Assembly (NCBI GenBank): GCA_020851955.1
Contig: JADZBU010000013.1
Location: 1 to 40,528 of the forward strand
DNA: 40,528 nt
DNA from: Chromatiaceae bacterium
GTDB taxonomy: Bacteria > Pseudomonadota > Gammaproteobacteria > Chromatiales > Chromatiaceae
Reading direction: 5' to 3'
The notes beneath the pieces are model-generated. The model saw nothing but the letters and a program-made list of their open reading frames with translations, searched no databases and was not told the DNA's origin. A program made the position numbers and the translations under genes. Positions 1-40,528 of this stretch are shown here, one piece after another (positions within the stretch are counted from its first letter, which is position 1; the number at the start of each line of letters is the position of its first letter).

Positions 1-156
1 CTGCTGGAGGCCGAGGCGACCGGGCCCATCTTTATGGCCAAGGTCCCCCAGGGCGAGTACCTGGTGACCCTCGATTACGCCGGCCAACGGCATGAAAAGT
101 CCATGAAGGTTCCCGGTTCCGGCGCCGCCACCGCCTCCTTCCAGTGGACGCATTGA
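1..156 (+). CDS. C-terminal end of a small secreted/regulatory-like beta-sandwich protein (partial)
   Basis: The frame is open from the first base and stops at TGA 154-156, leaving 51 residues of a gene that begins outside the window. The visible segment contains VPQGEYLVTLDYAGQ followed by a short strand-rich end finishing in SFQWTH. The pattern (P-x-G-x-Y-x-V-x-x-x-Y-x-G, then an alternating hydrophobic tail) is that of carboxypeptidase-regulatory-like or transthyretin-like beta-sandwich domains, usually found in exported proteins. The N-terminus and any signal peptide are not visible, so location and function cannot be fixed. Codon use matches the neighbouring genes. Confidence 0.6.
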   Translation: MLEAEATGPIFMAKVPQGEYLVTLDYAGQRHEKSMKVPGSGAATASFQWTH

Positions 157-230
157 GGCACCCGCGGAGTTCCTCTTCACCCTATCTTCCAGAATTGGGC
201 CAACTGCGCTAAACGAAACGTCACCCTTCA

Positions 231-270
231 CCCCCTCTCCCCAACCCTCCCCCGCAAGGGGGGAGGGAGC
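231..270 (+). repeat. REP-like GC hairpin, left copy
   Basis: A 40-bp C-rich then G-rich unit that folds on itself: CCCTCCCCC pairs with GGGGGGAGGG around a GCAA loop. Its reverse complement recurs at 426-467 with a one- or two-base difference, so the two form a facing pair. Units of this look are common interspersed intergenic palindromes in high-GC proteobacteria. It lies in the 415-bp gap between the first partial gene and the convergently transcribed ybbP. Confidence 0.7.
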
Positions 271-325
271 AAGAGAATCAGTGGTTTGAGTTATCGAACC
301 CAACCCACGCCCCCGGGGGTCTGAA

Positions 326-364
326 GGGTTACAACGAAACGGCAGATCCTCCAGCTCCCTCCCC
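326..364 (+). repeat. Decayed direct-repeat segment inside the spacer
   Basis: The stretch beginning GGGTTACAACGAAA and running into CTCCAGCTCCCTCCCC is repeated in altered form from 398 (GGGTTACAACAAAA ... CTCCGGCTCCCTCCCC). The first copy then leads into a different small hairpin (GTCGC ... GCGAC, about 365-384) rather than the G-rich arm. The gap 157-571 therefore holds at least two generations of the same kind of repeat. I see no gene in it. Confidence 0.5.
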
Positions 365-425
365 GTCGCTCCAGGTAGCGCGACGCCCTCTTGTCACGGG
401 GTTACAACAAAAGACTGTTCCTCCG

Positions 426-467
426 GCTCCCTCCCCCCTTTGCGGGGGAGGGTTGGGGAGAGGGGGG
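426..467 (-). repeat. REP-like GC hairpin, right copy (inverted)
   Basis: Reverse complement of the unit at 231-270 with one extra A in the loop (TTTG on this strand). It is also self-complementary and sits about 105 bp before the end of ybbP. With the left copy it makes a BIME-like inverted pair with about 155 bp between the arms. Confidence 0.7.
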
Positions 468-571
468 TCCGCGGGGTTGCCATCCGGGTTCCACCTCCCA
501 CTCTTTACCAGTCGCGAATAGCACTCCCTGTAAACGCTAACCAGGGGTCCTCGACCCCAGTCTCTCCCCCC

Positions 572-3058
572 TCAGGCCGCCGCGCGGAGGGTCTTCAGGG
601 GCGGACGGATCAGCAGGGGGTAGGTCGCCAGGGTCCCCGCCAGGCCGATAAAAAGTCCCGAGCCCAGGACGCCGACGAGCCAGAGCCGGGGGTTGAAACT
701 GAACTCCAGGCCAAAGAGGTGCTCCGCCAGGAGCCAGCCGGTCACCTCGGCGAAGAGGGAGGCCAGGATGCCGGCCAGGATGCCGGAGGCCGTGAACTCC
801 ACGGCGAGACTGGTCAGCAGGGCCCTGCGACCGGCCCCCAGGGTGCGCAGGATGCCATGCTCGAGGCGGCGCTCCTCGAGGCTGGCCTGGATGCCGGCAA
901 ACATGACCAGAAGCCCGGCGGCCAGGGTGAAGAGGAAGACATACTCCACCGCCAAAACCCCGCGATCAACGACCAGGCGGACCTGATTGAGGATGGCATT
1001 CACGTCGAGCAGGGTGACACTCGGAAAGCGCCGCACCAACTCCGGGATCAGGGTCTCCTGCTCCTTGGACAGGTGGAAGCTGGTGATGAAGGTGGCGGCC
1101 TCGCCCCCCAGTAGGGCGGGGGACGAGACCACGAAGAAGTTGACGTTGAAGCTATCCCACTGGACCTTGCGCAGACTGGTGACCGGGGCGCTGAGTTCGC
1201 GGCCGGAGATGAGGAAGGTGATTTCGTCCCCCAGGCGGATGCCGAGGGTCTCGGCCAGCCCCGCCTCCACCGAAAACTGGGGCGGCGCCTCGGCACCCGC
1301 CCACCAGTCGCCGGCGATCACCTGGTTGTCGGACGGCAAGGCGAGGGTCTGGCTCAGGTTGAACTCCCGCGCCGCCAGTTGCTGGGCGCGGGGATTGGCA
1401 TAGGCGGAGGGCTCCACCCCGCGCCCCTGGATGGCCACCAGCCGGCCCCGGATCATGGGGTAAAGCGCCACCGGACCAATGCCCGCCTCGCCCAGAAAGT
1501 CCTTCAGGGGGCCCACGTCGTGGGGCTGGACGTTGATCAGAAAGTGATTGGGGGCCCCCGCCGGCAGCCGCTCCTGCCAGGCCCGCAGCAGATCGACCCG
1601 CACCACCGCCAGCAGGAGCAGGGCCAGGATGCCCAGACCCAGGCCGGTGATATGCAGGACGGCGCCGCCCGGGCGGCGGGTGAAACCCGCCAGACCCAGG
1701 CGCCAGACGCCCCGGGCGCGCCCGGCGAGTCCCGCCGCGAGCCGCACCAGGACCAGCACGCTCAGGGCCAGGCTGGCGACCGCTCCCACCACCCCCACCA
1801 GGAGCAGGCCCGCAAGCCGCGGATCACCGGCCTGCCAGAGGATGAGGAGGGCGATGGCCAGGACGGCGGCCCCCACGGCGAGCAGGGTCGAGCCCCGGGG
1901 CGGCCCCAGGTCGCGGCGCAAGGCCCGCAGCGGGGTGACCTGGGCCAGTTGCAGCAAGGGCGGCAGGGCAAAACCCAGGAGGGCGATCAGCCCCGTGGTG
2001 ATGCCGGCCAGGATGGGAGTCAGGGAGGGCGCCGGCAGATCGGCGGGGAACCAATCGGCGAGTACCGCCATCAGGCCGAGCTGGCCCAGCCACCCCAGCA
2101 GGCAGCCCGCCAGGCTGGCCAGGAGCCCGAACAAGACCAGCCGTAGCAAGAAGACCCGCCGCAGGAGGTGATGGGGCGCTCCGAGGCAGCGCAGGATGGC
2201 TACCGCGTCGATCTGACGCTCGACGAAGCGATGGCTGGCCAGGGCGATGGCGGCCCCGGCGACCAGGAGGGTGACCAGGGTCGCCAGATGCAGGAAGCGC
2301 CCGGCGCGCTCCACGGCGGAGGCGAATTCGGGCCGGGCGCTGGCGCTGTCCACCAGGCGCAACTGGGCCGGCAGGGGCTCGATATCGCGCCGGAAGCGCT
2401 CCACCGCCTCGGCGTCCCCGGCCACCAGCAAGCGATGCTCGGCGCGGCTGGCCTCGGAAATGAGGCCGGTGCCCGCCAGGTCGGCGAGGTTCATCATGAC
2501 CCGGGGGGCCAGGGCGAAGAGGGCGCCGCCGCGATCGGGCTCCTCCCCCAGGATGGCGCCCAGGGGCAGGCGACTGGCCCCCAGCCCGACCTCCGCACCC
2601 AATTCGGCATCCAGGAGCAGCAGGAGCCGGGATTCGACCCAGACCTGGCCCGGCGGCGGTCCCGCCGTGACAGCCTGCTCCGGGGCGTCGAAGCCATCGC
2701 GCACCTTGAGCCGCCCGCGCAAGGGGTAGGCGGCGTCCACCGCCTTGACCTCCACGAGTTGCGGCCCCCGGTCACCCATGACGATGCTGCGAAAGGCGAC
2801 AATCCGGGCCGTGGCGAGGCCCAGGGCCTCCGCCCGCGCCTGATAAGTGGCCGGCAGGGGGGTGGATGACTCCAGGAGGAGATCGGCGGCGATGAGATCG
2901 CCGCCCTGGCGGGCCATGGCCTGGGCGACCCGGTCCGTGAAGAAGCCCACGGCGGTGATGGCGGCGACCGTCAGGATCAGGGCCGCGCCGAGCAGATGCA
3001 ATTCGCCGCTGCGCCCATCCTGGCGAAGTAATCGCAGGGCAATGCGCCAGGTCTTCAT
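572..3058 (-). CDS. ybbP: YbbP-like FtsX-family ABC transporter permease
   Basis: An 828-residue inner-membrane protein. It begins MKTWRIALRLLRQDGRSGEL with a first membrane segment at about residues 20-42. A large extracytoplasmic domain follows (about 45-250), then a three-helix FtsX block (about 255-375), further helices (about 390-490), a second soluble domain and a terminal FtsX block (about 690-820). This is the duplicated FtsX layout of E. coli YbbP (about 804 residues). Its ATG overlaps the stop of ybbA (ATGA at 3055-3058), so the two are translationally coupled and form a type VII-like, probably non-transporting, ABC complex. Known relatives act at the cell envelope and have been linked to export of lipid-like or lysophospholipid products; the substrate is not evident here. 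Family assignment is firm. Confidence 0.9.
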   Translation of the reverse strand: MKTWRIALRLLRQDGRSGELHLLGAALILTVAAITAVGFFTDRVAQAMARQGGDLIAADLLLESSTPLPATYQARAEALGLATARIVAFRSIVMGDRGPQLVEVKAVDAAYPLRGRLKVRDGFDAPEQAVTAGPPPGQVWVESRLLLLLDAELGAEVGLGASRLPLGAILGEEPDRGGALFALAPRVMMNLADLAGTGLISEASRAEHRLLVAGDAEAVERFRRDIEPLPAQLRLVDSASARPEFASAVERAGRFLHLATLVTLLVAGAAIALASHRFVERQIDAVAILRCLGAPHHLLRRVFLLRLVLFGLLASLAGCLLGWLGQLGLMAVLADWFPADLPAPSLTPILAGITTGLIALLGFALPPLLQLAQVTPLRALRRDLGPPRGSTLLAVGAAVLAIALLILWQAGDPRLAGLLLVGVVGAVASLALSVLVLVRLAAGLAGRARGVWRLGLAGFTRRPGGAVLHITGLGLGILALLLLAVVRVDLLRAWQERLPAGAPNHFLINVQPHDVGPLKDFLGEAGIGPVALYPMIRGRLVAIQGRGVEPSAYANPRAQQLAAREFNLSQTLALPSDNQVIAGDWWAGAEAPPQFSVEAGLAETLGIRLGDEITFLISGRELSAPVTSLRKVQWDSFNVNFFVVSSPALLGGEAATFITSFHLSKEQETLIPELVRRFPSVTLLDVNAILNQVRLVVDRGVLAVEYVFLFTLAAGLLVMFAGIQASLEERRLEHGILRTLGAGRRALLTSLAVEFTASGILAGILASLFAEVTGWLLAEHLFGLEFSFNPRLWLVGVLGSGLFIGLAGTLATYPLLIRPPLKTLRAAA

Positions 3059-3744
3059 GGGCTGGGCTCCAGGTGGCCCGCCGTCATGCGCAAACGGCGG
3101 TCGCAGAGGGCGGCGAGCCGGGGGTCGTGGGTGACCAGCACCAGGGCGGCGCCGGCCTGGCGGCGCAGGTCGAGCAGCAGATCAATGATCTGGTCGCCGG
3201 TGGCCTGATCCAGGTTGCCGGTGGGTTCGTCGGCGAAGAGCACTTGGGGGCGGGGGGCATAGGCGCGGGCGATGGCGACGCGTTGCTGTTCCCCGCCCGA
3301 GAGTTGCCGGGGGTAATGGCGGGCGCGGGGGGAGAGGCCGACCCGCTCCAGAGCCTGGTCGGCGCGGCGGGAGGCATCCGCCGTCCCGGTCAACTCCAGG
3401 GGCAGCAAGACGTTTTCGCGCGCGGTGAGGGTCGGCAGGAGCTGAAAGTTCTGGAAGACGAAGCCGACCCGGCCACCGCGCAGGGCGGCGCGGCCATCCT
3501 CGTCGAGCTGGTCCAGGGACTGGCCACAGAGCCAGACGGAACCGGCGGAGGCATTGTCGAGACCGGCCAGGAGCCCCAGCAGGGTGGACTTGCCGGACCC
3601 CGAGGCGCCGAGGATGGCCACCGCCTCCCCGGCCTGGATGTCCAGGTCGAGCCCTTCCAGGATGGTCAAGGCGCCGGCTGGGCCTGTAACATGTTTGGCC
3701 AATCCCACCGCCCTGGAGACGGCCACCGCCGCGGCTGCTGACAT
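3055..3744 (-). CDS. ybbA: YbbA-like ABC transporter ATP-binding protein
   Basis: A 229-residue ATPase partner of YbbP. Visible motifs: Walker A GASGSGKST (about 46-54), Q-loop FVFQNFQLLPT, signature LSGGEQQRVAIARA, Walker B VLFADEPTGNLD and the H-loop VTHD. This is the LolD/MacB-type subfamily. The frame stays open upstream to 3831, but the ATG at 3742-3744 is chosen because a purine-rich AGAGGG lies just before it on this strand and because family members start about here. That ATG interlocks with the ATG of tesA on the other strand (shared CATG at 3742-3745), so each ribosome site lies inside the other gene. E. coli has the same divergent tesA/ybbA arrangement. Confidence 0.92.
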   Translation of the reverse strand: MSAAAAVAVSRAVGLAKHVTGPAGALTILEGLDLDIQAGEAVAILGASGSGKSTLLGLLAGLDNASAGSVWLCGQSLDQLDEDGRAALRGGRVGFVFQNFQLLPTLTARENVLLPLELTGTADASRRADQALERVGLSPRARHYPRQLSGGEQQRVAIARAYAPRPQVLFADEPTGNLDQATGDQIIDLLLDLRRQAGAALVLVTHDPRLAALCDRRLRMTAGHLEPSP

Positions 3745-4384
3745 GATCCCTCTACTCCTGCTGATTGGTTTGTGGTTGCCCGCCCTGGCCCTGGGCGAGG
3801 AGCCGGTCCCCGCGCCGCCGGCTCCGGTCATCCTGGTGCTCGGCGATAGCCTGAGCGCCGGTTATGGCCTGGACCCGCGGCAAGGTTGGGTGTGGCTCCT
3901 GGAGGAGCGCCTCCGGGAGTTGGGCCTGCCCCACCGCGTCGTCAACGCCAGCATCTCCGGGGAGACCACCGCCGGGGGACGGACCCGACTCCCGGCCCTC
4001 CTGGTCCAGCACCAGCCTACCCTGCTGGTGATCGAACTGGGGGCCAACGATGGGCTGCGTGGCCTGGGGTTCGGGGTCATCCGGGAGAACCTGACGGCGC
4101 TCGTCCGGAGTGGGCGGGACAGTGGCGCCCAGGTGCTGCTGAGTGCCATCCGCCTGCCGCCCAACTACGGTGCGGCCTACAACGACGTCTTTCAAGCCAT
4201 GTTCCAGGAGGTCGCCCTGGCCGAGGGGGTGCCCCTGGTGCCGGATTTCCTCGCCGGCATCGCCGAGGATCGCAACCTGATGCAGGCCGATGGTCTGCAT
4301 CCCACCGCCCAGGCGCAACCCCGGATCCTTGCCAATGTCTGGCCGCTGCTGGAACCCCTGCTGACCCCAGAGGGGACCGAGTAA
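3743..4384 (+). CDS. tesA: TesA-like periplasmic GDSL arylesterase/thioesterase/lysophospholipase
   Basis: A 213-residue SGNH hydrolase. A signal peptide (MIPLLLLIGLWLPALALG) precedes the mature enzyme. Block I is VLGDSLSAGYGL, with the nucleophile serine at about residue 36. Block II glycine lies in ISGETTAGG, block III is ELGANDGLRG (the Asn of the oxyanion hole), and block V DGLHPTAQ carries the catalytic Asp and His. Length matches E. coli TesA (208). The family hydrolyses acyl-CoA thioesters, aryl esters and lysophospholipids in the periplasm. No good Shine-Dalgarno is visible before the ATG, which overlaps the ybbA start codon by two bases. The frame is open further upstream, but only inside antisense ybbA sequence. 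Confidence 0.92.
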   Translation: MIPLLLLIGLWLPALALGEEPVPAPPAPVILVLGDSLSAGYGLDPRQGWVWLLEERLRELGLPHRVVNASISGETTAGGRTRLPALLVQHQPTLLVIELGANDGLRGLGFGVIRENLTALVRSGRDSGAQVLLSAIRLPPNYGAAYNDVFQAMFQEVALAEGVPLVPDFLAGIAEDRNLMQADGLHPTAQAQPRILANVWPLLEPLLTPEGTE

Positions 4385-4489
4385 GCGTGGGGAGTGGTTT
4401 CCCGGGGCCTGGGTGCGGGGAGGGGCGCGTCGCTGGCGGGTGGCGACGACGCAAGGGGGCTACTTGAACAGGGCCCATCGACCCGATCC

Positions 4490-4500
4490 GACCTAGCCGC
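4490..4500 (+). repeat. 11-bp direct repeat, left of toxin-antitoxin module
   Basis: GACCTAGCCGC here recurs in the same orientation at 5236-5246. The two copies bracket the toxin and antitoxin genes. They could be a duplicated target site, operator elements or chance. Confidence 0.35.
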
Positions 4501-4603
4501 GATTGAGAACGGACAGCAGGGGGTCCTGGGGCGACTGGGCCAGGAAGTAGGGGCGAGTGGCCGTCTCGCCAAGCCGCGGGTTGAGGTGGCAGGTCTGCCT
4601 GCT

Positions 4604-4900
4604 TCAGACGTACCGGTGAGGCTCCATCCGCCCGTGCAAGACACGCACGATCTCGATCAAGCGGGGCGCATCGCCTTGAATTCGAAAGTAGATCACATGG
4701 CTATGCTGCTGGTAACTGTACAGCTCGTCGGCGATGTCCGGCCGTGCCCTCCACAGCGAAGGGTTGTCGCATAGCCAGTCGAAACGGCTGACCAATGCAT
4801 CGAGGTATCGATCGGCCTGATCGAGATTCCATCGTTCGGCGGAGTAAACCCAGATCTCCGCAAGATCCAATTCCGCCCTGGACGAGAGCCGATAGGTCAC
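4604..4900 (-). CDS. RelE/ParE-family toxin
   Basis: A 98-residue protein with the compact ParE/RelE pattern. An N-terminal helix (LSSRAELDLAEIWVYSAERW) is followed by a helix containing DRYLDAL, a central beta sheet (RPDIADELYSYQQHSHVIYF) and the closing IVRVLHGRMEPHRYV. The paired R-V-L-H-x-R-M near the end is typical of ParE-like members, which poison DNA gyrase; ribosome-dependent mRNA cleavage is the RelE alternative. The start is GTG (4898-4900) inside a GTGA overlap with the antitoxin stop, as expected for a coupled pair. The same frame stays open for 36 codons after the TGA stop (to 4493). Confidence 0.88.
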   Translation of the reverse strand: MTYRLSSRAELDLAEIWVYSAERWNLDQADRYLDALVSRFDWLCDNPSLWRARPDIADELYSYQQHSHVIYFRIQGDAPRLIEIVRVLHGRMEPHRYV

Positions 4901-5187
4901 TTCTTGGCGAGTCGCTCGCGGCCAGTGGCCTTGATCCGTGCGGCGAGCCGCGGTAAATCCTCAACCTCATAATCGGTGCATGCGCCACGCTCGAGTTCCG
5001 CGAGCCCCAGGTTGACCGCCGCGCGGAGTTGCTGGAGCTTGATGTCGTTCAAGGCGGCGCACTCATCCTTGGAGACCTCGACAGCGTCGGCGCGACCGTG
5101 GCGCTCGATGACCAGGGGCTCGCGCCAGGCCGCATCCAAGGGTTGACCGAAGCGGTCCTTGGGGTCGTGGGTGGAAACATTGTGCAT
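4897..5187 (-). CDS. Type II antitoxin, Phd/ParD-like
   Basis: A 96-residue protein just upstream of, and overlapping, the toxin gene (GTGA). The segment REPLVIERHGRADAVEVSKD resembles the strand-turn-strand of Phd/YefM-type DNA-binding antitoxins (P-x-x-I-x-x-x-G-x-x-x-x-V). It is followed by a helical, charged C-terminal half ending RLAARIKATGRERLAKK that would wrap the toxin. Antitoxin first with an overlapping toxin is the standard type II order, and such pairs repress their own promoter; I could not define the operator. The exact antitoxin family is less certain than its role. Confidence 0.78.
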   Translation of the reverse strand: MHNVSTHDPKDRFGQPLDAAWREPLVIERHGRADAVEVSKDECAALNDIKLQQLRAAVNLGLAELERGACTDYEVEDLPRLAARIKATGRERLAKK

Positions 5188-5235
5188 GAGGGTTCCAGAT
5201 AGCTTGGTCTCGCCTTTTGAAATTAGTCCAATCTA

Positions 5236-5246
5236 GACCTAGCCGC
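5236..5246 (+). repeat. 11-bp direct repeat, right of toxin-antitoxin module
   Basis: Second copy of GACCTAGCCGC (first at 4490-4500), 49 bp upstream of the antitoxin ATG, where its promoter or operator would be expected. Confidence 0.35.
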
Positions 5247-5340
5247 AAGCAGAAGCCAGGGCCGGGGTCACGAGGGGGCCGGGACTGGCCGCAAGATCCG
5301 AAAAGCCGGACAATGACCGTCGCCCCGCACAGTCGTCGAG

Positions 5341-7806
5341 ATGGAAATGTCCAATCCTCATTTACAGTTGGCGCAGGCGCTCATCCGCGGTACCGACCTC
5401 AGCGTCTTTCTGACCGGCAAGGCCGGGACCGGCAAGACCACCTTCCTGCACTCACTCAAAGCGGACCTGCCCAAGCGCACCATCGTCACCGCCCCAACCG
5501 GGGTAGCCGCGATCAATGCCGGCGGCGTTACCCTGCACTCCTTCTTCCAGCTCCCCTTCGGGCCCTTCGTGCCCGGCGGTGAGGTGGAGCGCCAGGCGGC
5601 GGACCAGCGCCTCGGCCGGCGGAAGCGCGAGATCATCCAGGGCCTGGACCTGCTGGTCATCGACGAGATCAGCATGGTCCGCTGCGACCTGCTCGATGCG
5701 GTCGACTTCGTGCTGCGCCGGGAACGCCGCTCCGACCGGCCGTTCGGTGGCGTTCAACTGCTGATGATCGGGGATCTGCATCAGCTCGCGCCCGTGGTGC
5801 CCGGGCCGGACTGGGCCATCCTCCGGGATTTCTACGAGTCCGCGTATTTCTTCGGCAGCCGCGCGTTCCAGGCGACCGAGGTGGTGCCCGTCGCGCTCGA
5901 GCACATCTACCGCCAGTCCGACGCGGACTTCATCGAGTTGCTCAATCGGGTGCGCGACAGTCGGCTGGACGACGCGACACTGGAGCGATTGAATTCCCGG
6001 TATCAGCCCGGGTTCCAGCCCGGCGAGTCGGACGGCTATATCACCTTGACGACGCACAACCTGGGCGCCGATCGCATCAATGAGACGCGCCTCAACGCGC
6101 TCGGCACCAAGGCAATCACCTTCGCCGCGACGATCCAGGGCGACTACCCGGCGCACAGCTACCCGACCGCCGAGAAGCTTACCTTAAAGCACGGCGCCCA
6201 GGTCATGTTCGTGCGCAACGACAACGCACCAGTGAAGCGCTATTTCAACGGCAAGATCGGGACCATCGAGCACCTCGGGCGCGAGGGTATCGCCGTGCGC
6301 TGCCCCGGCGACGAGGACACGATCGAGGTCGAGCCGGTCACCTGGGAGAACATCCAATACAGCCTCGACCCAGAGACCAAGGCAATCTCCGAGGAAGTCG
6401 TCGGCCGCTTCACCCACTACCCGTTGCGCCTGGCCTGGGCGATTACCATCCACAAGAGCCAGGGGCTGACCTTCGAGCGGGCCATTGTCGATGCCGGAGC
6501 GGCCTTCTCGCCCGGGCAGGTCTATGTCGCCTTGAGCCGCTGCAAGACCTTCGAGGGGCTGGTGCTCGGCACCCCCATCCCACGCCGGGCGGTCATGACC
6601 GATCGGGTGGTAGCGGACTATGTCACCGAGGCCACTCGCCACCCGCCGACCCAGGACCGGATCGATCGCGCACGCATCGCCTACCAGCAGCGGCTCCTCC
6701 AGGAATGCTGGGATTTCGACACCCTCGGCACCCGGTTGCGTCAGCTGATCGGCCTGCTGCGCGAGAACCGGCGGGTGATCGACGCGAACGGTGCAGACAC
6801 CATCGACGCCCTGGAACGACAGACCTTTGATGCGGTGGTCACCATCGCCGCCAAGTTCCGGGACCAACTCCACGCACTGTTCCGGGAGGACCAGACCCCG
6901 GAGGACGACCCGCGCGTGCAGGGACGCCTGCGCAAGGCATCCGTCTATTTCGAGGAGCAGCTCCAGCAGGGCGTGCGTCCGTGGCTCGCCGCCTTCTCCT
7001 TCGGGACCGACAACAAGGCGCTGGGCAAGCAAGTCGGCCAGGCCGTCGCTGAGTTGCGCATGGAGTTGGCGGTCAAGACCGCCGGTATCGAGAGCTGCCG
7101 GGAGGGGTTCGCGACGGCCGCCCTTCTGGGCGCGCTGGCCAAGGCGCGGATCGACACCGAGCCCGAAGGGTCGCCGACTGGGCCGGGGCCCGATCCGCGC
7201 CCCAACGAGGCCGAGAGCCCCGGATTGCTGGGGGCCCTGCGGCGTTGGCGTGACCAGCAGGCGCGGGAGGAAGAGCGCGTGGGCGTCACGCGCTACCGCA
7301 TCCTGACCCGCGCCGTCCTGAAACAAATTGCCAACACCCTGCCCCAGGACCCGGCGGCGCTGGCCACCGTCAAAGGTATCGGCAAGCACACCGTCGCGCG
7401 CTACGGCCGGGAGATACTTGACCTCGTCGCTGACTGGTGTCGCCGCCAAGGCCTCGACACCGCGGCCGTCCCTCCCCCCGATCAGCCGGGCCAGACCGAG
7501 GCCGATCTGTCGGAAGGCAGTACCCGACTGATCAGCTATCGCCTGTACCAGGAGGGCTTGAGCATCGAAGAGATCGCCAGCCGCCGGTCGCTCAAACCGA
7601 CCACCATCGAGGGCCATCTGGCCCACTACATCCGCTGCGGCAAGCTCGCTGTCACGGATTTCATCGATGAAGAGAGGATTGCGCGGATCAGCGCCGTGCT
7701 TGAGCAGACCGGGCCGGATGCGCTCGGGTTGGCCAAACAGACCCTCGGCGATGACTGTTCCTACGGCGAGATCAAGTTGGTCCAGGCCCATCTGGCGCGG
7801 AAATGA
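5341..7806 (+). CDS. PIF1/RecD-like SF1B helicase with HRDC and RecQ-type helix-turn-helix tail
   Basis: An 821-residue protein. Walker A GKAGTGKTTF lies at about residues 26-35 and Walker B LLVIDEISMV at about 102-111. The late helicase motifs HKSQGLTFERAIVDAG and GQVYVALSRC lie near 375-400; this order is that of PIF1/RecD2 5'-3' DNA helicases. After a linker (about 420-640) comes an HRDC-like region (RYRILTRAVLKQIANTLP ... VKGIGKHTVARYGREIL, about 650-700). A C-terminal HTH_40-like region (SYRLYQEGLSIEEIASRR ... TIEGHLAHYIRCGKL) occupies about 725-821. HRDC plus HTH_40 is the tail normally seen on RecQ, here attached to an SF1B motor. It starts at ATG 5341 or 5347, both with weak ribosome sites. 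It is a lone gene between the toxin-antitoxin pair and convergent corA. DNA unwinding in repair or recombination is inferred. Confidence 0.85.
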   Translation: MEMSNPHLQLAQALIRGTDLSVFLTGKAGTGKTTFLHSLKADLPKRTIVTAPTGVAAINAGGVTLHSFFQLPFGPFVPGGEVERQAADQRLGRRKREIIQGLDLLVIDEISMVRCDLLDAVDFVLRRERRSDRPFGGVQLLMIGDLHQLAPVVPGPDWAILRDFYESAYFFGSRAFQATEVVPVALEHIYRQSDADFIELLNRVRDSRLDDATLERLNSRYQPGFQPGESDGYITLTTHNLGADRINETRLNALGTKAITFAATIQGDYPAHSYPTAEKLTLKHGAQVMFVRNDNAPVKRYFNGKIGTIEHLGREGIAVRCPGDEDTIEVEPVTWENIQYSLDPETKAISEEVVGRFTHYPLRLAWAITIHKSQGLTFERAIVDAGAAFSPGQVYVALSRCKTFEGLVLGTPIPRRAVMTDRVVADYVTEATRHPPTQDRIDRARIAYQQRLLQECWDFDTLGTRLRQLIGLLRENRRVIDANGADTIDALERQTFDAVVTIAAKFRDQLHALFREDQTPEDDPRVQGRLRKASVYFEEQLQQGVRPWLAAFSFGTDNKALGKQVGQAVAELRMELAVKTAGIESCREGFATAALLGALAKARIDTEPEGSPTGPGPDPRPNEAESPGLLGALRRWRDQQAREEERVGVTRYRILTRAVLKQIANTLPQDPAALATVKGIGKHTVARYGREILDLVADWCRRQGLDTAAVPPPDQPGQTEADLSEGSTRLISYRLYQEGLSIEEIASRRSLKPTTIEGHLAHYIRCGKLAVTDFIDEERIARISAVLEQTGPDALGLAKQTLGDDCSYGEIKLVQAHLARK

Positions 7807-7879
7807 TGACCGTGCAGCGGACGGACACTCAGGTGATTTCCGCGGAACCTCATACCGAAAAAATCAGGTCCCTCCCGGG

Positions 7880-8845
7880 CTACAACCAGCCCTTGCGTTT
7901 GACCCAGAGGATGGGGACGACGGCGGCGGCGAGGATGAAACCCAAGGCCATGGGGTAGCCCCAGGCCCAGCTCAGCTCCGGCATGGACTCGAAATTCATG
8001 CCGTAGATGCCGGCGATCAGGGTCGGGGGCAGGAAGATGAGGGCGGCGACGGAGAAGATCTTCAGCAGGCGATTCTGTTCCATGTTGATAAACCCTTGGG
8101 TGGCGTTGAGCAGAAAATCGGCCTTCTCCGAGAGGAAGTCGTTGTGGGGCATGAGTGAATCGATATCGAGCAGCAATTCGGCTCCCAGCTTGCGATACTT
8201 TTTAGGCATCTGGGGCTGACGCATCAGGAAGCGGATATCGCGCTGGGCGTCCATGAGGCAGAGACGGATCTTGCCGATCAGGTCCTCCTGATCAGCCAGA
8301 CCGTCCACGGCATCCTCCAGGTCCTCGCTGCGACGGCCCAGGACCTCCTTCTGGATGTCCGAGAGGGTCAGATAGGCCTGTTCCGTCTCGTCGCCCAGGC
8401 CCTCGACCTTGATCTCCTGCAGGGCCAGGAGTATTTCCAGGGGCTCGGCCAGGGGTTTCATGCCGAGCTTGTTACGACGACGCAGCAGGCGCGGGTGGGG
8501 CAAGACCTGGGAACAGAGGGATACCAGCCGCTCGCCGTCGTGAATGAAGGCGGCGTTGGTATTGCGGGGTTCGCCATCCGGGCGGTGAAAAAAGAGACAG
8601 TTGAGCTGGAAACCCTGATCAAAATCCTGGTGATGGGAGCCCGATTCCAGCTCGTCGAGCTCGCGCATCTTGGGCAGGGGCAGCTTGCAGACGTGCTTGA
8701 CCAGGGCCAGTTCTTCCGGCTTGGGCTTCACCAGCTCGATCCACTGGGCCTCGGCCAGCCATTGGCCCTCAGCATCGGTATCGGCCTCGGCCTCGGGCTT
8801 GAGGCTGACGAGACGGGAATCCTGCAGACGGTAAGCCTTCAGCAT
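7880..8845 (-). CDS. corA: CorA-family Mg2+/Co2+ transporter
   Basis: A 321-residue protein. It has a long soluble N-terminal domain rich in helices, then two membrane helices at the C-terminus. The signature YGMNFESMPE, almost identical to E. coli CorA, sits at the end of the first membrane helix, and the second helix ends VPILWVKRKGWL. These pentameric inner-membrane channels import Mg2+ (also Co2+ and Ni2+). The ATG at 8843-8845 is chosen because the protein then begins MLKAYRLQDSRL like the family; the open frame to 9307 is antisense or overlapping sequence. The ATG lies inside the last codons of the upstream ArsR gene (seven-base ATGCTGA overlap), implying coupled translation. Confidence 0.93.
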   Translation of the reverse strand: MLKAYRLQDSRLVSLKPEAEADTDAEGQWLAEAQWIELVKPKPEELALVKHVCKLPLPKMRELDELESGSHHQDFDQGFQLNCLFFHRPDGEPRNTNAAFIHDGERLVSLCSQVLPHPRLLRRRNKLGMKPLAEPLEILLALQEIKVEGLGDETEQAYLTLSDIQKEVLGRRSEDLEDAVDGLADQEDLIGKIRLCLMDAQRDIRFLMRQPQMPKKYRKLGAELLLDIDSLMPHNDFLSEKADFLLNATQGFINMEQNRLLKIFSVAALIFLPPTLIAGIYGMNFESMPELSWAWGYPMALGFILAAAVVPILWVKRKGWL

Positions 8846-9192
8846 GGGAGTATCTCCGCACCCAGCCCCGTGGGCCGGTCCAGGCGCGCGCGATCCGCCT
8901 CGAAAGGTTCGAGGCCGGCACAACCGCGGCCGATGGCGGCCAGAGCATCCCGTGCCCAGCCAGGGAGATCGGGATGGAGGCGATAGTGAATCCAGAGTCC
9001 CGCCCGCCGGTCCAGCAGCAGGCCCGTCTCCCGCAGGACGGCGAGGTGGCGCGAGATCTTGGGCTGGGGCAGATCCAGGGCTAGGGTGAGATCGCAGACG
9101 CAACGCTCCCCGATCGGCAAGAGGAGCATGAGGAGGCGTAGCCGGGTGAGGTCGGACAGGGCGTGGGTCAGATGTTCCGGGGAAAGGGGCAT
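8839..9192 (-). CDS. ArsR/SmtB-family metal(loid)-responsive repressor
   Basis: A 117-residue winged-helix regulator. ALSDLTRLRLLMLLL is followed by ERCVCDLTLALDLPQPKISRH, then HLAVLRETGLLLDRRAGLWIHYRL, the recognition helix and beta-wing. Cys31 and Cys33 form the alpha-3 CxC site used by As(III)/Sb(III) sensors. Two further cysteines (in GRGCAG and at the last residue) could supply a third thiolate. The expected partner would be an ars operon, but the downstream gene is corA, overlapping by seven bases. Family call is firm; the inducer is inferred and could be another thiophilic metal. Confidence 0.9.
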   Translation of the reverse strand: MPLSPEHLTHALSDLTRLRLLMLLLPIGERCVCDLTLALDLPQPKISRHLAVLRETGLLLDRRAGLWIHYRLHPDLPGWARDALAAIGRGCAGLEPFEADRARLDRPTGLGAEILPC

Positions 9193-9277
9193 AGCGGGTG
9201 CCTGGGTGGCCTGGAGCGAGGGGGGAATTGTGCCACGCGGGAAGCGATCGGCCCAATGGCTGGAGGGAAGGGACGGG

Positions 9278-9299
9278 CCCCGCGGGTAGGACCCGCGGG
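9278..9299. repeat. Perfect GC palindrome in the arsR-htpG gap
   Basis: CCCGCGGGT-AGG-ACCCGCGGG forms a perfect 9-bp stem with a three-base loop, about 86 bp upstream of the arsR start. It could be an operator or part of the htpG 3' structure. No U-tract follows it on either strand. Confidence 0.4.
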
Positions 9300-9316
9300 C
9301 ACGGCATGACCGCTTA

Positions 9317-9348
9317 ACAGGGCGCCGACTCCTGGCCGGCGCCCCTGT
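9317..9348 (-). terminator. Hairpin after htpG
   Basis: ACAGGGCGCC pairs with GGCGCCCCTGT (one bulged C) around an 11-base loop, starting about 20 bp beyond the htpG stop. No run of T follows, so it may be a transcript-end stabiliser rather than an intrinsic terminator. Confidence 0.45.
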
Positions 9349-9368
9349 GGCTCGGGCGATCAGGGGCC

Positions 9369-11306
9369 TCAGCGCCCCGACAGCATCAAACCCGTCATGA
9401 GCTTATTGAGGCGGCCCACGAAGGCGGCCGGATCATCGAGTTGCCCACCCTCGGCCAGTTGCGCCTGGTCGAAGAGGATCAGGGCCAGGTCGCCGAAACG
9501 CCCCGTGTCGCTCTCGGACTCCAGCCGCTTGACCAGCAGGTGATCCAGATTGACCTCCAGGGTCGGCTTGGCGGCGGGGGCGTTCTGGCCCACGGACTTG
9601 AGGACCCGCGCCAGGTTGGCGCTCATGTCGTACTCGCCGACCACGATGCAGGCGGGAGAATCCACCAGGCGGGTGCTGGCGCGCACGGCATCCACCCGGT
9701 CGCCCAGGGCGTCCTTGAGGCGCTTGAGCAGGTCGCCATGTTCCTCGGCGGCCTTCTCGCGCTGCGCCTTCTCCTCCTTGTCCGCCAGGTCGCCCAGGTC
9801 CAGATCGCCCTTGGTGACGGACTGCAGGTGCTTGCCCTTGTACTCGGTCAACGAGGACACCAGCCACTCGTCTACCCGATCCGACAGCAAGAGCACCTCG
9901 ACGCCCTTCTTGCGGAAGACCTCCAGGTGGGGGCTGTGGCGGGCGGCGGCGGGGGTATCGGCGGTGATGTAGTAGATCTTGTCCTGCCCCTCCTTCATGC
10001 GCTCGAGATAGGCGTCCAGGGACTCGGTCTGGTCGTCGCCCTCCTGGTGGGTGGTGGCGAAGCGCAGGAGGCCGGCGATGCGTTCGCGATTGGGGAAGTC
10101 CTCGCCCGGGCCCTCCTTAATCACCTTGCCGAATTCCTTCCAGAACGCCTGATATTTTTCCGCCTCGTCCTTGGCCATGGTCTCCAGCAGGCTCAGAACG
10201 CGCTTGATGTTGGCGCCACGAATGGTGTCGATCTTGCGGTTGTGCTGCAGGATCTCGCGGGAGACGTTGAGGGGCAGGTCGTCGGAGTCCACCACGCCCT
10301 TGACGAAGCGCAGGTAGTGGGGCATGAGCTTCTCAGCCTCGTCCATGATGAAGACGCGGCGGACATAGAGCTTGACCCCGTGTTTCTGGTCGCGGTCCCA
10401 CAGATCCCAGGGGGCGCGCTTGGGCACGAACAGGAGGGCACTGTATTCGTTGGTGCCCTCGACCCGGTTGTGAACCCAGGCCAGGGGCTCCTCGAAATCG
10501 TGGGAGATGTGCTTGTAGAACTCCTTGTACTCGTCATCGCTGACATCGGCCTTGTTGCGCATCCAGAGGGCCGTGCCCTGGTTGACGCGCTCCCACTCGG
10601 GGGCCTTTTCCGCCTCCTGGTCCTTGGCGGCCTCATCCTCCTCCTCGCCGCCGTAGGACTCCTTCTTCATTTCCACCGGCAGGGCGATGTGGTCGGAAAA
10701 CTTGGAGATGATGGTGCGCAGCCGCCAGGGTTCGAGGAATTCCTTCTCGTCTTCCTTCAGGTGCAGGGTGACCCGGGTGCCGCGTTCGGGCACCTCCAGG
10801 GTCTCGATGTCGTACTGGCCGCGGCCATCGGAGGACCACCGCACCCCATGCTCGGGCGCGAGGCCGGCGCGGCGGGTGATGAGGCTGACCTTGTCGGCGA
10901 CGATGTAGGCGGAGTAGAAACCGACGCCGAACTGGCCAATGAGGGCGCTGTCCTTGGTCTGGTCGCCGGTCATGGCCTCCAGGAAGCGGCGGGTGCCGGA
11001 GCTGGCAATGCTGCCGATGGTGTCCATGACCTCCAGGCGGCTCATGCCAATGCCGTTGTCGCTGACGGTCAGGGTCCCCGCCTCCTTGTCCACCTCGATG
11101 CGGATGCGCAGGTCCGGGTCCTCCGCCAAGAGGCCGTCGTCCGTGAGGGCCTCGAAGCGTAGCTTCTCGCCCGCGTCCGAGGCATTGGACACCAGCTCGC
11201 GTAGGAAGATTTCCTTATTGGAATAGAGAGAACGGATGACCAGATCGAGTATCTGGCTCACCTCGGCCTTGAATTCCAGGGTTTCCTTATGGGCCTCTAC
11301 AGTCAT
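9369..11306 (-). CDS. htpG: HtpG (bacterial Hsp90) molecular chaperone
   Basis: A 645-residue cytoplasmic ATP-dependent chaperone, similar in length to E. coli HtpG (624). The N-terminal GHKL ATPase motifs are visible: [20 protein letters not shown] (catalytic Glu37, Mg-binding Asn41), [10 protein letters not shown] and [17 protein letters not shown]. The middle domain includes [16 protein letters not shown], and the C-terminal dimerisation domain ends [15 protein letters not shown]. An acidic insertion ([18 protein letters not shown]) after [14 protein letters not shown] is characteristic of gamma/betaproteobacterial members. It is monocistronic and divergent from pgm. I could not identify a convincing sigma-32 promoter in the 148-bp gap. 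Confidence 0.96.
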
Positions 11307-11328
11307 GGGGATCTTTACCTTCTGTTAG

Positions 11329-13089
<1,761 letters not shown>

Positions 13090-13106
13090 CGACCCCGGTA
13101 ATGGCC

Positions 13107-13140
13107 GCCGGGGGCTGGCAAGAGCGGCTTAGCCCCCGGC
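13107..13140 (+). terminator. GC-rich hairpin after pgm
   Basis: GCCGGGGGCT pairs perfectly with AGCCCCCGGC around a 14-base loop, 18 bp after the pgm stop. There is no T-run, so it is a weak or Rho-assisted terminator at best. Confidence 0.5.
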
Positions 13141-13146
13141 CCTGAA

Positions 13147-13158
13147 GTTCAATTGAAC
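13147..13158. promoter_or_regulatory. 12-bp perfect palindrome upstream of the serine hydrolase gene
   Basis: GTTCAATTGAAC is a perfect dyad in an otherwise GC-rich gap, 172 bp before the start of the downstream gene. It could be a regulator half-site pair; the regulator is unknown. Confidence 0.25.
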
Positions 13159-13330
13159 AACCAACCCAAGCCCCCTGACCTGGATCAAAAAATTACCCCG
13201 TCCCGGCTTGCCCCAATCCGCACGCGGGGCTATTCTCGCTTTCCTGCCATGCGTGGCCTTGGGCCCGCCAACCCGGTGTTACACCCGCCCCCGCATCCCC
13301 CCACCGTCCCCACAGGAGGCTGCCTCGACC

Positions 13331-14245
13331 ATGAGCGCAAACCCAAGCCGTCGCGATTTCCTCCGGACTCTGACCCTGGGTTCCGCGGGCCTCTTGCTGG
13401 CGCCCCTGAGCCTGACGCCCCTCGCCGCGGCCCAGGCGGCCTCTGGCGGCCTGCAAAGCCGTGTCGTCAACCATATCGCCCGTCTGCGCGCCCAGGGCCT
13501 GATCGGGGCCAGCGACAGGGTCTCCTGGTCCGTCTATGACTTCACCAGCCGCCAGAAGCTGGTGGCCATCAACGAGGACGTGCCCCGCCAGGCGGCGAGC
13601 ATGATCAAGCCCTTTGTCTGCCAGGCCTGGTTCTATCAGGCCAGCCAGTCGAAACGGATCAGCTATACGCCGGAGGTCCGCAAGACCATGGAGCGCATGA
13701 TCCGCTCCAGTTGCAACAAGTCCACCAACCGCCTCATGACCCTGGTCAGCCAGAACGCCGGCAACCGGGGGCCCGGGGACGTGGAGCGGGTACTCAAGCA
13801 GAACGCCCCCCAGATCTTTCAGGACACCCGCATCGTCGAGCAGATCCCGGCGGGCGGACGCACCTACCGCAACCTGGCCTCCGCCGGCGATTACGGCCGC
13901 TTCCTGGAGGCCTTCTGGCGTAACCAGTTGCCCTACGCCGACGAGATGCGCGCCCTCCTCTCCCTGTCCAATCGCGATCGTATCGTCGATGGCGTGGACT
14001 CCATGCCGGACAATGTCCGCGTTTACGACAAAACGGGTTCCACCGCCATGCTTTGTGGCGACATGGGCATCGTGGTGGCGCCGGGCGAGAACGGCGGCAG
14101 TTACCCCTACACCTTCGTCGCCATCATCGAAAGTCCGGTCGCCGTCAAAAAGTATTACGGCTGGATGAAGCAGCGCGGCAACGCCATCCGCTCCGTCTCC
14201 AACCTGGTTTATCAGGACCTGAAGGATCGCTATCAGTTGGCCTGA
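13331..14245 (+). CDS. Tat-exported class A beta-lactamase-like serine hydrolase
   Basis: A 304-residue protein. It has a twin-arginine signal (SRRDFLRTLTLGSAGLLLAP) and a cleavage region near AAAQA. The penicillin-recognising fold motifs are present: S90-M-I-K93 (nucleophile and general base), S127-C-N129 and K234-T-G236. I see no class A omega-loop E-x-x-L-N motif, so the protein may bind or cleave peptidoglycan-like peptides rather than hydrolyse beta-lactams. AGGAGG at 13314-13319 precedes the chosen ATG; an upstream in-frame start at 13208 would place the Tat signal internally and is rejected. It stands alone between pgm and a convergent polysaccharide operon. The fold is firm, the substrate unknown. 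Confidence 0.85.
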   Translation: MSANPSRRDFLRTLTLGSAGLLLAPLSLTPLAAAQAASGGLQSRVVNHIARLRAQGLIGASDRVSWSVYDFTSRQKLVAINEDVPRQAASMIKPFVCQAWFYQASQSKRISYTPEVRKTMERMIRSSCNKSTNRLMTLVSQNAGNRGPGDVERVLKQNAPQIFQDTRIVEQIPAGGRTYRNLASAGDYGRFLEAFWRNQLPYADEMRALLSLSNRDRIVDGVDSMPDNVRVYDKTGSTAMLCGDMGIVVAPGENGGSYPYTFVAIIESPVAVKKYYGWMKQRGNAIRSVSNLVYQDLKDRYQLA

Positions 14246-14300
14246 GGTAGTCCGCTGGGGTTACCGGCCTTACCGAACGCACCTGTGTGTGTGGGTTTCA

Positions 14301-14400
14301 GGGTCGGGTGACGGCGATTGGGGGACGCCGTGAATACTTCCCTGTAGGCTTGGCGACAGCATCCCTGCTGTCGACACCACCAATCGCCGCCACCCGACCC
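14301..14400 (+). repeat. REP-type palindromic element, copy 1
   Basis: A 100-bp element whose ends pair: GGGTCGGGTG-A-CGGCGATTGG with CCAATCGCCG-C-CACCCGACCC. The core carries GACGCCGTGAATAC, then CTGTAGG, then the hairpin CGACAGCA-TCCC-TGCTGTCG. A GTAG just before a hairpin is the hallmark of REP sequences moved by RAYT transposases. It lies between two convergent genes. Related copies are at 26719, 28928 and 35651. Confidence 0.9.
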
Positions 14401-14434
14401 TGCTGGCGTAGGCCGAAATTCACCGGCACTGGGT

Positions 14435-14460
14435 ATAACGTTGGTATCAAGGCTCAAAGC
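14435..14460 (+). repeat. 26-bp direct repeat, outer copy of the asnB 3' end
   Basis: ATAACG-N3-GTATCAAGGCTCAAAGC is repeated 63 bp further on at 14498-14523, where it forms the last codons and stop of the asnB-like gene. This copy is a short tandem duplication left outside the gene. Confidence 0.7.
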
Positions 14461-14497
14461 TCGGCCTGGGTGGCGGCCCGGGCGGCGGCGGCCGCTA

Positions 14498-14523
14498 ATA
14501 ACGCCAGTATCAAGGCTCAAAGC
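14498..14523 (+). repeat. 26-bp direct repeat, copy inside the asnB 3' end
   Basis: Second copy of the 14435-14460 sequence. It contains the TGA stop (14510-14512) and last codons of the leftward asnB-like gene. Confidence 0.7.
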
Positions 14524-16348
14524 CCCTCAGATCGCGGATCAACTCCAGGGGGTCGGTCAGGGCCGCCGGTCGCTCCGCGAAGCCCTGCCGCAGAAAGCGG
14601 GTCCAGATCACAAACTGGATGATGGCCCACAGCATGGCGCTACCGTTGCGCGTGTCCCGGCAGCGGCCGATCAAGGCCCGCACCCCCTCCGGCCTGAACC
14701 AGGGCCGCAGCACCGGATGATCCGGGAGTAGGGTGTTCAATTGGCCTAGCAGGTCAGCCCCCATCCAGTCACCCATGGGGACATAGAACCCGCGCTTACG
14801 GGCGAACAGATAATCCTCGGGTATATCGCGCAGGGCCCAGCGCTTGAGAAAGAGCTTGCCGACCCGCCCCGAGACCTTCAGCTTGTCGGGCAGCCCCAGG
14901 CCAAATTCCACCAGGCGATGATCGAGGAAGGGCACCCGGCCCTCCAGGCCCCAGGCCATCATCATGCGATCCGCCTTGACCAGCAGGTTGTCCGGCAGCG
15001 CCTGGGTCAGATCGATGTACTGCCGGCGCTGGAGGTCACTCCAGGCCGCGGGCGTTTGCCGCCAGCCCTCGATCACCAACTGCCTGACCTGCGCTAACTG
15101 GGCCCGCATCTCGGGGGTAAACAATTTTCGTGGCCACTCACCCCGAAAGGTGCCGCGGGTCCGAAAACCCAGGGAACCGGGCGCCAGGAGATTCTTGAAC
15201 CAGGATTCCAGGGGCGAGCTGCGATAGCGGCCATAGCCCGCGAAGACCTCGTCGCCGCCCTCGCCGGAAAATACCACCTTCAGCTCCTGACCGGCGGCCT
15301 GGGCGAGCAGGGCCGTGGGCATGTTGGCGTTGTCCCGCATCAGCTCGTCCGCCGCCCAGATGGTGAGGGGAAAAGTCTGGAAGATATCACGGGCGCTGGG
15401 GCGGATCTCCCGATGCTGGCTGCCGAAACGCCGTGAAATCGCCTGGGCCAGGGGGAGTTCGTCCTTGACCGAGGTCCCCGGGAAGCCCACGGAGAAGGTA
15501 CGGATGGCTTGATCGGCATGCTGGCTCAACTGGGCCAAGAGGACGGCGGAATCCACGCCCCCGGACAGGAAGAGCCCGAAGGGCACATCCGAACGCATAT
15601 GTTGGGTGATGGCCAATTCCATGAGGGCATCGAAGCGGGTCGCGGCCTCCTCGAAACCCAGGTCCAGGGTTTGCACCTGGAGGGGCGACCAGTAGCGAAA
15701 GCGGCGCGCGATGCGGCCCTGCTCGATCCAGACGCTTTCACCGGGCAACACCCGCTCCACCCCTTGCAGCAGGGTGGTCGCCCCCGCGGCAAACTGGGTC
15801 TGGAGATAACGGGCCAGCCCCAGGGCATCGATGTGGGGGGGGCTGTCCAGGAGCGGCAGCAGGCCCTTGATCTCCGAGGCAAAGGCCACGCCACGGCCAC
15901 TCTCGGCCAGGAAGAGGGGCTTGATGCCGAGGCGGTCCCGGGCCAGGATCAGGCGGTCATGGGCACTGTCGAAGAGGGCGAAGGCGAACATACCCAGGAT
16001 GTGCTCCAGGAAATGCTCACCGTATTCCCGGTAGGCGTGCAGGATCACCTCGCTGTCGGAATGGGTGAGAAAGCGGTGCCCCCGGGCCTCCAGCAGGGCG
16101 CGCAACTCGATGAAGTTGTAGATCTCGCCGTTGGCGATCAGGGTGAGGCTGCCGTCGGCGGTCTTGAGGGGTTGATGCCCGCCGGCCAGATCGATGATCG
16201 ACAGCCGGGTGTGCCCCATGCCGAAATGACCCGAGACAAAGGTCCCCTGGTCATCGGGTCCGCGATGGGCCAGCCGCGCCACGGCGGTCTCCAGAGCCGC
16301 GATCGGGACGGGAGCGCTACGATTGAAGAGGCCGACGATGCCGCACAT
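14510..16348 (-). CDS. asnB: Asparagine synthase (glutamine-hydrolysing)-like amidotransferase of the polysaccharide operon
   Basis: A 612-residue protein. The start is placed so that the glutaminase nucleophile is Cys2 (MCGIVGLFNRSAP); the frame extends to 16420, but that would bury the cysteine. The N-terminal Ntn domain contains RLAHRGPDDQGTF, RLSIIDLAGGHQPL and NGEIYNF. The synthetase domain has the PP-loop FLSGGVDSAVLLAQL and FSGEGGDEVFAGYGRYR. It is the last gene of the leftward cluster, 13 bp after a glycosyltransferase. In such clusters AsnB-like enzymes often amidate sugar carboxyls or precursors rather than make free asparagine, so the biological substrate is open. The C-terminal codons lie in a short direct repeat. 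Confidence 0.9.
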   Translation of the reverse strand: MCGIVGLFNRSAPVPIAALETAVARLAHRGPDDQGTFVSGHFGMGHTRLSIIDLAGGHQPLKTADGSLTLIANGEIYNFIELRALLEARGHRFLTHSDSEVILHAYREYGEHFLEHILGMFAFALFDSAHDRLILARDRLGIKPLFLAESGRGVAFASEIKGLLPLLDSPPHIDALGLARYLQTQFAAGATTLLQGVERVLPGESVWIEQGRIARRFRYWSPLQVQTLDLGFEEAATRFDALMELAITQHMRSDVPFGLFLSGGVDSAVLLAQLSQHADQAIRTFSVGFPGTSVKDELPLAQAISRRFGSQHREIRPSARDIFQTFPLTIWAADELMRDNANMPTALLAQAAGQELKVVFSGEGGDEVFAGYGRYRSSPLESWFKNLLAPGSLGFRTRGTFRGEWPRKLFTPEMRAQLAQVRQLVIEGWRQTPAAWSDLQRRQYIDLTQALPDNLLVKADRMMMAWGLEGRVPFLDHRLVEFGLGLPDKLKVSGRVGKLFLKRWALRDIPEDYLFARKRGFYVPMGDWMGADLLGQLNTLLPDHPVLRPWFRPEGVRALIGRCRDTRNGSAMLWAIIQFVIWTRFLRQGFAERPAALTDPLELIRDLRGFEP

Positions 16349-16361
16349 GAGGCTATTCCAC

Positions 16362-17480
16362 TTAAAGGGGTCGAAGGTTGAGCGCCCGGACATAGGCGCT
16401 GGTGGCATTCTCGATTTCATAGGGCCAGGCGGCCTGCCTCAGGAAATCCGGGGCCGGCGGATCGCGCAGGGTCGCCAGCATGGCGGCCGCCAGGGCCTGG
16501 TGATCACCCACGGGCACCAGGGGCCCAAACTTGCCGTCTTGCAGTATCTCCCGGGGCCCGCTGGGACAGTCCGTCGCTACCGCCGGTACCCCCACGGCCA
16601 GGGCCTCGATCAGGGCAAACCCGAGCCCTTCCAACGTCGAGGTGAAGGCGAAGAGGCTGGCCTGGGCCAGATAATCCAGGGGCGCCGCTACGAAACCCGG
16701 CAGATCCAGAACCGCGGCGATGCCCAGTTCCCGGGCCAGGGCCAGGAGCGAGTCGCGATCCTTGCCGCGCCCCAGGATCATGAGGCGCGAGGTATAGTCC
16801 CGCTGGATCAGGGCAAAGGCGCGCATCAGGGTCGGAAAATCCTTCCGCTCGCACAATTCCCCGAGCCCCATGATGATGGGTGGACCGCCATCGCCGAACC
16901 AGGGGTGCCGGGGCGGCGGGCAGCGGCCGGCGAAGACCGAGGCGGGCACCACCGGGCAGGGCACAACCTCGATCAGGTCGCGGGCAAGGCCGGTGTAAGC
17001 GGCCATGTCCTCGGCCACCCCCTGGGAGGTCACGATGACCCTGTCGGCATAGGGATAGAGCCTGCCCGTCGACAGGCGCGTCTTGAGGGCATGGAACCAG
17101 CCGCGGCGGGCGCAATCGATGGAGAGGGTCGTGCCCGTGCCCACCGCGAGAAAGGTGCTGGGGCGTGCCAGGCCCTGGGCCAGGGCGCGGGCCAGGATGG
17201 CGGTGTGATTGATGCGGTCCTTGTCGCAATAGAGGCTCCTGGGCCGCTCGCGGCGCAGATAGCGGACGACCGCCGGCACACTGGAGTAGGCGTGGGCCGT
17301 CCCCAGCTCGATGATGCGCACCCCCTCCGGAACCTCCTGGAAGTCCGGCCCATGCTTATGCACCTTGAGCACGTCCACCCGGTAGCCCCGACGGGCCAGG
17401 GCCGGGACCAGATTCCGGGCCAGCCGGTCCACGCCGCTGTGGCCGGAGGTGGCAAAAAATAGCGCGAGATCAATCCCCAT
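16362..17480 (-). CDS. GT4-family glycosyltransferase
   Basis: A 372-residue GT-B glycosyltransferase. The acceptor half opens with LALFFATSGHSGVDRLARNL (G-x-x-R-x-x-x-N). The donor half includes GLGELCERKDFPTLMRAFAL, MILGRGKDRDSLLALAREL and the E-x7-E motif EGLGFALIEALAVGVPAVAT, followed by GPREIL. No membrane segment is seen, so it works at the cytoplasmic face. It follows another GT4 gene after about 50 bp and precedes asnB by 13 bp. Sugar and linkage cannot be read from sequence. Confidence 0.9.
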   Translation of the reverse strand: MGIDLALFFATSGHSGVDRLARNLVPALARRGYRVDVLKVHKHGPDFQEVPEGVRIIELGTAHAYSSVPAVVRYLRRERPRSLYCDKDRINHTAILARALAQGLARPSTFLAVGTGTTLSIDCARRGWFHALKTRLSTGRLYPYADRVIVTSQGVAEDMAAYTGLARDLIEVVPCPVVPASVFAGRCPPPRHPWFGDGGPPIIMGLGELCERKDFPTLMRAFALIQRDYTSRLMILGRGKDRDSLLALARELGIAAVLDLPGFVAAPLDYLAQASLFAFTSTLEGLGFALIEALAVGVPAVATDCPSGPREILQDGKFGPLVPVGDHQALAAAMLATLRDPPAPDFLRQAAWPYEIENATSAYVRALNLRPL

Positions 17481-17529
17481 TCAGGGCATCCGGTGGTGGT
17501 GTTTGAAAAAGGGGGACGGGGATCGGCGC

Positions 17530-18633
17530 CTACTTGAGGAGGCCCGCGAAGAAGTCCAGATAGGCCCGCGAGGCCGCCTCGCGACCAAAGGGCCGGGTCG
17601 CCCGAGCCAAGGCCTCGAGATCGGGACGGCTGTCGAGCGCCGCCTGCAGCGCCCGGGCCAGGGCCTCGTCATCCCCTACCGGCACCAGCCCACCCAAGTC
17701 GCCGCCACGGAGCAGGTCGCGGATCCCCTCGGTGCATTCCGTCGCGACCACCGGCGTCCCCAGGGCCATGGCCTCCACCAGCACATTGCCCAGCCCCTCG
17801 CGCACCGAGGAGAGGGCGAGCACCCGGCAGCGGGCCATAAAGGGGAAGGGGTTGGCGACGAAACCCAGGAGATCGACCCGATCCGCGATCCCCAGGCGCG
17901 CGGCCAGCTGCTCGAGGCGCCCCCGTTCCTTGCCCTCGCCCAGGATGAGCAGCCGGGCGTCGCGCCCCTGAGCCAGCCTGGCGAAGGCGCGCAGCAGGGT
18001 CGGGAAGTCCTTGACCTTGCGTAACCCCCCCACCGCCATCACCACCGGCGGCTGGCCCGGGGCCAGCCAGGGATGCTCGCAAGGCGCCGCCGCCAGGGTC
18101 GCGAGGTCCGGCGGAATGATGGGGTTGTGCAGGACGGCGATCGGCACGCCGCGAATGCGGAAATAGTCACGCAGATCCCGGGCCACATGGGCCGTCAGGG
18201 CGGTGATGCCATCGAGTTGCCCGTAGGCCCGACGGATCTGCCGCGTCTCCCGCAGAGTCTTGAGGAAGTTCCAGCGGTGGGCCGCGAAGCGCCCGGACAG
18301 GAGGGTGCCTACGGCGGCGACCAGGCGGGTCTCCAGCCCCAGGAGGCGCTTGACCGCCAGGGCCGCGAAATCGTCGGAGAGTTTGCCCGTCAGAAGGATC
18401 GGTGGTTGCTGCTGGGGCAGATAGATGCGCAGCAGGTTAGTGGGATCGCCCACCACCGGGATGACGCACACGCCCTGGCCTAACTCCTGGAGGTAGGGGT
18501 GATCCGGATTGCCGACCATGAAATGGACCTCGACCCCCAGGTCCGCCAGGCCCGCGGCCAGGCTGGTGAAATTGCGCTCCACCCCCCCGTCCTCGAAGTC
18601 ACTCACCAGCAGGGCGATTTTGGCGATTTTCAT
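17530..18633 (-). CDS. GT4-family glycosyltransferase
   Basis: A 367-residue GT-B enzyme. It starts MKIAKIALLVSDFEDGGVER (the G-G-V-E-R/N acceptor loop). Its donor half has VVMAVGGLRKVKDFPTLLRA, LLILGEGKERGRLEQLAARL and the E-x7-E motif EGLGNVLVEAMALGTPVVAT. The ATG overlaps the stop of the upstream ligase/polymerase gene (ATGA at 18630-18633), so translation is coupled. It belongs to the same surface-polysaccharide operon as its neighbours. Confidence 0.9.
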   Translation of the reverse strand: MKIAKIALLVSDFEDGGVERNFTSLAAGLADLGVEVHFMVGNPDHPYLQELGQGVCVIPVVGDPTNLLRIYLPQQQPPILLTGKLSDDFAALAVKRLLGLETRLVAAVGTLLSGRFAAHRWNFLKTLRETRQIRRAYGQLDGITALTAHVARDLRDYFRIRGVPIAVLHNPIIPPDLATLAAAPCEHPWLAPGQPPVVMAVGGLRKVKDFPTLLRAFARLAQGRDARLLILGEGKERGRLEQLAARLGIADRVDLLGFVANPFPFMARCRVLALSSVREGLGNVLVEAMALGTPVVATECTEGIRDLLRGGDLGGLVPVGDDEALARALQAALDSRPDLEALARATRPFGREAASRAYLDFFAGLLK

Positions 18634-20000
18634 GGTCCCGTACCTGCCGCGGGGTCCGCTTTGGCGGAAGGCGCAAACCGAAAGCTGTAGAGAATGCCGA
18701 AGAAGAGGACAAAGAAAAAGCCAAAGTCCACGCGAATCAAGCGAAAGTCATAGAGGCAAAATAACAGCGTCATGATGCCACCGAGGCGCAGAAACCGCGA
18801 CAGGGGTGGGTCCTGGGCCCTGCGCCGCATCACCCCATAGCTCTGAACCATGAGGGCGAGGAAGAGGCCGCCCAGGACCAGGCCGGGCAGCCCGAAGCGC
18901 ACCCAGATTTCGATGGGCACGCTGTGGAGATGGGCCCATTCCGGGGCATGAGCGCGGTCATAGTCGGACCAGTCCAGCACGCCGGCGGGGACCAGATCCA
19001 GGGGGCCCCGGGTGCCCGGCCCCCAGCCCAGCAAGGGGCGCTCCCGGATCAGGGCGACCCCGATCCGGTAGAGATTGAGCCGGGTTCCGGAGGAGGAGCC
19101 ATAGTCGTAATGACCCTGGGCGTCGGGCTGGGTCAGGGCCGCGACATCTCCCGCGATCCGGTCGCCGCTGGTCCAGAGGACGGCGCCGGCCAGGGCCAGG
19201 ATCGGCAAGGCACCGAGGAGGGGCAGGGCCAGTCGCCACCGCGTCCCGCCCCGCTGGACCAGGGCGGCACGGGCGCGCGCCAGAAGGGAGACCAGGATGA
19301 CCAGGGCCAGGGCCAGCACCGCCCCTCGCGTCTGCAGAACCAGGAGGATGGCGAGCAGGATGACCACACCCGTGATCCAGAGACCCCAGCCCAGGAGCGG
19401 CCGGGGCCGGCCCCCGAGGCTCGCTCGCGTCATCTCGCGCCAGAAGCTGAAGAAACCCAGCAGGGCGATGGAGACCAGAAAGCCAAGCCCGAGGGCGGTA
19501 AAGCCAAAGTCCCCACGGGCGTCGAAGCCGACCCGGCCCCGCAGCAAGGCGAGGATGGCCGCCAGGTCGTCGCCGTCCGACCGCTGCAGCACCCCGACCA
19601 GCAGCCCCAGAAGGGCCGCTACCAGCACCCAGCGAATCCGGACGGGATCACCCCGCAGCCACCAGGCCGGGACCACGAAAAGGAGGGGCCGAATCCAGCC
19701 CGCGATGGCGGACCACTGCTGAGCGGCGAGGTCGGGAAAGAGCCGCGCCGCCCGCCAGGCCAGGAGGGTCGTCAGCAGAATCCCGGCCAGCAGGAGCCAG
19801 AGGGCCGGATCCCGCCGCCAGCGCCCCCCGGCGCCGTAACCATCCAGGAGCAACAGCAGGACGAGCAGAGCCAAGGCCACATTGGCGATCGCCGTCATAC
19901 TCCAGGCCGAGAAGGCAAAGAGGACCAGGAGCACCAGGGCCAGGCGGTCGCGCAGGGCGGGGCCCGGCGGCATGGATTTCAAGGCAGTTATGGCAATCAT
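18630..20000 (-). CDS. O-antigen ligase/polymerase-like membrane protein (Wzy/WaaL family)
   Basis: A 456-residue polytopic protein with about ten to twelve membrane helices. The large periplasmic loop begins around SGTRLNLYRIGVALIRERPL and contains LLGWGPGTRG. The loop closes with HLHSVPIEIWVRFGLPGLVL, matching the Wzy_C/WaaL H-x3-P-x4-W/L-x3-G-x2-G pattern. These enzymes polymerise or transfer undecaprenyl-linked glycans at the periplasmic side. The start at 19998-20000 is chosen for its ATGA overlap with the upstream gene; the frame extends to 20060 inside that gene. Whether it is a ligase or polymerase cannot be decided from sequence. Confidence 0.85.
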   Translation of the reverse strand: MIAITALKSMPPGPALRDRLALVLLVLFAFSAWSMTAIANVALALLVLLLLLDGYGAGGRWRRDPALWLLLAGILLTTLLAWRAARLFPDLAAQQWSAIAGWIRPLLFVVPAWWLRGDPVRIRWVLVAALLGLLVGVLQRSDGDDLAAILALLRGRVGFDARGDFGFTALGLGFLVSIALLGFFSFWREMTRASLGGRPRPLLGWGLWITGVVILLAILLVLQTRGAVLALALVILVSLLARARAALVQRGGTRWRLALPLLGALPILALAGAVLWTSGDRIAGDVAALTQPDAQGHYDYGSSSGTRLNLYRIGVALIRERPLLGWGPGTRGPLDLVPAGVLDWSDYDRAHAPEWAHLHSVPIEIWVRFGLPGLVLGGLFLALMVQSYGVMRRRAQDPPLSRFLRLGGIMTLLFCLYDFRLIRVDFGFFFVLFFGILYSFRFAPSAKADPAAGTGP

Positions 20001-20914
20001 GAGGTTAGGGGTCTGGGGATGAGGCGCTGGGCATCCATGACGAGCAGGCCCTGGTGCCAATCCAGATGGTGCAGGGCACGCCAGCCGCCACTCGCCGCGC
20101 CGGTCGTTTGCCAGACCCGCCGTTCGCGATAGTGCTCGGGGGTGAGGGCCTGTACCTGATTCAGGACCAGGCCATGGCCGTAGCGTGGCACCGAGTTCTG
20201 GGCCGGGCGCAAGAGGCGGCCCTGCTCATCGACAAAGACCCGCCCGCCGGGCCGACCGCCGCCATAGTCGAGCACCAGGGGGTTGCGGGCATGGGGGAGC
20301 CAGCGATCGCTCAGGGGCGAGTCCGCATGGAAGGCCAGGAGAGAGTTATTGAGCCGTGCCCTGCCCTGCCGGGCGCTACAGAAGAGCCACCAGCGCCCCT
20401 CGTGCTCGAAGAGGGTCGCATCCGCCGCCTGGAGCCCCGCGATCAGGGTCCGGACGTGGGTCCACCGGTCGGGAAAGGACTGGCAGCGATAAAGGTCCAC
20501 CCGGCGCGAGGCCGCCGACTCGGGGACCATGTAAAGCTCGCCCTCGAAGCTGAACAAAAAAGGGTAGGACAGATGCCGGTCCTCCTCCAGGACGGCCTGG
20601 GCCGGTCCCAGGGGCTTCAGGTCCGCGCCCAACTCCAGGACGCTGATCCGGCCGCGCTGGGTGTGGCAGGGATATTCCTCCAGAAAGATAAAACGCCGTT
20701 CCCCCAGGGACCAGGCGAAGGGGTCCGCCCAGAAGGTATCCGCCGGGGGCCAGAGGGGGGTCAGCCCAGCAGGGTCCGGATGACTCCAGGCCTCCCGCTC
20801 CCGCAGGCCCGCGAGGAGAAACCACTGGGGCCACTGGGTGCGCTCATCCCGGGCATCGCGGCGTTTCTGACGGGCGCGGACCAGACGGGCGTGCAGACCT
20901 AGCAGGGGCGGCAT
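19997..20914 (-). CDS. GINT1-like beta-propeller protein of polysaccharide clusters
   Basis: A 305-residue soluble protein with repeated blade-like motifs: FWADPFAWSLGERRFIFLEE, RGRISVLELGADLKPLGPAQ, LSYPFLFSFEGELYMVPES, DATLFEHEGRWWLFCSARQ and GGRVFVDEQGRLLRPAQ. The pattern (ADPF..., S-Y-P-F, GGRVF..G.L.RPAQ) is that of the N-terminal domain of plant glucosamine inositolphosphorylceramide transferase. This domain also occurs in bacterial capsule and exopolysaccharide operons and resembles five-bladed glycosidase propellers. It overlaps the ligase gene by four bases and lies 21 bp after the acetyltransferase gene. Catalytic role unproven. Confidence 0.72.
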   Translation of the reverse strand: MPPLLGLHARLVRARQKRRDARDERTQWPQWFLLAGLREREAWSHPDPAGLTPLWPPADTFWADPFAWSLGERRFIFLEEYPCHTQRGRISVLELGADLKPLGPAQAVLEEDRHLSYPFLFSFEGELYMVPESAASRRVDLYRCQSFPDRWTHVRTLIAGLQAADATLFEHEGRWWLFCSARQGRARLNNSLLAFHADSPLSDRWLPHARNPLVLDYGGGRPGGRVFVDEQGRLLRPAQNSVPRYGHGLVLNQVQALTPEHYRERRVWQTTGAASGGWRALHHLDWHQGLLVMDAQRLIPRPLTS

Positions 20915-20935
20915 GGGGTTAGGCTCGCTCCGACC

Positions 20936-22006
20936 TCAACCACCGTCACCATCGCTCTGGGTGACATGGATCCCCGCGGCGGCCGCCGGCAGACCTCGCA
21001 CCAGGAGGGGGTGGGGATTGCCGGCCTTGTCCAAAGGCGGGGTAAAACCCATGGCGCCAAGGATTGCGGCGACGCCCTGCCCGCAGGCGAAGGTCTCGAC
21101 CTTTTCCGCCCGCCAGTCGCGCAACCAGCACAGGGCGCCGCTCAGGAGGGCGCGGATCGCCTCGGTATCCTCGGGGGCGGTCAGCAGGTCCACGAGCTTG
21201 GCCCGGCGGCGGCCCCGGCTTTGATCGGTGAGTAGAACCAGGTAGCCCCGCAGTTCCTCCCCAGCCCCGGTAATGAGCACCCGGTAGTCGCCTTCCGGGT
21301 GCTGGCGATACCGCCAGTCCAGCGTCCTGGCATCGCGCCGGCAGAGGGCGGCATACTGGCCCCGCACCGTCTCCCACAGGTGGTCGAAACGGGCGTCGAA
21401 CCCCCCGGCCAGGACCTGGATCGGCAGCCGGGGCCGGGGGCCCAGGGGCAGGCCCAGATCCGCCACCGCCCCCACCAGCCCCCCCAGGGGCCGGCCCAGA
21501 CCGCGGGCCAGGGTATGGCGCAGCGAGATCCGGCGTTCCAGGGAGCAGGTGTCCGGCAGGGCGGTGAATCCGATGCGGTACAGAATGACCATCATGGTGT
21601 CGGCGATGTGCTTGGCGAACTGAATCGGCCCCGCGGCGGGGTGGTCGAGGAGAGCGGCGGCGATGCCCTGGCCGAAGTCGTGCCCCCCGTCGGCCTGGCG
21701 CCGCTGCTCGCGGAGGGCCTGGCGCATCAGGCCCCAGTGGGTGAGCACCTCCACGCACCAATGGGCCCTGACCGGCTCTCCGCCCAGATGCAGCCCGGCG
21801 GGGATGGTGGCCAGACTGCCAATGATCTGGCCGCGCCACTCGGCGACCACCCCCCGATAGCCGGGGCTTGGCAGGCGCGGGTCCTGGTGCCACTGCCAGT
21901 CCCAGAGGCGTTCCGCCCGCGCCGCGGGCCCGGGACCGAAGACCTCCGCCATGCGGGCCAGGATCTGGGTCCGATCCGCGTCCGTCCCGGGTCTGATCTC
22001 GATCAT
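20936..22006 (-). CDS. GNAT-family N-acetyltransferase of the polysaccharide operon
   Basis: A 356-residue protein starting MIEIRPGTDADRTQILARMA. The segment YRGVVAEWRGQIIGSLATIP is a GNAT-type strand with acyl-CoA site, and a second GNAT-like half spans LDWRYRQHPEGDYRVLI to the C-terminus. Two-lobed GNAT proteins of this size are common in exopolysaccharide clusters, where they acylate amino sugars. ATG 22004-22006 is preferred over TTG two codons upstream because GGAG lies six bases before it. It is the first gene of the operon and starts about 30 bp from the stop of the propeller protein gene, transcribed the same way. Confidence 0.75.
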   Translation of the reverse strand: MIEIRPGTDADRTQILARMAEVFGPGPAARAERLWDWQWHQDPRLPSPGYRGVVAEWRGQIIGSLATIPAGLHLGGEPVRAHWCVEVLTHWGLMRQALREQRRQADGGHDFGQGIAAALLDHPAAGPIQFAKHIADTMMVILYRIGFTALPDTCSLERRISLRHTLARGLGRPLGGLVGAVADLGLPLGPRPRLPIQVLAGGFDARFDHLWETVRGQYAALCRRDARTLDWRYRQHPEGDYRVLITGAGEELRGYLVLLTDQSRGRRRAKLVDLLTAPEDTEAIRALLSGALCWLRDWRAEKVETFACGQGVAAILGAMGFTPPLDKAGNPHPLLVRGLPAAAAGIHVTQSDGDGG

Positions 22007-22037
22007 GGGCAACTCCGCCCGCGGTCCGGACGCGGCG

Positions 22038-25000
22038 CTAGCGACTCATACCGCCGCCGGGGCTGGCCGCATTATTGAGGAGCGGGGTCAGGTCCTTGCC
22101 GTTGACCACCACCTCGCCCCGGCTGTTGGCTTCCAGGGCGAAGGTCAGTAGCTGGCCGCCCTCCGCGTCGGGACGCTCGACGCCCACCAACCGCAGGAAG
22201 GCCACCAGGGCAGCCAGGTTCTCGCGCTCGGCGGGGTCCGCCGCCTCGTCCATGAGTCGGGCCAGGGCATCAAGATTGCGCAGCTCGATGTTCGCGGTCA
22301 GGCTCCCCTCCGGCAAGGCCTGGGGCCTGGCCGGGACCTGGGTCAGGGCCTGGCCGCGCAGCCATAGTCCGCCGGCGGGCAGAGCCACCTTGAGATCCTT
22401 GATGTCGAGCTGGATCGGCCGGGTGCCCAGCAGCGCGAGGGCGGCCAGGGGATCGGGCGCCTCCGCCAGGGAGACGGCCAGCAGCTCGGCCAGGGGCAGG
22501 CCACTCAGGGCCAGATCGAGGTTGACCGTGCGGGGCGCCCAGGGGGGCAGCACCGACTCCAGCCCCGAGACGCCCTCCTGGGCATAGACGAAGGCCAGGA
22601 GGGGCAGCGGGGAGTCCAGGCCCTTGAGGGCCAGATGGAGCTTGAGCCCCGCGATGGCCAGGGGGGGCTCCTCGGGCAGGGTGGCCCGGAAGCCGGTGGT
22701 CGCGAGGGTGACTTCGAGGCCAACCAGGATACGGGGCAGCCACTCCGGGAGGGCCGCGGGGCCCGCGGCGGGATTCTGGAGGGCGAAGAGGACCGCCTCG
22801 ACCAGGTTGGCGAGCGCCAAACGCTCGATGCCGATCTCGACCCGGGCCTCCTCCTGCGCGACCTGGCTCCCCTCCGCCATCAGGTCCAGCCCCTTGAGGT
22901 GGTATTGCAGCCGCAGATCCCGGGCCAGGGGCTGGCCCAGGGGCGGCGCGACGGAGCCCGCCAGGCCGAACTCGCCCAGACGCAGGTAGTCGCCCACGCC
23001 CTCCAGGGGCATGGCCAGATCGGTCAGGAGCCATTCGCCCCGCGCCTGGCCACTGGCCCGCAGATAAGCCTCCACCAGGGCGCCGACCTCCTCCAGCAAC
23101 TGGACGGGTTCATGAAGCTGCAGGGCCTCCAGCCGCCCCGAGAGGGCGTCGAGCGTGTCGAGATCCATGTCGGCATAGTCCGCCTCCAGCCGCCAGCCGC
23201 CCAGATGGCCCAGTTCCTGGCCTTGGGCATCGCGCCCCGCCAGGTCGGCGAGCCTGAGTCGCAGACTCCCACCCCAGCGGCCGGTGGCATCGGGCGTCAG
23301 CCTGACCGCCAGGGTGAATTCGCCCAAACCCAGGCTGGCCAGAGCGCTGGCCTCCGCGCCGGCCGGGGGCGTCGCGGCGCCGATCCCCAAGCTTTGGTAA
23401 AGGCCCGCCAGCCGGTCCGGCGGGTCCAGGCGCAACTCGACCCCCGCCAACTGGAGGTCGATGGCCGTCGTCAGACCGGAATCCGGGTCCAATTCCAGGG
23501 CCAGGTCGCGCCGCGCCAGGGTCAGCCGGGCGGCATCCCCCACGCCATCGCCGGGAAGCCAGAGGCTGGCCGGAACCTCGACCTGGAAGCGCCAGGGACC
23601 CGTCCCGGTCTCCGGGGGGCTGGCCCGAAGCGCGAGGGTACCCAACTCCAAGGCTTGCCCCTCGGCATCGTCCGAGGTGCCGTCCAGACGGGCAAAGGGG
23701 AGCCAGAATTTGAGGGTGCCATCGGCCGCCTCCCGCACCTCGAGTTCGCCGCCAGCGGCGAGACCGGATTCGGGCCCCAGCCCCTGCCGGACCAGGGCCA
23801 GAATCCTGGCCGCCCGGTCGGACAAGGGGGGTGACACCCCGGGGTCGCCCTGGGCATCGAGGGTGGCCAGCCAGAGGCCCGGGGCACCTGGTCCCGGACC
23901 CGAGGCACTCAGGCCCGCGGCCAGCACCCCGCCCGGGCGTGGCAGGAGGGCGGTGAAGCGATCCGCGCCCTCGCCGCCATAGTGGCGCACCCAGAGGGTC
24001 TCGCCGGCGGGATTGAGGCGGGCCAGCCAGGCATCGCCGTCCCGGGTCTCCCCCCCCAGCCAATAACCGCCATCCTCGGCGAGGGCCAGGCCGAGCAGGG
24101 AGCGGACGGGTGGCAGGCTATCGCCGCCCAGTCGCGGCTGCTGTTCGGCGAGGATTTCCCCCCGGCCATCGACCCGACGCAGCCAGACCTCGCCACCCTC
24201 GGCCGGGTGCCCCGCCAGGAGGACGGCGCCATCCGCCAGACGCGCCAGGGCCGTGACCCCGCCGCCGCCCGCCGGGCCATAGGTGCGCTGCCAGTCGATC
24301 CGACCCATCGCATCGACCCGGGCCAGCCAGGCGGCCTGGGCAGGCGCCGCGCTGGCGCCAGCCACCAACCAGCCATCGCCATCCCGGATCAGAGTTTGAA
24401 CGGACCTGGCCTCGGTCACCGCCAGCCGCCAGCCCGGGGCACCCTCAGCCGGCACGGCGGCGAGGAGGCCGACCTGGGTCCCATCCGCGCGCCGGGTCTG
24501 CCCCACGGCCAGCCCCAGGCCGGAGGTACCCGTGGCCAGTCCCAGCAAGTGGTCGGTCGAACCTGGGTGGGCCTCATCCAGGGGCAGGGTCCGTGACCAG
24601 AGGGTCTCGCCCGCCGCGTCCAGGGCCATCAGGAAACCCGGCCGGGCCGGGCCTAGATTACCGGCCAGCAAGAGGCCGCCATCCGGCAAGGACCCCAGCG
24701 CCTGAACCTGGAGATCGAAGGGGCCCGCCAGAATTTGGGTCCAGACGGGCAAACCCTGGGGGTCATGACGGGCGATCCGGGCCTGGCGGCCCCCAGGCCC
24801 CGGCAGGCTAGCCGCCAGGGCATAGCCGCCATCGGCCATGGCCGTCAAAACCGAGGGTCCGGCCTCATCCCAAGAGACGGTGTCTTGCAAGCCCCCGCCA
24901 AATAGCCGCATCCCCGGCGAGCCGGACCAGGTCCTGGGCGGCGGGGTGCTCTCGAGCCCGGACCCCGCTGGCGCCGCGGCGACGTGGGGTGCCAGGGCCA

Positions 25001-25052
25001 TGAGGGCGAGGCCGATCAGCCAGCCTCCGAGAGTGGCGCGGATGGGGTACAT
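22038..25052 (-). CDS. Large exported protein: WD/PQQ-like propeller fused to a DUF945/AsmA-like domain
   Basis: A 1004-residue protein. A signal peptide (MYPIRATLGGWLIGLALMAL ... AAA) sits directly behind an excellent ribosome site (AGGAG, ATG 25050-25052); the frame runs further up to 25118 without need. Residues about 40-410 hold six or so repeats of the type DGGYALAASLPGPGG ... ARIARHDPQGLPVWTQ and DGDAWLARLNPAGETLWVRH, a beta-propeller pattern. Residues about 420-1004 are strand- and amphipathic-rich with LKGLDLMAEGSQ, ALSGLPLAELL and the end GEVVVNGKDLTPLLNN, resembling YdgA/DUF945 or AsmA-like periplasmic proteins. It is upstream of, and co-directional with, the polysaccharide operon. 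Function unknown; the domain fusion is my inference. Confidence 0.7.
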   Translation of the reverse strand: MYPIRATLGGWLIGLALMALAPHVAAAPAGSGLESTPPPRTWSGSPGMRLFGGGLQDTVSWDEAGPSVLTAMADGGYALAASLPGPGGRQARIARHDPQGLPVWTQILAGPFDLQVQALGSLPDGGLLLAGNLGPARPGFLMALDAAGETLWSRTLPLDEAHPGSTDHLLGLATGTSGLGLAVGQTRRADGTQVGLLAAVPAEGAPGWRLAVTEARSVQTLIRDGDGWLVAGASAAPAQAAWLARVDAMGRIDWQRTYGPAGGGGVTALARLADGAVLLAGHPAEGGEVWLRRVDGRGEILAEQQPRLGGDSLPPVRSLLGLALAEDGGYWLGGETRDGDAWLARLNPAGETLWVRHYGGEGADRFTALLPRPGGVLAAGLSASGPGPGAPGLWLATLDAQGDPGVSPPLSDRAARILALVRQGLGPESGLAAGGELEVREAADGTLKFWLPFARLDGTSDDAEGQALELGTLALRASPPETGTGPWRFQVEVPASLWLPGDGVGDAARLTLARRDLALELDPDSGLTTAIDLQLAGVELRLDPPDRLAGLYQSLGIGAATPPAGAEASALASLGLGEFTLAVRLTPDATGRWGGSLRLRLADLAGRDAQGQELGHLGGWRLEADYADMDLDTLDALSGRLEALQLHEPVQLLEEVGALVEAYLRASGQARGEWLLTDLAMPLEGVGDYLRLGEFGLAGSVAPPLGQPLARDLRLQYHLKGLDLMAEGSQVAQEEARVEIGIERLALANLVEAVLFALQNPAAGPAALPEWLPRILVGLEVTLATTGFRATLPEEPPLAIAGLKLHLALKGLDSPLPLLAFVYAQEGVSGLESVLPPWAPRTVNLDLALSGLPLAELLAVSLAEAPDPLAALALLGTRPIQLDIKDLKVALPAGGLWLRGQALTQVPARPQALPEGSLTANIELRNLDALARLMDEAADPAERENLAALVAFLRLVGVERPDAEGGQLLTFALEANSRGEVVVNGKDLTPLLNNAASPGGGMSR

Positions 25053-25284
25053 AATTTCTCCTGAGCGCGGTAGGGCGGGATATCGGACCATATTGCCCCA
25101 AGGCCCCGGGATTTTCATCCGCCCGAGGCTATTAATTTGGCGATCTAGCCCAAGGCGGAAACCCGGCTAGCGACCGCCAGCCTGGATATCTGGCCTCTTC
25201 AGACCCCTCGGCAGGGCCTATCGCCCGGCATTTTCCCACCTAGGCCCCTCGACCTCGCGGCGCCGATCTGTCAACCTAATCGCC

Positions 25285-25986
25285 ATGAATGCAAGGCACC
25301 CCTTTCGCGCCCCGGGCGGCGCGGCGACACCGGATGCAGGCCGACGGATTCCGGACTTCACCCATATCACGCTCGCCACCCTGGACCAGGCGGTGGACCT
25401 GGTGCGCGTCAACAAACTCGCCGATGGCTCCCGGGAGGCAGCCTTTCTGCGGGCCTACCCGGCCCTGCTGGCGGCGATCCAAGCGACCGACCGCGCCGCC
25501 GACGCCTTTCTGCTCGCGGCGACCTTCGCCCATGGGTCCCTGCCCAGCAGTCTGCGCATCGAGCAGGGCTGGTTGACCGCGGCGGTGCAGGCCTTTGACC
25601 GGTCGCGGGGCGAGCAGGCGGCCTTTGCCGAGGAGGACGTGATCGCAGTCGCGGGCTGCCTCCAGTCCCTGGTCGCCGCCTCCCGGGTGCTGCATTTCGC
25701 CAGCCCCACCCTCTACCCAACCTGGGATGCCCATGTCGAGGGCTTTCGGCGGGGCCTGGCGCCGACCCCCTATCACATGGCCCAAACCGCCAACTATGCC
25801 GCCTATGTCAAGGACATCCAGGGCGTCAAGCGCGAGGAGGGCTTTCTCGGCTTCCACTTCGATTATTGCGTCAATTACCAGGAACGCCTGCGCCAACTCG
25901 CCATCCCGCCCTACCCTCTGACGGACATGCGGGTGGTGGAATCGGCGGTGCGTGAGATCATTCTCGCCCAGGGCGGGCAGTTATGA
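25285..25986 (+). CDS. Unrecognised conserved-looking protein, 233 residues
   Basis: I do not recognise the family with certainty. The protein is soluble, without signal peptide or membrane helix, and helix-rich. A notable segment is ASRVLHFASPTLYPTWDAHV, a helix-then-P-x-W-D motif reminiscent of small DNA-glycosylase-like or nucleic-acid-related proteins in which S-K-x-L-H-F-x-x-P and W-D-x-x-V recur. The end FHFDYCVNYQERLRQLAIPP also looks well constrained. The ATG at 25285 has no clear ribosome site, and an upstream start is not available in frame before a stop. The frame has normal codon bias (GC-rich third positions). It precedes another unknown gene by about 90 bp and could share its transcript. 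Confidence 0.6.
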   Translation: MNARHPFRAPGGAATPDAGRRIPDFTHITLATLDQAVDLVRVNKLADGSREAAFLRAYPALLAAIQATDRAADAFLLAATFAHGSLPSSLRIEQGWLTAAVQAFDRSRGEQAAFAEEDVIAVAGCLQSLVAASRVLHFASPTLYPTWDAHVEGFRRGLAPTPYHMAQTANYAAYVKDIQGVKREEGFLGFHFDYCVNYQERLRQLAIPPYPLTDMRVVESAVREIILAQGGQL

Positions 25987-26077
25987 CGCCGTGACGAGCG
26001 CCCTGACGCGGCTGGAGATGCCTACCAGCCCCGATCCTTCACCCCCGGCCATCAACCCAGGCCCTTCGGAGATTCCC

Positions 26078-26683
26078 ATGCCACGCCCCCTCGCCACATC
26101 CCCGGCGGAGCAAACCCAGCCCACCCTCGGGGAGGAAAGCCTGCGGCTCATCCTCCTGGAGTTGCAAAACGCCCGCGCAGAGACCCGTCACCAGTCAAGC
26201 CGTCTGCGCCTCATGGCCCTGGGACTGGGGTTGATGGCGATCCTGGCGGGCTGGTCCGGCTACCAGGCCATTTCCAGCGCCGAGCCCCAGGCACCCCTGA
26301 CCGCGCCAGCGACCGCGATGAGCCGGGAGGCCCGTGCCGCCCAACGCCAGGAACTCCTGGCCATGCTGCCGGAAGAAACACGGGGGGAACTGGAGAAATT
26401 CGCTCAACAGGCGGAATGGCTGGACCAGTACATGCATACCTGGGAGCCCGATCAGGCCGGCGCCCTGGTGGCCTTGATGCTCTTTCGCATGACCAAGACC
26501 ATGGATACCCTGCCGGAGATGGAGCGGAACATGCGCCTCATGAGTGGTCAAATGGCGGCCCTGCCCGCCATTGTCGGCGAACTCAATCAAATCAACGTCA
26601 AGATGAGCGTTATCACCAGCAACCTGGACTCCACCATGGGCCGCGCCGGCCGCATGATGCCCTGGATGCCCTTCGCCCCCTGA
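26078..26683 (+). CDS. Unrecognised single-pass membrane protein with methionine-rich helical tail
   Basis: A 201-residue protein. After a short polar N-terminus, a membrane helix (LRLMALGLGLMAILAGW) is followed by a helical domain. The C-terminal part is rich in evenly spaced Met, as in MTKTMDTLPEMERNMRLMS and MSVITSNLDSTMGRAGRMM, ending PWMPFAP. The pattern suggests an amphipathic helix or coiled coil. The start at 26078 has GGAG six bases upstream; alternatives at 26018 (ATG), 25992 (GTG) or 25952 would overlap or abut the preceding gene. It is followed by a palindromic repeat. Similar TM-plus-Met-helix proteins occur in Chromatiaceae, but I know of no function. Confidence 0.6.
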   Translation: MPRPLATSPAEQTQPTLGEESLRLILLELQNARAETRHQSSRLRLMALGLGLMAILAGWSGYQAISSAEPQAPLTAPATAMSREARAAQRQELLAMLPEETRGELEKFAQQAEWLDQYMHTWEPDQAGALVALMLFRMTKTMDTLPEMERNMRLMSGQMAALPAIVGELNQINVKMSVITSNLDSTMGRAGRMMPWMPFAP

Positions 26684-26718
26684 TGTATACCCAACAACAC
26701 CTGACTTTTCCGTTTCCC

Positions 26719-26818
26719 GGGCCGGGTGGTGTCTGGCGGGGGACGCCGTGAATACGTCCCTGTAGGCTTGGCGACAGCATCCCTGCTGTCGACACCCCCG
26801 CCAGCCCCCACCCGACCC
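26719..26818 (+). repeat. REP-type palindromic element, copy 2
   Basis: Same core as the element at 14301 (GACGCCGTGAATAC, CTGTAGG, CGACAGCA-TCCC-TGCTGTCG). The outer arms are CTGGCGGGGG and CCCCCGCCAG, with GGGCCGGGTG facing CACCCGACCC further out. It lies between convergent genes (end of the Met-rich protein and end of mrpG). The rest of the gap, 26819-26941, shows no gene or clear signal. Confidence 0.9.
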
Positions 26819-26941
26819 TCCTGTTCCGCGCCGAAGCGGGACGGGCTCTGGGAAATCAGCCCGCCCGCCGACGAATCCCCCCTACCCTGGCCGCCCGAGA
26901 AGGCTGGCGGCTTATGCCCACTTTTTTCAAGCCCCCGGCCG

Positions 26942-27268
26942 CTATTGGGGTGAATCTCCCGGTGCCGCCCTTTGCCCGACCCTCGGCACCTTGAGGTGCA
27001 GGGCCGCCTTGGCTAGCAGGTGGGCGGAGACGGGGGCGGTGATGAAGAGAAAGAGGGTGACCAGGATCTCGTGCAAGCTGACGCCAGAGCCCTGGGTACT
27101 GAAATAAATCGTCGAGGCGATCAGCAGGCTACCCACCCCCAGGGTCGTGGCCTTGGTGGGAGCATGGAGGCGGGTGTAAAAATCGGGCAGGCGCGCCAGC
27201 CCCAGGGCGCCGATGAAGGTAAAAATGGCCCCGGCCAGGATCAGTAAGGACAGCAGCAGTTCCAGCAT
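26942..27268 (-). CDS. mrpG: Mrp/Mnh Na+/H+ antiporter subunit G
   Basis: A 108-residue membrane protein with three helices. It contains the family signature GALGLARLPDFYTRLHAPTK, followed by TTLGVGSLLIAS and the helix LFLFITAPVSAHLLAKAA. The start at 27266-27268 is chosen because MrpG begins just before its first helix and GGGAG precedes the ATG; the longer frame is the shadow of mrpF. It is the last gene of the mrp run, 23 bp after mrpF. MrpG is required for assembly of the multisubunit antiporter. Confidence 0.93.
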   Translation of the reverse strand: MLELLLSLLILAGAIFTFIGALGLARLPDFYTRLHAPTKATTLGVGSLLIASTIYFSTQGSGVSLHEILVTLFLFITAPVSAHLLAKAALHLKVPRVGQRAAPGDSPQ

Positions 27269-27291
27269 CTTGAGAGACTCCCGGGGCCGAG

Positions 27292-27561
27292 CTAATCGAT
27301 AATATCCCCGCGCAAGAGATACTTGCACAGGGCCACGGTGCTGACGAAGCCAATGAGGGCAATCAGCAAGGCGGCCTCGAAATAGAGGCCGGAACCCAAG
27401 CGGATGCCCAGCAGGATCAGGAGGGCGATGGCATTGATGGCAAGGGTGTCCAGGGCCAGGATGCGGTCCGGAGCACTGGGACCCACCAGAAGACGCCAAA
27501 AGCCGAGGGCGATCGCCACGGCCACCAGGGCAAAGGCGATGTTCAGGACGATGGCGAGCAT
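27292..27561 (-). CDS. mrpF: Mrp/Mnh Na+/H+ antiporter subunit F
   Basis: An 89-residue protein with three membrane helices. The typical MrpF centre is RLLVGPSAPDRILALDTLA, followed by LYFEAALLIALIGFVSTVAL. Its ATG lies within the 3' end of mrpE (19-bp overlap), indicating coupled translation. MrpF is a small structural subunit of the E-F-G part of the complex. Confidence 0.94.
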   Translation of the reverse strand: MLAIVLNIAFALVAVAIALGFWRLLVGPSAPDRILALDTLAINAIALLILLGIRLGSGLYFEAALLIALIGFVSTVALCKYLLRGDIID

Positions 27562-28067
27562 GGTTCGAACACCTTTTTCAGGGGGGCCTCGTAGCGCTCC
27601 TTGATTTCCTGGACCAGGGCATCCGGGTCTGGGGCATCCAGGGCATGGACCAGGAGGCTAGCGTGATCCGGACTGAGTTCCAGGGACACGGTGCCCGGCG
27701 TCAGGCTGATGGTATTGGCCAGCAGACTGATGCCGATCTCGCCCTTGAGGTCCAGGGGCACCTCGAAGAAGGCCGGCTTGAGTTGCCCCGGCTGGCCCAG
27801 GATGAGCCGGGCCACGGTCAGGTTGGCCACCAGGATGTCCCACAGGACCACCCCGACGAAGCGCAACAGGGTCAGGGGGGCGTGAAACTGGAGGGTCTCT
27901 GGCCAAAAGCGCTGGGTAAAGAGGGGGATCACCCAGCCCAACAGCAACCCGAGCAGGATATGCCCCGGCCCCAGACTGTTGTTGAGCAGCAGCCACACCA
28001 GGACGAGGACCAGGGTCAGCCGGGGCTGGGGCAGCCAGCGCGGAAACGGGGCCATCGAGATTCTCAT
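27543..28067 (-). CDS. mrpE: Mrp/Mnh Na+/H+ antiporter subunit E
   Basis: A 174-residue protein starting MRISMAPFPRWLPQPRLTLV. Two N-terminal membrane helices (LVLVLVWLLLNNSLGPGHIL and neighbours) are followed by the cytoplasmic domain. The MrpE signature is ISLLANTISLTPGTVSLEL and the end is HALDAPDPDALVQEIKERYE. The ATG at 28065-28067 has GAGAGG only three bases ahead and lies seven bases after the stop of the DsrE-like gene. mrpE is therefore probably translated from a transcript that begins with that gene, not directly after mrpD as in most mrp operons. Confidence 0.92.
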   Translation of the reverse strand: MRISMAPFPRWLPQPRLTLVLVLVWLLLNNSLGPGHILLGLLLGWVIPLFTQRFWPETLQFHAPLTLLRFVGVVLWDILVANLTVARLILGQPGQLKPAFFEVPLDLKGEIGISLLANTISLTPGTVSLELSPDHASLLVHALDAPDPDALVQEIKERYEAPLKKVFEPCSPSS

Positions 28068-28074
28068 CAACCTC

Positions 28075-28488
28075 TCAAGGCTTGATATAGGCCGCGCCGT
28101 CGTGCTGAAGTTTGGCAAGCCGCACCACGCCGGAGGGGGTGTACACCACCTCGCCCATGAACTGCTCCGGCTTGAGATTACGGTTTTTGAGAGTGATCTG
28201 GCATACCTCAAAGGTCACGCCCCGTTGGACGAGCGGCTTGATAAGGTCTGTGTAGGGATTGCCCTTGGGATCCTTGGCATCGGTCATGAGGAAATCCACG
28301 CCATTGGCATGTGATACCACGGAGATCTTGGCGAGGGGATCAACATCCAGATGGTTTTGGACATTGCGCAAGGCCTTGGGCGCCACCGTCGCATCATCGA
28401 TGTGATAAACGACGAGGTCCTCCGCCAGGACTACCGCGGACATCAAGACCAGGGTCAGTCCCAATAAAAGGTTGCGGATTTTCAGCAT
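28075..28488 (-). CDS. Periplasmic DsrE/DsrF-like sulfur-relay-family protein
   Basis: A 137-residue protein with a signal peptide (MLKIRNLLLGLTLVLMSAVV, cleavage near VLA-ED). The small alpha/beta DsrE-like domain shows VVYHIDDATVAPKALRNVQN, ISVVSHANGVDFLM, the conserved cysteine Cys96 in VTFEVCQITLKNRNL, and GEVVYTPSGVVRLAKLQHDG. Exported single-cysteine DsrE-like proteins are frequent in sulfur oxidisers; the cytoplasmic DsrE carries persulfide sulfur, but the role of the exported form is not established. ATG 28486-28488 is preceded by AGAGGAA. Placed between mrpD and mrpE, it is seven bases from mrpE. Confidence 0.82.
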   Translation of the reverse strand: MLKIRNLLLGLTLVLMSAVVLAEDLVVYHIDDATVAPKALRNVQNHLDVDPLAKISVVSHANGVDFLMTDAKDPKGNPYTDLIKPLVQRGVTFEVCQITLKNRNLKPEQFMGEVVYTPSGVVRLAKLQHDGAAYIKP

Positions 28489-28596
28489 GGTGTTTCCTCT
28501 CTGGGGGTTAGGGTCATCTTGGTTGGTGTAATCGGCACTCATCGGAATGCCGCTTCTTATTATTCATACTCAGCGCGGACAGGTTTTCGGCTTCTT

Positions 28597-28660
28597 GAGG
28601 ACTCCAGCACCGACTGGGGGCGCCTGCTGGAAGATTCAGTCATGCGGATCAGGAGTCCTC
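28597..28660 (-). repeat. Nested inverted repeats in the leader of the DsrE-like gene
   Basis: GAGGACTCC (28597-28605) pairs with GGAGTCCTC (28652-28660), and inside it CCAGCA (28604-28609) pairs with TGCTGG (28625-28630). It lies 109-172 bp upstream of the DsrE-like start, in a position to be a leader structure, or the terminator region of mrpABCD. An AT-rich patch at about 28550-28572 between it and the gene could hold a promoter. Between 28661 and 28927 I see nothing definite. Confidence 0.4.
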
Positions 28661-28927
28661 GGTCCCGGTACGGGCTGTCACCGGCCCCATCCTCATCCTT
28701 CCTCGGCATCGGAAGCAAAGTATAGGGGGTTGACGAAACCCGCGCGAACTCCGATGAAAGGCCGCTTGCCGATCGGGTGCGGCTGCTCCCATGACCAGCC
28801 CAAGGGGTCCCCGCCTCGCCCTACGACCGCCCCTGCCCGACTCTCGCTCAAGACTTCCGGGGGTTACCCGCACCTGGCCGGCGTATAGCGATCACCAGCG
28901 CCAGTCATTCTTCGGCCTATAGCGGGA

Positions 28928-29041
28928 GGGCCGGGTGGTGGCGGGTGGCGGGCGGGGGTGTCGACAGCAGGGATGCTGTCGCCAAGCCTACAGGGATGTA
29001 TTCACGGCGTCCCCCGACCACCATCCGCCGCCACCCGGCCC
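28928..29041 (-). repeat. REP-type palindromic element, copy 3 (inside the mrp region)
   Basis: 114-bp copy in the opposite orientation. The core is as in the other copies; the outer arms are about 31 bp long with four mismatches, beginning GGGCCGGGTGG on both strands. It lies about 157 bp downstream of the mrpD stop and 440 bp upstream of the DsrE-like gene. The 709-bp gap 28489-29197 contains this element and the nested repeats at 28597, but no convincing gene. Confidence 0.9.
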
Positions 29042-29197
29042 GGGCGACCGATAACCCAGGTGTTTTGGGCTTAGCCACCCACCCTCGGGCAGCCCCATCG
29101 TTGCAGGCCACTCGCAGCGCCAGGAAGCCGCCACGACACCGGGCCGGGGGTACGCCATGGGCTGCTGAAGGATAGCTGCCGTGGTCCAACCCCCGGA

Positions 29198-30692
<1,495 letters not shown>

Positions 30693-30700
<8 letters not shown>

Positions 30701-31025
30701 GGCCCGCCTCCCCATCCACCTGGTCGGTCCCCAGTTCCGCCCGGGTCTTGAGCGCCAGCAGGATGACAAAGGCCGTCATGGCGAAGCCGATGACGATGGC
30801 CGTGAGCACCAGGGCCTGGGGCAAGGGGTCGGCGTACCCGGAGGGGCCGAGGCCAATCACCGGCGGCCGGCCGACCACCAGCCGCCCGGAGGCAAAGAGA
30901 AAGAGATTGACGGCGTAGGAGAGGAGCGTGAGCCCCAGCACCACCGAGAAGGTCTGGGCCCGCAGCAGTAAATAGACGCCACAGCTGGTCAGCACGCCAA
31001 CCAGGAGGGAGATGATGGCCTCCAT
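30693..31025 (-). CDS. mrpC: Mrp/Mnh Na+/H+ antiporter subunit C
   Basis: A 110-residue NuoK-like protein with three membrane helices. It contains GVYLLLRAQTFSVVLGLTLL, SYAVNLFLFASGRL, then PLPQALVLTAIVIGFAMTAF, the conserved D-P-L-P-Q-A-L-V-L-T-A-I-V-I motif. It begins one base after the mrpA/B stop and ends inside the start of mrpD, so all three are read from one message. Confidence 0.95.
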
Positions 31026-31026
31026 T

Positions 31027-33858
31027 TCAGTCTTCCCTCCCGGCGGCCATCCCCTGCGGCACCCCGCCAGGCCCGGTCTCCCGGGTGGCGTCGTGCATCA
31101 AGCCCAGGTGGATGAGGATCATCAAGGTCGCCCCCACCACCACCAGCCACACTCCCAGGTCGAAGATCATGGCGGAGGCCAGTTCGAATTCACCCACCAG
31201 AGGCCAGTCGAAATGACCGAAGGTGGTCGTCAGGAAGGGATAGCCAAGGAGGAAGCTCGCCAGGCCCACGAGGGTGGCGATGAGCAGGCCGGCGCCGATC
31301 AGGGGCTGCATCCGTCCCGGCAGGCGCTGCTGGGTCCAGGCCACCCCATTGGCCAGATACTGCAGGATGAGGGCAATGGCCGTGACCAGGCCCGCGATAA
31401 AGCCGCCCCCCGGCAGGTTATGGCCCCGCAGCAGGATAAAGACGGCCACCAGCAGGGTCAGGGGCAATACCAGGCGCGCCAGCGAAGCCAGGATGATGGG
31501 ATGCGCGTCCCGGTTCCAGGGCCGGCCCAGATCATCGCCAGGCTGTCCCGCCAGCCGGAGATGCTCCAGCATGGCGTGGATCGCCAGACCCGCCAGGGCC
31601 AGGACCGTGATCTCGCCCAGGGTGTCGAAACCACGAAAATCCACCAGGATGACATTGACCACGTTGCGGCCACCCCCGCCGGGAATGCTGTTCTCCAGGA
31701 AATAGCCGGCGATGCTCTCGTAAGGCCGGGTCAGGAGGGCCCAGGTCAGGGCGCTCATGCCAAGACCCGCGAACAGCGCCACCACCAGATCCCGGATGCG
31801 CCGGAGGCGCTGGGTCTCCGGACGCGAGGTCTGGGGGAGGAAAAAGAGGGCCAGCAGCAGCAGGATGACGGTCACCACCTCGACGGATAATTGGGTCAAG
31901 GCCAGGTCGGGGGCGGAGAAGATGACGAAAATCAGGGCGACCATGAGGCCGACGGCACCCAGGAGGATGAGGGCGAGGAGGCGCTGGCAATACCAGATCA
32001 GGGTCGCGAGGGCGGCCCCCACCATGATGACACTGGCCGCCAGGCTGACGATATCGAGGGGCAAAAGAGGCAAGGGGCCCGTCAAGGAGGAGCCCGAGCC
32101 CAGCCAACCCGCCGTCCCCAGTAGCAGGGCCGAGCCGAGGAAGGTCAGCAGCAGCCGTTGCAGGGAGGCCTTGCCCAGCCAGGCCGAAAGGCTCTGGGCC
32201 AGACCGATCAGTCCGTTCAGAACCCGGTCGTAGCCGCGCCGGGCATCGAGCCGATCCCCCACCCGCTCCCAAAAGGCGTAGAGGGGCCGGCGCGCGGCAT
32301 AGATGAGGACGCCACCGGTCATGGCGATGAGGCTCATGAAGACGGCGGGGGTGAAGCCATGCCAGAGAGCCAGGTCATGGGCCGGTGGCGGCCCCTGGAG
32401 GACGGCGCCAACGGCCAGATTCAGGATGGGCTCCACCGTCAGGGCCGGGGCCATGCCCACCAGGAGGCAGAGGACGACCAGCACCTCCACGGGCACCCGC
32501 ATCCAGCGCGGCGGTTCGTGAGGCTGCCGTGGCAGGTCCACCGGCTCCCCATTGAAAAAGACATCGTGCACAAAGCGCAGGGAATAGGCGACCGCGAAGG
32601 CCCCCGCCAAGGTGGCCGCCACCGGCACCAGCCAACCGAGCCAGAAGGAGCCGGCGACGGCGGCGGCCTCGCCAAAGAACATCTCCTTGGACAAAAAGCC
32701 ATTGAAGAGGGGCACGCCGGCCATGGCCGAGGCCGCCACCATGGCCAGGGTGCCCGTGTAGGGCATGGCGCGCCAGAGGCCGTTGATGCGCCGCATGTCC
32801 CGGGTGCCGGTCTCGTGATCGATGATGCCGGCGGCCATGAAGAGGCCCGCCTTGAAGGTGGCGTGGTTGATGATGTGAAAGACCCCGGCCACCGCCGCCA
32901 GGGGGGTGCCGATGCCGAAAAGGACCGTGATCAGGCCCAGGTGACTGATGGTGGAATAGGCCAGCAAGCCCTTGATATCGTGCTGAAAGAGAGCGATGAC
33001 GGCCCCGGTCAGCAAGGTCATCAGGCCCAGGCCCGTCACGAGATAGTTCCATTCCCAGGTCCCCGCCAGGGCCGGAAAGAGGCGCGCCAGCAGGAAGACC
33101 CCGGCCTTGACCATGGTCGCCGAATGCAGATAGCTCGAGACCGGCGTGGGGGCCGCCATGGCGTGGGGTAGCCAGAAGTGGAAGGGGAACTGGGCGGATT
33201 TAGTGAAGATGCCGAGCAGGATCAGGAGCAGGGTCGGCCCATAGAGGGGGTGGGCGCGGATGAGATCCCCGGAGGCCAGGACGACGCTCAGATCGTAGCT
33301 GCCCGTCATCCGACCCAGGAGCAGAATGCCGCCGAAGAGGGCCAGGCCACCGGCGCCGGTCATCGCCAGGGCCATGCGGGCGCCCCGGCGGGCATCCTCG
33401 CGCTGGCGCCAGTAACCGATGAGCAGGAAGGAACTCAGGCTGGTCAGTTCCCAGAACATCAGCATCTGGATCAGATTTTCCGACAGCACCACCCCCAGCA
33501 TGGCGCCCATGAAGAGGAGCAGATAGGCGTAGAGGCGCCCCAGGTTGTCCCGTTCGGACAGGTAATAGCGGGCATAGAGGACGACCAGGCCACCAATGCC
33601 GAGGATGAGGCCGGCAAAGAGGAGGCCCAGGCCATCCAGGCGAAAAGCGATATCCAACCCCACCGCGGGCAGCCAGGTCAGGCGCTCGATGCGCGTCTCC
33701 CCCGCCACCAGGGGATCCAGGAGGGAAAGGATCAGGATCGCCGGGGCCAGCACGACCAGGAGGGTGACGAGAATAGCGGTGGGTCGGCCCAGCCTGCTGG
33801 CCCAGGCCACTCCCAGGGCGCCCAGGAAGGGCAAGAGGACCACAAGCAGAAGCGTCAT
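31027..33858 (-). CDS. mrpA: Mrp/Mnh Na+/H+ antiporter subunit A with fused subunit B
   Basis: A 943-residue protein of more than twenty membrane helices. The NuoL-like core shows KSAQFPFHFWLPHAMAAPTP, SSYLHSATMVKAGVFLLARL, AYSTISHLGLITVLFGIGTP and FHIINHATFKAGLFMAAGI. The MbhD-like piece VIFSAPDLALTQLSVEVVTV and an MbhE-like segment follow. From about residue 790 comes an MrpB domain (ARLVLPLTLLVAVFILLRG, HNLPGGGFIAGLVTAIALI, FDLGVWLVVVGATLMILIH). The A-B fusion accounts for the absence of a separate mrpB. Start: ATG 33856-33858; a GTG four codons upstream is also possible. The complex exchanges Na+ (or K+) for H+ across the inner membrane for pH and salt homeostasis. Confidence 0.95.
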   Translation of the reverse strand: MTLLLVVLLPFLGALGVAWASRLGRPTAILVTLLVVLAPAILILSLLDPLVAGETRIERLTWLPAVGLDIAFRLDGLGLLFAGLILGIGGLVVLYARYYLSERDNLGRLYAYLLLFMGAMLGVVLSENLIQMLMFWELTSLSSFLLIGYWRQREDARRGARMALAMTGAGGLALFGGILLLGRMTGSYDLSVVLASGDLIRAHPLYGPTLLLILLGIFTKSAQFPFHFWLPHAMAAPTPVSSYLHSATMVKAGVFLLARLFPALAGTWEWNYLVTGLGLMTLLTGAVIALFQHDIKGLLAYSTISHLGLITVLFGIGTPLAAVAGVFHIINHATFKAGLFMAAGIIDHETGTRDMRRINGLWRAMPYTGTLAMVAASAMAGVPLFNGFLSKEMFFGEAAAVAGSFWLGWLVPVAATLAGAFAVAYSLRFVHDVFFNGEPVDLPRQPHEPPRWMRVPVEVLVVLCLLVGMAPALTVEPILNLAVGAVLQGPPPAHDLALWHGFTPAVFMSLIAMTGGVLIYAARRPLYAFWERVGDRLDARRGYDRVLNGLIGLAQSLSAWLGKASLQRLLLTFLGSALLLGTAGWLGSGSSLTGPLPLLPLDIVSLAASVIMVGAALATLIWYCQRLLALILLGAVGLMVALIFVIFSAPDLALTQLSVEVVTVILLLLALFFLPQTSRPETQRLRRIRDLVVALFAGLGMSALTWALLTRPYESIAGYFLENSIPGGGGRNVVNVILVDFRGFDTLGEITVLALAGLAIHAMLEHLRLAGQPGDDLGRPWNRDAHPIILASLARLVLPLTLLVAVFILLRGHNLPGGGFIAGLVTAIALILQYLANGVAWTQQRLPGRMQPLIGAGLLIATLVGLASFLLGYPFLTTTFGHFDWPLVGEFELASAMIFDLGVWLVVVGATLMILIHLGLMHDATRETGPGGVPQGMAAGRED

Positions 33859-33961
33859 GCGGCGCGCCACCAGGCGTCGCCGTCCCGGGGAAATAGCGGG
33901 GCGATGACGCTGGCCCCGTCACCAACCCCGGGGGCAAATACCGAGCAGGCGGGTATTGTCA

Positions 33962-34768
33962 TCAGGGCCGGGGTGGAGCGGCAGGCGCCGAGGGTTGGGG
34001 CATGGCCGGGGCCGCGGCGGGCCCGGGCGGAGGACCCGGGTAAACATAGCCCCGAAAGTCCGGGTTGCGCCAATCCGCCGTGCCCAGACGCTCCGCCGGG
34101 GGCCGCAAGCGCGAGGTATAGTCCAGCACCGCCATTTCCTCACGGGGCGCGAAACTCTTGATTTGCTCGACCATTTTGGGGTCCGAGTTCCGGCGCCTGC
34201 CGTCCCGGATCGCATCGAACTGGCGCACCAGGTAGTTGAAATGCTGGCCCGCGATGGCCGGCGTATGCTCCTGCTCATCCCCCTGGCCCTGGTCGCCATG
34301 ACACTTGACGCAATTGTCCCGGTAAAGTTGGGCACCCAGCTCCAGGTCGGTGCCCGGCCCCACCCCGTTTTGGGGATTCATGGGGAGTTGGGCCAGATAG
34401 GCCGCCACGTCGGCAATATTCTGGGGACCGCCCAGGACCCGCGGCACCGAAAAGGGATACATGAGGGGGTTATCGCGATTGCGCGCCCGAATGTCGGCCA
34501 GCTGCTTGATGATGACGGTCCTGAGCTGCCCGGCAATCTGCGGATAGGTCCCATCAAGGGTGCCCCAGCCCTCGGGCCGGTGGCAAACGGCGCAGGTGAT
34601 GTAGGCCTTGTGGCCGTTGGCGGGATTTGGCGTCAACGCCATCACCTCTTCGTATTCGGCCTGGGCAATCTCCGCCGGGGTCGCTGCCGCCACCGGACCC
34701 GCCACCAGGATTAGCGCCAGACTCGCCAGGGCCAGCCGGCGGCACCCATGGACAATCCGCCTCTGCAT
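33962..34768 (-). CDS. Dihaem c-type cytochrome, c4-like
   Basis: A 268-residue exported protein. A signal peptide (LALASLALILVAGPVAAA) is followed by two haem sites, C59-A-V-C-H63 and C153-V-K-C-H157. Candidate axial methionines are Met103 (NPLMYPFS) and Met199 (SDPKMVEQ). The two similar halves, each about 95 residues, fit cytochrome c4/c553-type electron carriers of the periplasm. A proline/alanine-rich tail of about 30 residues (PGPPPGPAAAPAMPQPSAPA) is extra. AGGAGG lies six bases before the ATG. A small hairpin (34803-34819) sits in the leader. It ends 103 bp before mrpA in the same direction, so co-transcription is possible but unproven. Confidence 0.9.
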   Translation of the reverse strand: MQRRIVHGCRRLALASLALILVAGPVAAATPAEIAQAEYEEVMALTPNPANGHKAYITCAVCHRPEGWGTLDGTYPQIAGQLRTVIIKQLADIRARNRDNPLMYPFSVPRVLGGPQNIADVAAYLAQLPMNPQNGVGPGTDLELGAQLYRDNCVKCHGDQGQGDEQEHTPAIAGQHFNYLVRQFDAIRDGRRRNSDPKMVEQIKSFAPREEMAVLDYTSRLRPPAERLGTADWRNPDFRGYVYPGPPPGPAAAPAMPQPSAPAAPPRP

Positions 34769-34905
34769 ATCTGCCTCCTAAAGATCCGGATAATGAAATC
34801 ACCAGGGGCTCGCGCCCTGTGCAATCGCGGTTTCGACAAGCTGGCCCCCAGTCCGCGGGGACAGGTTTGTTTTCCAGACCGATTGAGACCCGCCCCCCAG
34901 GCTCG

Positions 34906-34944
34906 GGTTCCCGGCCGACCGCGCCCGGGGCCAGGCGCGGAACC
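34906..34944 (-). terminator. Possible hairpin terminator after the CBS gene
   Basis: GGTTCC and CGCGCC on the left pair with GGCGCG and GGAACC on the right, giving an interrupted stem 19 bp past the CBS gene stop. No T-run follows, so this is tentative. Confidence 0.3.
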
Positions 34945-34962
34945 GGGACCACCAAGGCCCGG

Positions 34963-35427
34963 CTAACGGGACTTGAGGGTGCCCGCCACGTTGGCGTGGA
35001 AGATGGCCTTGTGGACATCACCCAAACTCAGGACGCCCACCAGGATGCCATTCTCGGCCACCGGGATACGGCGAAATTTATTGCGGACCATGATGGTCGT
35101 GGCCCGCAGCACGTGCATATCCGGCGTCACCGCAATGGGGTTGCGGGTCATGAGATCGGAGACATAGAGGTCGAGCACTTCCGCGTAGCGGCCCATTTCC
35201 AGATCGAGATCCACGTTACCCAGGCCCTCCTCCATCAGGCGCTCAAACGTGGGGAAGAGATGGTGGAGCAGGTCTTTCTCGGCGATGAAGCCGATGAGGG
35301 TGCCATCCTCCTCCGTGACCGGTAAGCCGTGATAACGGTAGAGGCACATCAGGGAGGCAACTTCCATCACCTTGGTGTCGGGACGCACCGCGCGCACCGA
35401 TTTGTTCATAACGTCTCTGACTTGCAT
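34963..35427 (-). CDS. Two-CBS-domain protein
   Basis: A 154-residue cytoplasmic protein made of a CBS pair. CBS1 runs from MQVRDVMNKSVRAVRPDTKV through HGLPVTEEDGTLIGFIAEKD. CBS2 runs from VSDLMTRNPIAVTPDMHVLR through RRIPVAENGILVGVLSLGDV. Such stand-alone Bateman modules bind adenine nucleotides and act as energy or redox sensors for partner proteins. ATG 35425-35427 is chosen because the protein then starts exactly at the first CBS motif; the frame to 35646 gives a low-complexity extension. The gene is divergent from nrdA. Partner unknown. Confidence 0.88.
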   Translation of the reverse strand: MQVRDVMNKSVRAVRPDTKVMEVASLMCLYRYHGLPVTEEDGTLIGFIAEKDLLHHLFPTFERLMEEGLGNVDLDLEMGRYAEVLDLYVSDLMTRNPIAVTPDMHVLRATTIMVRNKFRRIPVAENGILVGVLSLGDVHKAIFHANVAGTLKSR

Positions 35428-35520
35428 GGAATCAGTTCTCCGTTGGATTTTTATGGATATCGGCCGATCTGGCGGTCCCCCTCGCGGGACTCGCCGTCCT
35501 CCTCCAGCGATCGTCGCGGG

Positions 35521-35526
35521 ATTATA
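35521..35526 (-). promoter_or_regulatory. Possible -10 box for the CBS gene
   Basis: On the minus strand this reads TATAAT within GGCGGGTATAATCCCGCG, about 95 bp before the CBS start, and it is also the centre of a small palindrome. No good -35 is visible. Confidence 0.4.
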
Positions 35527-35650
35527 CCCGCCATGGCCACGTTTTGTGTTTCCTCGCGCAGTCATTTTCGGGTCCCGGTTCACCCTGCCCGCCCAGCGGG
35601 TTCGCGGCTCGATTGAATTAGCACTGGCCACTTGCGGGCGTATCACAAGA

Positions 35651-35749
35651 GGGCTGGGTGGGGGCTGGCGGGGTGTCGACCGCAGTGATGCGATCGCCAG
35701 GCCTACGGGGACCTATTCACGGCGTCCCCCGCCAGAAACCACCTGGGCC
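35651..35749 (-). repeat. REP-type palindromic element, copy 4 (diverged)
   Basis: Opposite orientation to copy 1. In element orientation the core hairpin is CGATCGCA-TCAC-TGCGGTCG, in place of CGACAGCA-TCCC-TGCTGTCG. Both arms changed together so that pairing is kept, with one T-G wobble. The GTAG and the outer arms (CTGGCGGGG/CCCCGCCAG) are retained. It lies in the divergent gap between the CBS gene and nrdA, about 107 bp upstream of the DnaA box. Confidence 0.85.
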
Positions 35750-35855
35750 GGAGTACCGGAAACTCGGGTGTGTGAATATATCCCCAAGCACCGCCGCTCC
35801 CAAGTTGCGTCAGGGCATGGAAAAGAGATCGCTGGGGGAGCCAGGGACCCGGATT

Positions 35856-35864
35856 TTATCCACA
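35856..35864 (+). promoter_or_regulatory. DnaA box upstream of nrdA
   Basis: TTATCCACA is a perfect match to the consensus DnaA box. A second related site, CCATCCACA, follows at 35867-35875. They lie about 55 bp upstream of the nrdA -35. DnaA control of ribonucleotide reductase is established in E. coli, so linkage of nrdA expression to replication initiation is a reasonable inference. Confidence 0.7.
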
Positions 35865-35902
35865 GGCCATCCACAGCCAATTCACCGCTATCAGCTCCTA
35901 AA

Positions 35903-35918
35903 CCACAATATCTAGTGG
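35903..35918 (+). promoter_or_regulatory. NrdR box 1
   Basis: CCACAATATCTAGTGG matches the NrdR-box consensus (acaCwAtATaTwGtgt) and is a near-palindrome, extended by flanking AA/TT. It lies immediately upstream of the -35 hexamer. Confidence 0.82.
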
Positions 35919-35948
35919 TTGACGATGATTGCCAACCCTGGATATTGT
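35919..35948 (+). promoter_or_regulatory. nrdA promoter (TTGACG - 18 bp - TATTGT)
   Basis: TTGACG at 35919-35924 and TATTGT at 35943-35948 give a plausible sigma-70 promoter. The -10 lies inside NrdR box 2 and the -35 abuts box 1. The leader would be about 105-110 nt and contains a short stem TAACCA/TGGTTA (35973-35991). Confidence 0.6.
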
Positions 35949-35951
35949 GCC
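35936..35951 (+). promoter_or_regulatory. NrdR box 2
   Basis: CCCTGGATATTGTGCC, read on the other strand as GGCACAATATCCAGGG, matches the NrdR consensus. The centres of the two boxes are 33 bp apart, about three helical turns, as in known paired NrdR sites. It covers the -10, which fits repression. Confidence 0.78.
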
Positions 35952-36062
35952 ATCCCACCTTACCGACCCCGCTAACCACAGCCCCTGGTTAACCCGGAAG
36001 CAGTCGGTAAAGCCCCGACAAGAACCCAGCTACCACCCGACACCACATCACCGAGGAGAGCC

Positions 36063-38972
36063 ATGGCCGCCACCCCGACCGCCGTCGCACCGAATCCCGC
36101 CACTGCCATGGCGGCCGAAACCCACGCCAGCCCGACCGAGACCACCCCCCCGGGCTCCGGCAAGTTCCAGGTGATCCGCCGTAACGGCCAGGTCACCCAC
36201 TTCGATGCCACCAAAATCATGGTGGCCATGACCAAGGCCTTCCTCGCCGTCGAGGGCGGCAAAGCAGCAGTCTCCAGCCGCGTTCACGATCGGGTTCGCG
36301 AACTCACGGATCAGGTCGTCATGGCCCTCACCCGCCGACTGCCCAGCGGGGGCACGGTCCACATCGAGGACATCCAGGATCAGGTGGAATTGGCCCTGAT
36401 GCGCGCCGGCGAGCACAGGATCGCCCGTGACTATGTCCTCTACCGCGAGGAGCGCGCCCGGGAACGCGCCGCCCGCGCCGCGGCCGCCGCGGCCGAGATC
36501 CCCTCGACACCCGCCCCAGGCCTGCGGGTCACCCTCCCCGACGGCAGCCAGCGGCCCCTGGATCTGGCCCGGATGCGCCGCCTCCTGGACGAGGCCTGCC
36601 GTGACAGCGAGGCCGTCGATGGCGAGGCCATCCTCGCCGACACCTGCCGCAACCTCTTCGACGGCGTCCGCGAGGCCGACGTCGCCCAGGCCCTGGTCAT
36701 GAGCGCCCGCGCCCTGATCGAAAAGGACCCGGACTACAGCCAGGTCGCCGCCCGCCTGCTCCTCGATATTCTGCGCCGCGAGGCCCTCGGCTTCCTGGGG
36801 CTGGGCCAGGGCGCCGCAACCCAGGCGGACCTGGCCGATCGCTACTCTGACTACTTCGCCGCCTACATCAAGCAGGCGGGTGACCTGGAGCTGGTGGACC
36901 GCCGCCTCGGCCAGTTCGACCTGGCCCGCCTGGGCGCCGCCCTCCAGCCCGAGCGTGACCTCCAATTCACCTACCTGGGCCTCCAGACCCTCTACGACCG
37001 CTACTTCATCCATACCGCCGGGGGCCTGCGCTTTGAACTACCCCAGGCCTTCTTCATGCGCGTCGCCATGGGCCTGGCCATCAACGAAATCGACCGCGAG
37101 GAGCGGGCCATCGAATTCTATGAACTGCTGTCCCGCTTCGATTTCATGAGTTCCACCCCTACCCTCTTCAACTCCGGTACCCTGAGGCCCCAGCTCTCCT
37201 CCTGCTACCTCACCACGGTCCCGGACGACCTCGACGGCATCTACGGCGCCATCAAGGACAATGCCCTGCTGTCCAAATTCGCCGGCGGCCTGGGCAATGA
37301 CTGGTCCCGGGTGCGCGGCATGGGCGCCCACATCAAGGGCACCAATGGCCGCAGCCAGGGCGTGGTGCCCTTCCTCAAGGTGGCCAACGACACCGCCGTG
37401 GCGGTCAACCAGGGGGGCAAGCGCAAGGGCGCCGTCTGCGCCTATCTGGAAACCTGGCACGTGGACATCGAGGAGTTCCTGGATCTGCGCAAGAATACCG
37501 GCGACGATCGTCGCCGCACCCACGACATGAATACCGCCAACTGGGTGCCGGATCTCTTCATGAAGCGCGTGGCGGACGACGGCGACTGGACCCTTTTCTC
37601 CCCGGACGAGACGCCCGATCTGCATGACCTCACGGGCCAGGCCTTCGAGACCGCCTACGCCGCCTACGAGGATCGCGCCGCCCGTGGCGAGATGAAGGTC
37701 AGTAAGCGGATGAAGGCCGTGGACCTCTGGCGCAAGATGCTGGCCATGCTGTTCGAGACCGGCCATCCCTGGGTCGCCTTCAAGGACCCCTGCAACCTGC
37801 GCTATACCAACCAGCACGTCGGCCGGGTCCACAGCTCCAATCTCTGCACCGAGATCACCCTGCACACCAACGACCAGGAGATCGCCGTCTGCAACCTGGG
37901 CTCGGTGAACCTGGCCGCCCATGTCGGTCCCGCGGGCCTGGACACCGCCAAGCTCCAGCGCACGGTCACGACCGCCATGCGCATGCTCGACAACGTCATC
38001 GATTACAACTTCTACAACGTCCCCCAGGCGCGGCGCTCCAACCTGCGCCACCGGCCCGTGGGACTGGGCCTCATGGGCTTCCAGGATGCCCTCTATAAGC
38101 TGCGCATCCCCTACGCCACCCAGGAGGCGGTCCAGTTCGCCGACGAGAGCATGGAGGCCATCGCCTACTATGCCATCCGCGCCTCCACCGATCTCGCCGA
38201 GGAACGGGGCCGTTACTCCAGTTTCGAGGGCAGCCTCTGGAGCCAGGGCATCCTCCCCCTGGATTCCATCGAGCTGCTGGAAGCCGGGCGGGGCGGCTTC
38301 CTGCAGATGGACCGCAGCGCGACCCGGGACTGGGCGGCCCTGCGCGCGCGGGTGCTGCAGGTCGGCATGCGCAACTCCAACTGCATGGCCATTGCCCCCA
38401 CGGCGACCATCTCCAACATCGCGGGCGTCAGTCAGTCCATCGAGCCCACCTACCAGAACCTCTTCGTCAAGTCGAATCTCTCCGGCGAGTTCACCGTCGT
38501 CAATCCCTACCTGGTCCAGGATCTCAAGGAACTGGGCCTCTGGGACGCGGTGATGGTCAATGATCTCAAGTACTTCGATGGCTCGGTCCAGGCCATCGAC
38601 CGCATTCCGGCGGCACTCAAGGAACTCTACGCCACCGCCTTCGAGATCGATGCCCGCTGGCTGGTGGAGGCCGGCAGCCGCCGCCAGAAATGGCTCGACC
38701 AGGCCCAGAGCCTCAACCTCTACATGAGCGAGCCCAACGGCAAGAAGCTCGACAACCTCTACAAACTGGCCTGGGTGCGCGGCCTCAAGACCACCTACTA
38801 TCTGCGTTCCATGGGCGCCACCCACGTCGAGAAATCCACCATGACGGACACCGGCCGGGCCAACCGCCCCAGCGCCGTCGGCGGCAATTACCTGGCCACC
38901 AAGACCACCGGCAAGGCCGAGGCCCCCAAGGCCTGCTCCATCCTCGACCCGGAGTGCGAGGCCTGTCAGTAG
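36063..38972 (+). CDS. nrdA: Ribonucleoside-diphosphate reductase large subunit, class Ia, with two ATP cones
   Basis: A 969-residue enzyme making dNDPs, with length and layout as in Pseudomonas NrdA. N-terminal ATP cones lie at about residues 34-125 (KFQVIRRNGQVTHFDATKIM) and about 150-245. The active-site first cysteine is in LSSCYLTTVPDDL (about 379). The N-x-C-x-E loop is HSSNLCTEITLHT (about 592), and the second redox cysteine is in EIAVCNLGSVNLA. The Tyr-Tyr radical path is KTTYYLRSMG (about 912), and a thioredoxin-accessible CEAC pair sits at the C-terminus. AGGAG precedes the ATG. Paired NrdR boxes and a DnaA box lie upstream. No nrdB follows; the next gene is a PHP phosphatase. All catalytic residues are present. 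Confidence 0.96.
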   Translation: MAATPTAVAPNPATAMAAETHASPTETTPPGSGKFQVIRRNGQVTHFDATKIMVAMTKAFLAVEGGKAAVSSRVHDRVRELTDQVVMALTRRLPSGGTVHIEDIQDQVELALMRAGEHRIARDYVLYREERARERAARAAAAAAEIPSTPAPGLRVTLPDGSQRPLDLARMRRLLDEACRDSEAVDGEAILADTCRNLFDGVREADVAQALVMSARALIEKDPDYSQVAARLLLDILRREALGFLGLGQGAATQADLADRYSDYFAAYIKQAGDLELVDRRLGQFDLARLGAALQPERDLQFTYLGLQTLYDRYFIHTAGGLRFELPQAFFMRVAMGLAINEIDREERAIEFYELLSRFDFMSSTPTLFNSGTLRPQLSSCYLTTVPDDLDGIYGAIKDNALLSKFAGGLGNDWSRVRGMGAHIKGTNGRSQGVVPFLKVANDTAVAVNQGGKRKGAVCAYLETWHVDIEEFLDLRKNTGDDRRRTHDMNTANWVPDLFMKRVADDGDWTLFSPDETPDLHDLTGQAFETAYAAYEDRAARGEMKVSKRMKAVDLWRKMLAMLFETGHPWVAFKDPCNLRYTNQHVGRVHSSNLCTEITLHTNDQEIAVCNLGSVNLAAHVGPAGLDTAKLQRTVTTAMRMLDNVIDYNFYNVPQARRSNLRHRPVGLGLMGFQDALYKLRIPYATQEAVQFADESMEAIAYYAIRASTDLAEERGRYSSFEGSLWSQGILPLDSIELLEAGRGGFLQMDRSATRDWAALRARVLQVGMRNSNCMAIAPTATISNIAGVSQSIEPTYQNLFVKSNLSGEFTVVNPYLVQDLKELGLWDAVMVNDLKYFDGSVQAIDRIPAALKELYATAFEIDARWLVEAGSRRQKWLDQAQSLNLYMSEPNGKKLDNLYKLAWVRGLKTTYYLRSMGATHVEKSTMTDTGRANRPSAVGGNYLATKTTGKAEAPKACSILDPECEACQ

Positions 38973-38979
38973 CCGGATG

Positions 38980-39003
38980 GGGGGCCTGGCCTGCCGGGCC
39001 CCC
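38980..39003 (+). terminator. GC hairpin after nrdA
   Basis: A GGGGGCC stem pairs with GGCCCCC around a ten-base loop, eight bases after the nrdA stop. No T-run follows, so it is a weak terminator candidate. Confidence 0.45.
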
Positions 39004-39056
39004 GCCAGCCCATCATCCACATAGGCTTGATCCTGGGCCCGGGGGCCGCAGATACT

Positions 39057-39062
39057 TATAAT
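39057..39062 (+). promoter_or_regulatory. -10 box for the PHP phosphatase gene
   Basis: A perfect TATAAT lies 34 bp before the ATG in otherwise GC-rich sequence. The only TTGA-like element (39027-39032) is 24 bp upstream, too far for a standard -35. Confidence 0.45.
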
Positions 39063-39096
39063 GTGTCCGCCAGCTCAAGGAACCCCAGCCCGACCC

Positions 39097-39930
39097 ATGA
39101 TCGACCTGCACTGCCACATGCTGCCCGGCATCGACGATGGCCCCACGGAGCTCGAGACCGCGCTGGAGATGGCGCGAGTGGCCGTCGCCGACGGCATCAC
39201 CCTGACCGCCTGCACCCCCCACATCTACCCAGGGCTCTTCGAGAACGATGCCAGTTCCATCACGGCCGCGGCCGATGCCTTTCGCCTTCAGCTGCGGGAG
39301 GCCGGCATCCCCTTGGAGATCACGACCGGCGCCGATATCCAAATCGTCCCGGAACTCCTGGATGGCCTGAAATCCGGGCGCTTTCCCTGCCTGCACGGCT
39401 CACGTTACTTTCTCTTCGAGCCACCTCACCACACAGTGCCGCCGCGCTTTCTGGATACCATTTTCGATGCCCTGTCCGCGGGCTTCGTGCCGGTCATCAC
39501 CCACCCGGAGCGTCTGACCTGGTTGGATGACAAGCATTACGGCTGGTTCGTGGAGGCCGCGCGCCAGGGGGCCTGGATTCAGGTAACGTCTGGCGCCGTC
39601 ACTGGGCGTTTTCGCGAGCAGCCGCAATACTGGGCGGAGCGCTTCCTGGATGACGGTCTGGTGCATCTCCTGGCCACGGACGCCCATCATTTCCAGCGTC
39701 GCCCTCCCCTGCTGGCGGAGGGCCGCAAGGCGGCGGCCAAATGGGTGGGGCCGGAGGAGGCAGAGCGGCTGGTCTTGGATCGCCCCCGGGCGATCATCGC
39801 CGACCAGGAGCCGGGAAGCGTTATTCCCCCCCGCGGTCTGGGTGGGCCAGAATGGCAGGGGAAGGGTGCTCAAACACGGGGGGGTGGCGGGTGGTTTTCC
39901 CGCTGGTTCCGGGCAAAATCCAGTGGGTAA
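39097..39930 (+). CDS. CpsB/YwqE-type PHP-fold protein-tyrosine phosphatase
   Basis: A 277-residue protein. The N-terminus MIDLHCHMLPGIDDGP is the first metal-binding block of the PHP fold (HxH) and is nearly invariant in CpsB/CapC/YwqE phosphatases. Further metal ligands are in TACTPHIYPGLF, FVPVITHPERLTW and HLLATDAHHFQRRPP. These Mn-dependent enzymes dephosphorylate the bacterial tyrosine kinases that drive capsule and exopolysaccharide polymerisation and export. The start is set at this motif; an upstream ATG at 39061 overlaps the -10 box. The C-terminal 40 residues (GPEWQGKGAQTRGGGG ... WFSRWFRAKSSG) are an unusual Gly-rich, aromatic and basic tail. It is monocistronic and unlinked to a kinase here. 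Confidence 0.88.
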   Translation: MIDLHCHMLPGIDDGPTELETALEMARVAVADGITLTACTPHIYPGLFENDASSITAAADAFRLQLREAGIPLEITTGADIQIVPELLDGLKSGRFPCLHGSRYFLFEPPHHTVPPRFLDTIFDALSAGFVPVITHPERLTWLDDKHYGWFVEAARQGAWIQVTSGAVTGRFREQPQYWAERFLDDGLVHLLATDAHHFQRRPPLLAEGRKAAAKWVGPEEAERLVLDRPRAIIADQEPGSVIPPRGLGGPEWQGKGAQTRGGGGWFSRWFRAKSSG

Positions 39931-39977
39931 GATTTAAACCCTAAAACCACATTCCTACATAATTCCTGGACATAAAA

Positions 39978-40007
39978 AAAGCCAGCCCTCAACAGAGGGC
40001 TGGCTTT
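39978..40007 (-). terminator. Strong intrinsic terminator
   Basis: AAAGCCAGCCCTC pairs perfectly with GAGGGCTGGCTTT around a four-base loop. On the minus strand it is followed by seven T, ideal for ending the leftward gene whose stop is at 40025. On the plus strand the tail is weaker, but it may also serve the PHP gene. Confidence 0.92.
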
Positions 40008-40024
40008 CAAAAGGTTAGAACTGC

Positions 40025-40528
40025 TTAGTTGCTGATGGGAGGTGTGGGGTTATTATTGTCGTTGTTACTAGTTGCGGAAGCGGCCGCGGCGACGCCAACA
40101 ACCCCTACGCCAACCACTGCCGCGGTAGCCCCGGCACTCAGGCCAAAGATGCCGCCCGTAGTTGCCGCGGCAGCACCAGAGGTTCCCGTACCCGCCACGG
40201 CGGCTCCACCACCAAGCGCGGCCACGGGCGGGCAATCATCATCCTTGTCGTTGTTATTGCGGCGCTCCTCGCAGTCGCAATCATTTTTGGGATTGTCATC
40301 CTTGGCGGCGCGATCGCATTGGGCCTTGCTGCGAGGCTTCTTATTCCCAATCGCAGCCAACTGCGGCTGGGGAGTAGCGCCATCGGCGACGCCGGACTTG
40401 GGATCGACCTTGTAAACGCCAACGCCATTGGCCGCGCAGGTGCTGATGCCCTGTACCGCCAGCATGGCCATCTGACCCAGTTCGTATTGGCAACCATCGG
40501 TGAAGGCCAGGATGGCGCTGCCGCCTTC
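40025..40528 (-). CDS. FecR-like exported protein with Ala/Gly-rich membrane segment (partial, 5' end outside)
   Basis: The frame is open to the right edge, so at least 167 residues are visible and the N-terminus is missing. It begins EGGSAILAFTDGCQYELGQM, a FecR-like strand motif in which G-S-A-x-x-x-F-x-D-G-C recurs, continues with a Cys-containing charged region (NDCDCEERR, DKDDDCPP), and ends with a long small-residue helix (FGLSAGATAAVVGVGVVGVA) and an Asn/Pro tail. Five or more cysteines suggest an extracytoplasmic, disulfide-bearing protein. Similar FecR-plus-glycine-zipper proteins occur in Chromatiaceae. An internal ATG at 40471 is not the true start. A strong terminator follows. Confidence 0.65.
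   Translation of the reverse strand, partial: EGGSAILAFTDGCQYELGQMAMLAVQGISTCAANGVGVYKVDPKSGVADGATPQPQLAAIGNKKPRSKAQCDRAAKDDNPKNDCDCEERRNNNDKDDDCPPVAALGGGAAVAGTGTSGAAAATTGGIFGLSAGATAAVVGVGVVGVAAAASATSNNDNNNPTPPISN

Follow-up and report, generated by a model that had tools for sequence, protein, structure and literature searches.

The repeat that recurs in the 40,528-nt stretch of Chromatiaceae DNA analysed here (the window, contig 13 of a draft genome of 4.26 Mb and 88.9% completeness) is best explained as a mobile, dispersed, TwoAYGGAY-like repeat that displays predicted paired binding sites for CsrA, a reading to which we assign a probability of about 0.58. The repeat is present in tens to hundreds of copies per genome, its stems covary, one of its two strands carries the better fold, its loops share a consensus, and at one clear site it has inserted at a TA. 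Binding of CsrA is the most likely function that we can predict for it.

Copies in the window and in other genomes

The original prediction placed four elements in the window, and all four were found: element 1 at 14300-14401, element 2 at 26719-26818, element 3 at 28928-29041 (reversed) and element 4 at 35651-35749 (reversed). Their 13-base core, GACGCCGTGAATA, occurs exactly four times in the window, and allowing up to two mismatches gave five matches against 0.54 expected. Following the earlier reading, we call the strand carrying GACGCCGTGAATA the top strand and the other the complement. The self-complementary arms claimed for these elements were borne out over ~24, 24, 31 and 24 positions in elements 1 to 4, respectively, with few mismatches. 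A covariance model (R1), built from 44 non-redundant sequences of which none came from the window's genus, recovered all four.

Element 2, whose folded strand is the minus strand, was matched by R1 at 26729-26808 (minus, 86.6 bits, E = 1.9e-17). The arms of its outer stem (26719-26742 and 26795-26818) enclose two hairpins, each with a CsrA-like loop on the minus strand: the first at 26778-26785 (CAGGGATG, in a 7-bp hairpin, from the sequence and the folds) and the second at 26755-26762 (CAGGGACG, from the sequence and the R1 alignment). Element 1 (minus; R1 match 14311-14390, 85.6 bits, E = 3.2e-17) folds in the same way, with loops at 14337-14344 and 14360-14367 and arms CGGCGATTGG/CCAATCGCCG. 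So does element 3 on the plus strand (R1 match 28945-29024, 86.8 bits, E = 1.7e-17), with loops at 28968-28975 and 28991-28998. As DNA, elements 1 to 3 fold far better than their shuffled sequences (z = -8.8, -6.6 and -7.2). Element 4 (plus; R1 match 35665-35735, 46.2 bits, E = 2.5e-8) folds weakly (z = -2.6), and both of its GGA loops are damaged (CAGTGATG at 35683-35690 and CGGGGACC at 35706-35713); it is a decayed copy.

Two features of the surroundings were also observed. The sequence GTATCAAGGCTCAAAGC is present twice just outside element 1 (14444-14460 and 14507-14523), beside an asparagine synthetase gene. In the window genome, two Mrp antiporter genes on the minus strand, mnhD (29201-30769) and mnhE (27546-28211), lie ~1.1 kb apart, with element 3 and a DsrE-family gene (28078-28542) between them; the gap is ~10 bp in the related genome G002 and is also much shorter in G001 and G003.

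The genome holds more copies than the four first noted: 66 by R1 and 44 by exact pattern, with none for the reversed-pattern control. Three other species of the genus had 54, 113 (G002) and 57 copies by R1, and 60 were present in G030, a closed chromosome from the family. R1 found 84 copies in G312 and 48 in G355; in G287 it found at least 150, and the pattern count there was 433. Related Gammaproteobacteria carry from about 50 to more than 400 copies per genome. The pattern was present in 45 of 369 genomes of the class, and its reversed control in none. Across the phylum, R1 matched 19 of 299 genomes under strict filters (15 candidates scored per genome), all of them in the window's class. 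The carriers named among the matches listed were Stenotrophomonas, Xanthomonas, Marinobacter, Microbulbifer, Rheinheimera, Shewanella, Idiomarina, Methylomonas, Ectothiorhodospira and Yersinia proxima.

Copies varied in several ways. In G008, one core copy (L225) has perfect arms of ~60 bp and another (L227) has wholly different arms. Several subfamilies with different arms and a common core were seen in G287 (L428-L447), and in many of them a second repeat, with GGA-loop hairpins of its own (CGCCAAGGATGGCG, TTTTGCAGGAGCAAAA), has been inserted into hairpin 2. In G030 (L206-L222), hairpin 2 is longer (ATCCCTGATCCGATCAAGGG) or has a five-base loop, which takes the GGA loop off the consensus.

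The repeat is mobile in G287. Within 400 kb of that genome, five units of exactly 162 nt have the ends TATACCC..GGGTATA. One of these interrupts a repeat of the heptamer CTGCTAA; removing it while leaving one TA in the flanks gives back a perfect repeat, in keeping with insertion at TA and its duplication. The terminal inverted repeats and target duplication that define a MITE are thus both present in G287. The ends are mostly eroded in the window genome, where the left-end pattern together with TGGG on the right was found at 4 of the 44 loci searched. Correia/NEMIS-type MITEs are short, TA-flanked palindromic elements with TATA ends, similar in this respect to the repeat but different in sequence, and we know of none that carries its core. 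The orthologous places in G001-G003 that could be read hold neither elements 1-3 nor their arms. Insertion of the core into palindromes that already existed in the host is not supported, the intergenic DNA being too diverged to show an empty palindrome.

Covariation and the strand that folds

Within the window's own genome, arms paired better with their own partners (mean score 19.55) than with the arms of other copies (14.85), a difference reached in 0 of 10000 permutations. This test used 38 copies after removal of identical contexts, 3 of the 41 having been dropped because they were cut by contig ends. At one copy (L038, end of G000:C340), a perfect inverted repeat extends from the copy until the contig stops, which may be a fold-back assembly artefact.

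Covariation was also measured in a gap-free alignment (A1) of 44 non-redundant copies from other genera, taken from the 48 with a 26-nt hairpin-2 segment. The source copies had been picked by an arm-pairing score of at least 8, which excluded 23 of 271 and left 248 arm-fitted copies. In A1, 94.5% of cells were paired, compared with 61.9% after shuffling, a percentage that is biased upward for the outer stem because the copies were chosen for arm pairing. The first hairpin, which is free of this choice, was 94.2% paired. The covariation score was 0.822, compared with 0.196 ± 0.013 in shuffled alignments and 0.117-0.150 when the partners were slid. Two-sided changes occurred in 24 of the 27 pairs, among them every pair of the outer stem (14) and of the first hairpin (7).

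In orthologous copies from different species, the process could be seen directly. Eight pairs, most of which rest on one flank only, were compared after two of ten had been skipped as cut by contig ends. At 216 paired positions there were 24 two-sided changes that kept the pairing, 9 one-sided changes and no two-sided change that lost it, and 18 of 240 unpaired sites had changed. The arms of L175 and L198 differ by a single paired swap next to a flank that is 93% identical. The original prediction took such paired changes to imply selection on, or transposition through, a folded single strand; paired changes that keep a single strand folded, and dispersal as a repeat, were both supported, and the REP/RAYT mark was not.

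The strand that folds was inspected in 77 non-redundant copies, obtained by cutting 99 by arm identity. Among their arm mismatches, A.C on the top strand, which reads G.U on the complement, outnumbered G.T by 121 to 21, and C.T and T.C outnumbered G.A and A.G by 51 to 5. Counted by copy, the sign of the asymmetry was 49 to 5. The asymmetry was also seen in the window's genus alone (84 to 9) and in G287 alone (76 to 16). RNA folding energies favored the complement strand in all four window copies. Together, the asymmetric mismatches and the energies identify the complement strand as the constrained molecule, either as RNA or as single-stranded DNA. The folding is strand-specific and falls on the complement of the strand that was first read; the asymmetry alone would also fit a folded single-stranded DNA.

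Paired GGA loops and their relatives

On the complement strand, the repeat folds into a variable outer stem enclosing two hairpins with C[ANGGAN]G loops, in which the GGA triplets are spaced 20 nt apart (A1 columns 27-29 and 50-52). The single hairpin nested in a larger palindrome that was originally described is therefore not the unit, which consists of the outer stem and both hairpins. Loop A, which is free of the search pattern, has the consensus C A N G G A N G: the GG is invariant in the 44 copies and each A is present in 43; the loop varies mainly at the N places, and the full CANGGANG is present in 39 of 44. Loop B matched in all 44 copies, partly because the search pattern fixed C.TCC.TG. 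Among copies of the window's genus, an ANGGAN hexaloop with a C-G closing pair was found in 80 of 80 first hairpins, where it is largely fixed by the pattern, and in 79 of 80 second hairpins.

These are the features of a CsrA/RsmA site, namely a GGA in a hairpin loop, an ANGGAN hexaloop and a closing C-G pair. According to excerpts of PMC7652899, the consensus selected for CsrA by SELEX is RUACARGGAUGU, with ligands that mostly had six-base loops and paired AC/GU flanks. Element 3 reads CUACAGGGAUGUA, and its UACAGGGAUGU agrees with that consensus in 11 of 12 letters. The same excerpts report that one dimer of CsrA can span two sites when these are 10-63 nt apart, with distances over 18 nt working best (PMC7652899). 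The window genome has one intact csrA, and csrA is also present in the five other genomes searched.

Transcription of the complement strand would give an RNA that shows a paired CsrA/RsmA-binding site, and one CsrA dimer could bridge both loops of a copy. The outer stem, which varies freely but stays complementary, would hold the two hairpins together. The copies may be CsrA-binding modules within transcripts, as cis sites, or may jointly form a distributed sponge, with a presumed regulatory effect in either case. They would have spread as short, TA-flanked elements, with TATACCC...GGGTATA ends in at least one genome, presumably by the action of a mobilising enzyme. In the available text of the open-licence PMC literature, we found no paper tying the repeat, by its core letters or CATCCATGG, to CsrA.

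The nearest relative in Rfam is TwoAYGGAY (RF01731, clan CL00106). Under relaxed thresholds, its model matched the complement strand of Marinobacter copies (L365; 35.2 and 33.0 bits), below the cut-off of 43. In G312, all five RF01731 matches (29-39 bits) coincided with R1 matches on the same strand. No window copy reached the gathering score of 43 bits, and the window gave no match. RF01731 exceeded its cut-off in 4 of the 30 genomes searched, the window genome not being among them. Of 16 element-bearing genomes it matched 3 and missed 13; of 14 others it matched 4. Three of these four were searched with R1, which gave no copies. Because of these three RF01731-positive genomes without an R1 match, the two sets of genomes overlap but differ. 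The sub-threshold scores of the window copies and the 13 element-bearing genomes that gave no match count against the TwoAYGGAY-based explanation. In one genome without the repeat's pattern (G042, L491-L517), the 29 RF01731 matches belong to another dispersed GGA-hairpin repeat (CCGGCCATGGATGGCCGG).

The repeat and TwoAYGGAY both have, on the same strand, an outer stem around two hairpins whose loops are of the AYGGAY type, although those of the repeat are ANGGAN and do not require the Y. The repeat differs in its shorter fixed core (AAGCC...TTCACGGCGT), its outer stem of free sequence, and its tens to hundreds of copies. The published list of 2010 places TwoAYGGAY in a gut metagenome, gamma-Proteobacteria and Clostridiales (PMC2864571). 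In 2014 it was proposed to bind CsrA on motif grounds, without a test in the consulted part of that paper (PMC4333381). What is new relative to TwoAYGGAY is the dispersal, the free arms and the fixed core.

The sponge RNAs CsrB/CsrC and RsmX/Y/Z likewise have GGA in hairpin loops and paired sites. However, they are genes with many sites each (PMC7652899, in excerpt), whereas the repeat has two sites per copy and many copies. Among sponge-RNA families, the window gave only a meaningless CsrC match of 16.6 bits.

Alternative readings and meaning

The alternative that survives best, although we consider it rather unlikely, is that the repeat is a mobile element at the DNA level only, its single-stranded or cruciform fold serving mobilisation and its GGA/TCC loops serving recognition by a transposase, with no role as RNA. 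The high copy number and the MITE-like ends with TA insertion agree with this, and a requirement for one strand of the DNA to fold would likewise produce the mismatch asymmetry. The gene context is in its favor as well. Where the copies lie between tandem genes, the folded strand is co-directional in 39 cases and opposite in 37 (14:18 in G287, 7:3 in the window's own genome and 18:16 in the named set), and this lack of orientation bias counts against the RNA reading. In total, 142 copies were classified with a home-made codon-trained gene caller (54 of 55 in G287, 29 of 33 in the own genome and 59 of 92 in the named set); 38 lie between convergent and 28 between divergent genes, the latter also counting against the RNA reading. 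Furthermore, the folded strand of element 3 is antisense to both flanking genes, and in the RNA structures of lowest predicted energy for elements 1 and 2 the second GGA is base-paired with UCCC. These observations leave some probability for a DNA-level role. Against it, the loops agree with the CsrA site at every letter, including the freedom at the N places, and the repeat is related to RF01731. The TA-flanked ends also suggest a double-strand DDE mechanism, for which a single-strand fold would be unneeded, and no Y1 enzyme lay beside copies in the loci seen.

It is improbable that the top strand is the functional one, as a Ysr224-like sRNA that would pair with Shine-Dalgarno sequences through its UCC loops. 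The Rfam family RF02770 (Ysr224, Yersinia sRNA 224) has the same core in the top orientation, was described from Yersinia and is called "temperature-responsive" in the excerpted text of PMC9029176. A Yersinia proxima copy (L294) scored 94 bits against it and was the only one of 18 loci to pass the cut-off of 70; window copies scored 31.2, 23.2 and 21.2 bits. Ysr224 and the repeat have the core sequence and the second hairpin in common, but Ysr224 is an annotated sRNA on the opposite strand with a different structure line; the strand of this annotation counts against the CsrA reading. Against a functional top strand, the G.U-type mismatches pile up on the complement strand, and it is there that the ANGGAN loop pattern has a reason. 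The same excerpts put Ysr224 in the top 20 of annotated bacterial sRNAs by prevalence (PMC9029176), a ranking that would result from many dispersed copies.

Selection might also be unnecessary for the arms to remain complementary, if quasipalindrome correction templated by a hairpin during replication, or the exchange of entire hairpins among copies, kept them so. One such exchange was seen in the orthologues L177 and L190, in which the whole hairpin-2 type has been swapped (three paired changes) between flanks that are 93-95% identical, and paired changes arising in one event would fit. However, correction would clear mismatches equally on both strands and give no excess of A.C over G.T, and the loops are conserved while the stems change; we give this explanation a low probability.

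The remaining alternative, a GTAG-type REP mobilised by a RAYT transposase, is mostly refuted and now very improbable. It was originally proposed from the GTAG that the window copies have next to a hairpin. On the top strand, this GTAG forms the 3' arm of a hairpin stem, where it is paired and covaries (columns 45-56, UA in 33 and CG in 11; columns 46-55, AU in 22 and CG in 20). It is not conserved: only 16 of the 44 non-redundant copies have it, as do 132 of the 248 arm-fitted ones, and the rest read GGGG, GGAG, GTAC and others. The Y1 transposase that had been suggested as a check was sought in the own genome, 38 genomes of the family and four element-rich genomes. None of 43 fetched Y1_Tnp loci from 34 genomes, which are part of the matches listed and were each viewed ~1.5 kb to either side, carried the core. 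The own genome had two partial Y1 matches, and G002 (100% complete, 113 copies) had one. REP dimers, or REPs within longer palindromes, are reported for H. neapolitanus, A. variabilis and T. roseum in the excerpts of Di Nocera 2013 (PMC3733652), so the nested arrangement as such is not new. GTAG REPs, some of which lie within longer palindromes, resemble the repeat in being dispersed intergenic palindromes. The repeat differs from them in its unit of at least 80 nt with two hairpins in an outer stem, and it has neither the unpaired GTAG foot of a 20-40 bp hairpin nor, in the loci examined, a link to a RAYT.

If the repeat does display paired CsrA sites, a broader picture may be drawn tentatively. 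A transposable element with a predicted paired CsrA/RsmA site may have seeded 50 to more than 400 sites per Gammaproteobacteria genome, its transposition building a distributed CsrA sponge or adding genes to the Csr regulon, and TwoAYGGAY and Ysr224 may be opposite-strand readings of one mobile family. If true, this would join repeats that are usually classed as REP-like to a global regulator, and titration of CsrA by mobile repeats would become concretely testable. Placing the widely annotated Ysr224 "sRNA" and TwoAYGGAY in one dispersed family would correct automatic annotation, and the strand-resolved covariation data set would offer a means of separating selection on RNA from selection on DNA in palindromic repeats.
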